Shown in pieces: positions 1 to 64,000 of a stretch of 64,000 bases of DNA. Origin of the DNA: Arthrobacter sp. MYb229 (lineage in GTDB: Bacteria; Actinomycetota; Actinomycetes; Actinomycetales; Micrococcaceae); contig NZ_PCPS01000004.1 of assembly GCF_002975405.1 (NCBI RefSeq), positions 1 to 64,000 on the forward strand, in the 5' to 3' direction. The position numbers and the translations under genes were made by a program. The stretch's first letter is position 1. The number at the start of each line of letters is the position of its first letter. The notes below the pieces were generated by a model, which was not told where the DNA came from, did no database searches, and saw only the letters and a program-made list of their open reading frames with translations.

Positions 1-128
1 CTGAATCAGGAACGGCCACCGGGAATCCATTGGTAGAGGATTTCGGCAGCCGTTGGATAACTGATGAAAGATCTGGGTTAGAACTAGCCAATAACATTTT
101 GCTGAGTGGTTCATGCCAGAATGCGTTT

Positions 129-575
129 ATGAAACTTAACCAAAAACTCGTCAACGCGGCAATAGAACACATCAATCGTCGCTGGCCAGATGCGGAGCAG
201 GCCGTCGCTGCCGCCTTGTACCTCGAAGATGGACAAATATTAACTAGCATCAGCCTCGACAATTTTAATGCTGCGGCTAACCTGTGTGCTGAAACGGGTG
301 CCATCTGTCAGGCGTACAACATGGATCGACGAGTAACCGCCTCAGTTTGCGTGAGCAAGGCAGCCGGTGAAGACCAAGTTACGATTCTTGCTCCTTGTGG
401 TCTTTGTCAAGAAAGACTCGCACTTTGGGGGCCGGACGTTCAGGTCGCGGTATCAGATCCCGGCTCAGCTGGAGGGTGGGCTGCGCGTACGCTGATTGAA
501 GTCAATCCGTACTACTGGGCCACGGAGTTCACCGATGATGGGGCATGGCCAACTACTGCGGACCACAACGGATAA
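129..575 (+). CDS. Cytidine deaminase-like protein (blasticidin-S-deaminase type)
   Basis: Small zinc-dependent nucleoside deaminase, 148 aa from this ATG. The zinc site of the cytidine deaminase fold is visible: a CAE motif (NLCAETGA, near residue 60) supplying one cysteine and the proton-shuttling glutamate, and a PCxxC motif (APCGLC, near residue 98) supplying two more cysteines. The layout resembles blasticidin-S deaminase and other short tetrameric cytidine deaminases. An upstream TTG at 30 would add 33 residues that do not look like the family, so I chose the ATG at 129; neither start has a convincing Shine-Dalgarno. The gene stands alone in an AT-richer region beside a kinase and an acetyltransferase. 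Substrate (cytidine, deoxycytidine or a nucleoside antibiotic) cannot be decided from sequence. Confidence 0.8.
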   Translation: MKLNQKLVNAAIEHINRRWPDAEQAVAAALYLEDGQILTSISLDNFNAAANLCAETGAICQAYNMDRRVTASVCVSKAAGEDQVTILAPCGLCQERLALWGPDVQVAVSDPGSAGGWAARTLIEVNPYYWATEFTDDGAWPTTADHNG

Positions 576-924
576 CCGAAGGCAACACTTCTTTTCGCGT
601 CGTTGGCTTTCGTCCCGCATACATTCCACTGGCTAATGCAGTCCACGCTTTACTAATTGCAATGCCATGTTGCACTAAGCGGACCATTTTTGGAGTCGTG
701 CCAGATTTTAGGTTCCCTAAAAATGAGAGTCTACGATCCGTCCCATGAGCCGGTCGCTAGCCGATGAGTTTGCGGTGGGTGTTCGGAGCCTTCAGCATCT
801 GGGCAGTACGCCCGCATGCCGAACGCTCTGTGGGACGCCGTCATCTATGCCAGAGCTAGAATGAGGTCATCTGCGTGCAGCGATGCGTATCGGTTTCATA
901 TTTGGATCTTAAGGAATGCAGGTG
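576..924. other. Intergenic stretch without a supported gene
   Basis: About 350 bases, AT-richer than the core. Short open frames here have no Shine-Dalgarno and no recognisable protein character. The only clear signal is the AAGGA at 912-916 that serves the next gene. It may be degraded accessory DNA. Confidence 0.5.
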
Positions 925-1416
925 ATGTGTATGTTGATAGTGATTCGTGGAAATTCAGCCTCAGGGAAAAGCACGATCGCGCGCATGCTGCAAACCAAAC
1001 TCGGGAAACTTACAGCGGTGCTTCAGCAGGATCACTTTCGCAGAGTTATTTACCATGAGCGAGAGCAGGAAAGCCTAGCTCACGCAGACCTACTCGAAAT
1101 TGCTGCCATTCATTGTCTAAACCGTGGACACAACGTAATCCTGGAAGGGATCTTTAACGCCTCCAGATACGGGGGAATGTTAGAGCGCGTGGCAGCGCAT
1201 ACTGCTGATGCCAGATTTTATTCATTCGATCTCGCTTTCGAAGAGACTGTCAATCGACATTCGACGAGACCGCAAGCCACTGAATTCAGCGATAAAGATA
1301 TGCGCGGTTGGTACCACGGATGGCAGCCTCTTCCGTTCGTATCAGAGATGCGAATTGTTGCTGATGAAACTCCCGAGCAAATCGTTGAACGTATTTTGCA
1401 GCGCCCCACCCGCTAG
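925..1416 (+). CDS. Small P-loop kinase / AAA-type ATP-binding protein
   Basis: Predicted nucleotide-binding kinase of 163 aa. A Walker A loop (GNSASGKST) lies within the first 20 residues after a short hydrophobic strand (LIVIRG). A later strand and glutamate (NVILEGIF) fit the Walker B/lid-hinge of small kinases related to chloramphenicol phosphotransferase, zeta-toxin and gluconate-kinase-like P-loop proteins. The ATG at 925 is preceded by AAGGA with 8-nt spacing; ATGs at 916 and 931 are also in frame. No partner antitoxin gene is adjacent, which argues against a zeta-type toxin. The substrate is unknown. It sits between a deaminase and a GNAT gene, each separated by a few hundred bases, so it is probably transcribed alone. 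Confidence 0.65.
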   Translation: MCMLIVIRGNSASGKSTIARMLQTKLGKLTAVLQQDHFRRVIYHEREQESLAHADLLEIAAIHCLNRGHNVILEGIFNASRYGGMLERVAAHTADARFYSFDLAFEETVNRHSTRPQATEFSDKDMRGWYHGWQPLPFVSEMRIVADETPEQIVERILQRPTR

Positions 1417-1645
1417 AAGGAACTTTTCACCTACAGGTTTCCCGTAAGCCGGTCCTCTGGGGAAACGTACGTAAGAGGAACGCTCTACGGGACGAAACCA
1501 TCACCACGGCGTATCCCGAAGATAGATAGCACCTTTGCGGACACCGGCCCGGCACGTTGTTGTTGGGCAAAGCGTCATGCCTGATGTCGCGCTGGCTTCC
1601 TCGCCTGGAATGCTCCTGAGGAAACAAGACATAGACTGAGTCACT

Positions 1646-2209
1646 ATGAGAGAGACCGATCAAGAAGTTGGTTACGTCCGGTTCGAGCATGTTGCCCCGG
1701 ACGAGATTTGGGCTGAAGTCACAAATCTCTTCGTCTTGTGTTTCGCAGCCCATCCTTACAATGAATCAGCAGATGAGCTACAAAGTATTGTTCAATGGGG
1801 CCCAGAGAAACTTGCTAGTCCTGGTGGGCGGCTTGTCGTGGCGAGGCACGATGATCAACTGGTCGGCTTTGCTTTATCTCAGAGGCTTGACCAGGACAGC
1901 TCTTGGTTGCAACGACTCAATGGGATGCCGCCAATGCTAGATTTGGACATCTTGCCTTCGAGAACCTTGGTTGTCCAGGAACTCGCTGTCAACGAAAACT
2001 TTCGAGGCCGTGGGATAGCCAAACAATGCATCCGTGGACTTCTCTCTAACCGAGCCGAACAAGATGCCGTCCTAGGTGTTTTTGGCCAAGCCACCCAAGT
2101 CCGAGAAATGTATAGGCACTGGGGTTTTTCGGAGCTCGGCACCTCTCCCATTTACGGCGGAACCGTGACCCTGCATGCCTTGCATCACAAACTTCCATGG
2201 ACGGCCTAG
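1646..2209 (+). CDS. GNAT family N-acetyltransferase
   Basis: 187-aa acyl-CoA-dependent acetyltransferase. The GNAT core motif A is clear (VVQELAVNENFRGRGIAKQC, residues about 110-130), with the R-G-x-G-x-A pyrophosphate-binding loop, followed by a motif-B-like helix region with YRHWGF near the C-terminus. The N-terminal third is less conserved and would determine the acceptor. Single gene with no operon partner; the spacing to the preceding kinase is 229 bases. The acceptor substrate cannot be assigned; small-molecule or antibiotic acetylation is possible given the neighbouring deaminase and kinase, but this is inference. Confidence 0.8.
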   Translation: MRETDQEVGYVRFEHVAPDEIWAEVTNLFVLCFAAHPYNESADELQSIVQWGPEKLASPGGRLVVARHDDQLVGFALSQRLDQDSSWLQRLNGMPPMLDLDILPSRTLVVQELAVNENFRGRGIAKQCIRGLLSNRAEQDAVLGVFGQATQVREMYRHWGFSELGTSPIYGGTVTLHALHHKLPWTA

Positions 2210-2485
2210 GTTTCCAGCTTCAGACCAGTCCGTATGCGGGAACCCGCAAGCAATCATCTTCACCTCTGCAACAGTCGCTTCGTCCCACAGGGGTATGTTG
2301 GGACTATCGTTCGGGACCGTCCCGCAAGACGGTCGTTATACGGGACAGACGCTCAGCTGACTTCTGATATTTTCAAAACTTCGAGTTTCCAACGATTTCG
2401 CATTCCCATATACCCCGCCCGAGAAAATGCCCGGTGAACGGGGGCTAAGCGGGACACATTTCTGGGCGTTTGCTCCATAAAAATA
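2210..2485. other. Intergenic stretch between convergent genes
   Basis: About 275 bases with short open frames only and no recognisable protein. I see no RNA gene. It ends in the terminator hairpin of the ABC-F gene and marks the edge between AT-richer accessory DNA on the left and core genome on the right. Confidence 0.5.
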
Positions 2486-2515
2486 GTGGCGCAGAAACCG
2501 AAGTTTCTGCGCCAC
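2486..2515 (-). terminator. Rho-independent terminator of the ABC-F gene
   Basis: Perfect 13-bp stem (GTGGCGCAGAAAC with its complement) and a 4-nt loop. Read on the minus strand it is followed by a T-rich tract (2476-2485), 36 bp after the ABC-F stop codon. Confidence 0.85.
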
Positions 2516-2551
2516 CATTTCGTCAATTCAGGAAGTACCCGAAGCGGCCGA

Positions 2552-4339
2552 CTAGTCGACTAATTCTGACAGTTCCAGCCAACGTTCTTCCAGGACGTCA
2601 ACTTGTTCTCGAAGTTCACGAATCTCGGCCGTGATCTTGCCCAGACCTTCGAAGTCGCTTTGATCATGTGCTGCCAACTTTTCGTTCAGCTTGCTGATCT
2701 TCTGGTCGAGCTGACCGACCTTGCGCACGTTCGCGTTCAGTTCTTTCTGCGCGGCTCGACGGTCAACGCCCGAGCCGCCCGCAGTTTTGCCGCCCTTTGC
2801 AGAAGCGCTTGTGGGGTTGCCCGAGCCCTTGGAGCTTTCTGAACTGCGCAGCTCCAGGTATTCATCTACGCCACCTGGCACATGACGGAAGTTTCCATCG
2901 AGGATTGCGTACTGCTGATCGGTGACGCGTTCTAGCAAGTAGCGGTCGTGGGAAACGACAATCAAGGTACCTGGCCAAGAATCCAACAGATCTTCGAGGG
3001 CGGCCAGCATGTCGGTATCAACATCGTTAGTCGGCTCATCGAGGATCAGCACATTTGGCTCATCCATCAGGATCATCAGCAACTGAAGCCGGCGGCGCTG
3101 GCCACCGGATAGTTCCCGGACCTTGGTGGACAGATGTGCCGAGGAGAAGCCCAAGCGCTCCAAAAGCTGCGCCGGGGTCAGATCCTTGCCGTCCACATTA
3201 AAAGTAGTGCGGTAGCGGGCCAAGATCTCTCGGACCCGATCCTCGCCGATCTTTTCCAATTCACGGAACTGCTGGTCCAGCACCGCGAGCTTAACCGTCT
3301 GGCCGCGCTTGATCGTGCCGCCGGTAGGCAATACGGTTCCTGCAATCAGGCCCAAGAGCGTGGACTTGCCTGCGCCGTTGGCACCGAGCAGGCCGGTGCG
3401 CTCACCCGGGGCGATGCGCCAGGTGAAAGGCTTCAGGATGCGCTTCTCACCGAAGCTGACCTCGGTGTCCAAGAGATCCACCACATCCTTGCCCAGACGC
3501 GTGGTTGCCATCTTCTTCAGTTCCAGCGGATTGCGAACCGGTGGAACGTCGGCGATCAGCTGGTTTGCCGCTTCGATGCGGAACTTCGGTTTGGCAGTTC
3601 GCGCCGGGGCACCTCGGCGAAGCCAAGCGAGTTCCTTTTTCATCATGTTCTGGCGCTTGCCTTCGGTCACCGCCGCAATGCGATCACGCTCGACGCGCTG
3701 CAGGATGTACGCGGCGTAGCCGCCTTCGAAGGGTTCAACTAGGCGGTCATGGACTTCCCAGGTGTCGGTGCAGACCTCGTCCAGGAACCAGCGGTCGTGG
3801 GTTACGACCATGAGCCCGCCCGAATTCTTCGCCCAGCGATTCTTCACGTGATTCGCCAGCCACGAAATGCCTTCGACGTCCAAATGGTTGGTTGGCTCGT
3901 CGAGGATGACCACGTCCCAGTCCTGGACGAGCAATGCGGCCAAGGCGACGCGTCGTCGCTGGCCGCCGGAGAGGGTGGAAATTTTCGCTTCCCAATCCAA
4001 ATCCGCCACCAGGCCGGAAACCACATCGCGAATGCGTGCCTCGCCGGCCCATTCGTGGTTTTCCATGTCGCCGACCAGCGCGTAGTGCACGGTAGCGTCG
4101 GAATCCAAGGTATCGCTCTGGTCGAGCACACCGACGCGCACTCCGCTGCGTCTAGTCACGCGGCCTGAGTGCGGCTCGATTTTGCCCGCGAGCATGCGTA
4201 GGAGCGAAGATTTGCCTTCGCCGTTGCGTCCCACGAGCCCGATGCGGTCACCTTCGGAAATACCGATGGTGACCGAGTCGAATACGACGTGAGTGGGATA
4301 TTCCAGATGTAGGGTTTCGCCCCCGAGTAAATGAGCCAC
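2552..4339 (-). CDS. ABC-F family ATPase (duplicated ATP-binding cassettes, no membrane domain)
   Basis: 595-aa soluble protein with two ABC cassettes. Cassette 1: Walker A GRNGEGKSS (about residue 38), signature LSGGQRRR, Walker B VVILDEPTNHLD. Cassette 2: Walker A GANGAGKST (about 325), signature LSGGQRRR, Walker B VLILDEPTNDVD. A charged linker (about 215-280) joins them. The C-terminal 80 residues form a Uup-like coiled coil after a low-complexity Gly/Ser/Lys stretch. There are no transmembrane segments, so it belongs to the ABC-F proteins that act on ribosomes (translation factors or antibiotic target protection) and is not a transporter. The start is GTG at 4339 with AGAGG very close upstream. 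It lies next to tRNA-Gln and glmU. I do not assign a resistance phenotype. Confidence 0.9.
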   Translation of the reverse strand: MAHLLGGETLHLEYPTHVVFDSVTIGISEGDRIGLVGRNGEGKSSLLRMLAGKIEPHSGRVTRRSGVRVGVLDQSDTLDSDATVHYALVGDMENHEWAGEARIRDVVSGLVADLDWEAKISTLSGGQRRRVALAALLVQDWDVVILDEPTNHLDVEGISWLANHVKNRWAKNSGGLMVVTHDRWFLDEVCTDTWEVHDRLVEPFEGGYAAYILQRVERDRIAAVTEGKRQNMMKKELAWLRRGAPARTAKPKFRIEAANQLIADVPPVRNPLELKKMATTRLGKDVVDLLDTEVSFGEKRILKPFTWRIAPGERTGLLGANGAGKSTLLGLIAGTVLPTGGTIKRGQTVKLAVLDQQFRELEKIGEDRVREILARYRTTFNVDGKDLTPAQLLERLGFSSAHLSTKVRELSGGQRRRLQLLMILMDEPNVLILDEPTNDVDTDMLAALEDLLDSWPGTLIVVSHDRYLLERVTDQQYAILDGNFRHVPGGVDEYLELRSSESSKGSGNPTSASAKGGKTAGGSGVDRRAAQKELNANVRKVGQLDQKISKLNEKLAAHDQSDFEGLGKITAEIRELREQVDVLEERWLELSELVD

Positions 4340-4527
4340 ACCTCTAGTTTACGAAGCAGGGCAAATCGAGACGGATCCGCATCACCTGGAACCGGTGATT
4401 TTTTGCCGGAGAACAGCTGGAAGGACAAAAATACCCCTTCTTGGGTGTGTTGTGCGATTTCACTCAGGACATGGAACGTGGCAGAATAATTAGCGTGCTA
4501 AACGGGCAATGCCCGCGCGGTGCGTTT

Positions 4528-4602
4528 TCCGCCCTGGTGTAATGGCAACACGCCAGCCTTTGGAGCTGTGCATTGTAGGTTCGAATCCTACGGGCGGAAC
4601 CA
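4528..4602 (+). tRNA. tRNA-Gln (anticodon TTG)
   Basis: Full cloverleaf of 72 nt plus encoded CCA. The acceptor stem is TCCGCCC/GGGCGGA. The D-arm starts TGGTGTAATGG, typical of tRNA-Gln. The anticodon loop CTTTGGA gives TTG. The variable loop has 5 nt, the T-arm is GTAGG-TTCGAAT-CCTAC, and the discriminator A is followed by CCA. The 27-43 pair of the anticodon stem is a C-T mismatch; the other four pairs are intact. A terminator hairpin follows at once. Confidence 0.93.
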
Positions 4603-4610
4603 CTTTGCTC

Positions 4611-4639
4611 AAGCGCCCCCTGCGGGCGCTTTTCTTTTT
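4611..4639 (+). terminator. Terminator after tRNA-Gln
   Basis: Stem AGCGCCC/GGGCGCT followed by a T-rich tract (TTTTCTTTTT), beginning 9 bases after the CCA end of the tRNA gene. Confidence 0.85.
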
Positions 4640-4737
4640 GGCGCCAGTTAAGCCGATCTTCTTCCGCGCGATAGACTGTCACCGGGGTTTTACTTCAATG
4701 CCGGAAACCTCAAACTCGACTTCGCAGGAGAAAGCAC

Positions 4738-6189
4738 TTGAGCGATCAGGTCAACGCACCAGTAGCCGTTATCGTCCTCGCCGCAGGCGCGGGAACTCGG
4801 ATGAAATCGGCGAAGCCGAAGATCATGCATGAAATCGCAGGTCGTTCCATGATTTCCCACGCGTTGCACGCAGCTTCTGCGTTGGAGCCAAAGAGCTTGG
4901 TCGCCGTGGTGCGTCACCAGCGTGACCTCGTGGCGGCGCATATTCTGGGCCAGTTCCCGAACATCACCATTGCCGACCAGGACGAAGTTCCCGGCACCGG
5001 ACGCGCCGTGCAGCAGGGCCTTGAAGCGGTGGATCCAGCCCTCGAAGGAACCGTCGTGGTGACCTACGGCGATGTGCCATTGCTCACCAGCGAGGTGCTC
5101 TCCGGATTGGTTGTCACCCACGAGGCCAGCGGCAACGCGGTCACCGTGCTGACCACCGAGCTGGATGACCCTTCGGGCTACGGGCGCATCCTTCGCGATG
5201 AGAACGGGGACGTCTCCGGCATCCGCGAACAGAAAGATGCCAACGAGGCCGAGCTGGCCGTCAAGGAAATCAACTCCGGCATCTATGCATTCGATGCCGC
5301 CATGCTGCGTTCGGCGCTGACCGAGGTCACCACCGACAACGCGCAGGGCGAAATGTACCTGACCGACGTGCTCGCCATTGCTCGCTCGCGTGGCGGCCGC
5401 GTCGCTTCCTCGCAGATCGCCGACCGCTGGCAGATCGAGGGCGCGAACGACCGCGTCCAGGTCTCCAACCTGGCCCGCATCTACAACGAGCGCAAGGCCG
5501 AATTCTGGATGCGCCAGGGCGTGACCATCGTTGATCCGGCCACCACCTGGATCGACGCGACGGTCATCATTGGCCAGGATGTCACCCTGAAGCCGGGCAC
5601 CCAGCTGCACGGGGAGACCATCATCGGCACCAACGCGGTAGTTGGCCCCGACACCACCTTGACCAACGTGGTGGTCGGCCAGAACGCCACGGTGAAGCGC
5701 ACCGACGCTACCGACTCGCGCATCTCCGAGGGAGCCAGCGTGGGTCCATTCGCTTACCTGCGCCCGGGGACCGAGCTCGGCCCGGACGGCAAGATCGGCG
5801 CGTTCTACGAAACCAAGAACGTCACCATCGGCCGCGGCTCCAAGCTCTCGCACCTCGGCTACGCCGGGGATGCCGAAATCGGCGAATTCACCAATATCGG
5901 CTGCGGCAACATCACCGCCAACTACGATGGCGAAAAGAAGCACCGCACCAAGATCGGTTCGCATGTGCGCACCAGCTCGAACACCGTGTTCATCGCCCCG
6001 GTAGAACTCGGGGACGGCGCCTACACCGGCGCTGGCGCGATCGTACGCAAAAACGTCCCGGCCGGTGCGCTTGCGCTGTCCGTGGCCCCGCAGCGCAACA
6101 CCGAGGGCTGGACGCTGGAGAAGCGCCCCGGCACCCCTTCGGCCGACGCCGCGTTCAAGTCCTCATTGAATGGCTCGGATTCCGAGTAA
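4738..6189 (+). CDS. glmU: Bifunctional GlcN-1-P acetyltransferase / GlcNAc-1-P uridylyltransferase
   Basis: Makes UDP-GlcNAc for peptidoglycan. 483 aa. The N-terminal uridylyltransferase domain carries the nucleotide-binding loop LAAGAGTRMKS and KPK (about residues 14-27) and QxGTxxA-like and YGDVP motifs near 85-105. The C-terminal half is a left-handed beta-helix acetyltransferase with hexapeptide repeats and the active-site region YETKN, GCGNITANYDG and KHRTKIG (about 360-405). TTG start at 4738, supported by AGGAG 8 nt upstream; using the family N-terminus (VAVIVLAAG) no other start fits. prs follows 70 bases later in the same direction, so the two are probably one operon. Confidence 0.95.
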   Translation: MSDQVNAPVAVIVLAAGAGTRMKSAKPKIMHEIAGRSMISHALHAASALEPKSLVAVVRHQRDLVAAHILGQFPNITIADQDEVPGTGRAVQQGLEAVDPALEGTVVVTYGDVPLLTSEVLSGLVVTHEASGNAVTVLTTELDDPSGYGRILRDENGDVSGIREQKDANEAELAVKEINSGIYAFDAAMLRSALTEVTTDNAQGEMYLTDVLAIARSRGGRVASSQIADRWQIEGANDRVQVSNLARIYNERKAEFWMRQGVTIVDPATTWIDATVIIGQDVTLKPGTQLHGETIIGTNAVVGPDTTLTNVVVGQNATVKRTDATDSRISEGASVGPFAYLRPGTELGPDGKIGAFYETKNVTIGRGSKLSHLGYAGDAEIGEFTNIGCGNITANYDGEKKHRTKIGSHVRTSSNTVFIAPVELGDGAYTGAGAIVRKNVPAGALALSVAPQRNTEGWTLEKRPGTPSADAAFKSSLNGSDSE

Positions 6190-6259
6190 TTCATTCGAGG
6201 AAGTCATTTCCTCAGACCACCTCATACGTGATAGCGAAGCGAGCGAGAAAGCAAACCCC

Positions 6260-7240
6260 ATGAGTGAAATCAGCCATAATGTCGATAAAAAGCTGGTCCT
6301 GGCCACCGGCCGGGCACACCCGGAACTGGCAGCGGAAGTCGCCAAGGAACTGGACACCGAACTGCTCCCGTTGAACGCCTACGACTTCGCTAACGGCGAG
6401 ATCTACGTTCGGTCGGATGAGTCGGTCCGCGGCAAGGAAGTCTTCCTGCTGCAGTCCTACCCGGCCCCACTGAACAACTGGCTGATGGAACAGCTGATCA
6501 TGATCGATTCGATGAAGCGCGCCTCGGCGCGGCGCATCACCGTGGTCGCACCGTTCTACCCGTATGCCCGCCAGGACAAGAAAGGCCGTGGCCGCGAGCC
6601 GATCTCGGCTCGTCTGGTCGCAGACCTGTTCAAGACCGCAGGCGCAGACCGGGTGATCTCTTGCGATCTGCACACCGCGCAGATCCAGGGCTTCTTCGAC
6701 GGTCCGGTGGACCACCTGTTTGCTTTCCCGCTGCTGGCCGACTACATCCGCACCAAGGTGGATGTGGAGCAGGTTACCGTGGTGTCCCCGGATACCGGCC
6801 GCGTGCGCGTTGCCGAGCAGTGGGCCGAACGCCTCGGCGGTGCCCCGCTGGCGTTCGTCCACAAGTCCCGCGATCTGACCATGCCTAACCAGGCCGAGTC
6901 CAAAACCGTGGTGGGCCAGGTTGAAGGCCGCACCGCGGTGCTGATCGACGACATGATCGACACCGGTGGAACCATCGCCGGCGCGGTGCGCGTGCTGAAG
7001 GAAGCCGGAGCCAAGGACGTCATCATCGCCGCCACCCACGCGGTGTTCTCCGAGCCTGCCGCGCAGCGTCTGGCCGAGTCCGGTGCCACCGAAGTGGTTG
7101 TCACCAACACCCTGCCGATCCCTGAAGAGAAGCGCTTCGAGAACCTCACCGTGCTCTCGATCGCACCGATGCTGGCTCGCGCCATCTCCGAGGTCTTCCA
7201 CGAAGGTTCGGTGACGAACCTCTTCGACGGCCGCGCCTAG
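6260..7240 (+). CDS. prs: Ribose-phosphate pyrophosphokinase (PRPP synthetase)
   Basis: Converts ribose-5-phosphate and ATP to PRPP for nucleotide, histidine and tryptophan synthesis. 326 aa from ATG 6260 (MSEISHNVDKK); an in-frame upstream ATG at 6170 lies inside the end of glmU and would add 30 unrelated residues. Visible motifs are the flexible loop YPYARQDKKGRGREPISA, the divalent-cation site CDLHTAQIQGFF, and the PRPP-binding loop VLIDDMIDTGGTI. The sequence is full length for the family and is organised with glmU as in many Actinomycetota. Confidence 0.96.
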   Translation: MSEISHNVDKKLVLATGRAHPELAAEVAKELDTELLPLNAYDFANGEIYVRSDESVRGKEVFLLQSYPAPLNNWLMEQLIMIDSMKRASARRITVVAPFYPYARQDKKGRGREPISARLVADLFKTAGADRVISCDLHTAQIQGFFDGPVDHLFAFPLLADYIRTKVDVEQVTVVSPDTGRVRVAEQWAERLGGAPLAFVHKSRDLTMPNQAESKTVVGQVEGRTAVLIDDMIDTGGTIAGAVRVLKEAGAKDVIIAATHAVFSEPAAQRLAESGATEVVVTNTLPIPEEKRFENLTVLSIAPMLARAISEVFHEGSVTNLFDGRA

Positions 7241-7258
7241 CAGTCCTCGTTTCGCAAG

Positions 7259-7292
7259 CCTCTGGCCGGCACCTTCGGGTGCCGGCCAGAGG
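7259..7292. terminator. Strong hairpin between prs and the DUF1801 gene
   Basis: 15-bp stem (CCTCTGGCCGGCACC and its complement) with a 4-nt loop, placed between convergent genes. The T-tract is poor on both sides, so it may act with Rho or as a two-way RNA end. Confidence 0.65.
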
Positions 7293-7323
7293 CCGTTAAA
7301 AGCTATTTACCAGCGCATGAAGC

Positions 7324-7767
7324 TCAGCCGTCGGAAACCGGACCCTGCCCGGCTTCGGTGCGCGCCAAGGTGTGAGAGGCTTCGAGCAGCTCACGAAGCA
7401 CGCCCAGATCGATCTTGGACAGCCGTCCCAGATAGAGGCAGGCCTTGCTGGCCCGGTGCGGGCCGAGCGCCGCGAGCAGTTCGGGCCACTTCTCGGCGAA
7501 ATCGCTTTGGAGATAGAGGGTGTGCTTTGCGGATCCTGGGGCGAAGGCCATGAGCGGCGCCCGTGCGCTGCGCCCGTTGGCATGGAAGTATTCGTATTCA
7601 CCGAACCCGATGATTTTCCCGGCCCAGACCACCGGTGTCTCTGCCGTGATTTCCTGATAGAGGCTCAGCAGCTCCTCGGCCTCGGCCCGCCGTGTCCCGG
7701 GGGCACGGTCCAAGACTTCTGAAACCGGCATCTCGGACGGTGACATCGCTGGTTGTTTCGTAGCCAC
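7324..7767 (-). CDS. DUF1801-type small protein
   Basis: 147 aa from a GTG at 7767 that has AAGGAG five bases upstream; the longer frame from 7797 has no such site. The body matches the DUF1801 pattern: an N-terminal helix with EAEELLSLYQEIT, then VVWAGKIIGFGEYEYF and a beta-rich core ending KACLYLGRLSKIDLGVLRELLEAS. The molecular role of DUF1801 proteins is not known. Monocistronic and convergent with prs. The assignment to the family is from memory of its motifs. Confidence 0.75.
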   Translation of the reverse strand: MATKQPAMSPSEMPVSEVLDRAPGTRRAEAEELLSLYQEITAETPVVWAGKIIGFGEYEYFHANGRSARAPLMAFAPGSAKHTLYLQSDFAEKWPELLAALGPHRASKACLYLGRLSKIDLGVLRELLEASHTLARTEAGQGPVSDG

Positions 7768-8069
7768 AAGTGCTCCTTGGTTTAGGCGGATTCTCACCGT
7801 TGATCTATTGGATTGTTGCCACGCTACCGGGGGAGCGGAACTATGCCAAAAGGTATCATCTCTTGATGATGTGGGATGGGCTACATGTTTTTTCTCCGGG
7901 GTGAGTAACTGGTAGAATTACTCATTGTGCCCAGGCGAGGGAAACATCTTTTTTGATGTAGCCGTTATCGACAAGGCCGGAAAAGCTCTTTCATCTCCAG
8001 ATGATGGATGCTTCCCAGGTCCACGCAGGGCGTAAGAAGTAGCATTCATTTACTCTAAGGAGATTCATC

Positions 8070-8354
8070 ATGGCATCTGTCAACCTTGACGCCGTAGTCC
8101 GTTCCGATTTCGGCAAGGGCGCAGCCCGTCAGGCCCGCCGCGACGGCATGATCCCAGCAGTCATCTACGGTGCAGGCTCCGAGCCACAGCACATCCTGCT
8201 GCCAATCCACGAGACCACCCTGGCCATCCGTGACCGCAGCGTTCAGCTGGTTCTGAACATCGAGGGCAAGGAAGTAACCACCTCGATCAAGGATGTTCAG
8301 GTCCACGCCATCAACCGCACCGTTGATCACATGGACCTGCTGATCGCTGCGTAA
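8070..8354 (+). CDS. rplY: 50S ribosomal protein L25, short form
   Basis: 5S-rRNA-binding ribosomal protein of 94 aa. The L25 core is clear: GKGAARQARRDGMIPAVIYG at residues 15-34, and VQVHAINRTVDHMDLL near the end, ending where E. coli L25 ends. Most actinobacterial homologues I know are about 190-210 aa Ctc-type proteins with an added C-terminal domain; here the stop comes straight after the core and only 45 bases separate it from pth, so that domain is absent and not frame-shifted away. Start ATG 8070 has AAGGAG at 8057-8062. About 270 bases of leader upstream hold no other gene; TAGAAT near 7912-7917 could be its -10. Confidence 0.93.
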   Translation: MASVNLDAVVRSDFGKGAARQARRDGMIPAVIYGAGSEPQHILLPIHETTLAIRDRSVQLVLNIEGKEVTTSIKDVQVHAINRTVDHMDLLIAA

Positions 8355-8399
8355 TTGCACTCTTCGGAACTGCAATACAGCTTTTAGTAGCTAAGACTC

Positions 8400-8981
8400 A
8401 TGAGCAATGACACTTGGCTGGTAGCCGGGCTCGGGAATCCCGGGCCCGGCTACGCTGGCAATAGGCACAATATCGGGCACATGGTGCTCGACGAGTTGGC
8501 ACAACGTTCCGGCTCTAAATTCAAAACCCATTCCTCGCGTGCCCAGATTATCCAGGGCCGGCTAGGCATCGGCGGACCCCGCATCGTCTTGGCCAAACCC
8601 CTGACCTACATGAACCTCTCCGGTGGACCGGTCGCGAACCTCGCCAAATTCTTTGGCATCGGGATCGAAAAATTGATCGTCGTCCACGACGAGATCGACA
8701 TTCCCTTCGATACGGTCAAGCTCAAGCGCGGCGGGGGAGAAGGCGGCCACAACGGGCTGCGCGATATCTCCAAGGCCATGGGCTCCAAGGACTATCTTCG
8801 CGTGCGTGCCGGCGTGGGGCGTCCCGCCGGGCGCATGGATACCGCGGACTGGGTGCTGCAGGACTTCTCGAAAACCGAAAAGCAAGCGCTGCCGTTTCTC
8901 ATCGACAATTCGGCGGACGCAGTCGAACTGTTGATGTCCTCCGGGTTGGAAGCGGCGCAGGAGAAGTTTCACACTTCCTGA
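8400..8981 (+). CDS. pth: Peptidyl-tRNA hydrolase
   Basis: Releases tRNA from stalled peptidyl-tRNA. 193 aa, full length. Active-site residues are visible: GLGNPGPGYAGNRHNIG (Asn and catalytic His, residues about 10-26), KPLTYMNLSG (Asn), VVHDEIDIPF (Asp), and GGEGGHNGLRDI (Asn). It lies 45 bases after rplY in the same direction, the usual rplY-pth pairing, so co-transcription is likely. Confidence 0.96.
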   Translation: MSNDTWLVAGLGNPGPGYAGNRHNIGHMVLDELAQRSGSKFKTHSSRAQIIQGRLGIGGPRIVLAKPLTYMNLSGGPVANLAKFFGIGIEKLIVVHDEIDIPFDTVKLKRGGGEGGHNGLRDISKAMGSKDYLRVRAGVGRPAGRMDTADWVLQDFSKTEKQALPFLIDNSADAVELLMSSGLEAAQEKFHTS

Positions 8982-8998
8982 TCGTATTGCGATCAAAG

Positions 8999-9041
8999 CG
9001 GTCAGAATTTTTGCCACTGCGGCAGGGGTTCTGGCCGTTTT
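8999..9041 (+). terminator. Probable terminator after pth
   Basis: Stem CGGTCAGAA/TTCTGGCCG (one G-T pair) with an inner GCC/GGC helix, followed by TTTTGCC. Lies 18 bases after the pth stop codon. Confidence 0.6.
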
Positions 9042-9179
9042 GCCTTTGCTGAGGGGTTGCTAACTAAGGACTTACTTAGATGTGTTCTGCGTTCTAGAGT
9101 GGAATAATTAGCTAATGTACCCTTTGCCTAATCAGCTTAAGCGATCTGGCAAACCACATCCATTACCTCGGAGGACCAC

Positions 9180-10481
9180 GTGCAGACGGTTACCGGTCAC
9201 CCAGAAACCACCGAAGCGCTCTCTCAAGCAGAGGTCGCACGGATCAAAGCAGACTTTGAAATCCTGGAGCACCAGGTCAACGGCACCGAGCTCATCTATT
9301 TGGACTCCGGAGCGACCAGCCAGAAGCCACGCTGCGTCTACGAAGCCGAGCAGCATTACTACGAGAACGCCAACTCGGCAGTGCACCGCGGTGCACATAC
9401 CCTCGCCGTTGAAGCCACCGATATTTTCGAGCAGGCACGCGAGACCGTGGCCAAGTTCATCGGCGCGCGCAGCAACGAACTGGTGTGGACCTCGAATGCC
9501 ACCGAAGCGTTGAACCTCATCTCCTACTCGCTTTCCAACGCCTCGCTCGGCCGCGGCGGCGAGTCTTCCGCACGCTTCCGGATCGGTGCCGGCGATGAGA
9601 TCCTGGTGACCGAGATCGAGCACCACGCAAACCTGATCCCTTGGCAGGAATTGGCGTTCCGCACCGGCGCGACCTTGCGTTACGTGCCGGTCGACGAGCA
9701 CGGGGCACTGCGCTATGAGTTGCTCGACGAGCTGATCAACGAGAAGACCAAATTGGTGGCCTTCACCCATGTGTCCAACGTCCTGGGCACCATCACGGAC
9801 GTCGCGCGTTTTGTCACCGCCGCGCGGAAGGTCGGAGCACTGACGGTGCTGGACGGATGCCAGTCGGTCCCGCATATGCCCGTTGACGTGAAGGCCCTGG
9901 ACGTGGACTTCATGGCCTTCTCCGGACATAAGATGCTCGGCCCAACAGGCATCGGCGGCCTCTACGGCCGTGCCGAGCTGCTGGACGCCATGCCGCCGTT
10001 CCTGACCGGCGGATCGATGATCACCGTGGTCGATATGGAACATGCCGAATTTCTTCCGTCGCCGCAGCGCTTCGAAGCCGGGACACAGCGCATCGCGCAG
10101 GTCCACGGGCTGGCTACCGCCGCCAGCTACTTGGACGAGATCGGCATGGATCGCATTGCCGCTTGGGAGGAACACCTCGGGGCCATGCTCTTCGAGGGAC
10201 TGTCCAAGCTGGAAGGCGTGCGCGTTTTCGGTCCCTCCGGCATCAAACGCATCGGCACCGTGCCTTTCGAAGTCATCGGGGTCCACCCGCATGATGTGGG
10301 CCAGTTCCTGGACTCGCGCGGCATCGCCGTGCGCGTCGGACACCATTGCGCCCAGCCGCTGCACCGTGCCCTGGGAGTATCTGCCACGACTCGTGCAAGC
10401 ACCTACCTTTACAACACCGAGCAGGACGTTACCGCGCTGATCGAGGCCGTTGCCTCCGTGCGTGAATACTTTGGAGTTTAA
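9180..10481 (+). CDS. sufS: SufS-type cysteine desulfurase
   Basis: PLP enzyme of 433 aa that mobilises sulfur from cysteine for Fe-S cluster assembly. GTG start at 9180 follows GGAGGACC. Motifs: TSNATEALNLISYS (cofactor phosphate), TEIEHHANLIPW (His stacking on PLP), AFSGHKMLGPTGIG with the Schiff-base lysine near residue 250, and VRVGHHCAQPLHRALG with the catalytic cysteine near 390, typical of group II (SufS/CsdA) enzymes. The next gene, sufU, begins at the base after its stop, indicating an operon. The rest of a suf operon (sufBCD) is not in this window. Confidence 0.93.
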   Translation: MQTVTGHPETTEALSQAEVARIKADFEILEHQVNGTELIYLDSGATSQKPRCVYEAEQHYYENANSAVHRGAHTLAVEATDIFEQARETVAKFIGARSNELVWTSNATEALNLISYSLSNASLGRGGESSARFRIGAGDEILVTEIEHHANLIPWQELAFRTGATLRYVPVDEHGALRYELLDELINEKTKLVAFTHVSNVLGTITDVARFVTAARKVGALTVLDGCQSVPHMPVDVKALDVDFMAFSGHKMLGPTGIGGLYGRAELLDAMPPFLTGGSMITVVDMEHAEFLPSPQRFEAGTQRIAQVHGLATAASYLDEIGMDRIAAWEEHLGAMLFEGLSKLEGVRVFGPSGIKRIGTVPFEVIGVHPHDVGQFLDSRGIAVRVGHHCAQPLHRALGVSATTRASTYLYNTEQDVTALIEAVASVREYFGV

Positions 10482-10934
10482 ATGAACGAGCTAGATCAGC
10501 TGTACCAACAGGTCATCCTCGACCATGCCAGGCGTCGTTTCGGCTCGCCCTTGGTCGACCCGGCAGACGGCGAACTGCATGGCGAATCGCACCAGCACAA
10601 TCCCATCTGCGGAGATCAGATCCGTGTCCGCGTGGCTCTGGATGGCGACGCGCATTTCACGGCGATGAGCTGGGAAGGAGACGGCTGTTCCATCTCCATG
10701 GCCTCCGCCTCGGTGCTCAGCGAGATGCTCCCGGAGATGACCAAGGATGAATTCCTGGACAAGCTGGAAGTCTTCCGTGAAATGATGCGCTCGCGGGGCA
10801 CCATGGTTCCGGACGAGGACGTGCTGGAAGACGCTGCGGCATTCGTTGGTGTCTCCAAGTTCCCGGCACGCGTTAAGTGCGCCATGCTCGCCTGGGTGGC
10901 AGCCGAAGCAGCCATGCTGGGTGCCAACGCCTGA
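10482..10934 (+). CDS. sufU: SufU, zinc-dependent sulfur-transfer partner of SufS
   Basis: 150-aa IscU-fold protein. Ligands NPICGDQ (Cys then Asp), GDGCSIS and VKCAMLAW (three cysteines in total) and the insertion between the second and third cysteines are typical of SufU, which accepts persulfide from SufS through zinc-ligand exchange. ATG directly follows the sufS stop codon; GGAG within the end of sufS serves as ribosome site. Translational coupling is likely. Confidence 0.93.
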   Translation: MNELDQLYQQVILDHARRRFGSPLVDPADGELHGESHQHNPICGDQIRVRVALDGDAHFTAMSWEGDGCSISMASASVLSEMLPEMTKDEFLDKLEVFREMMRSRGTMVPDEDVLEDAAAFVGVSKFPARVKCAMLAWVAAEAAMLGANA

Positions 10935-10970
10935 GCGGATCTCAGGGCAGCGCCAGAGCCTCTAGATATA

Positions 10971-11019
10971 AAGAAACCCTTGCTCCGCACATTGAAAATG
11001 TGCCGAGCAAGGGTTTCTT
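10971..11019. terminator. Bidirectional terminator between sufU and nhaA
   Basis: Very strong stem of about 22 bp (AAGAAACCCTTGCTC with its complement, near-perfect) with a GAAA-type loop. The outer A/T pairs give T-rich ends on both strands, fitting shared use by two convergent genes. Confidence 0.9.
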
Positions 11020-11031
11020 CGTCAAGCAGAG

Positions 11032-12381
11032 CTAGTCTTTGTCGCCGGGCTGGTAAACATCCGGGATGCCATCTTTGTTGTCATCGCGTGTTTCGCGGGC
11101 GGCAATGATCTTGTACCCACGGTTGCGCGGGATCAGCCACAAGGCGCCGAGGATCGCGGCAATGAAGGAGCCGGCCAGGATTGCGACCTTTGCATGTTCG
11201 TAGTGCACCGATTCCAGACCGAAGGACAGCTCGGAGACCAGCAAGGAGACGGTGAAGCCGATGCCCGCCAGCAGCGTCACGCCGAACAGGTCAGCCCATT
11301 TGGCGTCCTTATCCAAGGACGCCTTGGTGAACTTGGTGAGCAACCAGGTGAAGCCCATGATGCCGATCGGCTTGCCGAGCACCAAGCCAAGCACGATGCC
11401 CCAGAGCACCGGGTCGGTGAACAGCCCGCCGCCGCCGGAATCGGAGGAAACCACAGTGACACCCGCGGCGAAGAAGGCAAAGATCGGGATGCAGAAACCG
11501 GAAGAGAGCGGACGGAAGCGGTGCTCGAAGAGTTCGGACAAACCATAGCCTTCACGACCGTCGGTGCGTTTGACCGGGATGCAGAAGCCCAGAACCACGC
11601 CCGCGATGGTTGCGTGAATTCCCGAACCGAAGATGAAGATCCAGGTAATGACGCCCAGCGGCAACAGGATCGCCCACGCCGCCCAGGCGCGCTTGGCGAA
11701 GAACTTGCCCAGGGAACGGGCCAGCACGGTGAACAGGATGATCGGAATCAGGGCCAGCCCGAGGTAGGCCAGCTTGAGCTCGTCGGTGAAGACGAAGGCG
11801 ATGATGACGATGGCGATCAGGTCATCAACCACCGCGAGGGTCAGCAGGAAGATGCGCAGCGCGGCCGGCAGAGCCGAACCGATGACGGCAAGCACCGCGA
11901 CGGCGAAAGCGATATCGGTCGCCGTGGGGATCGCCCAGCCGCGGAGCAGCTCGGTGCCGCCCCCGGAACCGGCGGCGATAGCCACGAAGACCAATGCCGG
12001 AACCAGCACGCCACCGAAGGCAGCGGCAACCGGGACCGCCGCGGTTTTGACGTTGCGCAGATCGCCAATGACGAATTCTTTCTTCAATTCCAGACCGGTC
12101 AGGAAGAAGAACACCGCCAGCAAGGCGTCGGCTGCCCAGTGGCCGATGGAAAGATTCAGGTCGACACCGAAGAGGGTGGGCCCGAAATGAAAATCACGCA
12201 GCGCAAAATAGGAATCGCGCATCGGCGTGTTGGCCCAAATGAGAGCGAGGATCGCGCCAGCGATGAGGACCATGCCGCCGACGGTTTCCTTGCGCAGGAT
12301 ATCTCCAATGCGCACCGACTCTTTGTAGCTTGGGCGCGAAAACAGGTTCCTTGGCGAACCTGAAGAGGGCGTTGGAGTCAT
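11032..12381 (-). CDS. nhaA: Na+/H+ antiporter NhaA
   Basis: Inner-membrane sodium/proton exchanger, 449 aa with about a dozen hydrophobic segments. Family marks: GLELKKEFVIGDLRN, the unwound-helix motif PTATDIAFA, and the paired aspartates LAVVDDLIAI (near residues 183-184), the ion/proton-binding pair of NhaA. The C-terminal tail is longer and hydrophilic (ends with DDNKDGIPDVYQPGDKD). ATG start at 12381 has no strong ribosome site. Transcribed alone, convergent with sufU. Confidence 0.94.
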   Translation of the reverse strand: MTPTPSSGSPRNLFSRPSYKESVRIGDILRKETVGGMVLIAGAILALIWANTPMRDSYFALRDFHFGPTLFGVDLNLSIGHWAADALLAVFFFLTGLELKKEFVIGDLRNVKTAAVPVAAAFGGVLVPALVFVAIAAGSGGGTELLRGWAIPTATDIAFAVAVLAVIGSALPAALRIFLLTLAVVDDLIAIVIIAFVFTDELKLAYLGLALIPIILFTVLARSLGKFFAKRAWAAWAILLPLGVITWIFIFGSGIHATIAGVVLGFCIPVKRTDGREGYGLSELFEHRFRPLSSGFCIPIFAFFAAGVTVVSSDSGGGGLFTDPVLWGIVLGLVLGKPIGIMGFTWLLTKFTKASLDKDAKWADLFGVTLLAGIGFTVSLLVSELSFGLESVHYEHAKVAILAGSFIAAILGALWLIPRNRGYKIIAARETRDDNKDGIPDVYQPGDKD

Positions 12382-12481
12382 TGTTGAACTCGCTTACTTC
12401 GATAAATGAAAATTTGTTCGCCGACCAGACTTCCCGGCACACCTGACTTTAACACTAGCGCGAAACGTGGCTCGAACCACA

Positions 12482-12519
12482 AAATCCCGGGTGAGCGCAT
12501 CTTCACACCGACCCGGGAT
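12482..12519 (-). terminator. Terminator after the DUF2505 gene
   Basis: Stem ATCCCGGGT/ACCCGGGAT with an 18-nt loop. On the minus strand it is followed by TTTT and lies 25 bases beyond the DUF2505 stop codon, in front of nhaA. Confidence 0.7.
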
Positions 12520-12543
12520 CTTGCCGCTGGTTCTTGACGGCGG

Positions 12544-13038
12544 TTAGCGCGAAAGCCACTCATTGACCTGAGCGGCCTGCATGTTCAGCGCCTTGCCCAG
12601 GTACGGCTCCGCAGCGGAGGCAAGCTTGCCGCCGATGAACGGAATCGACGAGGAAACCTTCGCATCGATAGCGAATTCGCTCTGCTCACCGGCTGGGCTC
12701 AACGATTCGGTGCCGGAGACCGACACCGGGACGCCTGCCACGTTGATCTTCACCGAAGCCGAACGATTGCCTGCTGCATCCGGTGCGCTCCACTGCTCGA
12801 CCTGCGTGACATCAATGGAAGCGCCCACGAATTTACGGGCGAAGTCCGGCACGCGGTCGGTGGGCAGCGCGCGGACGGTGGTCAGCGTGAAGGCGCTATT
12901 GGTGTCGCCCTCAACGGTGAAACTCGTCAACGTGCCCTTGGCGAGCGAGGTCAGATGCTCGGCGAAACCGCGATCGGCCAAGGTCGCGATGACCTTGTCT
13001 GCAGGGTGCGCGATCTGCGTGCTTGCGTTCAATGCCAT
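12544..13038 (-). CDS. DUF2505 protein (START/SRPBCC-like fold)
   Basis: 164 aa, soluble. The sequence has the DUF2505 layout: an N-terminal strand followed by AHPADKVIATLADRGF, a central beta-sheet region (VEQWSAPDAAGNRSASVKINVAGVPVSVSGTESL), and a C-terminal amphipathic helix (GGKLASAAEPYLGKALNMQAAQVNEWLS), as expected for the hydrophobic-cavity SRPBCC superfamily. No catalytic residues are known for the family and no ligand can be predicted. Divergent from mfd, with 226 bases between starts. Confidence 0.8.
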   Translation of the reverse strand: MALNASTQIAHPADKVIATLADRGFAEHLTSLAKGTLTSFTVEGDTNSAFTLTTVRALPTDRVPDFARKFVGASIDVTQVEQWSAPDAAGNRSASVKINVAGVPVSVSGTESLSPAGEQSEFAIDAKVSSSIPFIGGKLASAAEPYLGKALNMQAAQVNEWLSR

Positions 13039-13264
13039 GAATACGAATCCCGTTCTTGAAAGGTTCGGCGGTCGTGCAGAACAATCTTGTGTTCCGTGCC
13101 GGTTCTGGTCGTTATTAACCCTATCGGTTCCCTCAGGTTAGGTAGGCTAGGAAGGCCGCATAAAACAACATATTGGCATTGCGCCGACCGCGGAAACATT
13201 TTGCGGTCGTTGTTTGTGGTGCGCTACCGGATATTTTGCCTTCAGGAGAGGAACTTTAAGCAAC

Positions 13265-16200
13265 ATGAGCCTGAGCGGACTTCATGATTTCCTGCGCGAG
13301 GAACCGTCATTTAGGCGAATCCAGCAAGGCGCCTCGTTGGCCTTCAACGCCCGCAGCGAAGAGCTGGAGATCGCCGCCCCGCCGGGGATGCGCGCGATTC
13401 TCGGCGCCCACGTCGCCGAGGGGCTCTTCTCCGGGCAAGAGCAGTCGATCATGCTGATCGTGACCGCCACCGGGCGTGAGGCCGAGGATGTTTCGGCCTC
13501 CCTGACCGCATACATGCCCGCAGAGCAGATTGCGGAGTTCCCTTCCTGGGAGACCCTGCCCCATGAGCGGCTCTCCCCGCGCAGCGATACCGTGGGCCGT
13601 CGCCTGGAAGTCCTGCGTCGGCTGCACGACGGAGACCCGACGCTGAAGGTCATCATCGCGCCGATTCGCGCGGTGCTCCAGCCGCTGGTCTCCGGATTGG
13701 GGCAGCTGCGCCCGGTGGAGCTCGAGCTCGACGCGGAGCCGGGCTTCGAAAGCGTCATCAGGGATCTGGCCGCGGCGGCCTATGCCCGGGTGGACATGGT
13801 CACTCATCGCGGCGAATTTGCCGTCCGCGGCGGCATCATCGACGTCTTCCCGCCAACTCTCGAGCATCCGGTGCGCATCGACTTCTTTGGCGAGCAAATC
13901 GATTCGATGCGCTACTTCTCCATCGCCGATCAGCGTTCCTTGGAGGGCGAGGCTCCAGCCAAGATCGTGGCCACTCCCTGCCGCGAAATGCTCATTACCC
14001 CGCAGGTGATGAGCCGGGCCGCCAACCTCAAGGCGAACTTCCCCGCGGCGACGGAAATGCTGACCAAAATTGCCGGCGGCATAGCGGTGGAAGGCATGGA
14101 ATCCCTGGCGCCGCTGCTGGTGGACGAGATGGTGCCGTTGCTCTCGCTGCTTCCGGCCTCGTCCATCGCGCTGGTGATGGAACCCGAGCGAGTCCGCTCC
14201 CGCGCCCACGACCTGAATGCGACCAACGCTGAATTCCTCGCCGCGGCGTGGGCCTCGGCCTCCGACGGCGCGGCGGCGCCATTGGATCTGAGCACCGCGG
14301 AGTCCGGACGCAAGCTCGCCTCCGGCGACTTCGCCTCACTGGCCGAAACCGTTGAGCATGCCAAAGACGCCAAGGTCTCTTGGTGGTCGCTGACCTCGCT
14401 GGGTGCGGATGAAGATCTTGGCCTAGGCGCGGCGACCATCCGGGTCGAGGCCCGCGAACCACGCGGCTACCAAGGCGACATCGAAGCGATGATGGAATTC
14501 CTCTCCGGCCGGGTCAAGGACGGGTGGCGCTTGGTGGTGGCCACCGAAGGCCCGGGCCCGGCGGCGCGGCTGTCTGAACTTTTCCAGGAATACCAGATCC
14601 CGGCGCACCGTGTCCCGGAGCTCAGCGAGCTGCCCACGGCGGGACTCATCGAAATCACGCAGGCCACCGCCGGGCGCGGCTTCGTTTTTGACGAGCTGAA
14701 ATTCGGGTTGCTGACCGAAGCCGACCTGCTGGGGCGTTCGAGCGCCTATGGCAGCCGCAAGACGCGCAAGCTCAGTGCCAAGCGCAAGCGCAATGCGGTG
14801 GATCCGCTGTCCCTGCAAACCGGCGACTACATCGTGCACGAGCAGCACGGCATCGGCAAATTCGTGGAATTGGTGGCACGCAAGGTGTCCGGGTCCTCGA
14901 AGGATGCCAAACGCGAATACCTCGTGGTGGAATACTCCGCTTCGAAGCGCGGGGCACCGGGGGACCGGCTCTTCGTTCCGATGGAGCAGCTGGACCTGGT
15001 CACCCGCTACGTGGGAGGCGAAGCGCCAAGCCTGTCCAAGATGGGCGGCTCGGATTGGGCCAGCACCAAATCAAAGGCCCGCAAGGCGGTCAAGGAGATC
15101 GCCGGGGACCTGATCAAGCTGTACTCCGCGCGAATGGCCAGCCGCGGCCACTCCTTCGGCCCGGACACCCCGTGGCAGAACGAGCTCGAAGAGGCCTTCG
15201 CCTATATCGAGACCCCGGATCAGCTCACCGCCATCAACGAGGTCAAGCAGGACATGGAGCGCGAGATCCCCATGGACCGGCTGATCTCCGGTGACGTGGG
15301 CTTCGGCAAGACCGAGATCGCGGTCCGGGCCGCGTTCAAGGCGGTCCAGGATTCCAAGCAAGTGGCCATCTTGGTGCCAACCACGCTGCTTGCCTCCCAG
15401 CACCACCAGACCTTCACCGAACGCTATTCGGGATTCCCGCTGCGGGTGAAGTCGCTTTCCCGTTTCCAGACGGCCAAGGAGTCCAAGGAAATCCTTGCCG
15501 GGCTCAAGGACGGCTCGATCGATATCGTGATCGGCACCCACCGGCTGCTGTCCAAGACGGTCCAGTTCAAGAACCTCGGGTTGGTGGTCATCGATGAGGA
15601 ACAGCGCTTCGGTGTGGAACACAAGGAAGAGCTGAAGAAGATGCGCACCAACGTGGATGTGCTGGCGATGAGCGCCACGCCAATCCCGCGCACCTTGGAA
15701 ATGAGCCTGACCGGAATCCGCGAGACCTCGACGCTGGCCACGCCTCCGGAGGAGCGCCATCCGGTGCTGACCTTCGTCGGACCGCGCAGCGATAAGCAGA
15801 TCTCCGCCGCGATCCGCCGCGAGCTGATGCGCGACGGCCAGGTGTTCTTCGTGCACAACCGGGTCTCCTCCATCGACCGGGTCGCCGCGGAGCTGCGCGA
15901 ACTGGTTCCTGAGGCGCGCGTCGAGGTGGCGCACGGCAAGATGAGCGAATCGCGGCTGGAACGAATCATCCAGGACTTCTGGGAGAAGAAGTTCGATGTG
16001 CTGGTCTCCACCACCATCATCGAAACCGGCCTGGACATCTCGAACGCCAACACGCTGATCGTGGACCGGGCGAACAACTACGGGCTCTCCCAGCTTCACC
16101 AGCTTCGCGGGCGTGTGGGACGTGCCCGCGAGCGCGCCTACGCCTACTTCCTCTGGGATGTGGAGAAGCCGCTCGGCGAGGTGGCGCTGGAGCGGCTGAA

Positions 16201-16891
16201 GGCCGTGGCAGCGCATAACGAGCTCGGCTCGGGCTACCAATTGGCGATGAAGGATCTTGAATTGCGCGGAGCGGGCAACCTGCTCGGCGGGGAGCAGTCC
16301 GGGCATATCGCCGGGGTCGGCTTCGACCTCTACCTGCGCCTGGTCGGCGAGGCGGTAGCGGACTTCAAGGGCGAAGGCGAAGAAGAAGCCACCGAAATGA
16401 AAATTGATCTTCCGGTCAATGCGCACCTGCCCCACGAATACGTGCCGGGTGAACGGCTGCGTTTGGAGGCCTACCGCAATATCGCCGGAGCCGAAACCGC
16501 CGAAGCGCTCGCCGAGGTCCGCGAGGAACTTGAGGACCGTTATGGCAAGCTGCCGCAGCCGGTAGAGAACCTGATGCGTGTCGCGGCGCTGCGCGTGAGG
16601 GCACGCGCGGTGGGGCTGCGTGACATCCAGCAGATCGGGAACCACATCAAGGTGTCACCGGCGAAGATCGAAGACCTTCCGGCCTCGCGTCAGGTCCGTT
16701 TGGAACGCCTCTACCCAGGGGCCACGAACAAGCCCGCCTTGAACGCAATCTTCATCCCGAAGCCGCGGACGTCGCCGGTGGGCGGCAAGGACCTTGCCGA
16801 CGAGGCGATCCTTGAATGGGCCGAGCGCATGCTCTATGGAATCTTCGAGCCGACGCCGGCGGCACCAGCGGCGGCCGAAGCGAAAAAGTAG
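13265..16891 (+). CDS. mfd: Transcription-repair coupling factor Mfd
   Basis: 1,208-aa ATP-dependent translocase that removes stalled RNA polymerase and recruits UvrA. The order of domains fits: UvrB-like module (about 1-330), RNA-polymerase-interacting domain (TGDYIVHEQHGIGKFVEL, about 518-580), superfamily 2 motor with Walker A GDVGFGKTEIA (about 676), Walker B VIDEEQRFGV (about 777), MSATPIPRTLEMSL, QLRGRVGR, and a C-terminal UvrA-binding domain. The ATG at 13265 was chosen because the family N-terminus (LSGLHDFLREEPSF) starts there; GAGGAA precedes by 12 nt. Single gene, terminator follows. Confidence 0.96.
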   Translation: MSLSGLHDFLREEPSFRRIQQGASLAFNARSEELEIAAPPGMRAILGAHVAEGLFSGQEQSIMLIVTATGREAEDVSASLTAYMPAEQIAEFPSWETLPHERLSPRSDTVGRRLEVLRRLHDGDPTLKVIIAPIRAVLQPLVSGLGQLRPVELELDAEPGFESVIRDLAAAAYARVDMVTHRGEFAVRGGIIDVFPPTLEHPVRIDFFGEQIDSMRYFSIADQRSLEGEAPAKIVATPCREMLITPQVMSRAANLKANFPAATEMLTKIAGGIAVEGMESLAPLLVDEMVPLLSLLPASSIALVMEPERVRSRAHDLNATNAEFLAAAWASASDGAAAPLDLSTAESGRKLASGDFASLAETVEHAKDAKVSWWSLTSLGADEDLGLGAATIRVEAREPRGYQGDIEAMMEFLSGRVKDGWRLVVATEGPGPAARLSELFQEYQIPAHRVPELSELPTAGLIEITQATAGRGFVFDELKFGLLTEADLLGRSSAYGSRKTRKLSAKRKRNAVDPLSLQTGDYIVHEQHGIGKFVELVARKVSGSSKDAKREYLVVEYSASKRGAPGDRLFVPMEQLDLVTRYVGGEAPSLSKMGGSDWASTKSKARKAVKEIAGDLIKLYSARMASRGHSFGPDTPWQNELEEAFAYIETPDQLTAINEVKQDMEREIPMDRLISGDVGFGKTEIAVRAAFKAVQDSKQVAILVPTTLLASQHHQTFTERYSGFPLRVKSLSRFQTAKESKEILAGLKDGSIDIVIGTHRLLSKTVQFKNLGLVVIDEEQRFGVEHKEELKKMRTNVDVLAMSATPIPRTLEMSLTGIRETSTLATPPEERHPVLTFVGPRSDKQISAAIRRELMRDGQVFFVHNRVSSIDRVAAELRELVPEARVEVAHGKMSESRLERIIQDFWEKKFDVLVSTTIIETGLDISNANTLIVDRANNYGLSQLHQLRGRVGRARERAYAYFLWDVEKPLGEVALERLKAVAAHNELGSGYQLAMKDLELRGAGNLLGGEQSGHIAGVGFDLYLRLVGEAVADFKGEGEEEATEMKIDLPVNAHLPHEYVPGERLRLEAYRNIAGAETAEALAEVREELEDRYGKLPQPVENLMRVAALRVRARAVGLRDIQQIGNHIKVSPAKIEDLPASRQVRLERLYPGATNKPALNAIFIPKPRTSPVGGKDLADEAILEWAERMLYGIFEPTPAAPAAAEAKK

Positions 16892-16904
16892 GCCTCGAGC
16901 AAAT

Positions 16905-16949
16905 CGATGGCCGGGATTCCAGAACTGGATTCTGGGATTCCGGCCATCG
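16905..16949. terminator. Terminator hairpin between mfd and the TPR gene
   Basis: Stem CGATGGCCGG/CCGGCCATCG with an inner CCAGAA/TTCTGG helix, 13 bases after the mfd stop and just before the convergent TPR gene. Weak T-tracts on both sides. Confidence 0.7.
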
Positions 16950-16950
16950 G

Positions 16951-17430
16951 TCAGCTGGTGCGCAATTCGGCCGCGTAGGCGTGCACCGGCCGGGCATAGA
17001 GTTCCAGGCTCGGAGCCAATGCCTGCAAGGCGACCTGAAGGGCCGCGGAGCCTTCACCGGCATCATGCAAGGCCAAGGCGAGAAACGCTTGGGCATCACG
17101 GTGCAAGGAAGAATCCGGGCCGACCATACGGAGCAATTCGATGGCTTCCCGGACCTCTCCCAAATTGCGCAGGGTGCTGGCCAGCTGGATTCGCGCTTCG
17201 CTCAGTTTCTGCTCGCTCAACCTCCCGGCAATCGCCGCGCGGTAGGGGCCGACGGCCAGGGCCTCCTCGCCCAGATAATCGTGCAGCGAGGCTCGTTCAA
17301 AAAGCGCCTCAGCATCATCGGCTGGCTTTTGCGCAAGTAGTTGCGCCAGCTCATTGCGCAGGGAATCTGGATTTTTCGCCCCTGCGGTGTTCCAGAATAA
17401 TTCGATACGTTCTTGCCAGCTGCCGGTCAT
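16951..17430 (-). CDS. Tetratricopeptide-repeat protein
   Basis: 159 aa, all-helical. Repeated helix pairs with TPR-like spacing: ALFERASLHDYLGEEALAVG, ARIQLASTLRNLGEVREAIE and AFLALALHDAGEGSAALQVA (about residues 42-135), with the small/large/Ala pattern of TPR motifs. No signal peptide or catalytic domain, so probably a cytoplasmic protein-interaction scaffold. Convergent with mfd. Partner unknown. Confidence 0.72.
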   Translation of the reverse strand: MTGSWQERIELFWNTAGAKNPDSLRNELAQLLAQKPADDAEALFERASLHDYLGEEALAVGPYRAAIAGRLSEQKLSEARIQLASTLRNLGEVREAIELLRMVGPDSSLHRDAQAFLALALHDAGEGSAALQVALQALAPSLELYARPVHAYAAELRTS

Positions 17431-17490
17431 GGCTTGAGACTAGTCTGGCAATCAAAGCCCAAGCAAGCAGCCTTGGCCGGACGGGGCGCG

Positions 17491-17521
17491 AAAAAGGGGG
17501 AGGCCCGAAGACCTCCCCCTA
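17491..17521 (-). terminator. Terminator after the small membrane protein gene
   Basis: Stem AGGGGGAGG/CCTCCCCCT with an 8-nt loop; on the minus strand it is followed by TTTTT and starts 14 bases past the stop codon. Confidence 0.85.
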
Positions 17522-17534
17522 GCTCAAGCTTTAC

Positions 17535-17786
17535 TTACTTGGCGGTGCTAGCTGCGGCAGCCACGGCGATGGAGTCCGAGCGGCCCATCAGGTGCATCGG
17601 AATTGCGAAGGCGCCGAACGACAGCACGAAGCATGCGATGGTCGGCCACCAAGCGGTCTCCAAGGTCCAGTAGGACAATGCGTAGATGCCGGCCGAGAAC
17701 AGCACCAGGAAGATCACGGTATTAACGATGTTGCCAACGAGGCGACCTTCACCAGAGTGGGCGGTGTTCTTGCCGTTCGAGTACAC
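17535..17786 (-). CDS. Small two-helix membrane protein, unknown function
   Basis: 83 aa. Two transmembrane segments: about residues 18-40 (NIVNTVIFLVLFSAGIYALS) and 47-66 (WPTIACFVLSFGAFAIPMHL), a hydrophilic N-terminus and a short alanine-rich tail. GTG start with AAGGAG five bases upstream. Lies 35 bases downstream of deoC on the same strand and has its own terminator, so it may be read through from deoC. No family recognised. Confidence 0.75.
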   Translation of the reverse strand: MYSNGKNTAHSGEGRLVGNIVNTVIFLVLFSAGIYALSYWTLETAWWPTIACFVLSFGAFAIPMHLMGRSDSIAVAAAASTAK

Positions 17787-17821
17787 TTTTTCTCCTTGAG
17801 GAAACGAATGGGTGCGGTGCC

Positions 17822-18508
17822 CTAGTAGCTGGACCCGCTTTGCTCTCCCTCTAGGATAGCAACTCCGGAGCTGGAACCGAGACGTGTTGCGCCGGCGGCA
17901 ATCATGGCCCGGGCGGTTTCCACGCTACGCACGCCGCCCGAAGCCTTGACCCCTAGATCGGGGCCCACGGTTTTGCGCATCAAGGCGACATCTTCCACGG
18001 TGGCTCCACCGGTGGAGAAACCGGTGGAAGTCTTCACGAAATCGGCTCCCGCGGCCTTGGCGGCCTCGCAAGCCAGAACCTTGGCCTCTTCGGTAAGCAG
18101 GCAGGTTTCGATGATGACCTTCAAGATCGCGCCACCTTCGTGGGCTGCCTGGGCAATGGCGAAGATCTCGTTAACCAGCGCGTCGCCATCGCCACGCAGC
18201 GCCGCGGACACGTCGATCACCATGTCGATCTCGTTGGCGCCGTCGGCGACCGCGGTGCGGGTTTCAAAGACCTTGGTATCGGTGGTGGAGGTGCCCAGCG
18301 GGAAGCCAATCACCGAACAGGTTAAGACGTTGGAGCCGGACAACTCGCGGGAGACCGTGGAAACCCACAGCGGGTTCACGCAGACGGACTTGAACTCATA
18401 CTGCTTGGCTTCTTCGCAGATCGTCACGATCTGTTCGCGCGAAGCGTTCGGTGCCAGCAGGGTGTGGTCGATATAGCCGGCAATTTCGCGGGCGCTCAGT
18501 TCACTCAT
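17822..18508 (-). CDS. deoC: Deoxyribose-phosphate aldolase
   Basis: Class I aldolase that splits 2-deoxyribose-5-phosphate to acetaldehyde and glyceraldehyde-3-phosphate in nucleoside catabolism. 228 aa from the second of two adjacent ATGs, which has AGAGGA at a better distance. Motifs: [44 protein letters not shown] (second lysine), and [13 protein letters not shown] with the Schiff-base lysine. Followed on the same strand by a small membrane protein and preceded by phosphohexomutase and purine nucleoside phosphorylase genes, a nucleoside-salvage arrangement (phosphorylase, mutase, aldolase). Confidence 0.95.
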
Positions 18509-18564
18509 CATGATCCTCTGTTCGTTCTCTTACATAGTTTTTGAGCAGGTCCTGTACGAAGAAA

Positions 18565-20295
18565 TTATTCGTTCAGGAACGCTTCGAGTTCGCGCTTTAT
18601 GGCTAGGCACTGCTCGGTGCCTGCCGCCCGGGCGGCAGGCACGCCGGCCAAGTCATCTGAATGTTCCACGGTTTCGAGGTAGCACTTGAGTTTGGGTTCG
18701 GTGCCCGAGGGGCGGACTATGACGCGTGCCCCGGTAAAGGTGTGCAGCACCATTGCATTGGTGGCCGGCAGCTTTTCGGTGCCGCGGGACAGGTCGGTGA
18801 CCTCGGTGACCGCCGCTCCGGCCAGTTCTGCCGGGGCGTTGGTGCGGATCTTGTCCATCAATACCGGGATCTGCGACAGGTCGGTGAAGCGCAGAGAAAG
18901 CTGGTCGGTGACGTGCACGCCGTGTTTGGCCGCCAGCTCGTCCAGGCGTCCCTGGATGCTGTTGCCGCTGGCCTTGAGCTCCGCCGCCAGGTCGGCGAGT
19001 ACCAACGCCGCGGACATTCCGTCTTTGTCGCGCACGAGCCCCGGGGCTACGCAGTAGCCCAGTGCTTCTTCATAGCCGAAGCCGAGGTTCTCCACCCGCG
19101 AGATCCACTTGAAACCGGTGAGGGTTTCCTCGTGTTCGCGCCCGCTGTCCTTGGCAATCGCCGCGAGCATGCGCGAGGAGACGATGGAATTCGCCAGCTT
19201 CTGTTCCGCCGGGAGGCTGCGTGAAAGCTGATCTCCGAGCAGCCAGCCCACTTCGTCGCCACGCAGCATGCGCCACGCGGTGCCGTCATGGATGGCGCCG
19301 GCGCAACGATCCGCGTCGGGGTCATTGGCGATAACCAGATCTGCGCCGACCTTGCGCGCCAGGGCCAGGGATAAATCGATGGCCCCCGGCTCTTCGGGAT
19401 TGGGGAACTTCACCGTCGGGAAGTCCGGATCCGGGTGTTCCTGCTCGGGGACCATATGCACATCGGTGAACCCCGCGTTGCGCAAGGCTTGGCGCATGGT
19501 GTGGCCGCCGACGCCGTGCATGGCGCTGACCACTACCTTCAGCTGCTTGCGGTGCAGCGCGCGGGCTTCATCCGCCGCGTCAATCACCTTGCCGATCGAA
19601 TCCAGGTAGGCCGCCTCGACATCTCCGTCCTGGCCGGCACCCGGAAGCACCGTCCACCCGGAGGGCAGACGCTCAATCTGAGCCACCGGCTGGTTCGGGT
19701 CGATGAGCTCCGCGATCTGCTCATCGATGGGGGAGACGATCTGCGCGCCGCGGCCCACCTCGTCGGCCACCCTGCCGCCGACATAAACCTTGTAGCCGTT
19801 ATCTCGGGGCGGGTTGTGGCTCGCGGTGACCATGACTCCGGCCTCGGCGGAGAAGGTGCGCACCGCCCAGGCCAGCACCGGGGTGGGCAGTGCCGAAGGC
19901 ATGAGCAAGACCTCGAAGCCGGCGGCGGTGAAAACCGCCGCCGAATCCACGGCGAACACCTCGGAGTTGTAGCGCGCGTCGAAACCGATCACTACCTTGG
20001 GCGCATAGGCGCCCGCGGCCCGTTCGCTGAGGAACCGGGCGATCCCGGCGGCGGTGCGCATGACCACGACGCGGTTCATCCGCATCGGGCCGGCGCCAAG
20101 TTCGGCACGCAACCCGGCGGTTCCGAATTCGAGCACGCCAGAAAAGCGCTCGGCAAGATCGTCCATGGCGATCGCATCCCCGGATTCGACCCGGGCGATC
20201 AGCTGCTGGAGTTCTTCGGCGGTAGCCGCATCAGGGTCCTGCGCTGCCCAATGGGCCGCCCGCGCAAGGAGCTGGATTTTCTCGGTGTGGTTCAT
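18565..20295 (-). CDS. Phospho-sugar mutase (phosphoglucomutase/phosphomannomutase family)
   Basis: 576 aa alpha-D-phosphohexomutase. The phosphoserine loop VTASHNPPRDNGYKVY (Ser near residue 158), the metal loop NDPDADRC (about 325), the sugar-specificity loop (ETLTGFKWI region) and the phosphate-binding RPSGTEPKLK at the C-terminus are all present. Between purine nucleoside phosphorylase and deoC it could act as phosphopentomutase on ribose/deoxyribose-1-phosphate; that substrate is inferred from context only. ATG has AGGA five bases upstream. Gaps of 37 and 56 bases to its neighbours suggest one operon. Confidence 0.9.
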   Translation of the reverse strand: MNHTEKIQLLARAAHWAAQDPDAATAEELQQLIARVESGDAIAMDDLAERFSGVLEFGTAGLRAELGAGPMRMNRVVVMRTAAGIARFLSERAAGAYAPKVVIGFDARYNSEVFAVDSAAVFTAAGFEVLLMPSALPTPVLAWAVRTFSAEAGVMVTASHNPPRDNGYKVYVGGRVADEVGRGAQIVSPIDEQIAELIDPNQPVAQIERLPSGWTVLPGAGQDGDVEAAYLDSIGKVIDAADEARALHRKQLKVVVSAMHGVGGHTMRQALRNAGFTDVHMVPEQEHPDPDFPTVKFPNPEEPGAIDLSLALARKVGADLVIANDPDADRCAGAIHDGTAWRMLRGDEVGWLLGDQLSRSLPAEQKLANSIVSSRMLAAIAKDSGREHEETLTGFKWISRVENLGFGYEEALGYCVAPGLVRDKDGMSAALVLADLAAELKASGNSIQGRLDELAAKHGVHVTDQLSLRFTDLSQIPVLMDKIRTNAPAELAGAAVTEVTDLSRGTEKLPATNAMVLHTFTGARVIVRPSGTEPKLKCYLETVEHSDDLAGVPAARAAGTEQCLAIKRELEAFLNE

Positions 20296-20332
20296 CGTTT
20301 TCCTAGCCTCGAAAAGTGAAGTTGATTCTCGC

Positions 20333-21142
20333 CTAGAGCCGGGCGATGATCTGCGCCAGAAGTTTCGAGATGCGCGGGCCGGCAGCCTGGCCGGCTTCGA
20401 TGACCTCTTCGTGACTCAATGGAATCGGGCTGATGCCGGCGGCCAGGTTGGTCACCAGCGAGATGCCGAAGATTTCCATTCCCGCATGGCGGGCGGCGAT
20501 GGCTTCCAGCGCGGTGGACATGCCCACCAGATCGGCGCCGATGGTTTTGGCGTACCGCACCTCGGCCGGGGTCTCGTAGTGCGGGCCGGTGAACTGAGCG
20601 TATACGCCTTCGTCCAGGGTCGGGTCGACCTCACGGGCCACCTCGCGCAGGCGCGAGGAGTAGAGGTCCGTCAGATCCACGAAGGTGGCCCCTTCCAATG
20701 GGGACGTGGCGGTGAGGTTGAGGTGATCCGAGATCAGCACCGGGGTGCCCGGAGTCCATGCTGGATTCAGCCCGCCGCAGCCATTGGTCAGCACCACCTG
20801 GGTGCAGCCGGCGGCGGCTGCGGTGCGGATGGGGTGCACTACCGAACGGACGCCGCGCCCCTCGTAATAGTGGGTGCGCGCGCCAAGGACCAGCACGCGC
20901 TTGCCGGTTTCGGTCAGGATCGAGGAAATGCTGCCGCGGTGGCCGGGTACGGCCGGGGCATGGAACCCGGGGATGTTGGCGGCATCCAGGGTGTGGGTGG
21001 TCTCGCCGATCAGCTCGGCGGCCTGGCCCCAACCGGAGCCTAGGACCAGAGCGATGTCGTGCTTTTCGACGTTCGTCTGCTCGGCAATTACCTGGGCGGC
21101 CTGTGCCGCCAACGCCTGTGGGTCGTTTTGCATATCATTCAC
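20333..21142 (-). CDS. punA: Purine-nucleoside phosphorylase
   Basis: 269 aa, trimeric PNP class. Visible motifs: VLGSGWGQ (phosphate-binding glycine loop), GHRGSISSI (phosphate), GARTHYYEGRG (His), TNGCGGLNPAW, FVDLTDLYS, FTGPHYETPAEVRYAKTIGADLVGMSTALEAIAARH (purine-binding Glu and Met) and TNLAAGI. It cleaves (deoxy)guanosine or inosine, feeding ribose-1-phosphate to the next genes. Two in-frame ATGs (21142, 21133) are possible; neither has a strong ribosome site. First gene of the leftward nucleoside-salvage run, divergent from the quinone dehydrogenase. Confidence 0.93.
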   Translation of the reverse strand: MNDMQNDPQALAAQAAQVIAEQTNVEKHDIALVLGSGWGQAAELIGETTHTLDAANIPGFHAPAVPGHRGSISSILTETGKRVLVLGARTHYYEGRGVRSVVHPIRTAAAAGCTQVVLTNGCGGLNPAWTPGTPVLISDHLNLTATSPLEGATFVDLTDLYSSRLREVAREVDPTLDEGVYAQFTGPHYETPAEVRYAKTIGADLVGMSTALEAIAARHAGMEIFGISLVTNLAAGISPIPLSHEEVIEAGQAAGPRISKLLAQIIARL

Positions 21143-21247
21143 GTGAAATACGCTACCGGTAGGTAGCCCCTTTGTCAGGTGGCAACCGTGGCAACAGGGC
21201 GAAATTCACTCGATCGTGATGTGCGCAAATCCGGTGCATGGTGAACA

Positions 21248-22660
21248 ATGGGAAAGGTGAGCGCAGATCGTAGGAATAAAGCAACCCGTTTAGTAATCCT
21301 TGGTGGCGGACCAGGTGGCTATGAAGCTGCCATGGGAGCCGCCCAGCTAGGTGCCAATGTCACCGTTGTAGAGCGCGCCGGGATGGGTGGTTCGGCGGTC
21401 CTCACGGACGTCGTGCCGTCCAAAACCCTCATCGCTACCGCTGACGCGGTACGCCGGGTGCAGCATGCGGAAACCTTTGGTGTCAACATCGAGGGCATCA
21501 ACGATGCGCAGACCGACTTCTCGGTGGTCAACCACCGTTTGCTGGCTCTGGCCAAGGAGCAGTCCGGGGATATCCGCACCGGTCTGGAGCGCGCCGGGGT
21601 GCGTATCGTGATCGGCGAAGGCCGCCTGGTGGACCGCAAGACGGTGGCGGTAAGCCACCCGGACGGTTCCGAGCAGTCGATCGAAGCAGACGCCATATTG
21701 CTTGCCGTCGGCGCCCATCCGCGCGAACTTCCTACCGCCAAGCCAGATGGCGAGCGCATCTTCAACTGGACCCAGATTTATAACATGAATGAGGTGCCAG
21801 AGCACCTGATCGTTGTCGGCTCCGGTGTCACCGGTGCCGAGTTCGCTTCCGCCTATAATTTGCTTGGCGCCAAGGTGAGCTTGGTCTCCTCGCGTGACCG
21901 TGTGCTTCCGGGCGAGGACGCGGACGCCGCGGCCGTGCTTGAGGACGCCTTCAAGGAAAACGGCGTCAATGTCGTTTCCCAGGCTCGCGCCGAAGGGGTG
22001 GAGCGCAAGGGGGACAAGGTGTTCGTCACCTTGGCCGATGGCCGAGTGCTCGAAGGCAGCCATTGCCTGGTTGCGGTCGGCGGCATCCCGAATACCGAAG
22101 GCCTCGGTCTGGAGGAAGCCGGCGTTCAGCTCAGCGATTCGGGCCACATCAAGGTGGATGGCGTTTCGCGCACCACCGTCACCAACGTCTACGCGGCTGG
22201 CGACTGCACCGGTGTCTTCGCGCTGGCTTCGGTGGCCGCGATGCAGGGCCGCATCGCGGTTGCTCACCTGCTTGGCGACTCGGTGAAGCCGATCGATCTG
22301 GATTTGGTCTCCTCGAACGTTTTCACCTCCCCGGAAATCGCCACCGTCGGTGTCTCGCAGCGTGCGGTCGCCGAGGGCAAGTACCAAGCGAACATCATCA
22401 AGATTGATCTGAACACGAACGCTCGGGCAAAAATGATGAACGTCGAACAGGGCTTCGTGAAGATCGTTGCGCGCAAGGGCTCGGGCACCGTTATCGGTGG
22501 CGTCGTCGTCGCACCGCGGGCCAGTGAATTGATCTTCTCCTTGGCGCTTGCGGTGCAGAACAACCTGCACGTGGATGATGTAGCCGAAACCTTCTCGGTC
22601 TACCCATCGCTCTCCGGTTCGTTGGCCGAAGCCGCCCGCCGTTTGCACCGTCACATCTAG
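21248..22660 (+). CDS. NAD(P)H-quinone dehydrogenase, lipoamide-dehydrogenase-like without redox cysteines
   Basis: 470-aa FAD/NAD-binding flavoprotein. FAD loop GGGPGGYEAAMGAAQLGANVTVVE (about residues 18-41), NAD loop VVGSGVTGAEFASAYNLLG, second FAD motif TNVYAAGDCTGV, and a C-terminal dimerisation domain. Where dihydrolipoamide dehydrogenases have CxxxxC, this protein reads GSAVLTDVVPSK, so it cannot do disulfide chemistry. This matches the mycobacterial Rv3303c type, which reduces quinones. Start ATG 21248 has GGTGA upstream; a GTG at 21257 is an alternative. Monocistronic with a terminator. Confidence 0.88.
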   Translation: MGKVSADRRNKATRLVILGGGPGGYEAAMGAAQLGANVTVVERAGMGGSAVLTDVVPSKTLIATADAVRRVQHAETFGVNIEGINDAQTDFSVVNHRLLALAKEQSGDIRTGLERAGVRIVIGEGRLVDRKTVAVSHPDGSEQSIEADAILLAVGAHPRELPTAKPDGERIFNWTQIYNMNEVPEHLIVVGSGVTGAEFASAYNLLGAKVSLVSSRDRVLPGEDADAAAVLEDAFKENGVNVVSQARAEGVERKGDKVFVTLADGRVLEGSHCLVAVGGIPNTEGLGLEEAGVQLSDSGHIKVDGVSRTTVTNVYAAGDCTGVFALASVAAMQGRIAVAHLLGDSVKPIDLDLVSSNVFTSPEIATVGVSQRAVAEGKYQANIIKIDLNTNARAKMMNVEQGFVKIVARKGSGTVIGGVVVAPRASELIFSLALAVQNNLHVDDVAETFSVYPSLSGSLAEAARRLHRHI

Positions 22661-22675
22661 TTCTATCGCTGCATA

Positions 22676-22718
22676 AGCCGGGCGTTCCTGAGCAATATTC
22701 GGGAATGCCCGGCTTTTT
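22676..22718 (+). terminator. Terminator after the quinone dehydrogenase gene
   Basis: Stem AGCCGGGCGTTCC with GGGAATGCCCGGCT (one internal bulge/mismatch), followed by TTTTT, 15 bases after the stop codon. Confidence 0.85.
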
Positions 22719-22934
22719 CGCGCTGCCACGGCGAGTCGAAGCCAGCGCCAGTCGGTGCGCACGGCCACTGCCGCGAAGTTGCGCAGAAATATATTCTCGT
22801 GCGGCACTTCACAACCGGATTGCCTTTTGGTAAGTGGCATGAGCTGCGTCCACCTGCCGCGTCTCACTATTCGGGAGCGCATTTCGCGCAAGTCAGGGGC
22901 CAATAATGGTACAGATGGGTGTTGAATAATAAAT

Positions 22935-22953
22935 GTGTCCAAATATTGGACAC
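22935..22953. promoter_or_regulatory. Palindromic operator-like site upstream of the MFS gene
   Basis: Perfect inverted repeat GTGTCCAA-ATA-TTGGACAC, 85 bases before the start codon of the MHS-type transporter. The dyad length and position fit a dimeric repressor (GntR/IclR/LacI-like) site. No regulator gene is adjacent. The rest of the 22719-23037 gap holds no gene I can support. Confidence 0.6.
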
Positions 22954-23037
22954 AAATATCCACATACTGGTCGTTTCGGCTTACCATTATGAAGTCATAA
23001 ACGAGCCTTTACTCGCACTTCAGAAGGAGCCGCCGCC

Positions 23038-24426
23038 ATGTCGCAGGCTAACCAGACAGTAGCGCCAAAGGAAAACACCCGTGGGCGTGTGCTGTTCGCC
23101 AGCATGATTGGCACCACGGTCGAGTTCTTCGACTTCTATGCCTACGCCACCGCGTCGGTATTGGTTTTCCCAACGCTGTTCTTCCCCAACGCCACGGCGA
23201 TCAACGCCATCCTGTCCTCTTTCGCCATTTTTGGTGTCGCATTCATCGCGCGCCCGCTCGGTTCGATCGTCTTCGGCCACTACGGCGACAAGCTAGGACG
23301 CAAGGGAACTCTGGTTGCCTCGTTGCTGCTGATGGGTATTGCGACCTTCCTGATGGGCTTCCTACCCGCCGCGCAAGGCCACTGGACGGTGCTTGCGCCC
23401 ACTGCGCTGGTGATCCTGCGCTTCGCACAGGGCCTGGCCTTGGGCGGCGAGTGGTCCGGTGCCGCATTGCTTGCCACCGAAAACGCTCCGAAGAACAAGC
23501 GCGCCATCTACGGAACCTTCCCGCAGCTCGGCGCACCGGTTGGCTTCATCCTGGCTAACCTGATGTTCGTGGTCCTGCAGACCACGCTGACCGCCGAGCA
23601 GTTCTTGGCCTGGGGTTGGCGCGTTCCGTTCTACTTCTCCGCGGTGATGGTCATCATTGGCCTGTGGGTGCGCCTGAAGCTCGTGGAATCGTTGTCCTTC
23701 CAGAAGGTGCTCAACGAGAAGAAAGTGGTGAAGTCCCCATTCTCGGTGACCATGAAGAACCACTGGCGACCAACCTTGGCCGGTACCTTCATCATGCTTG
23801 CCACCTATGTGCTCTTCTACCTGATGACCTCGTTCACGCTGACCTACGGCACCACCGCGGCAACGATTGAACAGGGACAGGCCGCCGCCGATGCCGCAGG
23901 AAAGACCTTTAGCGCCGAAGGGTTCGTCCCGGGTCTGGGTATCGAACGCCCAACCTTCTTGACCATGCTCATCATCGGCGTCGTATTCTTCGGTATCTTC
24001 ACCGTGGTCTCCGGGCCACTGGCCGAGAAGTTCGGCCGCCGCAAGTTCCTGATCTGGGTTACCAGCGGAATCTTGGTCTTCGGCTTGGCCTGGACCCTGT
24101 TCTTCGGTCCGGGGCAGGGCGCGGCGATGGCCGGTCTGGTCATCGGTTTCACGCTCATGGGCCTGACCTTCGGTCCGATGGCTTCTTTCCTGCCTGAGCT
24201 GTTCCCTTCAAACGTGCGCTACACCGGTTCGGCAGTTGCCTACAACATGTCTTCGGTGATCGGTGCGGCTCCGGCTTCGTTCGTGGCCATCGCATTGTGG
24301 AGCGCCGGCAAGGGCAACACGATGGGCGTCGGAATCTACCTGGCCATCGCCGCGGTGCTGACGCTCTTTGCGCTCTTCCTGACCCGCGAGACCAAGGACG
24401 TGGACATGGAGGAATTCGTCGAGTAG
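23038..24426 (+). CDS. MFS transporter, metabolite:H+ symporter (MHS) family
   Basis: 462-aa inner-membrane carrier with about twelve hydrophobic segments. The N-terminal signature SMIGTTVEFFDFYAYATASVLVFPTLFFP, the loop GHYGDKLGRKGTLVASL, and ALGGEWSGAALLATENAPKNKR between helices 4 and 6 are typical of MHS members (ProP, ShiA, KgtP, citrate and shikimate carriers). Transported substrate not predictable. ATG with AAGGAG nine bases upstream. Monocistronic, with a palindromic operator upstream and a strong terminator downstream, which suggests substrate-induced control by an unlinked regulator. Confidence 0.88.
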   Translation: MSQANQTVAPKENTRGRVLFASMIGTTVEFFDFYAYATASVLVFPTLFFPNATAINAILSSFAIFGVAFIARPLGSIVFGHYGDKLGRKGTLVASLLLMGIATFLMGFLPAAQGHWTVLAPTALVILRFAQGLALGGEWSGAALLATENAPKNKRAIYGTFPQLGAPVGFILANLMFVVLQTTLTAEQFLAWGWRVPFYFSAVMVIIGLWVRLKLVESLSFQKVLNEKKVVKSPFSVTMKNHWRPTLAGTFIMLATYVLFYLMTSFTLTYGTTAATIEQGQAAADAAGKTFSAEGFVPGLGIERPTFLTMLIIGVVFFGIFTVVSGPLAEKFGRRKFLIWVTSGILVFGLAWTLFFGPGQGAAMAGLVIGFTLMGLTFGPMASFLPELFPSNVRYTGSAVAYNMSSVIGAAPASFVAIALWSAGKGNTMGVGIYLAIAAVLTLFALFLTRETKDVDMEEFVE

Positions 24427-24447
24427 CCTCGGTCGCCGAATGTTTTC

Positions 24448-24501
24448 GAAGGTGCGCAGGGAATTCCGCCAGGAAATTCCCTGCGCACCTTCTTTTGCTT
24501 T
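24448..24501 (+). terminator. Terminator after the MFS gene
   Basis: About 18-bp stem (GAAGGTGCGCAGGGAATT and complement) with an 8-nt loop, followed by TTTTGCTTTT. Confidence 0.9.
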
Positions 24502-24609
24502 TGGCGGTTCAAAACGGCTGAGCTTGTCGTAGAGTCGGAATGGAAAGAGACGAGCTAGTGCTCATGGTGAGCCTGCTGACGTGGCAGGCATCCGAGATAG
24601 GGAAAGCCC

Positions 24610-25362
24610 ATGAAGATTGCTATTGCAGGTGGAACCGGAACTATCGGCCGTCACGTGGTGGCCGCGGTTGAAATGGCCGGTCACCAGCCGCTGATCCTGA
24701 CCCGAAAAACGGGCATGGACCTGCTGACCGGCCGCGGCCTGGCCCAAGCCCTGGCAGGGGTGGGCGCGGTTATCGACGTTACGAGCACCACAAGCATGCG
24801 CACCAGCACGGCGGTGGAATTCTTCACAAAGGTCACCGAAAACCTGCTGGCCGCCGGTCGGGCGGTGGGCAGCGCCAATCATGTGGCCCTGTCGATCATT
24901 GGCGCTTTGGCGGTGGACGCCCAATATTATGCGGGCAAGGCAGCTCAGGAGCGTTTGCTGATGGCGCAGCCCGGCGGATATACCCTGCTGCGCACCTCCC
25001 AATTCCACGAGTTCGCCGGTCAAATGCAAGGCCGTTTGGGCCTTGGCCCGGCGCAATTTGCTCCGGCTATGCGTTCGCAGCCGATCGCGGCGGCCGAGGT
25101 CGCCGCCGAATTGGTGAAGCTTGCGGTGGCCCAGCCGCAAGGCGTGGTGGCAGATCTCGCCGGTCCGCGCGAAGAGCGGATGGTGGATCTGGTTCGCGCC
25201 TATCTCAAACACGCCACCGGAAGGGCCAAGCGCGTGATGGAAATACCCATTCCCGGGCCAATGGGCCGTGCCATGCGCAATGGCACATTGCTGCCCGGAA
25301 CCGGCGCGCGGCTGGGCTCCCAGACCTTTGCCGATTGGCTGCAGGAACAGCAAAGGCAGTAA
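24610..25362 (+). CDS. NmrA-like NAD(P)-binding protein (atypical SDR)
   Basis: 250 aa. The N-terminus has a Rossmann dinucleotide loop IAIAGGTGTIGRHVV (residues 3-17) of the atypical SDR kind (GGTGxxG). The catalytic YxxxK is not obvious, although YYAGKAAQE (about 103-111) keeps a Tyr/Lys pair; members such as NmrA and NAD(P)H-binding quinone reductases use the fold for binding or reduction. The C-terminal part (TLLRTSQFHEFAGQM) resembles this group. AGGGAAAG precedes the ATG. It is convergent with hsdR and has no operon partner. Role unknown. Confidence 0.78.
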   Translation: MKIAIAGGTGTIGRHVVAAVEMAGHQPLILTRKTGMDLLTGRGLAQALAGVGAVIDVTSTTSMRTSTAVEFFTKVTENLLAAGRAVGSANHVALSIIGALAVDAQYYAGKAAQERLLMAQPGGYTLLRTSQFHEFAGQMQGRLGLGPAQFAPAMRSQPIAAAEVAAELVKLAVAQPQGVVADLAGPREERMVDLVRAYLKHATGRAKRVMEIPIPGPMGRAMRNGTLLPGTGARLGSQTFADWLQEQQRQ

Positions 25363-25440
25363 GAGCCCGTTTGCGGTTTCGCGGAGCCGGCAAGCAGCCG
25401 GGAATGCAGGGAAGCAACGCAGGAAGGCCAGCAAGAGGTA

Positions 25441-28400
25441 TCAGTGCACCCTGGCGCGGACGTTCTCGCGCAGGGCCATGGTTTCCATCTGCTCGATCAC
25501 GAGCTTGATGGCCTCGGGCTGCTGGTCTGGCGGGTAGCCGTTGATCACCAGCAGCCGTTTGACTTGGGAACGCAATTTGGCGCGTACATCTTCGCGTACG
25601 GTCCAATCGGTTTTCGCATCCCTTTTCATCATGGCGACGAGCTGGCGGGCGATCTCGGCAAGGATTCCCGGACCTTGCAGATCGACCGCGGACTCATTCT
25701 GGCTGATGGCATCGTAGAACGCCAGTTCCTTGTAGTCCAACGGCGGCTCGAAGCGTTCGCCACGGCTGGCCTCATCGGTGATTTCGTCGGCCATCTCCAG
25801 CAGCTCTGCGATGATTTCCGCGCTGGTGAGTTGCTGATTCGTGTATTTGCGCATCAGTTCGGTGATGCGCTGCGAAAAGGCGCGCTGGCGAATCATGTTG
25901 TGCGCGGTGACGTTGATGGATTCCTCGGCTACCAATTTACGCAGTGCCTCGATGGCCAGATGCTGGTTCTTGGCCTTCTTCGCCTTCGCAACAAATTCCG
26001 GGGTGAGCTGGCCTAAGCTGGGCTTGGGCATCCCGGCGGCTTCGTAGATGTCTAAGACCTCACCGGTGACATCGGTGGACCGGGCAATGAGGTTCCCCAG
26101 CAGCGTCTGGATCTCGCTTGGAATCGGGCGTCCGTTGGCGCGGCGCTCCTGCGCATCGAATTTCGCCATCCAGACACGTACTTCCTCGAAGAACTGCACA
26201 TCTGCGCGCAGCTCATCCACCGCGCCGGAGGCGGAGCACAGCGACCAGGCGCGCGCCAAGGCCGAGGATGCGATGCGATAGGTTGCCCCGAGGCTGGCTT
26301 CGCCTTCGGCTGGCTGATTGCCTGGAGTCAGCGGATCGCGCAGGTAGTTCACCGTGCTGTGCACCGCGCCGAGCCAGGAACGGGCCGAAGGCCCGCTGCG
26401 CAGCAACCGCCAGTCGATACCGGCGAGCATCTTTTCGATCTGGGCGATCAGCTGCTTGGTGAGGACCGCCAGTTCCTCGACGTTGCGGCCCACGGGTTTG
26501 CGTTTCTGGTCAGTGGAGGAGTATTCCTGCAAAGCCGCCGCCAGATTATCGGCCAACGGGGCGAAGGCCACCAGCAACCCGTCTTGTTTGCCGCGGAAGG
26601 TGCGGTTCACGCGGGCCAGGGTCTGCATAAGCAGGGCGCCCTTGAGCGGGCGGTCCAGGTACAGGGTATGCAAGGCCGGGGCATCAAAGCCGGTGAGCAT
26701 CATGTCCTTGACGATGACCAATTCCAGTTCGTCCTCGGGGTTCTTCACCCGGGCCTTGACGATATTGTTCAGCGAGTCGCGGCGGACATGCGTGGACACC
26801 GGCGGCACATCCGTGGCATCCCCGGAATAAACCACCTTGATTTTGCCGGCGGTCAACTCATCGCTATGCCAGTCCGGGCGCAGCCTGATGACCGCGGCGT
26901 AGAGGTTTGCGCAGATTTCCCGGGTTCCGCCAACGATCATGGCCTTGCCATAGGTGGGTTTTCCCTCCGGCTCGGCGATGAACCCGGACATGGTTGCCCG
27001 ACGCTCCTCCCAGTGATCCACGATTTCCTTGGCGAGCATCTCGATGCGCTCAGGGGCGCCGTAGACCGCATTGACCACGGCCACCGATTGCTCGATCTTG
27101 ACTCGTTCGGTGTCGTCCAGCCCGACGGTGGCCTCATCCGCCGCGTTGTCGATGTCCTCTTCGCTCAATTCCTCCGAGCGCTGCACCTTGATCAGCCGCG
27201 GCTCGAAGTACACCGGAACGGTAGCCCCGTCGTCCACGGCCCGGGACAGGTCGTAGATGTCGATGTAGTCGCCGAACACGTCGCGGGTGTTGCGGTCTTC
27301 AAAGGAAATCGGGGTGCCGGTGAAGGCAATGAGCGTGGCACCGGGCAGCGCATCGCGCAGGTGGCGGGCATAACCATCCAGATCGTCGTAGTGGCTGCGG
27401 TGGGCCTCATCCACCATGACGATGATGTTCTTGCGGTCCGACAGCAATGGATGGCTTTGGCCGGTTTCGCGTTCGCGCTTGGTCTTGCCGAATTTCTGCA
27501 AGGTGGTGAAATAGATGCCCCCGGTCACCCGATTGGACAGTTCTGCGCGCAGGTCGCTGCGCCGTTGGATCTGCATGGGAGTGTCCGGGAGCAGCAGCGA
27601 GCGCTCGAACCCGGCGAAGAGCTGGCCGTCCAATTCGTTCCGGTCGGTGATCACCACGATGGTCGGATTCTTCAGCTGAGCGTGCCGCATCACCCGGTTG
27701 GCGTAGAGCTCCATTTCCATGGACTTGCCCGAGCCCTGGGTATGCCAGACCACCCCGGCCTTGCCGGTGGACTTCACCGCTGTGATGGTCGAGCCTACGG
27801 CCTTGGCCACGGCAAAGTACTGGTGCGGCTTGGCGATGCGCTTTTGCAGCTCCTCGCCGCCGTCGAAGGCGGTGTACCAGAAGAGCAGCTGGAGGAAGCG
27901 GGACGGATTGTAAAGCCCGGACAGGGCAGTTTCCAGTGGCAGCGGCGCTTCACCGCTAAGGTCATGGCCGGTTTCCACCGGCACCCCGTCATCATCGACC
28001 TTCCATGGAGAAAAATGGTTCAGCGGGGTAAATGGGGTGCCGTACCGTGCATCCAGTCCGTCGGAGGCGAGCGTGAACACGCAGAAGCGGAAAGCCAACG
28101 GGAACTCGCGCAGATAGGTTTGCAGCTGGGCGTGGGCAGTGGCCACGGTGGCGGAGACCGCACCGGCCTTCTTCAGCTCGACGATGCTCACGGGCATGCC
28201 GTTGCAGTAGAGCACTACGTCGAAGCGGCGCTCGTATTCGCCCTGCACGAGGCGGACCTGGTTGACGGCCAACCAATGGTTGTCCGTTTCCTCCATGCCC
28301 ATCAGGCGCAGGGTCGGGTTTTGTTCGGTCCCGTCCGTATCGTAGTAGGACAGCCGATAGCCTTCGGTGAACATCCGGTGGACCCGGTAGTTCTCCGCAA

Positions 28401-28644
28401 TGGCATCTTGGGATTTGGGAGCGATGATTTCAGCCAAGGCTTGCTGCAGATATTGGTCCGGCACTCCAGGATTCAACCGACGCAAGGCGGCGAGCAGGCG
28501 CGGCTTGATCAGCAGTTCATCCCAGGAGTCGCGCTCGCCGGTGCCAGGGGCAATGTACTTGCCGTGTTTGGGTTCCCAGCCTTCTTCGCCGAGCCGTTCG
28601 AGAGTGATACCTTCCCAGACATCCTCGTTGTTCATCGAATTCAT
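25441..28644 (-). CDS. hsdR: Type I restriction enzyme R subunit (nuclease-translocase)
   Basis: 1,067-aa motor and nuclease subunit, last gene of the RM operon. The N-terminal PD-(D/E)XK nuclease has Asp142 and Glu156-x-Lys158 (RFDVVLYCNGMPVSIVELKK). The superfamily 2 translocase has Walker A TQGSGKSMEM (about 303), DEAH box VDEAHRSHY (about 412), and FTGTPISFED. The C-terminal region is helical, as in EcoR124I-type HsdR, and binds the methylase core. All key residues are intact, so it should be active. The start is 13 bases after the DUF1016 nuclease gene; a second in-frame ATG at 28635 is possible. Coding GC is core-like, unlike hsdS. Confidence 0.95.
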   Translation of the reverse strand: MNSMNNEDVWEGITLERLGEEGWEPKHGKYIAPGTGERDSWDELLIKPRLLAALRRLNPGVPDQYLQQALAEIIAPKSQDAIAENYRVHRMFTEGYRLSYYDTDGTEQNPTLRLMGMEETDNHWLAVNQVRLVQGEYERRFDVVLYCNGMPVSIVELKKAGAVSATVATAHAQLQTYLREFPLAFRFCVFTLASDGLDARYGTPFTPLNHFSPWKVDDDGVPVETGHDLSGEAPLPLETALSGLYNPSRFLQLLFWYTAFDGGEELQKRIAKPHQYFAVAKAVGSTITAVKSTGKAGVVWHTQGSGKSMEMELYANRVMRHAQLKNPTIVVITDRNELDGQLFAGFERSLLLPDTPMQIQRRSDLRAELSNRVTGGIYFTTLQKFGKTKRERETGQSHPLLSDRKNIIVMVDEAHRSHYDDLDGYARHLRDALPGATLIAFTGTPISFEDRNTRDVFGDYIDIYDLSRAVDDGATVPVYFEPRLIKVQRSEELSEEDIDNAADEATVGLDDTERVKIEQSVAVVNAVYGAPERIEMLAKEIVDHWEERRATMSGFIAEPEGKPTYGKAMIVGGTREICANLYAAVIRLRPDWHSDELTAGKIKVVYSGDATDVPPVSTHVRRDSLNNIVKARVKNPEDELELVIVKDMMLTGFDAPALHTLYLDRPLKGALLMQTLARVNRTFRGKQDGLLVAFAPLADNLAAALQEYSSTDQKRKPVGRNVEELAVLTKQLIAQIEKMLAGIDWRLLRSGPSARSWLGAVHSTVNYLRDPLTPGNQPAEGEASLGATYRIASSALARAWSLCSASGAVDELRADVQFFEEVRVWMAKFDAQERRANGRPIPSEIQTLLGNLIARSTDVTGEVLDIYEAAGMPKPSLGQLTPEFVAKAKKAKNQHLAIEALRKLVAEESINVTAHNMIRQRAFSQRITELMRKYTNQQLTSAEIIAELLEMADEITDEASRGERFEPPLDYKELAFYDAISQNESAVDLQGPGILAEIARQLVAMMKRDAKTDWTVREDVRAKLRSQVKRLLVINGYPPDQQPEAIKLVIEQMETMALRENVRARVH

Positions 28645-28657
28645 GAGGGATCCTTTC

Positions 28658-29764
28658 CTAGGACTGCTGATCTAGCTGATGGGCATCTTCGAGTTCTGAT
28701 TCGAGCTCTTCGATGGTTGGAAGTCCTGTGGCGAGCTCCGCCGGCAGGGAGTCCTTGATTTCGGTGGCCCACTCGGCGACGCCGATGGGGGATTTGAACC
28801 CACGCAACGCGTATTCGGCCACGACTTCGTTTTTCGTCTTGCACAAGAGCAGTCCGATGGTGGGTTCATCGTCTGGCTGGGCGAGAAGGTCGTCTACCGC
28901 GCTCATGTACATGCCCAATTGCCCGAGGTGGCCCGGTTCGAATTTGGTGACTTTCAATTCGATGACGACGAAGCGGCGGAGCTTGAAGTTGTAGAAAAGC
29001 AGGTCCGGGAAGAACTCGTCTCCGGCGATATTCAGTCTCATTTGCCGGCCGACAAAGGCGAATCCACGGCCAAGTTCGAGCAGGAAATGCTCGACATGCT
29101 TGATGAGCTGGTTCTCGAGGTCCCGCTCGTTGCGTTGGTTGCCCAGCGACAGAAAATCAAAGATATATGGGTCTTTGATGGACTCTTGGGCCAGAGTGGC
29201 AGCCGATTCGGGAAGCCTGTCGTGGAAATTGGTTACTGCTTTACCGGAACGTTCATGCAGGTGAGTCGCGATCTCGTGGACGAGGGAGTTACGGGACCAG
29301 CCCTCTTCGATAGCTCGCGATGCATACCAGAGCCGAGCCTCGGAATTATCAAGCTTCTCTAGCAAAGCGATGTGGTGGTACCAAGGTAATGTTGCAAGCG
29401 GCGCTTGCAACATTACTGAGCCCGGCCATGCCTCGGCTAGCGATTTCATGTACCGGAGATTTCGCGGAGAGTACCCTCGCGCGTCAGGAAACCGTTCCTT
29501 CAAGTCAGAAGATAAGCGCGTCACTACACGTGCGCCCCAGCCTTCCTCGGTTTCTCGGGCGAGGAGCTCGGCGCCAATTCCCCAGTAGGTGTGGATTAAT
29601 CCCTGATTTACGGCGGAAATAGTACGAGCTTGACCAGTCTCGATACGCGTGGAGACAGCCGTCAGGAGGTCGATGTACCATTGCGGAACGGAGGATCGTG
29701 CTGGGGCATTCGAGAACCCGATTTTACTCAGTCTGCTGGAATCCCTGGGCTGAGATTCATGCAT
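28658..29764 (-). CDS. DUF1016 (YhcG-type) PD-(D/E)XK nuclease domain protein
   Basis: 368 aa. Two parts: an N-terminal helical DUF1016_N region (about 28-180) with family marks TYWGIGAELLARE, GWGARVVTRLSSDLKERFP, GYSPRNLRYM and QAPLATLPWYHH, and a C-terminal PD-(D/E)XK fold with Glu218 (DLENQLI), Asp254 (FPDLLFYN) and Glu269-x-Lys271 (VVIELK). All nuclease residues are present. YhcG-type proteins are often found in or beside type I RM loci and are related to Holliday-junction-resolvase-like nucleases; their function is not settled. Good ribosome site (GGAG, 7 nt). Here it sits between an unknown gene and hsdR, 13 bases before hsdR, so it is part of the operon. A 31-bp perfect palindrome lies inside the gene. 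Confidence 0.9.
   Translation of the reverse strand: MHESQPRDSSRLSKIGFSNAPARSSVPQWYIDLLTAVSTRIETGQARTISAVNQGLIHTYWGIGAELLARETEEGWGARVVTRLSSDLKERFPDARGYSPRNLRYMKSLAEAWPGSVMLQAPLATLPWYHHIALLEKLDNSEARLWYASRAIEEGWSRNSLVHEIATHLHERSGKAVTNFHDRLPESAATLAQESIKDPYIFDFLSLGNQRNERDLENQLIKHVEHFLLELGRGFAFVGRQMRLNIAGDEFFPDLLFYNFKLRRFVVIELKVTKFEPGHLGQLGMYMSAVDDLLAQPDDEPTIGLLLCKTKNEVVAEYALRGFKSPIGVAEWATEIKDSLPAELATGLPTIEELESELEDAHQLDQQS
29386..29416. repeat. Perfect 31-bp palindrome (15-bp arms) inside the DUF1016 gene
   Basis: Arms GTAATGTTGCAAGCG (29386-29400) and its exact complement (29402-29416) around a single base. It codes for residues about 117-127 of the DUF1016 protein (VMLQAPLATL) in a family-conserved stretch. 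There is no T-tract, so it is not a usual terminator. Confidence 0.9.
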
Positions 29765-29811
29765 GATAGAACTCCGTTCAACAAGTTGGGGCGGGTTACT
29801 GTCTCGTTTTG

Positions 29812-30552
29812 CTATCCTGCTTCTTCAATGAGGATTGGGCGGGCCAAAATGATGCGCCGTTCATTAACGTCTGCAGTATCCAATACGGCCGCAGTTAGCC
29901 GAGCGGAAGGGAGACGGATTTGCCGATCCCAAGTGCGGCGTGAACGTTCAGTCTCCTGCATGGCAAAAACTGCACGATCACCGCTTTCGATCCATACAGC
30001 CATCATTGCGGAGACATCGGCAGCAACTTCTGGTGAGTTGAGCTCAAGTTCCGTCCGCACTATTTCGGCAAGGATTGATGGATCAGAAGGGTATCCGCGT
30101 GTTGTGCGTAGCTGCTCCTTGGTCCAACCCCGAACCCAGCCACCATGGGCGACATTGTCAGGCGAACCCACAAGAATTAGATCCGTTTCTTGCTCTCGGA
30201 ACGGTTGTTGTGGAGGTGTATTCGAATGTCCCCACATGACGCTTGCCTCGCCATAAGTACTGTTCCCGAATAATCCAAATGGCATAACGCCGATGCATAG
30301 ATTGGTAACGTAAGTATCTAGTAATGAGCCTTCGAATACTTCCCAAGGGTCTTTTCGAATTTGGCGATTCTTTCGTCGTGCCACTTTGAGAGCCATATCG
30401 ACGCGTTCAGCCGACGAGAGTACTTCGCTATGTTCGATGTTTCGTTCGGCGCTGAAAAATCGCGATAAACCAACTTTCCATCCGCGAGTGCGAGACAGTA
30501 TATGCCCATCGTGCACGTGATCCATGAGCGCTCGCTCCGAGAAATAGTGCAT
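29812..30552 (-). CDS. Unknown protein encoded between hsdS and the DUF1016 nuclease
   Basis: 246 aa, soluble, no signal peptide or membrane segment. I recognise no family. Visible features: a basic segment after the N-terminus (VARRKNRQIRKDPWEVF, about 58-74), a Gly/aromatic-rich middle (GVMPFGLFGNSTYGEASVMWGHS), and a helical stretch ELNSPEVAADVSAMMAVWIESGDRAVFAMQE near 170-200. Its start is 2 bases after the hsdS stop, with an AGGCAGG-like ribosome site inside hsdS, so it is translationally coupled. 47 bases separate it from the DUF1016 gene. The coding sequence is AT-richer than hsdR, like hsdS. Position suggests a role tied to the RM complex or to the nuclease; that is inference. Confidence 0.75.
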   Translation of the reverse strand: MHYFSERALMDHVHDGHILSRTRGWKVGLSRFFSAERNIEHSEVLSSAERVDMALKVARRKNRQIRKDPWEVFEGSLLDTYVTNLCIGVMPFGLFGNSTYGEASVMWGHSNTPPQQPFREQETDLILVGSPDNVAHGGWVRGWTKEQLRTTRGYPSDPSILAEIVRTELELNSPEVAADVSAMMAVWIESGDRAVFAMQETERSRRTWDRQIRLPSARLTAAVLDTADVNERRIILARPILIEEAG

Positions 30553-30554
30553 GG

Positions 30555-31760
30555 CTAAGCGCCTGCCTGCTGAGCGATATGTTCAGCATCTCTGACACTA
30601 AGTTTTCCGGACATGAGCTGCGGGAGGAGCGTATCCCGTGTTAGCTGCAGGAGCTCGTTTTCGGCCAAGAATCCAGCGATGGTATTTTCAATTGCGCCGA
30701 CCTTTGATTCAATTTCTGATGCAATATCTTCACGCACCGTAGGGACTAGAATCCCATGCAACTGAGACTTGTTTATGGAACCAAAAACGGTCCCTTCTGC
30801 TTCGTACGGTGCCCAAACCGAACTTTCATGTCGAAGCAGGTGGAACAAGGTAGCCTGACGGCCAAATTTGTGTCTAACCGCTGAAAGTCCGCGACCTATG
30901 CAAACCTCATCTTGAGAGAAATTCACTTCCCCAACAGGGGCACGTACGCTCAACAGTATGTCGCCCTTTTGCGCAAGTCGTAATGCGTTAGTTGTGCTAA
31001 CGCGACGCGATGGGAAACGCATGCCGAAATCGCGGACCCCTTGGAAAAACGCTATGCCCTCGCTATTTTCATTCAGGTCTGATCCTTTAGGAGAGGTACC
31101 CATGACAATGTTCGCGGCTTCATCGAGTCGTTGAGTCAATGACGTGACTGTCATTCGAACCATAGTTTTGGCTAAGTCGTCTGCAGTATCAGCGAGTTTT
31201 GTATTTGCCGCGATCTTGTCGTCGAGCGCGCCGAGAACTTCAGCGATGGCTTGTTGAGTGCCGATTAAAGGTAGAGGCACTAAATGCGAAGCGGCAAAAT
31301 CGGTGTATTGGAATCGAGCAACGCCAGTATGCTGAACTTGGTACTGCTCAATTTCACCGGAGAGATACATCGACTGTAGATACCAGTAGAGGTATCTAGG
31401 GTCAACGATTTCACTATTCGCACGCATAAATCGGGCGAAGCTGGCGCATGTGACTGGACTGCTGAACCCTGCTTGAACTCGTTCCGAAAAGATCATGGTG
31501 CGCCCGGTTGGCCGACCAGGTGAGCCCCCTGCTGTTTCTATTAGAATGTCACCTGGCTCCAAGGTTCTACGCTGTACGTTTTTCTGATTCAAGAAGCGGA
31601 CAGGGACTTTTCGCGTATCTCCAACGGAGACATCATGGAAATCAGTAGCACGAATTACTTGGTACTTTTCATAGCCATCCTGCTCCTCTGCTTTCCCCCA
31701 ATCGCCATCCTTTGTTGTTATCAGGAGGTCTTTGAGGAGAATTCTACTAGTCTTGTGCAT
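30555..31760 (-). CDS. hsdS: Type I RM specificity subunit
   Basis: 401 aa from the ATG at 31760, which overlaps the hsdM stop by 14 bases; an in-frame upstream ATG at 31814 would add 18 residues inside hsdM. Two target recognition domains (about 1-170 and 215-345), each ended by the conserved helical spacer: QQAIAEVLGALDDKIAANTKLADTADDLAKTM (about 169-201) and DIASEIESKVGAIENTIAGFLAENELL (about 345-371), then LLPQLMSGKLSV. Each half has the GDIL motif (EPGDILIETAGG, KGDILLSVRAPVG). It should recognise a bipartite DNA site. Markedly AT-richer than hsdM and hsdR, as usual for exchanged hsdS genes. Confidence 0.94.
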   Translation of the reverse strand: MHKTSRILLKDLLITTKDGDWGKAEEQDGYEKYQVIRATDFHDVSVGDTRKVPVRFLNQKNVQRRTLEPGDILIETAGGSPGRPTGRTMIFSERVQAGFSSPVTCASFARFMRANSEIVDPRYLYWYLQSMYLSGEIEQYQVQHTGVARFQYTDFAASHLVPLPLIGTQQAIAEVLGALDDKIAANTKLADTADDLAKTMVRMTVTSLTQRLDEAANIVMGTSPKGSDLNENSEGIAFFQGVRDFGMRFPSRRVSTTNALRLAQKGDILLSVRAPVGEVNFSQDEVCIGRGLSAVRHKFGRQATLFHLLRHESSVWAPYEAEGTVFGSINKSQLHGILVPTVREDIASEIESKVGAIENTIAGFLAENELLQLTRDTLLPQLMSGKLSVRDAEHIAQQAGA

Positions 31761-33375
31761 TCTGAACTCTTCCCAACTGCTGGCGAACAATTTGATCCAG
31801 TCGCGACGACTCATCCAACTGATCGAAGAGTCCCTTCTTCAACCGTTCTATCTTCTCTTCGATTGGTTCACCGTCGTCTTCGACTTCAGCGGCCCCGACG
31901 TAGCGTCCCGGGGTAAGGGCGTATCCCGCATCCTTAATTTCCTGAACTGTGGCCGAGTAGCAGAATCCCGGAACGTCTTCGTAGGCCCCTTCGGCAGATT
32001 CCTTGCCACGCCACGTATGGAAGGTATTGGCAATCGTTGAAATATCTTCATCGCTGAGTGCTCGTTCGGCGCGGTCAACCATGTGCCCCATACTGCGGGC
32101 GTCGATGAACAGCGTTTGCCCCGAGCGGTCCGTGGAGCCACCTACGCTGGCAGTTTTGTCTTTCGCGAAGAACCAGATGCAAACGGGGATGCCGGTGGAG
32201 CGGAAGAGCTGGGTTGGCAGGGCCACCATGCAGGAGACCACATCGTTCTCCACCAGCTTGGCGCGGATGTCTCCCTCGCCACCGGAGTTCGAGGACATGG
32301 AGCCATTGGCCATAACCACGCCGGCGGATCCGCCGGGTGCAAGTTTGGACAGGATGTGCTGGATCCACGCATAGTTGGCGTTGCCGGTGGGCGGAACACC
32401 GTAGGCCCAGCGGGGGTCTTCCTCGTTCCTCGCCCAGTCCTTGATATTGAATGGTGGATTGGCCATGATGTAGTCGGCTTTCATCTCCGGGTGGAGATCG
32501 CGGCCGAAGGTGTCTCCCCAACGGGGGCCCAAATTCGCATTTAGGCCGTGAATGGCCAGGTTCATCTTGGCCATGCGCCAGGTGCGCTCATTGAGCTCCT
32601 GGCCGTAGACGGAGATCGCCGTGCGATCCTCATTGTGGGATTCAAGGAATTTCTCAGTCTGGACGAACATGCCGCCCGAGCCGCACGCTGGGTCGTAGAC
32701 GCGGCCGCTCTGGGGTTCAAGCACTTCAACCAGGACTCGCACCACGCCTGCTGGCGTGTAGAACTCGCCGCCTCGTTTGCCTTCGGCACGGGCGAACTTC
32801 TCCAGGAAGTATTCGTAGACTTCGCCGAGCAGGTCGCGGGCACGCGTTGACCCTTCACCAGTGAACCGCGCACTGTTAAACATGTCGATCAGTTCACCCA
32901 AGCGGCGTTGGTCTACGCTGTCGCGGTTGAAAATGCGCGGTAGGGTGCCGGCCAGCGTTGGGTTGGCTGTCATCAATTCATCCATGGCGGTGTCCACAAG
33001 CTCACCGATGTTCTTCGGAGCATTTCCGTCAACCGCGGACAGGCCCTTGGCATTCACAGCCAGGTGGGACCAGCGAGCGGCATCTGGAACAAAGAATGCG
33101 CCATGTCCGGTGTACTCGTCCGGATCATCGATCAGCAGGGCGATCTGGGCCTCGGCCAGGCCGCTGTCCGTCAATTCGGCGCGGATCTGTTGACGCCGCT
33201 CTTCGAAGGCATCCGAGACGTATTTCAGGAAGACCAGACCAAGGATGACGTCCTTGTACTGCGAGGCATCCATGGATCCGCGAAGCTTATCCGCAGCTTT
33301 CCACAAGGTGTCTTTGAGTTCCTTCATAGTTGAAGGAAGCGCGGCTTGGGCCGCTGACTTTTTACGGGGTGGCAT
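31747..33375 (-). CDS. hsdM: Type I RM modification subunit (N6-adenine methylase)
   Basis: 542 aa from ATG 33375, which has GAAAGGAAGG upstream and overlaps the previous stop by 14 bases; a longer frame from 33408 is less likely. N-terminal helical HsdM domain (about 17-165), then the methylase: motif I DPACGSGGMF (about 228-237), YGQE (about 257), catalytic motif IV NPPF (306-309). Both SAM-binding and catalytic motifs are intact, so this is the working methylase of the operon, in contrast to the degraded homologue encoded upstream. Confidence 0.96.
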   Translation of the reverse strand: MPPRKKSAAQAALPSTMKELKDTLWKAADKLRGSMDASQYKDVILGLVFLKYVSDAFEERRQQIRAELTDSGLAEAQIALLIDDPDEYTGHGAFFVPDAARWSHLAVNAKGLSAVDGNAPKNIGELVDTAMDELMTANPTLAGTLPRIFNRDSVDQRRLGELIDMFNSARFTGEGSTRARDLLGEVYEYFLEKFARAEGKRGGEFYTPAGVVRVLVEVLEPQSGRVYDPACGSGGMFVQTEKFLESHNEDRTAISVYGQELNERTWRMAKMNLAIHGLNANLGPRWGDTFGRDLHPEMKADYIMANPPFNIKDWARNEEDPRWAYGVPPTGNANYAWIQHILSKLAPGGSAGVVMANGSMSSNSGGEGDIRAKLVENDVVSCMVALPTQLFRSTGIPVCIWFFAKDKTASVGGSTDRSGQTLFIDARSMGHMVDRAERALSDEDISTIANTFHTWRGKESAEGAYEDVPGFCYSATVQEIKDAGYALTPGRYVGAAEVEDDGEPIEEKIERLKKGLFDQLDESSRLDQIVRQQLGRVQNAQD

Positions 33376-35401
33376 TGCTGCCTTCCTTTCGCTGGGTCCT
33401 GCGATCAATCATGTCAATTTTTTGGTCAATAACCATATTGGTTAATGAGTTTTCAAGCGCGTTAATCGTTTCTATTCTTTTTTGCGCGATCTTTTGCTCA
33501 TTTTTCAGAAACTCCAAAGCTCGAACCAGCAGGTCTTTTTTGTCTTCGGGACAGATCCGGATATGCGTTCTCGGCCATTGCTTCAGCTGCTGGCGGTTAA
33601 GCGCTTCGACTATGAGGTCAGGGATCAGCCCACTGGAATTGTCCGCGGTAATTCGCAATGCCTTTGCCGGGAATCGCACCACTCGTGAGCCTTCGCGATC
33701 TACGACCGCCCGGACTTCGCCGGTTGTGCTGAAGACAATGTCGCCGGGTTCGGTCAGTTGGCTGTTCCCATAGCCGTTGGCCAATGCGAAGTGGGAAATA
33801 GTTGCATCCGTTTTGGCACTGGGTAGCAAGCTTGCCTCCCAGATGCCGATGCCAGAACGTACTGAGTCGTCGACATCACCTGGAGCAAATCTGGTGCCCG
33901 GCAGATGCTTCAAAGCACCGGACTCAAGCAGCTCACCGATGGTTGGTTCATGTCCGCGCTTGAAGTCCAGTCGAGTTTCCAATGCAGAAAATTCGAAAGG
34001 AAAACCGGGGCGGGCTTCGTTGGTTTCCTGCACTACATCGGCAAGAGCCTCCAACTCGGTGACGGCTCGGGCGGACGTTGCGTAGTCGGTGTAGATCTCC
34101 CGCTCCATGCGTGGTGCGGGAATCAGTCCTCCGGATGCAGCGACCAACGTGGGAAGTGGCATCCAGCGTGAGTGGATTACGGCCACTGGTCTCTTGCTGG
34201 TCATATTCCGTAGACCAAACGCCACCTGCGCGCCAAAATCCGCATTGAGCAACTGCGTCAACGTCCGTAGGCTCAGATCCGAGACGAGCATGCGTGCCGG
34301 ACTCTCTCCGGTGCTTGGCAGTTCCGGCCCAAGAATCCACAAGGCCATGCGCTGCCGTGGCCTCGCGGCCCTTACGCCAGATGGGAGGGAAACGATCACG
34401 TGAACACGCCGACTGCGCAGGATCGTTGAGCGGATCGAGTCCAGCTCCTTGTCTTCCAGCCGGTCGCTGAGAATCGATGCTGGTCCAACGATCAGTGCTC
34501 TGTCCTGGCGGTCGAGGCTGAGGGCAAGCTCATCGATTTGGGAAAGCAAGGCACTTGCCGGGGCATCCGGGGCCTCGGGGGATGGCAGTTGGGCCAGATA
34601 TGTTGCCTGTCCGTCCGTATGGACTGAGTCCAAGATGACATTGTCCTTACCGGCGGCAACGGCTACCACTCGACGCATGGCCATTCGCGCCAGTGCCGAC
34701 CGCGCGGCCGTGTCCGATTGCTGCAAGCCAACGGTGAGCGATTCTGTTTCCGGGAGCCGTGCCAGTGTGCTGAGCAGCAGGTCGCTTCCGCCGCGGGTGG
34801 CCTCAACTATCGCGCCTTGACCGCGCAGGGCCAAGGCCACGTCGGCGAGGAATGAGAGCGCGTCTTCACTGAGAGCCGTTTGGGATCGCTCCTTCAGGTC
34901 ATCGGTATTCCGCGCCGAATAGATGGCTTCCAAAGCGTGAGCCGCCGTATATGCGGCGTCAGCGCACATGTCCGCCTTCTTTGCCAGATGCTGCAGGTTC
35001 CGTGATTCATGGATTTCCTTGAAAAGGAACTCATCATCCGGATCTTCTTCGTCGGCCAGGTCCACGAGGTCATCGACTGCGTAGGTGCCCAAAGGCTCTC
35101 CGACCAGGGTCCTCAAGGCCAACAGCGCGGTCAATGGCTCGATGTCCTGCGGATCAATCTGGATATTTATTCCAGCGTCGGTCCGGACATGTGGGTTGTT
35201 CCCTTTGCCAGTCTCTTCCAGCCACGACACCACGTCATGCGAGAAGAAATAGCGCTGTTCGCCGCGAATCACGGCAGGTTCTGGAAATGGTGTGGAGCCG
35301 GCGGCATGCCGCTTGATCCACATATTCACGACGGGACGCCTGACCTGAGCCAGGCTCGCAATATCGGACATGCTCATGAGGTCACCGTGTTGATTTTCCA
35401 T
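33362..35401 (-). CDS. HTH / degenerate N6-methylase-like / specificity-like fusion, first gene of the RM operon
   Basis: 679 aa. Start ATG 35401 follows AGGAGG with 5-nt spacing. Residues about 8-65 form a helix-turn-helix (MSDIASLAQVRRPVVNMWIKRH) with a wing ending DVVSWLEETGKG. Residues about 85-400 follow the order of an HsdM-type methylase, but the motifs are eroded: motif I position reads EATRGGSDLLL (HsdM: DPACGSGG), the next block TVGLQQSDTAARSALARM stands for the YGQE/A..N region, and no NPPF exists (AQLPSPEAPD instead); HVIVSLPSGVRAARP (about 334-348) matches the LPxGxF block. Residues about 480-600 look like a specificity domain (EPGDIVFSTTGEVRAVVD), followed by a terminal coiled coil (about 600-655). 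It overlaps hsdM by 14 bases. Likely a non-catalytic DNA-binding or regulatory subunit; function not known. Confidence 0.8.
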   Translation of the reverse strand: MENQHGDLMSMSDIASLAQVRRPVVNMWIKRHAAGSTPFPEPAVIRGEQRYFFSHDVVSWLEETGKGNNPHVRTDAGINIQIDPQDIEPLTALLALRTLVGEPLGTYAVDDLVDLADEEDPDDEFLFKEIHESRNLQHLAKKADMCADAAYTAAHALEAIYSARNTDDLKERSQTALSEDALSFLADVALALRGQGAIVEATRGGSDLLLSTLARLPETESLTVGLQQSDTAARSALARMAMRRVVAVAAGKDNVILDSVHTDGQATYLAQLPSPEAPDAPASALLSQIDELALSLDRQDRALIVGPASILSDRLEDKELDSIRSTILRSRRVHVIVSLPSGVRAARPRQRMALWILGPELPSTGESPARMLVSDLSLRTLTQLLNADFGAQVAFGLRNMTSKRPVAVIHSRWMPLPTLVAASGGLIPAPRMEREIYTDYATSARAVTELEALADVVQETNEARPGFPFEFSALETRLDFKRGHEPTIGELLESGALKHLPGTRFAPGDVDDSVRSGIGIWEASLLPSAKTDATISHFALANGYGNSQLTEPGDIVFSTTGEVRAVVDREGSRVVRFPAKALRITADNSSGLIPDLIVEALNRQQLKQWPRTHIRICPEDKKDLLVRALEFLKNEQKIAQKRIETINALENSLTNMVIDQKIDMIDRRTQRKEGSNATP

Positions 35402-35633
35402 GAACACCTCCTGGAATTGTGGCGCCGATTGTTCCTTTCTCCATCATGTCAGAGTTCCAAGCATTATTCTCATTTTCTTTGATAACCCCCATTATCAGTT
35501 TATTTAATGACTCAGAGTTAATGTTCTCCGTAGCGTGGACTCGTCAGCACAAGCTGGCATCCAGTTGGGCCGGGCCAAGTTTGGGGACGCGGTCCGGCCC
35601 AACAGATCTCATCACTTTCCAGGAGGTAGCGAC
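35402..35633. promoter_or_regulatory. Divergent promoter region between the RM operon and the membrane cassette
   Basis: About 230 AT-richer bases between two divergent starts, with AGGAGG ribosome sites at both ends (35407-35412 for the minus strand, about 35620-35626 for the plus strand). Promoters for both units must lie here, but I cannot place -10/-35 boxes with confidence. Confidence 0.5.
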
Positions 35634-36104
35634 ATGTCGGAGACAGCCGACCAACCGCCAACTGAAACCAGCGAATTGGAGCAAGCAACGCGCTTGCCGC
35701 GACGGTGGATGCTCCCGGCAGCAATTGGGGGAGTTGCCGGTTGCCTCATCGGTGCGCTGGCGGTTGCCGGCATGTCGAACCCTGGACTGTTTGCCGGCGG
35801 GCCCGATTTTGCCCAGGTTGCCGAAGAATGCGAAGTTTCCGCGGAAGGCTTTCTCGTGCTGGATGACGGCGAGGCGCTGCAGCTGGACAGCAAAGGCAGT
35901 GACGTCTGGGATTCCGGAACGGAGGACTTCGCGCAGATTGCCTGCGTGCTGGCCGGGCTGGAGGTCCCCGGATCGGTGATCAGCAAGATCGACAGCACCC
36001 GGGCGCTGGATGGCCGCCAAGACGACAGCTGGGACGGCGTGGCAATTTCCTGGTCCTACCACCCCGACTCCGGGGTGGACATTCTTCTAGAAAAGGAGCG
36101 GTAA
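35634..36104 (+). CDS. Membrane-anchored protein of unknown function
   Basis: 156 aa from ATG 35634, which has AGGAGG; a longer frame from 35535 lacks one. Hydrophilic, acidic N-terminus, one transmembrane segment (about residues 26-47, MLPAAIGGVAGCLIGALAVAGM), then an extracytoplasmic acidic domain with two cysteines (CEVSAEGF and IACVLAG) that could pair. No family recognised. First gene of a four-gene rightward cassette; 2 bases separate it from the next gene. Confidence 0.8.
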   Translation: MSETADQPPTETSELEQATRLPRRWMLPAAIGGVAGCLIGALAVAGMSNPGLFAGGPDFAQVAEECEVSAEGFLVLDDGEALQLDSKGSDVWDSGTEDFAQIACVLAGLEVPGSVISKIDSTRALDGRQDDSWDGVAISWSYHPDSGVDILLEKER

Positions 36105-36106
36105 CC

Positions 36107-36754
36107 ATGAATTCCACCGAGCAATCCTCCGGAGCTGATTCTTCGCACGTCAACCGAAAGCGCCGCGGATGGTTCAAACCTTTGCTGGCGCTCGTGGTCC
36201 TGCTGGGAACGCTGGCCGTCGGTTTCCTTGTCGGAACCGACAGCATGGATCCGACCCAGAGCGAGGAATACGCCGCTCTGGGGGCCGAGAAGTCCGCCGT
36301 GGAAGGCGAACGGGATGCCTTCGAGGAGGCGCGCGACGAGGTGCGGCAAGAACTCGACGAGTACCGGGACGAAACCGAAACCCGGGAAGCCGAGCTGGCT
36401 GAGCGCAGCGACGAGCTGGATTCCAGATCCAAGGGGCTCGACGAGCGCAAGGAGGAGCTGGATGAAATCGATGTTGCGCTGACCGAACGCGAGAAAGCCG
36501 TCGGCAAGGCCGAGGACGAGAAAGAAGCCAATACCGTCAGCAACGGCGTGTGGACCATTGGCGTGGATATCAAGGCCGGAACCTACAGGTCTGACGCGCC
36601 AGTCTCCAGCGACTGCTATTGGGCAGTGCTCAAAACAGGGACCAATGGGGACATCATCGACAATGACATCCCGGGCGGCGGACGTCCTTCGGTCACCGTG
36701 GGCAAAGGCCAGGACCTCGAGCTGAGCCGTTGCGGTACCTGGACCAAGCAATAA
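36107..36754 (+). CDS. Membrane-anchored coiled-coil protein
   Basis: 215 aa. Short basic cytoplasmic N-terminus, one transmembrane segment (about 22-43, PLLALVVLLGTLAVGFLVG), a long strongly charged coiled coil (about 52-140), and a C-terminal beta-rich domain starting GVWTIGVDIKAGTYRSDAP with two cysteines (SDCYWAVL and SRCGTW). This last domain recurs at the C-termini of actinobacterial surface and membrane proteins of unknown role. Starts 2 bases after the previous gene; AAAGGAG just before serves as ribosome site. Confidence 0.82.
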   Translation: MNSTEQSSGADSSHVNRKRRGWFKPLLALVVLLGTLAVGFLVGTDSMDPTQSEEYAALGAEKSAVEGERDAFEEARDEVRQELDEYRDETETREAELAERSDELDSRSKGLDERKEELDEIDVALTEREKAVGKAEDEKEANTVSNGVWTIGVDIKAGTYRSDAPVSSDCYWAVLKTGTNGDIIDNDIPGGGRPSVTVGKGQDLELSRCGTWTKQ

Positions 36755-36806
36755 CTGATCATCACTACCTATGACGCAGCTTCTGGCTGCGAGATTGAGG
36801 AACATC

Positions 36807-37586
36807 ATGTCCAACCATATTCAGCAGGCTTATGGCGCTCCGGGTTATCCCGGTGACCAGGCGCCAGCAAAATCATTTGTCGCCACCTGGCTCTTGTCCT
36901 TGTTCTTCGGGTTCCTCGGAGTGGACCGGTTCTATCTCGGCAAGATCGGTACCGGAGTGCTGAAGCTCTTGACCTTCGGTGGTCTGGGAGTGTGGGTGCT
37001 GATCGACTGGATCATCATCCTGACCGGCTCGATGCGCGACAAGTCCGGCAGGTTGCTAGAGGGCTACGCTAAGCACCGGCTCGTTGCGTGGATTGTCACC
37101 GCCGCGTTGCTGGTCGTGGGGATGGTGTCAGGCGGTAGCAGTGCCGCAATGCTTGCCAAGACGGCCGCAGACGTGCCGGCGGTGTCGCAGCAGGCAGATC
37201 CCAGCTCCGCGGCAGCAGCCCCGGCTGAAGCCGAAGAAGAAGTTGTCGAGGACCCGGTCGGCGAAGCCGTCGAAGAGGCTGCAACCTGGCAAGAAGTGGT
37301 CACGCTGGACGGCGGAACCGATAAGTCCAGCTCCACCTTCGAACTGACTGGCGCGGAAGCCCGCATGACGTACTCGTTCGCCGGCGGCGAGGACTTCGCC
37401 ATCGGTGCCATCTACGTCTTGGAAGAAGGGATCGTGTTGCTCGAAGACGGCGGCATTCCCGAGGTCATGCTCGACGGCCCTGCCGAGGATGAAACTGCAC
37501 TCCATAAGAGCGCGGGCACATACTACTTGGACGTCAACGCGGCGAACTTCAGCGGGTGGACCGTTACCATCGAAGAGCTGCGGTAG
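36807..37586 (+). CDS. TM2-domain membrane protein
   Basis: 259 aa from ATG 36807 (TGAGGAAC upstream). Residues about 20-80 are a TM2 domain: two helices joined by the family hallmark GVDRFYLGKIGTGVLKLLTFGGLG, with the conserved Asp/Arg and D-W after the second helix. A third hydrophobic segment (about 92-118) precedes an Ala/Glu/Pro-rich linker and a C-terminal acidic domain with a lectin-like or PPC-like beta pattern (FELTGAEARMTYSF, GTYYLDVNAANFSGWTVTIEEL). TM2 protein function in bacteria is not settled. Third gene of the cassette. Confidence 0.82.
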   Translation: MSNHIQQAYGAPGYPGDQAPAKSFVATWLLSLFFGFLGVDRFYLGKIGTGVLKLLTFGGLGVWVLIDWIIILTGSMRDKSGRLLEGYAKHRLVAWIVTAALLVVGMVSGGSSAAMLAKTAADVPAVSQQADPSSAAAAPAEAEEEVVEDPVGEAVEEAATWQEVVTLDGGTDKSSSTFELTGAEARMTYSFAGGEDFAIGAIYVLEEGIVLLEDGGIPEVMLDGPAEDETALHKSAGTYYLDVNAANFSGWTVTIEELR

Positions 37587-37597
37587 GGACGGGGAGA

Positions 37598-37876
37598 ATG
37601 AAATATCTGCTGTCCAAAAAGGCGGAAGTCCTTGTATCTGCCATGTTCCTCACCGGCTGCTTGGCCATTGCCGCCTCCAACATTCTGGACAACATTGACG
37701 AAGCCACACGCGGGGCGGAGCCCAACTACCTGATCACCGGAGTCTGGGTACTGGTCGCACTAGTGCAGATAGTGCTCTTCATCATGCACTTGAGCGCCTT
37801 GCGCACCTATAAGCGGTACGTTGCACAAACCGGAAAAGCGCAGGAAGCCAAAGCCGGATCGGAGAACTTGGAGTAG
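37598..37876 (+). CDS. Small two-helix membrane protein
   Basis: 92 aa from ATG 37598 with GGGGAGA upstream; it starts 11 bases after the TM2 gene. Two transmembrane segments (about 9-29 and 47-69) and a charged C-terminal tail. No family recognised. Last gene of the cassette; a strong terminator follows. Confidence 0.72.
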   Translation: MKYLLSKKAEVLVSAMFLTGCLAIAASNILDNIDEATRGAEPNYLITGVWVLVALVQIVLFIMHLSALRTYKRYVAQTGKAQEAKAGSENLE

Positions 37877-37919
37877 TCACCGGCAAGACTCGCACAGGGA
37901 AGGGCCAGGGCAGATAGCA

Positions 37920-37970
37920 AAAGCCGGGCTTGTTTGACCTAGGATTCCAAGGTCAAACAAGCCCGGCTTT
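37920..37970. terminator. Bidirectional terminator between the membrane cassette and the carboxylase gene
   Basis: Perfect 21-bp stem (AAAGCCGGGCTTGTTTGACCT and complement) with a 9-nt loop, A/T pairs at the base on both sides, between convergent genes. Confidence 0.9.
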
Positions 37971-37985
37971 GTGCTGCCTGTTAGA

Positions 37986-39758
37986 CTAGTCGGCGTCGAC
38001 GATCGAAGCGATCACGGCACCGGAGGACAATGATTCACCGGGGCTGACTTCCAAGCCCTCGATCTTGCCAGCGCGGTGCGCGGTGATTGGCTGCTCCATC
38101 TTCATCGCTTCGAGCACCACGATCAAGTCGCCTTCGGCTACGGTGTCACCGCTTTCAACGGCTACCTTCACGATGGTTCCCTGCATGGGCGAGCGCAGCT
38201 CGGCACTGTTTCCAGCGGCGGCCCCGGCCTTGCGGCCCGGCTTGCGCTTCTTCTTGGCAGCCTTGTCATTCGCGGCGGCAGATGCCGCGCCCAGCGAGGA
38301 GGGCAAGGTGACTTCCAAGCGCTTGCCGGCAACCTCAACGGTGACCGAGGTGCGTTCTGCAGCTTCTTCCGCCTCGACCTGTGGCATCGGGTGCGGCTCG
38401 ATGACGGTGGCGAATTCGGTTTCGATCCACCGGGTATGCACCGTAAAAGGCCCGGATTCGGGCACGAAGGCCGCATCGCTCATCACCGCGCGGTGGAATG
38501 GCAGCACCGTGGCCATGCCTTCGAGCTGGAATTCTTCCAGCGCGCGGCGGGCGCGGGCCGCGGCGATCTCACGGGTGGAACCGGTGACGATCAGCTTCGA
38601 GATCATCGAGTCAAAGTTGCCCGAGACGCTCTCGCCAGCTTCGACGCCGGAATCCACGCGCACTCCGGGGCCGGTAGGCAGAGTCATCTTGGTGATGGTG
38701 CCAGGGGTGGGGACGAATCCGCGTCCGGCGTCTTCGCCGTTGATGCGGAACTCGAAGGAGTGGCCGCGGACCTCGGGGTCCGTGTAGCCGAGCTCTTCTC
38801 CACGGGCGATGCGGAACTGCTCGCGGACCAGATCCAGCCCGGTGACCTCTTCGGAGACGGTGTGCTCCACCTGCAGGCGGGTGTTGACCTCGAGGAAGGA
38901 AATGACGCCATCCTGTCCCACGAGGAATTCGCAGGTGCCGGCACCGGTGTACTTCGCCTCGCGCAGGATCGCCTTGGAGGATTCGTAGAGCCGGGTGATC
39001 TGCGCTTCGCTCAGGAACGGAGCCGGGGCCTCCTCGACAAGCTTCTGATTGCGGCGCTGCAAGGAGCAGTCGCGAGTGGAGACCACCACGACGTTGCCCT
39101 GGATATCGGCCAGGCACTGGGTTTCCACGTGGCGCGGGGCATCCAGGAAGCGCTCGACGAAGCATTCTCCGCGGCCGAAGGCCGCGATGGCTTCACGCAC
39201 GGCGGACTCGTAGAGCTCGCCGATGTCTTCGCGGTTGCGCACCACCTTGATGCCGCGTCCGCCGCCGCCGTAGGCGGCCTTGATGGCCAGCGGCAGGCCG
39301 AACTCGTCGGCGAATGCGTAGACCTCTTCGGCCGAAGCGACCGGATCCTTGGTTCCCGGAACCAGCGGAGCGCCCACCTTCTCGGCGATATGGCGCGCCT
39401 TGACCTTGTCACCCAACTGGTCGATGGAATCCGGGCTGGGGCCGATCCAGGTCAGGCCCGCGTCGATAACGGCCTGGGCGAAATCGGCGTTCTCGGCCAG
39501 GAAGCCGTAGCCGGGGTGGATCGCGTCGGCGCCGGAACGCTGGGCGATATCCAGAATCTTCTCGATACGAAGGTAGGATTCGGCGGCGGTGGTGCCGCCC
39601 AGTGCGTAGGCTTCATCTGCCAGGCGCACGTGCAGCGCATCGCGGTCCGAGTCGGAGTAGATCGCAACCGATTCGATTCCTTCATCGCGTGCTGCACGGA
39701 TAATTCGCACTGCAATCTCGCCGCGGTTGGCGATTAGCACCTTCGTCAATGGATTCAT
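37986..39758 (-). CDS. Acyl-CoA carboxylase alpha subunit: biotin carboxylase fused to biotin carrier
   Basis: 590 aa. The biotin carboxylase part starts [23 protein letters not shown], has the ATP-grasp glycine loop [29 protein letters not shown], and [22 protein letters not shown] with catalytic residues. After an Ala/Lys-rich linker (about 500-520) comes the biotinyl domain with [12 protein letters not shown]; the biotin lysine is near residue 557. Same layout as mycobacterial AccA3. It works with the beta and epsilon subunits encoded at 54.2-56.0 kb and is biotinylated by BirA (57.1 kb). AAGG seven bases before the ATG. In related genomes accA3 lies close to maf; here an island separates them. 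Confidence 0.94.
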
Positions 39759-39877
39759 GGGTGAACCTTGTCTATAAAAAATTAGGGTTTCTCACCTAGG
39801 AGCCTATCGGCTTTGTGGGAAGTATATGTACTTATCCGGAAAATCTGGGGTGTTAGGCCGATATTTTTGGAGGGTTC

Positions 39878-40018
39878 CTACAAAAGTGATGAGCTAGCAC
39901 CACTATCATTTGAGCTATTCGAACTTGAATCCTCTTTCTCAGTGCTTGGAGTGTTTCTGTAGCTCTCCATCGGACGCTCATTCTTGAAGACAGCAAGCCC
40001 GGTGAAAGGCGCAACCAT
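39878..40018 (-). CDS. Possible small Ser-rich peptide or gene remnant
   Basis: 46 codons, from ATG 40018 to TAG 39878. Begins MVAPFTGLAVFKNERPMESY and ends in a Ser/Asn/Asp-rich tail. No ribosome site, and a stop codon lies just upstream in frame. The non-random composition suggests the tail of a lost gene or a short peptide. Weak evidence. Confidence 0.25.
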   Translation of the reverse strand: MVAPFTGLAVFKNERPMESYRNTPSTEKEDSSSNSSNDSGASSSLL

Positions 40019-40173
40019 GAATGTAATTTACCGATTAGCCAATATTTGGTAATTTATGCGGGATTTTCGATGAATCACAAATCTGACCTTACTTGGATCT
40101 AGTATGGTAATTCGTTCAGTGCACTGACTGGATGATTTAGTGCTTCCAAGATCTTGGCTCTAGATCGCGATGC

Positions 40174-40503
40174 TCAACCTTCGGAAACGTGACCGAGTGT
40201 GTTGGGAATAATTGACGACAGTTCAATGCGATTAATGAGATCCAGAGGCAGCTTGGAATATTGCGCCCCTTGTTCAGATTTCCATAATCTGTCTGACCGG
40301 ATAGATTCACGTACGTCAATAATTCCATGGCAGCGTACGCAACTAAAGTACTTACGGGGAAACGGTTCCCAGTAAATGGGGGCGGCGCTTCTTGAAATCG
40401 GGTCGGATGCTGCACGAACTAGTGCAAAGTCCTCCGATGGTGCGTTCCCTGAACGTAGCATCTGCGATTGCGGAGTTGCGCTCGATACCATTGTCGAGCC
40501 CAA
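40174..40503 (-). CDS. Possible small protein with CxxC motif, or remnant
   Basis: 109 codons. The C-terminal two-thirds look protein-like, with a CVRC pair and alternating charged/hydrophobic residues (YWEPFPRKYFSCVRCHGIID, then LPLDLINRIELSSIIPNTL). No Shine-Dalgarno, no family recognised. It overlaps other open frames in the same stretch, so the reading frame is uncertain. Confidence 0.25.
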   Translation of the reverse strand: MGSTMVSSATPQSQMLRSGNAPSEDFALVRAASDPISRSAAPIYWEPFPRKYFSCVRCHGIIDVRESIRSDRLWKSEQGAQYSKLPLDLINRIELSSIIPNTLGHVSEG

Positions 40504-40846
40504 CCATGCTTCAATATCTAATTGTCACTGAAGATTTTTACGAGATCCGAAGCGCAAATCGATGGTTGAATCCCAGGAATAGTGTTGCTTTGCTATCTTG
40601 TCAGCAATTGCAGTCGGTTGATGACGTTCGTTTTTCCGGTTCGAATCCGTCTAGGGTTAGCCGTTGAACACATGACTGGATTTTGCTCAGACCTGTCGAT
40701 AATCATCGAACTTGGGTTTTCTGTGGGCTGGAACAGTTAGAACAAGAATTGCCAGTTGAGTTTGAAGCATTTCTAAACCTGTCTGCGTAGCCAATTATGG
40801 GGATCAAGTAGAACTGTTTAATCGATACTCCTGACTACTATGAAGT

Positions 40847-43800
40847 GTGACCGAACGATCGGTGGTGTGCATCGGTGAGATGCAGTTAGGGGATGTTGTG
40901 GGACGGAGCAAAACGAGAAGGCGAAAACCTGTCCTCTCAGAGAAGATGAAAACTCATCTCAATGAACTGGCACGATCCTATAGTCGCTACGACGCAGACG
41001 AACTATGGACCGCGCTATTTGCGGCAGCTTCATCGCCTTCCGCACGTCACCGCGCCACTTCGATAGGTGCGGCGCTCGCTGCTAGCCTCCGAGTGAACTC
41101 GATTCCCAAGATGGATCAACGAGAGCCGCTCCCTGCTGTGCAAGAACTGGTTGACGAGGCAGCGGATTCCCTGGGTATTGGCGCTATGCACGAGGACTAC
41201 GTCCCGATGGACCCCACGAACGTCGCGACCGTTCGAGTCGGCGACGAATTGCTGCGTTATGTCCCTGGACTGGTCGAGAGGCCGATTGCTGATTTGTCTC
41301 GCGCATTGCGACTAGCCGCTGCGGTGGACCATCGGCTTATGTGGCGTTATAAGTTTGGCATCGCAAATGTCGTAAGAGTGGCCCTCAAATACGTGGACTT
41401 TTGTCTGCGGAGCCAGCTGGAAAGTTGGGAACCAGCTCCAGACATTAGATTGAGTGACGCGATCTCCATACCCGCCAACGAACTTACCGCTTCACGTAAG
41501 CTCCTTTCTCAGGATCCGCTTGATTCGCTACAACTTGAGCCTGCGGATTTGCTTGCACTTGAGTGGATGACGGCACCAGCATCCTCAGTTAAGTTCGACC
41601 ATGAGAGCCCGACTAGTCCCTTCGGACGGGCGCTGCGTTACCGGAACAAAGACGCCGATCAACATGATCGATGGTTGCCTCCGACCTATGTTCCAGAAGT
41701 TCTTGCTCACGCGGTGTCGGAGCTCGTCGGGGGTCTTAACCGCGACAAGCACGCTCGACGGGCGCTCCGAGCATCCTACATTGAAGCGACTCGACGTGCA
41801 CTTTGGCGTTTTTCGAAGACACTGATTGAAGCACCGCCCAGATCTCTCGACGAAATGCGCCCGCTGGCAGGAAGCGAAATCCATTGGCTAGTTCCTGTTG
41901 ACGGCGTAAAGTTCATCGCCGTCTCGATCCTCTACGCAGAAGACCTTCCTCAAGCGGGCTCACCCTCAATAGCGTGCGTAAGGCTGGCCGAGCAGATTCG
42001 TGCGCACAACCCGTCCAAGGGGCCAATTTCAACGAAACTGGCTGGCGACGGGAACATTACGTTGCTACCCGGCGCGACGGTAGTCCCACTCATTATTGTC
42101 GCTGGCACTTCTCATCTGATGTCTCCTCAGATGCCTGGTCAAGCAACTATGGCGTTGGAAGATCTGACGTGGATCGCAGAGACAGCAACAGCGGATGACG
42201 ATCTATATCGTTTTGCGCGTGATTTGAGCTCGCCGGATTTTCCTTCCAGTTTCGGCTGGGAGGCAATTAATTATTGGGAGCCTTGGAAAGCGAACGGCAA
42301 GACCTTCTTCAAAGGCGGGATCAGCCCTACGCATATGCATTTCGAGGCACATGCGGGCGATGCGGAGTGGGAAAGAGCCGTCGCGCTCTCATCACTGGAG
42401 TCGGCCCTATATGGGACGGGATTGCCAGCTTTGCGAAACGCAGAGATGGCAGAATCCTCATCTGGAAATGTCGCATCGGTAGCCTTTGATCGACCAGGTA
42501 GCAAGTACGACATCCGGCGCGGAACCCATCATGCTCCAGAAAGTGTCGCGTGGACCTTGGCCCTGACCACACCGCCAATTGCAATAGTCAGATCTGATCC
42601 CGATTGGACTAGCGGACAAGAGCATCAGTTCTTTTTCGATGTATGTGGAGGACTCGTATTTGCGTTCGTCTCGATTGGTGAGTCGTGGAGAAACGCGCAC
42701 AAGGAACTCGACGTTCCAGGATATCGACTGGGGCTACGGTCGATTGACGGACAAATTGGCCCGGCCGAGGGGGTAGTTGATTTTTCGCCCTCGATGAATA
42801 TCGTGGAAGGTGCAACGCGGGTAGCGACTTGGGGCTTCGATGTCGAGGGATTTGTGGAGGAAGCAGACGGGAACCCCCACGCAGCGAACATATTGACGGT
42901 TGCCTCTCTCGAGCAGCTTCTCGAATACGGTGGGAATGACTTTAGTATTGCTCAAGAGATCGGAAAAGAGTGGCTTACACGTGGTCCGTTCCTGATTCTC
43001 GAAACAAAGTTAGCCCGAACCAAACTGCAACGTTTGCCAAACCCTTGGGCGATAAACCAATCTGATCAGTCGGCAGCAACAGCGTCGTTTGCTCGCCGCT
43101 TACATTCTGCAGGAGTACAACCTGGTCGATATAGTGGGGAGGCTGCCAATTCTCTCGTCCAGGAGCATCTAGCTCCTACTGCACTCAAAGAACTCAATGA
43201 CCGTATCGCGATGCACGATACGCAGATGATCATTGATACAGGGATGGAACAGCTCAATCGGGTAGTTGACCACCTCCAGTACGAACAAGAAAACCTAACC
43301 CGAGTCGTGCGCAATTTGGTCACTGAATGGGACCCAATTACGCGAATGACGGATCTCGCTAGTGAATCCTTTGAAATACGGCAGAGCAACGAAATTATTG
43401 TAGAAGCCGCTCTGAGATCACAAAGTAATGCTGGCACAGATCATCCTGTCACGCATCAGAGCTGGAGCGCGTTACTGGCAGCCGCGGAAGCCTACCGTGC
43501 AATGACTTTGTTGAGCGAGGGACTCCACCACCGAGTAACTCGTACCACCATCGATATAAGTTCTACATATGAGCTCACATTCCAACACGACGAATGTGCG
43601 ACTGATGATTCTTGGGTATTGGAAAGCGAAGCTTTCAACACAGCGGCCGCCAGTATCCGGCTTGCGCCGACAATTGATGGTGACGTGCCTAGCGCAGATC
43701 GAGTCAATGATGCCATCGACCTCGCATTGCTGGAATCATTCGGAGTCTCGACCTTCGACTTATTCCTGACTCTGCAGGCACTAGCACAATGGGAGACCTT

Positions 43801-43852
43801 CGGAGAATATCAAAGCATCGCGTTCGCATCTGAAGAAGAGGCTGTTAGTTGA
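40847..43852 (+). CDS. Large unknown protein, upstream part of a stop-interrupted frame
   Basis: 1,001 codons to an in-frame TGA at 43850-43852. GTG start at 40847 has no good ribosome site; a GTG at 40898 with AGGGG six bases upstream may be the true start. I recognise no domain. Visible features: a basic N-terminus (GRSKTRRRKPVLSEKMK), a helical first quarter, a beta-rich centre (EIHWLVPVDGVKFIAVSILYAE; TLLPGATVVPLIIVAGTSHL), a Trp/Gly-rich stretch (FGWEAINYWEPWKANGKTFF), and a helical final 250 residues (LNRVVDHLQYEQENLTRVV). No membrane segments or ATPase motifs. After the TGA the same frame stays open for 271 more codons and ends in a nuclease domain, so the two parts were probably one protein. 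AT-richer than the flanks; insertion into the carboxylase/maf neighbourhood suggests horizontal transfer and a defence-type role, unproven. Confidence 0.75.
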   Translation: MTERSVVCIGEMQLGDVVGRSKTRRRKPVLSEKMKTHLNELARSYSRYDADELWTALFAAASSPSARHRATSIGAALAASLRVNSIPKMDQREPLPAVQELVDEAADSLGIGAMHEDYVPMDPTNVATVRVGDELLRYVPGLVERPIADLSRALRLAAAVDHRLMWRYKFGIANVVRVALKYVDFCLRSQLESWEPAPDIRLSDAISIPANELTASRKLLSQDPLDSLQLEPADLLALEWMTAPASSVKFDHESPTSPFGRALRYRNKDADQHDRWLPPTYVPEVLAHAVSELVGGLNRDKHARRALRASYIEATRRALWRFSKTLIEAPPRSLDEMRPLAGSEIHWLVPVDGVKFIAVSILYAEDLPQAGSPSIACVRLAEQIRAHNPSKGPISTKLAGDGNITLLPGATVVPLIIVAGTSHLMSPQMPGQATMALEDLTWIAETATADDDLYRFARDLSSPDFPSSFGWEAINYWEPWKANGKTFFKGGISPTHMHFEAHAGDAEWERAVALSSLESALYGTGLPALRNAEMAESSSGNVASVAFDRPGSKYDIRRGTHHAPESVAWTLALTTPPIAIVRSDPDWTSGQEHQFFFDVCGGLVFAFVSIGESWRNAHKELDVPGYRLGLRSIDGQIGPAEGVVDFSPSMNIVEGATRVATWGFDVEGFVEEADGNPHAANILTVASLEQLLEYGGNDFSIAQEIGKEWLTRGPFLILETKLARTKLQRLPNPWAINQSDQSAATASFARRLHSAGVQPGRYSGEAANSLVQEHLAPTALKELNDRIAMHDTQMIIDTGMEQLNRVVDHLQYEQENLTRVVRNLVTEWDPITRMTDLASESFEIRQSNEIIVEAALRSQSNAGTDHPVTHQSWSALLAAAEAYRAMTLLSEGLHHRVTRTTIDISSTYELTFQHDECATDDSWVLESEAFNTAAASIRLAPTIDGDVPSADRVNDAIDLALLESFGVSTFDLFLTLQALAQWETFGEYQSIAFASEEEAVS

Positions 43853-44668
43853 GTATGTAAAGTAGACGGTGATCCCAACCAAGAAAAGCGTCTTCGCATT
43901 CAACATGCAATTCAAATGCTTATAATTTCCTCCGATGTACTCCGCTCCAGTAGTTGGAAACCTTGGCAAACTCGAACCCGCAGGCATCGGCTTCTCGTCC
44001 AACCGTTGGTGAGACGTTCAGATGGCGGGATCTTGATCGCTCCGCAGTATTTACTGACGACATTAAGCGTATACAACAACCACCTGACTCAAGGCGTCCT
44101 CCCGTGGACAGGAGGGGTTCCTGAATTAGTGAATAAAGCCCTGGCCGAGAGGCGCGCGAAGCGAAACTTGGCATTCGAACACGGGCTCCAACAGCAACTG
44201 CATGAAATTGGTTTCTATACGATCGCGCGTGTAAAGCCTGGTGACCATGCGCGGCTGGGTGTCCCGATACTCACGACGGAGATAGATCTTGTATGTGGCC
44301 GTGTCGGGGACCCGAACATCTGGCTGATCGAGGCCAAAGATCCGGCTACAGTCCACGGATTCGCAGAAACCGCACGTCAACTGCGGTCTTTCTACCTTGA
44401 CTCAGAAGTCAAGGGACGTATTAAACCGTGTTATGCGACTCAGCTTTCACGTAAGGAAGCAGAACTTAAGCCATACATTGAAAAGATAGCAGAAAAGCTC
44501 GGTGTAGGCTCGGCGCCTGAACAAGGAGATTTCGTCCTTCAAACACGGTTCGTAACTCGCCGGCTAACCCCCGCCAGTTTCATGATCTCACGGCCCTACG
44601 ACGTGCTCACCGCAACCGAATTCCTAAATGAACTTGGACAGGTTGGTGGGCATTCGAACGAGAAATAA
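43853..44668 (+). CDS. PD-(D/E)XK nuclease-like domain, downstream part of the interrupted frame
   Basis: 271 codons in the same frame as the upstream 1,001-codon part, beginning straight after its TGA. The first in-frame ATG is 43916 (250 aa) but has no ribosome site, and codons before it already read as sensible protein (KVDGDPNQEKRLRIQHAIQ). Counting from that ATG, an active site is visible: Glu90 (AFEHG), Asp124 (TTEIDLVCGR) and Glu139-x-Lys141 (IWLIEAKD), the E...D...ExK order of PD-(D/E)XK nucleases. The C-terminus ends after SRPYDVLTATEFLNEL. Whether it is made depends on readthrough, an internal start or strain repair of the TGA; otherwise the gene is a recent pseudogene. Confidence 0.72.
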   Translation, partial: VCKVDGDPNQEKRLRIQHAIQMLIISSDVLRSSSWKPWQTRTRRHRLLVQPLVRRSDGGILIAPQYLLTTLSVYNNHLTQGVLPWTGGVPELVNKALAERRAKRNLAFEHGLQQQLHEIGFYTIARVKPGDHARLGVPILTTEIDLVCGRVGDPNIWLIEAKDPATVHGFAETARQLRSFYLDSEVKGRIKPCYATQLSRKEAELKPYIEKIAEKLGVGSAPEQGDFVLQTRFVTRRLTPASFMISRPYDVLTATEFLNELGQVGGHSNEK

Positions 44669-45077
44669 CAGGAGCTAACGTGGATTTCCGACATGTAGGG
44701 TACTTTTTCAATTAGGAGTGCCTTTAGTTCGTAGAGAATGCAATATTCGATGAAGTCCTCGCTTCCTCAATCCCAGAAGGTTCGCGAAATTGGGCTACCC
44801 ATCAAATCAGGTCATTGAATCTGTTGATGCTTCACACCTTGTGACTTTGTGTGTGAGTGAACCCCTCAGGCAGACGGGAGAAAATTCGTGGATTCGAAAT
44901 CAAAGATCGAGAATTAGTATTGAAAAACTTCCCTATTGTGTCCGCACCGATTGTGGGAATGTCGGTTAACACACAACTGAAATCACGGCAATGCACCGTT
45001 CCGACTGAACGAGACTTGATCCGAATCGTTTCGATCGGGCAATTCGACCAACGAATCCGCAGGGGGATAGTTAAACA
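44669..45077. other. AT-richer intergenic region, right edge of the island
   Basis: About 410 bases with only a weak 80-codon open frame (44857-45099) that has no ribosome site and runs into the maf terminator. I see no RNA gene, IS end or flanking direct repeat matching the left edge. Confidence 0.5.
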
Positions 45078-45118
45078 CCGCGTCCCTGTCCGAGAATAAA
45101 TCTTGGACAGGGACGCGG
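45078..45118 (-). terminator. Terminator after maf
   Basis: Perfect 14-bp stem CCGCGTCCCTGTCC/GGACAGGGACGCGG with a 13-nt loop, 10 bases beyond the maf stop on the minus strand; T-tract is short (TGTTTAA). Confidence 0.75.
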
Positions 45119-45128
45119 CGGGAGATGG

Positions 45129-45767
45129 CTACTTCCAGAGGCTCACAATCGGGATTCCGGCTTCCGCCAGCAGCTCGCGCAGCACGAAGATATCCAGACC
45201 CACCACGTTTTGGAAGTTCCCTTCGATGGACTCGATGAAGGCCGAGGCCAAGCCATCGATGGTGAATGCGCCGGCACAGGGCAGCGGTTCACCGCTGGCC
45301 ACGTAGGCTTCGATTTCCTCGTCGCTGACCTCGGCGAAGTGCACGGTGGTCGAGGAGACACGTCCCCTCGCGCCTTGCGGGGCGTCGGTGTCGACCAGCC
45401 AATGCCCGGAATGCAGGATGCCGGTGGCGCCACTGAGCTGCTGCCAGCGTTCGCGGGCCACCTCGGCGGTATAGGGCTTGCCATAGGCTACGCCATCGAG
45501 CTCGAAGACGGAGTCGCACCCCAGCACCACTGTGCCCTCGGGGTGCTCACCTGCGGCGACGTTCTCGGCCTTGGCCCGGGCCAGGAGCAGCGCGGTTGCT
45601 TCCGGGCTTTGCGGACCGCCGGCGCTCACGGCGGCTGCCAGCACGGCATCCTCGTCAACGCGCGAGACTTGGGTTCCGAAGGCCAGCCCGGCATCGGACA
45701 ATAACTTCTGCCGCCCAGCGGAGGCGGAGGCCAGCAGCAGCCGGGCGCTCTTTTTGCTAGCGGTCAT
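45129..45767 (-). CDS. maf: Maf family nucleotide pyrophosphatase
   Basis: 212 aa. Hydrolyses non-canonical or excess NTPs. Motifs: LLLASASAGRQKLLSDAGLAF (residues 9-29, catalytic SxxR loop), ARAKAENVA, VLGCDSVFELDG (catalytic Asp), YGKPYTAEVARERWQQLSG, and GCAGAFTIDGL-like CAGAFTIDGLASAFIESIEG near the end. ATG overlaps the stop of the MMPL gene by four bases (ATGA), so it is translated with tetR-MMPL. In mycobacteria maf lies beside the accA3/accD5/accE5 genes, as here apart from inserted genes. Confidence 0.94.
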   Translation of the reverse strand: MTASKKSARLLLASASAGRQKLLSDAGLAFGTQVSRVDEDAVLAAAVSAGGPQSPEATALLLARAKAENVAAGEHPEGTVVLGCDSVFELDGVAYGKPYTAEVARERWQQLSGATGILHSGHWLVDTDAPQGARGRVSSTTVHFAEVSDEEIEAYVASGEPLPCAGAFTIDGLASAFIESIEGNFQNVVGLDIFVLRELLAEAGIPIVSLWK

Positions 45768-48700
45768 ACGGTTACCTCTTCCTTGGCCGAAGCTTCGCCG
45801 AGCGGCCGCTCGGCCTTGCGGTCCAGCATCTCATTGAGCTTTGCGCCCTCGACATCCACGTCTGGAAGGATCTTATCCAGCCATTTCGGCAGGTACCAAG
45901 CCTTGTCGCCCAGCAGGTGCATAATCGCTGGAATCAGCGTCATGCGTACCACGAAGGCATCAAAGAGCACCCCGGTGGCCAAGGCGAAGCCCAACGGCCG
46001 AATCATTGACAGGTGGGAGAAGATGAATCCGGCAAATACCGCGATCATGATCAACGCGGCCGCGGTCACCACCGGGGCGGCCATGGAGAATCCCGAGCGC
46101 ACCGCGTCCCTGGCCGACAATCCGTGGGCGTAGTGCTCACGCATCGCCGATACCAGGAACACCTGATAGTCCATGGCCAAACCGAAGAGGATGCCGGTGA
46201 GCAGGATCGGCAGGAAGCTCAGCAGCGGGCCGGGGACATTGACGTCGAAGACCGAACCCATCCAGCCGAACTGATAGACCATGACGCTGGCCCCGAAGGC
46301 CGCAGCCAGCGAAAGCAGGAAGCCACCGGTTGCCAACAGCGGAACCACTACCGATCGGAAGACCAGCAAGAGCAGGATCAGCGAGAGCCCCACCACGATA
46401 GCCAGGTACGGAGGCAAGGCGGAGGTCACCTTCTCCGAGACATCGATCTGCGCTGCGACCTGGCCGGTCACCGCGATCTTGGCGCCCGTGGCATCGTTGA
46501 TCCTCTGGGCATCGTCGCGCAGCTCGTGCACCAGCGCTTCGGTGGCGGCGGAGGCGGGGCCATCTGCCGGGATCACCTGGATCGCGGACAGCGACCTGTC
46601 TTCGGTCATGGTCACCGGGATGGCGGCGACCACGCCGTCGTATTCACGGAGCATGTCTGCGATATCCAATGACTTGGATTCGGCCTGCCGCTCGGATAGG
46701 TCTGCGGGAAGGTCCGCGAGGACCAGCAGCGGGCCATTGTAGCCGGCGCCGAACTTGTCGCTGGTCTGCTGATAGGCCTGGAAGGCCTGCGAGTCGGCGG
46801 CTTCGGCGCTGCCATCGGGCAAGGCGGTACGCATCTGCGATACCGGGATCGAAATGGCGCCGAGCACCACGACCACCAGCAGCGACACGGGAATCGCGAT
46901 CTTGGTGACCAGGCGGACCCAGCGCGCCGAGACAGGTTCCTTGGCCACCGGCTTGTCCGCCTTTTTCCGGGCACGCTTGGACACCAGCTTGGAGCCGGCC
47001 ATGGCCAGCAGCGCGGGGAGCAGCGTGATGTTCAGCAACACCGAGCAGAGCACGGTAAAGGCCGCGGAGAGTCCGAGCACCGTCAAGAACGGCAGACCCG
47101 GAACCGCGAGGGCGGACAGCGCGATGATGACCGTCAGCCCGGCGAAGACTACGGCATTGCCGCTGGTACCCACCGCGCGGGCGATCGATTCGCCGACCTC
47201 CATGCCGGAGAGCAACTGGGTGCGGTGGCGGTGAATGATGAACAGCGCGTAGTCGATTCCCACCGCGAGTCCCAGCATCAAAGCCAATGCGGGGGTAATC
47301 GAGGCCATGGTGAACATCGAGGAGAAGGCAAGCGTGGTGCCCACCCCGGCGCCAACACCCAGCAGGGCGAGCAAGAGCGGCAAGCCGGCGGCGATCAGGG
47401 TGCCGAGCATGACCAGCAGGACCACGGCGGCGATCACCACGCCGATGATTTCGGCGGTGCCGAAGACCTCCGAAATGTCCTGCAGGATTTCCTTGGAGAA
47501 GAGCACCTCGACACCGGTGGACTGCGGCCCGCTGGCGATTGCGGTGATGGCTTCACGATCCGAGGCGGTCAATGCGTCGGTCGCGATGCGGAAACTGACT
47601 TGGGAGACGGCGGTGGAGCCATCTTCGGAGACGAAACGCATGTCCCCGCTGGCGCCTACCTGGCGGGAGGCGAACTCAAGTTCGGCTCGTCCGCTCTCGA
47701 GGTCTTTTTCTCCCTTGGCGATGTCTTTTTCGCCCTCTTCGAGCTCTTTGGTCTTTTCCTTGATCGTCGTTTCGGACTCGCGCAGCTGTTTCTCTGCGTC
47801 CGCCAGTTGCGCTTTGCCGGCTACGAAGGCAGCCTTTTGCTTGTCGAATTCTGCCTGTCCGGCGTTGAGCTCGGCGCGGCCGGATTCAAGTTCGGCACGC
47901 GCCTGCGCCAGCTTTGACTTGTTCGCATCGATTTCTTGCTTGCCCGAGGCAAGCTGTGCCTTGGCCTGGTCAAGCTGCTTTTTGGCGGAGGCCAGTTCGC
48001 CGCGGCTAGCCTCGAGCTCCTGGCGGCCTTCGGCGGCCTGGGTGGCCCCGGCATCCAATTCCTTGCGCGCGGCATCCAGCTGCTTCAGGCCCGCCTCGGC
48101 CTGGTCGATCTGCTTCAGCGCGGCGCTGGCCTGAGCCTTGCCCTCGGTGGCCTGCAGCTTGGCGGCATTCAGTTCGGCGAGGCCGCCCTGCAGTGCCGTC
48201 AGCTTTTCGGTGTACTCGCGAATCAGGGCTTCGTCACCCTCGGCTTCGGCCTGTTTGAGCGCCTGTTCGACTCCGGGGATCTGGGATTCCAGTTCCGAGA
48301 TTTGCGGTTCAATGGTCTTCAGGCCCTCTTCGGCCTTCGCCAGGCCCTCGGTGGCCTGCTCTTTGCCGGCAACTAGTTCCTTGTCAAACTGGCTGCGGGA
48401 CTTGCCGTCCAGAAGCTTGTCCAGCCCCGCCCGGTATTCTTCCTCGCCTGCGCTCAGCTGCGCCTCTGCCTGATCGAGCTGCTTTTCTCCGGCTTCGAAC
48501 TGGCTCCGACCGGACTGGTACTTTTCGAATCCCGCATTGTATTCGGCGAGGCCCGCCTTGTATTTCTTTTCGCCGTCGTTCAGCTGCGCCTGCCCGCTGT
48601 TCAGCTGGGTTTCACCGGCGCGTAGCTCATTCCAACCGGCGGCCAGCTTCTTTTCGGCCGCGGCGATCTGCGGCTCGGCGTCCTCGATTTCCTTGGTGCC

Positions 48701-49204
48701 ATCGAAAAGTTCGGACCAGCCCTCGGTGATCTTCTTTTGGCCGTCCGCGAGCTGTACCTTGCCGTTAGCTACCTGTTCCTTGGCATCGTCGAGTTCCTTC
48801 TGCCCGTCCACCAGTTCTTGTTGGGCGTTGTCCAGCTCGGGCTTGGCGTCATCAAGCTGTTTCTGCAGTTCGAAGGGGCTCATGGCCTCGACGACCTGCG
48901 GATGCAAGGCCAGCTGATCCAGGGAGTCTTGGATCGCCGATTTCTGGTCCGCGTTCAACTCGCGGTTTGAACCTTCACGGAAGACGATGGTGCCCTGTCC
49001 GCCGGCAAGATCGGGGAGTTCTTCCTTCATCCGGTCCATGGTGCGCTGGGTTTCGGTGCCCGGCAGGGTGAAGGTGTTCGACAGCTGCCCCATGAACAGG
49101 CTGGCACAGACGCCGATGGCGATAAACGCCGCAATCCACATGGAGAGCATGCGGAAACGGTGCCTATGGGCCCACGAGGCGAGGCGGTAAAGGAACGTAG
49201 CCAT
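45764..49204 (-). CDS. MMPL/RND-family membrane protein with a very long extracytoplasmic coiled coil
   Basis: 1,146 aa. First helix at about 20-40, then a roughly 400-residue insertion (about 110-515) of repeated, Gly-punctuated helical units (L.DGQKEL.DA, L.AGE.QL.SGQ, L.SGKQEIDAN) before the typical MMPL core. The core has helices 2-6 with GLAVGIDYALFIIHRHR, a second extracytoplasmic domain, and helices 7-12 with GLAMDYQVFLVSAMREHY. The two GxxxDYxxF motifs carry the proton-relay Asp-Tyr pairs of MMPL transporters. The coiled-coil repeats resemble YhgE/Pip-type proteins. Probably exports lipids or hydrophobic drugs. The TetR gene ends 3 bases upstream, so it is likely the regulator. Confidence 0.9.
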   Translation of the reverse strand: MATFLYRLASWAHRHRFRMLSMWIAAFIAIGVCASLFMGQLSNTFTLPGTETQRTMDRMKEELPDLAGGQGTIVFREGSNRELNADQKSAIQDSLDQLALHPQVVEAMSPFELQKQLDDAKPELDNAQQELVDGQKELDDAKEQVANGKVQLADGQKKITEGWSELFDGTKEIEDAEPQIAAAEKKLAAGWNELRAGETQLNSGQAQLNDGEKKYKAGLAEYNAGFEKYQSGRSQFEAGEKQLDQAEAQLSAGEEEYRAGLDKLLDGKSRSQFDKELVAGKEQATEGLAKAEEGLKTIEPQISELESQIPGVEQALKQAEAEGDEALIREYTEKLTALQGGLAELNAAKLQATEGKAQASAALKQIDQAEAGLKQLDAARKELDAGATQAAEGRQELEASRGELASAKKQLDQAKAQLASGKQEIDANKSKLAQARAELESGRAELNAGQAEFDKQKAAFVAGKAQLADAEKQLRESETTIKEKTKELEEGEKDIAKGEKDLESGRAELEFASRQVGASGDMRFVSEDGSTAVSQVSFRIATDALTASDREAITAIASGPQSTGVEVLFSKEILQDISEVFGTAEIIGVVIAAVVLLVMLGTLIAAGLPLLLALLGVGAGVGTTLAFSSMFTMASITPALALMLGLAVGIDYALFIIHRHRTQLLSGMEVGESIARAVGTSGNAVVFAGLTVIIALSALAVPGLPFLTVLGLSAAFTVLCSVLLNITLLPALLAMAGSKLVSKRARKKADKPVAKEPVSARWVRLVTKIAIPVSLLVVVVLGAISIPVSQMRTALPDGSAEAADSQAFQAYQQTSDKFGAGYNGPLLVLADLPADLSERQAESKSLDIADMLREYDGVVAAIPVTMTEDRSLSAIQVIPADGPASAATEALVHELRDDAQRINDATGAKIAVTGQVAAQIDVSEKVTSALPPYLAIVVGLSLILLLLVFRSVVVPLLATGGFLLSLAAAFGASVMVYQFGWMGSVFDVNVPGPLLSFLPILLTGILFGLAMDYQVFLVSAMREHYAHGLSARDAVRSGFSMAAPVVTAAALIMIAVFAGFIFSHLSMIRPLGFALATGVLFDAFVVRMTLIPAIMHLLGDKAWYLPKWLDKILPDVDVEGAKLNEMLDRKAERPLGEASAKEEVTV
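47660..48870 (-). repeat. Degenerate internal repeats encoding the MMPL coiled coil
   Basis: About 1.2 kb coding for many divergent copies of a roughly 7-11-residue unit with pattern L-x-x-G/A-x-x-x-L. At DNA level the copies share words such as GAGCTG and CAGCTG but are not identical. Copy number could vary between strains. Confidence 0.7.
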
Positions 49205-49207
49205 GGC

Positions 49208-49879
49208 TTAGTCTTCCTTGAGCGAGTTTGGTGCGGTCAGTGGCAGCGAGTTGAAACCCGCATCGAGTGTTTCCATGGCCCGGGTGATGAGCCGATGGAA
49301 GGAAGAGATGAGTTCGTCGGAAACGTGCAGCCCGGTCGCATCCGGCTCGGGCAGCTGGTCGATCCACGTATCGAAGGCCGCTTGCCCCGCCCCGAGAATG
49401 GCATGCGTGAACACGCGGATGGAGTAGGCATCGGTATGCGGGTACCGGGCGGCTATTTTGGCGATGACGTCGCCGGTGGCGCTTTGCCAGGCAATGAAAT
49501 TCGGCGGGTAGCAGGTTCCGTTTTCCTGCCGGCGCAGATAGGCGCCGAATTGCGCGACCTGCCCCAAAAGCTCGGTGGCCCGCTCGGATTCCAAGGCGCG
49601 GACCACTGCTTGCATCAGTGGCAGCTGGTCGGTCAGGGGAGTTAATGTCTCGACCATGTGTTCGAGCACCGCGTGCAGGGGGTAGGACAAGATTGCATCT
49701 ACGGAGGGGAAATAATTGAACAGGGTGCGCCGGGAAATGCCGGCAATTTCGGCGATTTGGGTGGCGGTGATCGCCGTGCCGTGCCCCTCGCGCAGCAGTC
49801 GAAGGGCGGCGTCGACGATCGCCTGATGCGTCGCCTGCCTATTGAGTTCGCGGCGCGTGCCGGTGCCATTGGAAGTCAC
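49208..49879 (-). CDS. TetR family transcriptional regulator
   Basis: 223 aa. The N-terminal HTH is clear: NRQATHQAIVDAALRLLREGHGTAITATQIAEIAGISRRTLFNYFPSVDAIL (about 13-64). The C-terminal ligand domain is TetR_C-like and unassigned. GTG start at 49879 has no ribosome site; promoter boxes place the transcript start at or next to this GTG, so the mRNA may be leaderless. First gene of tetR-MMPL-maf. A triple half-site operator lies in its promoter, implying autoregulation and control of the MMPL gene. Confidence 0.92.
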   Translation of the reverse strand: MTSNGTGTRRELNRQATHQAIVDAALRLLREGHGTAITATQIAEIAGISRRTLFNYFPSVDAILSYPLHAVLEHMVETLTPLTDQLPLMQAVVRALESERATELLGQVAQFGAYLRRQENGTCYPPNFIAWQSATGDVIAKIAARYPHTDAYSIRVFTHAILGAGQAAFDTWIDQLPEPDATGLHVSDELISSFHRLITRAMETLDAGFNSLPLTAPNSLKED

Positions 49880-49885
49880 GTAATT

Positions 49886-49915
49886 ACACTACGTGCAAAC
49901 TTGCACGCTGTGCAA
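49886..49915 (-). promoter_or_regulatory. Promoter of the tetR-MMPL-maf operon
   Basis: On the minus strand: -35 TTGCAC (49915-49910), 18-bp spacer, -10 TAGTGT (49891-49886). The expected start is about 49879, the G of the GTG codon. Inferred from sequence only. Confidence 0.55.
49893..49915. promoter_or_regulatory. TetR operator with three alternating half-sites
   Basis: GTGCAA-AC-TTGCAC-GCT-GTGCAA: two overlapping perfect inverted repeats sharing the middle half-site, with 2- and 3-bp centres. It covers the -35 box and spacer, 14 bases upstream of the tetR start, as expected for a repressor site. Confidence 0.75.
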
Positions 49916-49945
49916 AGTGGGGAGTTGTGTTCTGCCCCACGAAAA

Positions 49946-49984
49946 AGCGGTCGGCATCCTCCTGATGGGAGGATGCCGACCGCT
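49946..49984 (-). terminator. Terminator after the SDF symporter gene
   Basis: Stem AGCGGTCGGCATCCTCC and complement (one mismatch near the loop), followed on the minus strand by TTTTT; 34 bases past the symporter stop. Confidence 0.9.
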
Positions 49985-50018
49985 GGGTGCTGCTCAGGCC
50001 GCTCGGACCTGAGGGGAA

Positions 50019-51401
50019 CTAGGCATTTGCCGACGTTGCCGCCGACTGATCCTGGGTGGCCGCGATGCTGTCGTCGGCGAATGGATTGCCATTGCGTGGG
50101 GCGTTGTACAGCTCCGCATCCAAGATGCCTTCGCGCTTGGCGACAATCGTTGGGACCAAGGCCTGGCCGGCCACGTTGACCGCGGTGCGGCCCATGTCAA
50201 CAATCGGATCAACCGCGAGCAGCAGGCCAACGCCGGCCAGCGGAAGTCCAAGGGTGGAGAGGGTCAATGTCAGCATCACTACCGCTCCGGTCGTGCCGGC
50301 AGTAGCAGCCGAGCCCAGAACCGAAACCAGGGCAATTAGCAGGTAGTCGGTCACGCCGAGGTCAATTCCGAAGAACTGCGCCACGAAGGTGGCGGCAATC
50401 GCCGGATAGATGGCTGCGCAACCATCCATCTTGGTGGTTGCACCCAAGGGGACGGCGAAGGATGCGTAGCCCGAGGGCACGCCGAGGTTGCGTTCGGTCA
50501 CGCGCTGAGTCAGCGGCAGCGTGCCGATGGAGGAGCGGGAGACGAAACCGAGCTGCACCGCGGGCCACACCCCGGAGAAGTACTGCTTGATGGAAAGGCC
50601 GTGGGAGCGAACCAGGATGGGGTAGAGGGCGAAGAGCACCAGGGCCAGACCGATGTAGATGGCGAGGGTGAACTTGCCCAGCGCCCCAATGGTGTCCCAG
50701 CCGTAGCTTGCGACGGCGTTGCCGATCAGGCCAACGGTGCCGAGCGGGGCGATGCGGATAATCCACCACAGCACCTTTTGGATGATCGCGAGGATCGAAG
50801 CGGAGAAGGCCAGGAATGGTTCGGCCGCCTTGCCGACCTTCAGCGCGGCAATGCCCACGGCGATGGCGATCACCAGGATCTGCAGCACATTGAAGCTGAT
50901 CGAGGTGGTGGCCGCATCCTCGGCGAGCTTGGTGCTTGCGCCCAGGCCCAGGAAGTTCGAAGGGATCAGCCCGGTCAGGAATCCGAGCCAGTCGCCGGTC
51001 TTGCCGTCGTACTCGGCCGGTGCGCTTTGGCCGGTATTGGCGCCGGGCTGCATCAGTACGCCCAGTCCCATGCCGATGGTCACGGAGATTAGCGCGGTGA
51101 TGCCGAACCACAGCAGGGTCTGCCAGGCCAGGCGTGCAGCGTTTGTCACCTGTGCCAGATTGGCAATGGAAGCAACCACTGCGAAGAAAATCAGCGGGAT
51201 GACGGCCGTGCGCAGCAGGGCAACGTAGCTGGAGCCGATGATCTGCAGGGCTTCACCGAGCGCGTTGGGTTCCTCGGAAGTGCTGCCGGTGTACTTGGCG
51301 ACCAGGCCGAGGATCAGACCGACGATCAACGCAGCGATAATCTGCGGACCGAAACTGGTCATCCAACGAGGCAGTCGGGATGAAGGTGCGGTGTTAGACA
51401 T
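50019..51401 (-). CDS. Dicarboxylate/amino acid:cation symporter (SDF family)
   Basis: 460 aa from ATG 51401 (MSNTAPSS); an ATG at 51434 is also in frame and neither has a clear ribosome site. About eight hydrophobic segments plus two re-entrant loops. Hairpin 1 reads VSRSSIGTLPLT. The usual ion-binding NMDGT of helix 7 reads KMDGCAAIYPAI here, a variant I associate with some Gram-positive carriers of this family. Helix 8 has VDPIVDMGRTAVNVAGQ with the substrate-binding Asp/Arg/Asn. Substrate could be a dicarboxylate, glutamate or cystine-like compound. Monocistronic. Confidence 0.88.
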   Translation of the reverse strand: MSNTAPSSRLPRWMTSFGPQIIAALIVGLILGLVAKYTGSTSEEPNALGEALQIIGSSYVALLRTAVIPLIFFAVVASIANLAQVTNAARLAWQTLLWFGITALISVTIGMGLGVLMQPGANTGQSAPAEYDGKTGDWLGFLTGLIPSNFLGLGASTKLAEDAATTSISFNVLQILVIAIAVGIAALKVGKAAEPFLAFSASILAIIQKVLWWIIRIAPLGTVGLIGNAVASYGWDTIGALGKFTLAIYIGLALVLFALYPILVRSHGLSIKQYFSGVWPAVQLGFVSRSSIGTLPLTQRVTERNLGVPSGYASFAVPLGATTKMDGCAAIYPAIAATFVAQFFGIDLGVTDYLLIALVSVLGSAATAGTTGAVVMLTLTLSTLGLPLAGVGLLLAVDPIVDMGRTAVNVAGQALVPTIVAKREGILDAELYNAPRNGNPFADDSIAATQDQSAATSANA

Positions 51402-51906
51402 GACTAAAACGGTATGCCGGAAAACGCCAACCATCGCAGTTAAAGTTACGCAACATTACGATTCTGGATTATTCCGTTATTGACAGCTCAATTACTGTGC
51501 GACCGGTCACCGATCTGGGCTGAAATCCAGAGGTGTTTTGCGGATTGCGACGAGTGCCCCGGCATTCGGAGGTGCCCTGCGCGGCGTACCGGAGGCCTCG
51601 CCCAGGAGTTTCCAGATGGATTTTCGTAGGTAATTATGCTTCCAAGGATTTGGTTATTGCCGGTGAAATACAAGATGGCAGTACGAACGGTCGGCGCCAG
51701 GCGAAAACGCGCAACGAACGGTCTCAGCAGTTCTTGGGCTCCGGGCTGCACGCAATGGAATGGCACCGCGTACTGGCGAACTGCACCGCCTGCGCAGGGG
51801 TCGGTCCGCCGGCTGTTGACGATGGCCAGTTGGCTTTGAAAGTCGGTAGATTGGATGCCGCTAGGGGATTCGCCTTAGGCGTGCGACGACGAACATCGGA
51901 GAAATC
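51402..51906. other. Intergenic region without a supported gene
   Basis: About 500 bases between divergent genes. Open frames here (for example 51533-51988 on the plus strand) overlap the next gene and have no ribosome site or protein character. Promoters for both neighbours must be present. I see no RNA structure I can name. Confidence 0.5.
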
Positions 51907-52296
51907 ATGCGGGTATATATCACTAGCGTCATGGTTGATGACCAGGCGAAGGCCGAAAAGTTCTACACCGAAATTCTCAGATTTGTGAAGAAGCACGATG
52001 TGCCGGTGGGTGAATTCAAATGGCTGACACTTGTCTCGCCAGAAGATGAGGCAGGCGTCGAGGTCCTGCTGGAACCTGCCGAGCATCCGGCGGCGCGACC
52101 ATTCCAGGCGGCTCTTTTCGCCGATGGCATTCCGCTGACCTCATTCGCGGTTGACGATGTCCGGTCCGAATATGAGCGTTTGCGCGCCCTGGGCGTGCGG
52201 TTCACCCAGGAACCCACAGAGATGGGCCCGGTGACCACTGCCGTATTGGATGACACCTGCGGAAATCTGATCCAGCTGTCCAACTACCGCGGTTAA
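51907..52296 (+). CDS. VOC family protein (glyoxalase/bleomycin-resistance fold)
   Basis: 129 aa. The N-terminal unit begins RVYITSVMVDDQAKAEKFYTEIL, the usual first strand and helix of the VOC fold; the second unit has SFAVDDVRSEYERLRALGVRFTQEPTEMGPVTTAVLDDTCGNLIQLSNY, ending in the DxxGNxIxL hallmark. The usual first-strand His is a Ser here, so metal ligands may be incomplete. ATG with GGAG six bases upstream. Monocistronic. Substrate unknown. Confidence 0.85.
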   Translation: MRVYITSVMVDDQAKAEKFYTEILRFVKKHDVPVGEFKWLTLVSPEDEAGVEVLLEPAEHPAARPFQAALFADGIPLTSFAVDDVRSEYERLRALGVRFTQEPTEMGPVTTAVLDDTCGNLIQLSNYRG

Positions 52297-52308
52297 TGAC
52301 GCGGCAGG

Positions 52309-52346
52309 AGCCGTTGGCTGCCGGGAATCCCCGGCAGCCAACGGCT
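52309..52346. terminator. Terminator between the VOC and DUF885 genes
   Basis: Stem AGCCGTTGGCTGCCGGG and complement with a 4-nt loop between convergent genes. T-tract weak on the plus strand. Confidence 0.75.
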
Positions 52347-52357
52347 TGGCTAGCTGC

Positions 52358-54025
52358 CTAGCTGCGCAGGGCGCGGTTGAGCGTATCAAGTCCCACCGAG
52401 CCGAGTTTCAGCGCCTTGGTGTGGAAGTCCTTGAGCTCGAATTGCCCGCCATCGTGGGCGGCAACCTCGTCGCGGGCCTGCTCCCAGAGCCGCTGGCCGA
52501 TTTTGTAGCTGGGGGCCTGGCCCGGCCAACCGAGGTAGCGGTTGTATTCGAAGTCCAACTGGCCCTCGGTGAGATCCAGATTCTTCTGCAAGAACTCATA
52601 CCCGTTATCGGCGTCCCAGGTTCCGGTGCCCCACTGGGGAGGAACCGCCAGGGCCAGATGCACGCCAATGTCGAAGACCACGCGGGCCGCACGAATGCGT
52701 TGGGCATCAAGCATGCCCAGATAGTCGCCCGGATCATCGAGGTAACCCAGCTTGTGCATCAGCCGCTCGGAATACAGCGCCCACCCCTCGCCGTGGCCGG
52801 AAACCCAGCAGAGCAGCCGGCGCCAGCTATTGAGCGTGTTCGCCTGCATTTGCGCGGTACCTATCTGCAGGTGATGGCCCGGTACCCCTTCGTGGTACAC
52901 GGTGGTCAGCTCCGACCAGGTGGAGAACTGGTCTTCGCCCGGCGGCACCGACCACCACATGCGTCCGGGGCGGGTGAAATCTTCCGAGGGCCCGGTGTAG
53001 TAGATTCCCCCGTCTTCTGTCGGGGCGATCAGGCACTCGATTCGATCCATCGGGGCTGGAATATCGAAGTGCCTGTCGCGCAGCTCGGCAATCGCCTTGT
53101 CGGCTTTGTCCTGCATCCAGCTCTTCAGGGCCTCGGTGCCGTCCAGTTTGCGCGCCGCATCAGCGTTGAGGATCGCCTTGGCTTCCTCGATGGAGGCGCC
53201 GGGCTTGATCAGTTCGGCCACGCGCTGCTGCTCCGCGATGATCGCATCTAGCTCGCCGACTCCCCAGGCGTAGGTCTCGTCCAAATCAACCGATGCACCC
53301 AGAAAGCGGCGGGACATCAACGCGTAGTATTCACGGCCTGCCGCATCCGCCTCGGGGGCCTGCGCCAGCAGTTCTTCCCGAAGCATTTGCGCAAGCTTCA
53401 GGTAGGCGTTCTTCGCCACGGACGCTCCGGCGTGCAGCGACTCGGCGAGCTCGGGGTCTTGCTCGGCACCGGAGGTGGCTAGCCGATCGAAGAACCCACC
53501 GTCTTTTGCATAATCCCGGCACTGGCCGGCGACGATCTTCACCTGACGCTTAGCCGACACCAACCCCTTGGAGGCCGAATCGCGCAATGAGGCGATGTAG
53601 CCGTCAATCGCCTGCGGGACGTTGGCAAGCCGGGCGGCCACAAATGCGAAGTCCGCTGCGCTCTGCTGCGGCATGAGGTCGAAGACCGAGCGGATTTCCT
53701 GCGCCGCGCAGGCGATATTGTTCAGCTCGGTGCGTCCGGTCAGCTGGATTTCCAGATCCAGGCCGAGCCGCTCCTGCATCGCATCGAGGGTGACCGAGTC
53801 GATGTCATCTTGTGGCTTCGCCGCCTCAAGGTCCGCGAGAGTCTCCCGTAATAGCTCGATCTGCTGATCGGTGCCCTTGGGGGAGTAGTCGGAATAGGCC
53901 GACTCGTAACCGGGGAGTCCGAATGAAACGCCGTACTCCGGAACTAATTCGAGAGTCTTGGCAAAGAAATTTTCCGCAATGGCGTCGATGCCCGTCGGCA
54001 CGCGCTGCGTAGCAGTGGATGTCAT
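52358..54025 (-). CDS. DUF885 family protein (zinc-metallopeptidase-like)
   Basis: 555 aa, soluble, all-helical. Contains VYHEGVPGHHLQIGTAQ (about residues 371-387): the HExxxHH arrangement is the DUF885 signature and a likely metal site. The C-terminal part FEYNRYLGWPGQAPSYKIGQRLWEQAR matches the family. No signal peptide is seen, although many homologues are exported. Probably a carboxypeptidase- or dipeptidase-like enzyme; no substrate shown. Sits downstream of the accD/accE operon on the same strand but has its own start region and a hairpin precedes it. Confidence 0.87.
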   Translation of the reverse strand: MTSTATQRVPTGIDAIAENFFAKTLELVPEYGVSFGLPGYESAYSDYSPKGTDQQIELLRETLADLEAAKPQDDIDSVTLDAMQERLGLDLEIQLTGRTELNNIACAAQEIRSVFDLMPQQSAADFAFVAARLANVPQAIDGYIASLRDSASKGLVSAKRQVKIVAGQCRDYAKDGGFFDRLATSGAEQDPELAESLHAGASVAKNAYLKLAQMLREELLAQAPEADAAGREYYALMSRRFLGASVDLDETYAWGVGELDAIIAEQQRVAELIKPGASIEEAKAILNADAARKLDGTEALKSWMQDKADKAIAELRDRHFDIPAPMDRIECLIAPTEDGGIYYTGPSEDFTRPGRMWWSVPPGEDQFSTWSELTTVYHEGVPGHHLQIGTAQMQANTLNSWRRLLCWVSGHGEGWALYSERLMHKLGYLDDPGDYLGMLDAQRIRAARVVFDIGVHLALAVPPQWGTGTWDADNGYEFLQKNLDLTEGQLDFEYNRYLGWPGQAPSYKIGQRLWEQARDEVAAHDGGQFELKDFHTKALKLGSVGLDTLNRALRS

Positions 54026-54104
54026 GGAGCTAACACTAATAGATATGAAAGATTTGTTGAAGAGTATTGGGTAATTGCCGGCACACTTGTTTGGAATGCG
54101 ATAA

Positions 54105-54140
54105 ACCCCGGAGCCCTGTCTTTCGACAGAACGCCGGGGT
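54105..54140 (-). terminator. Terminator hairpin after the carboxylase epsilon gene
   Basis: Stem ACCCCGG/CCGGGGT with an inner CTGTC-TTTC-GACAG hairpin; 16 bases past the epsilon stop, followed on the minus strand by TTT. Confidence 0.7.
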
Positions 54141-54156
54141 GCAATACCAGCTGCCT

Positions 54157-54375
54157 CTAGCGTCGGCCTAAGCTCCAGCCGAGGCGGGGAGTCAGCGCGC
54201 GGCGTTTGCGAATGCGTGCCACGCGCTGTGGTTCGACTGGCATATCGTTTTCTGCCGGTGCGGCGGTGCCCATCGCCGTGAGCAGCGCGGTAACCGCCGC
54301 GAGTTCCTCGGCGCTGGGCTTGCCCTTGGTCACGGTGATGAGGGCGGCCGCATTGGCGGTGCTTTGCTCGGGCAC
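54157..54375 (-). CDS. Acyl-CoA carboxylase epsilon subunit
   Basis: 72 aa from GTG 54375 (AAGGAG seven bases upstream). The first half reads ALITVTKGKPSAEELAAVTALLTAM, the epsilon-family motif (V.KG.P..EELAAL.AVL); the second half is basic and ends in the Arg/Trp tail LTPRLGWSLGRR. Such small subunits (AccE5 in mycobacteria) bind and activate the alpha-beta carboxylase complex. It starts 46 bases after the beta-subunit gene, in the same operon. Confidence 0.88.
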   Translation of the reverse strand: MPEQSTANAAALITVTKGKPSAEELAAVTALLTAMGTAAPAENDMPVEPQRVARIRKRRALTPRLGWSLGRR

Positions 54376-54421
54376 AGGCTACTCCTTGAGAAAATTAGTT
54401 GCTGGTCAATGAGTCCGCCGC

Positions 54422-56032
54422 TTACAGCGGGATATTGCCGTGCTTCTTCGGGGGCAGGCTCACATGCTTTTCACGCAGCGCGCGCAGCCCGCGCACTAGC
54501 TGCAGGCGGGTCTCGCTCGGGGCGATCACCGCGTCGATGTAGCCAAGCTCGGCGGCCTGGTACGGGTTGAGCAGCTCCGCCTCGTAGTCCTCGATAATTT
54601 GCTTGCGGCGCGCCTCGACGTCTCCGCCTTCGGCTTCTACCGCGGCCAGATCGCGGCGGTAGAGAATATTCACCGCGCCCTGTGCTCCCATGACGCCGAT
54701 CTGCGCCGTCGGCCAGGCCAGGTTGAGGTCTGCGCCAAGCTTCTTGGAGCCCATCACGATGTACGCTCCGCCGTAGGCCTTGCGGGTGATCACGGTCAGC
54801 TTCGGCACGGTCGCCTCGGCGTAGGCATAGAGCAGCTTCGCGCCGCGGCGGATGATGCCTTGGAATTCCTGGTCCTTGCCGGGCAGGAAGCCCGGGACGT
54901 CCACGAAGGTCAGGATCGGGATATTAAAGGCATCGCAATTGCGCACGAAGCGGGCTGCCTTCTCCGAGGCGGCGATATCCAAGGTGCCGGCAAACTGCAT
55001 CGGCTGGTTGGCGACCACGCCTACGGTGCGCCCCTCGACGCGGGCGTAGCCGATCATGACGTTCGGCGCGTAGAGCGCCTGCATCTCGAAGAAGTGAGCG
55101 TCATCGACAACCGACTCGATCACCTTGCGCATGTCATATGGCTGGTTCGCGGAATCAGGAATCAACGTGTCCAGGGACAGGTCATCGTCGTTGAGTTCCA
55201 GGTCCTCGTCGAATTCGGCGATAATCCCGTCGGCGAGATTCGAGGAAGGCAGGAAGTCCAGCAGTTCCTTGCAGAACTCCACGGCGTCTTCCTCGTCGGT
55301 GGCCAGATAGGTGGAGGTGCCGGTGTTCGCGTTGTGCTGGCGTGCACCGCCCAGGGACTCCATGTCGATCTCTTCGCCGGTGACGGTCTTGATGACGTCG
55401 GGGCCGGTGATGAACATGTGGCTGGTCTTGTCGACCATGATCACGTAGTCGGTCAGCGCGGGGGAGTACGCCGCGCCGCCGGCGCTCGGGCCCATGATCA
55501 GTGAAATCTGCGGGACGACGCCGGAGGCGTGGACGTTGTTGCGGAAGATGTCCGCGAACATGGCCAGCGAGGCGACGCCTTCTTGGATGCGTGCTCCGCC
55601 GCCGTCGAGGATGCCGACGACCGGGCAGCCATTGCGCAGCGCGAATTCCTGGACCTTGACGATTTTCTCGCCATTGACCTTGGAGAGGGAACCGCCGTAG
55701 ACGGTGAAGTCCTGCGAGTATACGGCGACAAGGCGGCCATCCACGGTGCCGTAGCCGGAAACGAGTCCATCGCCCAGGGGCTTCTTCTTTTCCATGCCGA
55801 AGGCGGTGGAGCGGTGCACTGCAAGGGCATCAAATTCGATGAAGGAGTCTTCGTCCATCAGCATCTCGATGCGTTCGCGTGCGGTGTGCTTGCCGCGGGC
55901 GTGCTGCTTTTCGATGGCGGCTTCACCCGAAGGCGCCTGTGCCAGACTCTGGCGGCGGCGGAATTCGGCAAGCTTGCCGGCGGTGGTGGACAGATCGATT
56001 GATTCTTCCGTCTCGGTACGGCCCTGCGTCAT
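54422..56032 (-). CDS. Acyl-CoA (propionyl-CoA) carboxylase beta subunit, AccD5-like
   Basis: 536-aa carboxyltransferase. Two crotonase-fold halves: the N-terminal one has [10 protein letters not shown]-like [21 protein letters not shown] and [20 protein letters not shown]; the C-terminal one has [55 protein letters not shown]. These glycine-rich loops form the two oxyanion holes. Full length for AccD5/PccB. Forms a complex with the alpha subunit (37.99 kb) and epsilon (54.16 kb), making methylmalonyl-CoA or malonyl-CoA for lipid synthesis. GAGGGAG precedes the ATG. Divergent from an SDR gene. Confidence 0.95.
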
Positions 56033-56227
56033 GCCTTCGACTCCCTCGGGTTATGTCTTATGTGTAGGAATGGCACAAGAAAAATGCCAACTAGGTCAGT
56101 CTAACCGGGAAAATTTCGGTTTTTGTTGTAGGAAACTTACAAATTGGCCCCGGGGAGAACGTGAAGCACGCCAGAATAAGTTACTCACGAGTAGCTTAGT
56201 GCGGCGACATCGCGTAATCTAGGTCAC

Positions 56228-57085
56228 ATGACTAATGAATTGCGAGCCGACATCGCCCCTGACATCTCACAACTTAGCGGCCGAACCATCGTGATGAGTG
56301 GTGGAAGCCGCGGCATCGGATTGGCCATCGCCGAAGCTGCGGCAAAAGCCGGAGCAAATATTGTCTTGCTGTCAAAGACAGACACGCCACACCCCACTCT
56401 GGAAGGCACCATTCATTCTGCGGTAGCGAAGATCAACGCCGCCGGAGGCCAGGGGCTGGCGGTAGTCGGAGACGTGCGTGAAGATGCGGACGTCCGGCGC
56501 GTGGTCGATGCGGCGGTCGAAAAATTCGGCGGCATCGACATCGTCATCAACAACGCCTCCGCCATCAACCTGGCCAAAACGGATGACCTGGACATGAAGC
56601 GCTACGACCTGATGCAGGACATCAACGTGCGCGGCACCTTTCTGCTGTCCAAAACCGCGCTTCCCTACCTGCGCCAATCGACGCACGCGCATATTCTCAC
56701 CTTGTCGCCGCCGCTGAACCTCGACCCGCACTGGGCGGGCCTGCACCTGGGCTACACGATGGCCAAATATGGCATGTCATTGACCACCCTCGGGCTGGCC
56801 GAAGAGCTCAAGGGCGAGGGCGTCGGGGTGAATTCCCTGTGGCCGGCAACCCTCATCGATACCGCAGCCATCCGGAGCTTGCCAGGGGGAATGAAAATGA
56901 TTCAGGCAGCACGCACCACGGACATCGTTGCGGACGCGGCGATGTGCATCTTGGCCAGCACTCCGTCTTTGGTGAGCGGGAATTTCTTCACCGACACCCA
57001 GGTGCTGGAGCTTTCCGGGGTAACCGACCTGGAAAAGTACTCGGTGAATCCCCAGGCCCAACTCATCGAGGACATTTTCCTTTAG
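56228..57085 (+). CDS. Short-chain dehydrogenase/reductase (HSDL2-like)
   Basis: 285 aa. Cofactor loop MSGGSRGIGLAIAEAAAKAGANIV (about 19-42; TGxxxGxG variant), NNASAI, and the active site YTMAK (about 178-182) with Ser at LTLSPPLN. The motif SPPLNLDPHW before YTMAK and the overall length are typical of SDRs related to hydroxysteroid-dehydrogenase-like protein 2. ATG follows AGGTC. Divergent from the carboxylase beta gene and 39 bases before birA, so it may be co-transcribed with birA. Substrate unknown. Confidence 0.87.
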   Translation: MTNELRADIAPDISQLSGRTIVMSGGSRGIGLAIAEAAAKAGANIVLLSKTDTPHPTLEGTIHSAVAKINAAGGQGLAVVGDVREDADVRRVVDAAVEKFGGIDIVINNASAINLAKTDDLDMKRYDLMQDINVRGTFLLSKTALPYLRQSTHAHILTLSPPLNLDPHWAGLHLGYTMAKYGMSLTTLGLAEELKGEGVGVNSLWPATLIDTAAIRSLPGGMKMIQAARTTDIVADAAMCILASTPSLVSGNFFTDTQVLELSGVTDLEKYSVNPQAQLIEDIFL

Positions 57086-57124
57086 AACCGAAGTTCGGTG
57101 CCGTGCGTGTCATAGAGTTGAAGG

Positions 57125-57991
57125 ATGAATCCTGAAACATCCTCGGCGCGTGCGGCACTGGACCCGTTGCCGCTTCATGAATTGGCCGCGCAACTGCGGC
57201 TGGGATTTATCAAGGTGCTCGCTACCTCGGGTTCCACCAACACCGAGCTTGCCCAGCTGGCAAGCTCCGGCGCCGCCGGGCACCTGAGCGTCCTATTCAG
57301 CGAGCATCAGCAGCAGGGCAAGGGGCGGTTGGGCCGCGAATGGGTAACGCCGGCCGGGTCGGCCATCACGGTCAGCGTCCTCGCTTCGCCGGGCACTGCT
57401 ATGGAGCCAGAGTCCTTGTCCTGGTACACCATGCTGGCGGCACTGGCCTGGTCGCAGGCCGTAGAGGAACTAGCGCCGGTGAAGCCGCGCATCAAATGGC
57501 CCAATGATCTGCTTGCCGGAGACCGGAAAATCTGTGGAATTCTTGCCCAGCTGGTGCAGACGCCGCAAGGATTCGCTGTAGTCGTTGGAACCGGGATCAA
57601 TGTAGATCAAGAAGCCTCGGAGCTTCCCGTTGCCACGGCAACCTCGCTGCGACTAGCCAGCGGCACCCGGGTCGACCGCGGTGAGCTCCTAGCCGAATAT
57701 CTGCGTCGCTTCACCGCATTGGATGCCGCTTTTCGTGCGGTGGGCGGGCAGAGCACCGCGTCGCTCGGAGAATATTCCGGCCACTCCTTGCGCGACCTCG
57801 TCGCGGCTCGTCTGGCCACCCTGGAGCAGGACGTCCGCGTCGAATTCCCCGATGGATCGCAGCTGCTCGGACGTGCGGTGCAGTTGGCCGAGGACGGAGC
57901 GCTAGTGGTGGAAAACGCTTCGGGCCAAAGCCAACGAATCTTGGCAGGCGACGTGCACCATGTGCGGCGCGCCGACGGCAAATACGCGTAA
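57125..57991 (+). CDS. birA: Biotin-[acetyl-CoA-carboxylase] ligase
   Basis: 288 aa, class I BirA without the N-terminal DNA-binding domain. Motifs: biotin/ATP loop GKGRLGREWVTPAGSAITVS (about 61-80), KWPNDLLAGDRKICGILAQ (about 123-141), VVGTGINVDQ, and a C-terminal SH3-like domain (VRVEFPDGSQLLGRAVQLAEDGALVVE). It attaches biotin to the carrier domain of the carboxylase alpha subunit. Placement opposite accD5/accE is the same as in mycobacteria. Confidence 0.93.
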   Translation: MNPETSSARAALDPLPLHELAAQLRLGFIKVLATSGSTNTELAQLASSGAAGHLSVLFSEHQQQGKGRLGREWVTPAGSAITVSVLASPGTAMEPESLSWYTMLAALAWSQAVEELAPVKPRIKWPNDLLAGDRKICGILAQLVQTPQGFAVVVGTGINVDQEASELPVATATSLRLASGTRVDRGELLAEYLRRFTALDAAFRAVGGQSTASLGEYSGHSLRDLVAARLATLEQDVRVEFPDGSQLLGRAVQLAEDGALVVENASGQSQRILAGDVHHVRRADGKYA

Positions 57992-58077
57992 CAGGCGAAG
58001 CACAGAATACGCGGACTAGTATTAGTGGAGAAGACTGTACAGAAGAACCTGCGGTAGGAGGGGCGAGGAACTAGACG

Positions 58078-58629
58078 ATGAAGGTGCCGTTACATGACAG
58101 GGAGCGCGTGGTCATCAAGACCCGAGAACATTCCCGAGTGTTACGCCAACCTTTTGCCGTCTTTTTATTCCTCACCGCCGGGTGCGCGTTCTTGCTGGGC
58201 TACCTTTCACGCCATGACCTCTCGGACTGGCTCGCGAGCGAATCCGATCTATGGATGGTTCTCAGCCTGGTGCTCTGGTTCATTCTGGTGCTGATTTGGT
58301 GCGTGACACCGTGGGTGCGTTGGCTTCGCAGCTGCATCATCTTGACCACCGAGAGAATCTTGTTCCGGACCTCTTTTGGGCGCGCGGACCTTGAATCTGT
58401 CGGACTTTATTCCGTGCGCGACGTAATTGCGCACACCAAACAACAAGCTGCGATCACGAAACCAGGGGCCTTGGACGTTGTCTTAAGCCATGGACATGTG
58501 CGTATTATGCATGTGCCCGCAGTATCTTATTTCCGCACGTTGGCTATCGAAATGATGAGCAACTTGCATAATCAGCAGTCATCGAACTCCCAGGTAGATG
58601 CATCGAACAGTGAGGGCATTGGACAATGA
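58078..58629 (+). CDS. PH-domain membrane protein (YdbS-like)
   Basis: 183 aa. Two transmembrane helices (about 27-43 and 56-79) followed by a bacterial PH-like domain (LTTERILFRTSFGRADLESVGLYSVRDVIAHT, about 92-125), the layout of the bPH2/YdbS group. ATG follows GAGGAACT. Its stop overlaps the start of the adenylate cyclase gene (ATGA), so the two are translationally coupled; a role in membrane placement or control of the cyclase is plausible but inferred. Confidence 0.82.
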   Translation: MKVPLHDRERVVIKTREHSRVLRQPFAVFLFLTAGCAFLLGYLSRHDLSDWLASESDLWMVLSLVLWFILVLIWCVTPWVRWLRSCIILTTERILFRTSFGRADLESVGLYSVRDVIAHTKQQAAITKPGALDVVLSHGHVRIMHVPAVSYFRTLAIEMMSNLHNQQSSNSQVDASNSEGIGQ

Positions 58630-59837
58630 GCACCGACAACTCCAATCCATCACGCCCAGATACCCCCTTGGCGGCCTCCGAAGCCGTACGCGAGGCACGC
58701 GGGCACACGGCAAACCATGAGATCCCGGCGGAGCTAGACCCGATTGCGGAACTTGCACAGGCAATGGAGAGCCCCCTGCAGGTACCTGACCATGCTTCCG
58801 ACGCGGTCAAGGACCACATGGCCGAATTGGAAAAACGGCTGATCGGTGGACAGCGCGAATTCAAGCGGCGAGAAGTCGCCGCCGATGCGGGGGTCTCGCT
58901 ACTTTCGGCGCGCAAACTTTGGCGCGCCATGGGCTTTCCCGAGCTCGGCGACGATGAGGTCTTCTTCAGCGGACGTGACACCGAAGCCCTGAAGACCATG
59001 GTCGACCTGGTCCGCGAGGGCAAGCTCACCGACGAAACGGCGATCTCGCTGATGCGCTCGGTCGGCCAGATGACCGATCGGATGGTCGTATGGCAGGTCG
59101 AGGCGATCGTCGAGGACATGGTTGCCAACCAGAATATGAGCGACCGGCAAGCCCGCCGCCAACTACTCGAGAGCCTGCCCGAACTTATCGGCCCTCTGGA
59201 AGAACTGCTGGTTTATTCCTGGCGCCGCCAGCTCAATGCCGGCATCCACCGGCTGGCGCTGCGCGCCGAGGCCGGGGTGGCTGCCTACAATCAGGACTCC
59301 AGCGATAGCGATGACACGCCGTTGCCGCTTGCCCGCGCGGTAGGTTTCGCCGATTTGGTTTCCTACACCTCGCTCTCTCGCCGGATGAATGAGCGCACCT
59401 TGGCGCAAATGGTGCAGCGCTTCGAGTCCAAGAGCGCCGAAATCATTTCGGTCGGCGGCGGTCGCTTGGTTAAAACCATTGGCGACGAAGTCCTATACGT
59501 GGCCGAAACCCCGCAGGCCGGTGCCCAGATCTCCTTGGCCCTGTCGCGCGAGTTCGAAGCGGATGAGCTCTTGCCACGCACTCGCGTGGCCGTGGTGTGG
59601 GGACGATTGCTTTCCCGCCTGGGCGACATCTACGGTCCGACGGTGAACCTCGCCGCTCGTCTGACTTCCCTTGCCGAGCCTGGCATGGTGCTGACCGATG
59701 CGGTGACCGCCAATACCTTGAAACAAGACGCCCGATTCATCCTGACCGCGCAAGAGGTGACCTCGGTGCGTGGTTTTGGTGATATTCAACCCTATGAACT
59801 CTCCGCTGGCGAGGGTGGCAGGCTGGTGCTGGACTAA
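58626..59837 (+). CDS. Class III adenylate cyclase with N-terminal regulatory domain
   Basis: 403 aa, soluble. Residues about 60-215 match the helical pH-sensing/autoinhibitory domain of mycobacterial Rv1264 (REVAADAGVSLLSARKLWRAMGFPELGDDE...). The catalytic domain (about 232-395) keeps all key residues: metal Asp243 (GFADLVSYT) and Asp287 (KTIGDEVLY), adenine-specifying Lys283 and Asp334 (GDIYGPTVNLAARL), and transition-state Asn341 and Arg345. It should make cAMP as a homodimer. Overlaps the PH gene by four bases and is abutted by the PP2C gene, so the three form one signalling operon. Confidence 0.92.
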   Translation: MSTDNSNPSRPDTPLAASEAVREARGHTANHEIPAELDPIAELAQAMESPLQVPDHASDAVKDHMAELEKRLIGGQREFKRREVAADAGVSLLSARKLWRAMGFPELGDDEVFFSGRDTEALKTMVDLVREGKLTDETAISLMRSVGQMTDRMVVWQVEAIVEDMVANQNMSDRQARRQLLESLPELIGPLEELLVYSWRRQLNAGIHRLALRAEAGVAAYNQDSSDSDDTPLPLARAVGFADLVSYTSLSRRMNERTLAQMVQRFESKSAEIISVGGGRLVKTIGDEVLYVAETPQAGAQISLALSREFEADELLPRTRVAVVWGRLLSRLGDIYGPTVNLAARLTSLAEPGMVLTDAVTANTLKQDARFILTAQEVTSVRGFGDIQPYELSAGEGGRLVLD

Positions 59838-60767
59838 ATGGAAACCGAACAGCACGCAGAAAGCTTCCGCCTTGCGGTGAGCGGACAAACCCACGTGGGT
59901 CTGAAGCGTCAAGACAATCAGGACCGTATCCTGATCACCGACGTGATCCAGGCGGTAGCCGACGGCATGGGCGGGCACGAGGCCGGCGAGGTCGCAAGCC
60001 AGCTGGCGGTGGAGACCCTCGAAGAGCTCAATACCTTCAGCTTCAAGACCGTGGTGCCGCGTCTGCCCACCGTGGAACAGATCCAACGCCAGATCCAACT
60101 GATCGATGACCGCATTCGTGATGCCCTGGAGTCCCGTGGCGGCACGACCCTCTGCGCCTTGGCGCTGGTCCGCAGCGCCGGCCCGGGGCAAGACCAGATC
60201 AGCCAGCCAATGGTGGTTCCCCCGTGGACCGGCAGTTTTAAGATGAGCCAGAACACCGATGTGCTCAGCAAGATTACCCCCGAGATGCTGGCCGAACACC
60301 GCGCCCGGACCGAGAAGGTCAGTGCGGAAACCCAGAGCACCGGCGAATATACGAGCCTGCTATTGGTGAATGTCGGAGACTCGCGAGGGTATCGTTTGCG
60401 CGGGCAGGAACTGCGCCAGCTCACCCGGGATCATTCGGCCGTACAGGAAATGGTTGATGCCGGACAGATCACCGAAGCCGAGGCTCGCAGCCATCCGCAT
60501 CGGAATCTCATTACACGGGCGCTGGGTGCCGGTGCCGACAGCCAGCCCGATCTCACGGTGCTCCAGCCACGCATCGGCGACCGCTACCTGTTGTGCAGCG
60601 ATGGGCTGAGCGGGGAGCTGACGGAGATGAATATCCAAGAACTCCTGATCAACCACCCGGACCGCCAAGAGGCTACCCAGGTTCTGACCCAAGCGGCATT
60701 GGAGGCCGGGGGCCGTGACAACATCGCGGTGGTAGTCATCGATGTGTTGCCTGACACCGGTTCCTGA
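59838..60767 (+). CDS. PP2C-family Ser/Thr protein phosphatase
   Basis: 309 aa. Metal-binding motifs are present: DNQDR (about 26-30), ADGMGGHEAGEVAS with Asp42, VGDSRGYRL, LCSDGLSGEL, and GGRDNIAVVVIDV near the end. Between GTTLCALALV and LLLVNVGDSRG there is a roughly 60-residue insertion (about 112-172) not found in the basic PP2C fold, rich in Pro, Gln and charged residues. It starts on the base after the cyclase stop. It probably reverses Ser/Thr phosphorylation in the same pathway; no kinase gene is in the window. Confidence 0.9.
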   Translation: METEQHAESFRLAVSGQTHVGLKRQDNQDRILITDVIQAVADGMGGHEAGEVASQLAVETLEELNTFSFKTVVPRLPTVEQIQRQIQLIDDRIRDALESRGGTTLCALALVRSAGPGQDQISQPMVVPPWTGSFKMSQNTDVLSKITPEMLAEHRARTEKVSAETQSTGEYTSLLLVNVGDSRGYRLRGQELRQLTRDHSAVQEMVDAGQITEAEARSHPHRNLITRALGAGADSQPDLTVLQPRIGDRYLLCSDGLSGELTEMNIQELLINHPDRQEATQVLTQAALEAGGRDNIAVVVIDVLPDTGS

Positions 60768-63098
<2,331 letters not shown>

Positions 63099-63896
63099 GT
63101 GGAAAACAACAAGGCCGCACACGACCCGCTGGTGCTCGTAGCACGCCGCGCAGCGGCGGCCGGCGCCGAGGTGCTCTCCAAGCGTGATGTGGAAAAGTTC
63201 AACGTTGACGAGAAATCTGCGGCGGGAGACTGGGTCACCGACTTTGACCGGGCCGCCGAGGAAGCCATTCGCGCCACGATCACCACCACGCGCCCCAACG
63301 ACGAACTGACCGGCGAAGAGTATCCGAGTCGGAAGCCGAGCAATCCCAGCGGCTACCGCTGGAGCATCGACCCGCTCGACGGCACCACGAACTTTGTTCG
63401 CAACATCGCCTACTACTGCTCATCGGTGGGTGTGTGCCAGAAGCAGGAGGATGGAACCGATTTGTGGTTGGCGGCGGCCATTGTCGCTCCGGCCTTGCAA
63501 GTCGAATACTTCGCCGGTCGTGGACTGGGAGCTTGGAAGCATGATTTGCGTACCAAGAAGATCACCAAGCTCGCCGGGCCGGTTGAATCCGACGCCAAGT
63601 TGTTGGGCACCGGTTTCGGCTATGACGCAGAACGCCGCGGCTTCCAACTCGGGGTCTTGGAGGAGCTTCTGCCTGATTTTGTGAATATCCGTCGAATCGG
63701 CTCGGCAGCACTGGATCTGTGTTTGGTCGCCGAAGGCTCACTCGACGCGTACGCCGAATTTGGCACTCAGGAATACGATTGGGCGGCCGGCGCTTTGATT
63801 GCCGAGGAAACGGGCACCCCGGTGGGTCGTCCCGTGGGATATCCGGGATGGCAGTACGCCGGACTTGTAGATACCGAGAAGCTGGTCAACCCCTAG
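63099..63896 (+). CDS. Inositol-monophosphatase-family phosphatase
   Basis: 265 aa from GTG 63099, immediately after the ligA stop. Metal and catalytic motifs: TGEEYP (first Glu), WSIDPLDGTTNFVRN (residues about 88-102), and YDWAAGALIAEETGTPVG at the C-terminus. The substrate in this family can be inositol-1-phosphate, histidinol phosphate, PAP or fructose-1,6-bisphosphate, and context does not decide. Terminator follows. Translationally coupled to ligA. Confidence 0.9.
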   Translation: MENNKAAHDPLVLVARRAAAAGAEVLSKRDVEKFNVDEKSAAGDWVTDFDRAAEEAIRATITTTRPNDELTGEEYPSRKPSNPSGYRWSIDPLDGTTNFVRNIAYYCSSVGVCQKQEDGTDLWLAAAIVAPALQVEYFAGRGLGAWKHDLRTKKITKLAGPVESDAKLLGTGFGYDAERRGFQLGVLEELLPDFVNIRRIGSAALDLCLVAEGSLDAYAEFGTQEYDWAAGALIAEETGTPVGRPVGYPGWQYAGLVDTEKLVNP

Positions 63897-63940
63897 CGCA
63901 TCGCCTTGCAACGCGATGCTCTCGACCAACCAAGCTCAAC

Positions 63941-63985
63941 CTGGCTCGGTCCGCCGCCCACAAAATGGACGGCGGACCGAGCCAG
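63941..63985 (+). terminator. Terminator after the inositol-monophosphatase-like gene
   Basis: Perfect 16-bp stem CTGGCTCGGTCCGCCG and complement with a 13-nt loop; T-tract short (TGTTTT a few bases later). Confidence 0.75.
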
Positions 63986-64000
63986 AAGTGTTTTGCGGAC

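Follow-up and report, generated by a model that had tools for sequence, protein, structure and literature searches.

A probable anti-phage nuclease gene, distantly related to Upx, with a nonsense codon at a conserved tryptophan in Arthrobacter sp. MYb229

The window, a stretch of 64,000 nucleotides of Arthrobacter sp. MYb229 (contig NZ_PCPS01000004.1, positions 1 to 64,000 of the forward strand), contained an Upx-like gene with one in-frame TGA (40898-44668, plus strand). It is quite likely an acquired single-protein phage-defence nuclease gene, distantly related to Upx and recently inactivated in this genome when a conserved tryptophan codon became a stop. As proposed, the locus would be a single gene, gained by horizontal transfer and encoding, in about 1,255 residues, a stand-alone anti-phage nuclease of an actinobacterial clade distantly related to Upx. 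Its large N-terminal body presumably senses infection and restrains the C-terminal PD-(D/E)XK nuclease until triggered, and the released nuclease would then destroy nucleic acid. The nonsense change at the conserved tryptophan would end translation just ahead of the nuclease; the product would most likely be a 984-residue protein without nuclease, and the defence would be dead.

The window sequence had a single plus-strand frame from 40847 to 44668, broken only by the TGA at 43850-43852, with 1,001 codons before it (40847-43849), 271 codons after it (43853-44665) and a terminal TAA (44666-44668). The first-pass annotation had described the same frame and lone stop. A stretch of 1,273 codons with at most one stop had a chance probability of about 1e-22 given the base composition of the region, and neither a second stop nor a frameshift was seen in the gene besides the TGA. 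The frame was indeed open from the annotated position, where its first codon was GTG 40847, but GTG 40898 is probably the start: AGGGG, a possible ribosome site (40888-40892), lay 5 bases upstream, and relatives began with M/V-G-[RKQ]-[SN]-K at that place in an alignment read by eye. A start at GTG 40898 leaves an N-terminal body of 984 codons (40898-43849) ahead of the TGA.

Forty-four loci were fetched through the nuclease end, 39 from genome contigs (with a profile of six C-terminal parts) and five from plasmid records; proteins with the body only would escape that search. In 35 of the 44 loci, a frame of 1,188 codons or more was open across the TGA site without a break, a count in which one frame (L033) ran to its contig end and some loci were near-copies of one another. 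The other nine were broken or remnants (L005, L023, L026, L027, L042, L046, L049, L050, L053). The codon at the TGA column was TGG in all 12 close loci (L015-L026), three of which were near-identical (L020, L021, L026) and two broken elsewhere (L023, L026); ten were open through both halves. In the alignment of 32 single-chain members, the residue at the TGA column was Trp in 28 and Leu in four. The earlier reading of one large protein cut by a single change was thus borne out; it had offered CGA or TGG as the original codon, and TGG was upheld and CGA was not. As the stop stood where nearly all relatives have Trp, this genome probably makes no DNA-cutting end, and the defence is probably disarmed.

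Upx-like hypothetical proteins of Microbacterium and Leucobacter (L015-L018) had an identity to the window gene of 67-69% over the first half and 72-75% over the second half, with both halves in one frame and, unlike the window gene, without the stop. The C-terminal 271 codons were homologous to the end of the single-chain relatives. Hypothetical proteins of Streptomyces plasmids (L006-L009) were also single chains, 1,214-1,267 codons long, in which the order was the same and the TGA column held Trp; their identity to the window gene was about 20% over the first half and 24-28% over the second half. The upstream half, searched in 297 genomes of the order, matched only in its own genome and in one other (G069), which also had the nuclease. 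The C-terminal profile matched at E <= 1e-8 in 6 of 394 genomes of the class, the own one included, so the family is rare.

Of the alternatives raised earlier, selenocysteine, and stop readthrough as far as it would need a dedicated tRNA, were not supported by the tRNA genes. A tRNA-Sec over the cut-off was absent from the genome (best score 42.1 against 47 bits, at a tRNA-Gly site), and selenocysteine at the TGA was rejected on this ground and on the TGG of the relatives. ARAGORN gave the tRNA-Trp the anticodon CCA and found a UCA anticodon in none of the 63 tRNA matches of the genome, and a dedicated suppressor was therefore rejected. A selenoprotein or a programmed readthrough site is recognised by a stop kept in relatives together with a tRNA reading it; here, the 12 close loci all had TGG. 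Conserved programmed recoding was considered because one close locus (L023, Microbacterium suaedae) also broke 21 to 37 codons before the TGA site. It was ruled out by the ten open close loci, by an indel in a G run between L023 and L022, and by a C-run indel, close to the end of L026, that sets it apart from L020. Leakage through a real TGA, with misreading by tRNA-Trp (CCA) giving a little full-length nuclease, perhaps at a useful low dose, is very unlikely: near-cognate reading of UGA would restore tryptophan, the residue lost here, and the half after the stop was conserved, but no relative had a stop at that column, neither a UCA anticodon nor a tRNA-Sec over the cut-off was available, and the marks of a regulated site were absent.

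The first ATG after the TGA (43916) was not preceded by a ribosome site in the window, as the first-pass annotation had stated, nor by eye in the relatives. The 63 bases from the TGA to this ATG, earlier taken to read as protein, corresponded to homologous coding sequence in the single-frame relatives. A regulated internal start, a further alternative of the annotation, was rejected on these two grounds. The position was ATG at a fixed offset in 4 of 9 close relatives; with a one-residue insertion allowed, the column was Met in seven and Leu in two. Judged from the alignment, Met 43916 is a residue of the long chain. It is hardly credible that the locus makes a 984-residue body and, by initiation at ATG 43916, the nuclease as a second, separate protein. 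Such a start in the downstream frame would leave the nuclease whole and would agree with the Met of most close relatives at that column, but it is opposed by the absent ribosome site, by the Leu of the remaining two and by the coding character of the preceding 63 bases where the relatives have one frame.

With a single stop, no further frame damage and a downstream half still well conserved, the break looked recent. The pN to the four closest relatives was 0.167-0.185 after the stop against 0.180-0.194 before it. Of the 110 columns after the stop that were invariant in nine relatives, the window protein departed at 2, and of the 327 before the stop, at 27 (8.3%; each of the nine relatives, 0.3-3.2%). 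This 8.3% could mean older decay, or may come from the long lone branch of the window protein, which alone among the proteins compared had a long branch and no near neighbour. Between the window gene and its relatives dS was saturated, which weakened the dN/dS test of decay and put recent relaxation beyond its reach. Probably, then, the TGA change arose not long ago, or is an error, or is made tolerable by readthrough. An error of sequencing or assembly, the cell's gene being intact, is rather unlikely: the TGA was one base away from the codon of the relatives, the downstream half was still conserved and the assembly was a draft of 23 contigs, but the window sequence was otherwise clean at the gene, and base substitutions are the rarer kind of error in draft assemblies.

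Nonsense inactivation, the preferred reading, would take away the whole nuclease. The domain (44123-44638, with limits from the model of the relative L015, of Microbacterium sp. Leaf151) had E (44177), D (44285) and E-x-K (44330, 44336) invariant in all six sequences of alignment A1, window included, and the same columns were invariant in all 32 relatives of alignment A3. An E...D...ExK nuclease site had been annotated in the downstream part and was thereby corroborated; by their sequences, the window gene and its relatives carry the conserved E, D and E-x-K residues of PD-(D/E)XK nucleases. In the L015 model, the TGA-aligned tryptophan was residue 924, within a helix, and the helix entering the nuclease started at 1015, so that the stop would remove the nuclease wholly.

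Upx was reportedly described by Gao et al. in 2020. Pfam returned nothing useful for either half of the window gene, and family scans of the upstream half gave no match; among the 32 relatives, one had a Pfam match to DUF1918 (E 0.0046), with otherwise nothing useful. The second half matched Upx weakly in PADLOC (PDLC02221, E 4.2e-5) and in NCBIfam (NF042954, E 0.0044, 14.2 bits with a cut-off of 1900), and the first half did not match. The intact relative L015 scored 21.6 bits with NF042954, below the curated 1900-bit cut-off. Upx models were matched at E <= 0.01 by 9 of the 32 relatives, the first of them solely at the nuclease end. Among PDB sequences, the profile built from the 32 relatives matched a single chain at E <= 1, 9wuf_A, which has 1,272 residues. 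The match (E 2.1e-17) fell into two collinear parts: 596-924 with residues 635-965 of 9wuf, in the later part of the body, and 1085-1192 with 1122-1234. Two pieces of the 9wuf sequence scored as Upx (E 6e-184 and 4e-68).

The AlphaFold model of L015 (residues 64-1263; 28 sequences; mean pLDDT 80.5; pTM 0.77) had 9wuf ('Cryo-EM structure of Upx') as its sole PDB match at E <= 0.001 (E 1e-25). The TM score was 0.56 by either length, with 14% identity and an rmsd of 10; the two chains, of 1,200 and 1,212, were aligned with gaps over 1,330 columns. So large an rmsd suggests a different placement of domains in the model and in 9wuf. The Upx-like proteins agreed with Upx (PDLC02221, NF042954, 9wuf) in their about equal length, a body followed by a C-terminal PD-(D/E)XK nuclease, the collinear profile match and the fold match, and differed in the 14% identity of the L015 fold alignment, in scores far below the family cut-offs and, for the window copy, in being broken. 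With the Upx models so far below cut-off, they are placed as a distant actinobacterial Upx-like clade and not as Upx proper. The absence of a recognised domain upstream, as annotated, held for the family scans but not for the profile of the relatives, which matched the 9wuf body. The suggestion of an undescribed defence protein stood insofar as the gene fell outside Upx proper, and gave way insofar as Upx, of solved structure, was distant kin by profile and predicted fold.

A table in PMC10855318 places Upx under nucleic acid degradation, citing Gao et al. 2020, and the account of Pseudomonas PAGI-1 islands in PMC12629846 has Upx in one hotspot. The literature search gave no paper on the mechanism of Upx among the matches listed, and no match for the word 9WUF. 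CMoRE, presented with a GIY-YIG nuclease in PMC12923530, was set aside as a different system.

The window gene stood alone, flanked by two housekeeping genes on the minus strand, accBC at 37986-39758 and maf at 45129-45767. These two genes were adjacent in all 17 sisters within the genus, with 987 to 5,364 bases between them, and the accBC-maf stretches fetched from the sisters held no match to either half of the window gene. When the 17 genomes were searched whole with DNA, three gave short matches, all at the maf end, and the others gave none. The GC3 of the window gene was 0.52 against 0.80 in three neighbours. From the low GC3 and the absence from the accBC-maf gap of the sisters, the gene was probably acquired horizontally. 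The upstream half had no match in plasmids, nor in viral contigs (six exact peptide patterns), and the intact relative L015 had none in the phage collection.

The accBC-maf gap (39759-45128 in the window) was variable across the genus within the range given above. At least 12 of the 17 sisters had in it a gene of 171-185 codons starting MQLNPYGEYAV or MHLNPYGEYAV (CGNR-type by eye), and the others had different genes. An inverted repeat with 18-base arms (94%) lay between the convergent window gene and maf (45078-45118) and may be a terminator. Beside maf, a gene of 1,146 codons (45764-49204, minus) coded for a protein, MMPL/YhgE-like by eye, in which apparent membrane segments were separated by long, charged repetitive stretches; one sister (G310) had a counterpart of 1,167 codons beside maf.

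A selected sample of the genes neighbouring relatives was scanned, 20 of them with Pfam and 10 with PADLOC. Defence-like neighbours were part of Avs3a (L015, with a related counterpart in L016), KAP/PifA and DRT4 (L016), an ApeA-type HEPN (L017), nSTAND3 (L024), a weak Avs4-like match (L025), and an Eco57I methylase next to a relaxase gene (L028); a NACHT match at L019 was below its cut-off. Neighbours were not defence-like at L018 (amidohydrolase, FecCD transporter, recombinase) and L027 (Ig/carboxypeptidase-regulatory protein), and some at L015, L019, L024, L029 and L030 had no family match. Among the closest relatives, L015, L016 and L017 adjoined defence genes, whereas the window gene and, as far as scanned, L018 did not. 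A frame of 716-729 codons preceded the Upx-like gene in L015 (109-2256) and L016 (70-2259); in L015 its match to the Avs3a model was confined to the C-terminal third (1375-2070 of 2090). It may be a gene in its own right, or continue a longer one that the locus end truncates. Near-copies at one site aside, no partner gene was shared across the 20 loci compared and the window stretch, so the Upx-like protein probably acts alone.

Eight frame-breaking changes were placed in the family, the window stop and seven frameshifts in six loci, a count that leaves out a degraded remnant (L027) and two fragments (L050, L053). Relative to the Trp column, the frameshifts were at about -610 and +7 codons in L005, which had two, about -36 to -21 in L023, with a run of eight Gs at the break, -83 to -65 in L046, -523 in L042, +152 in L049 and +225 in L026. 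Four of the eight changes fell between -83 and +7 codons, just ahead of the nuclease; the binomial value of 0.008 for a 140-codon stretch was calculated with the data already known and does not count as a test. Homopolymer errors of draft assemblies may contribute to these breaks. That selection, and not chance, has repeatedly disconnected the nuclease end of Upx-like proteins is a very doubtful proposition; if true, cells may disarm a costly nuclease yet retain the body, or may use homopolymer tracts, such as the eight Gs of one copy, for reversible switching.

The relatives add a divergent actinobacterial branch to Upx, which the PADLOC and NCBIfam defence models scanned hardly detect, and their alignment shows which residues of the body and of the nuclease stay fixed. 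If the assembly is right, Arthrobacter sp. MYb229 would have lost a defence gene recently, in a family with frequent broken copies, and such frequent breaks bear on the cost of keeping stand-alone nucleases.
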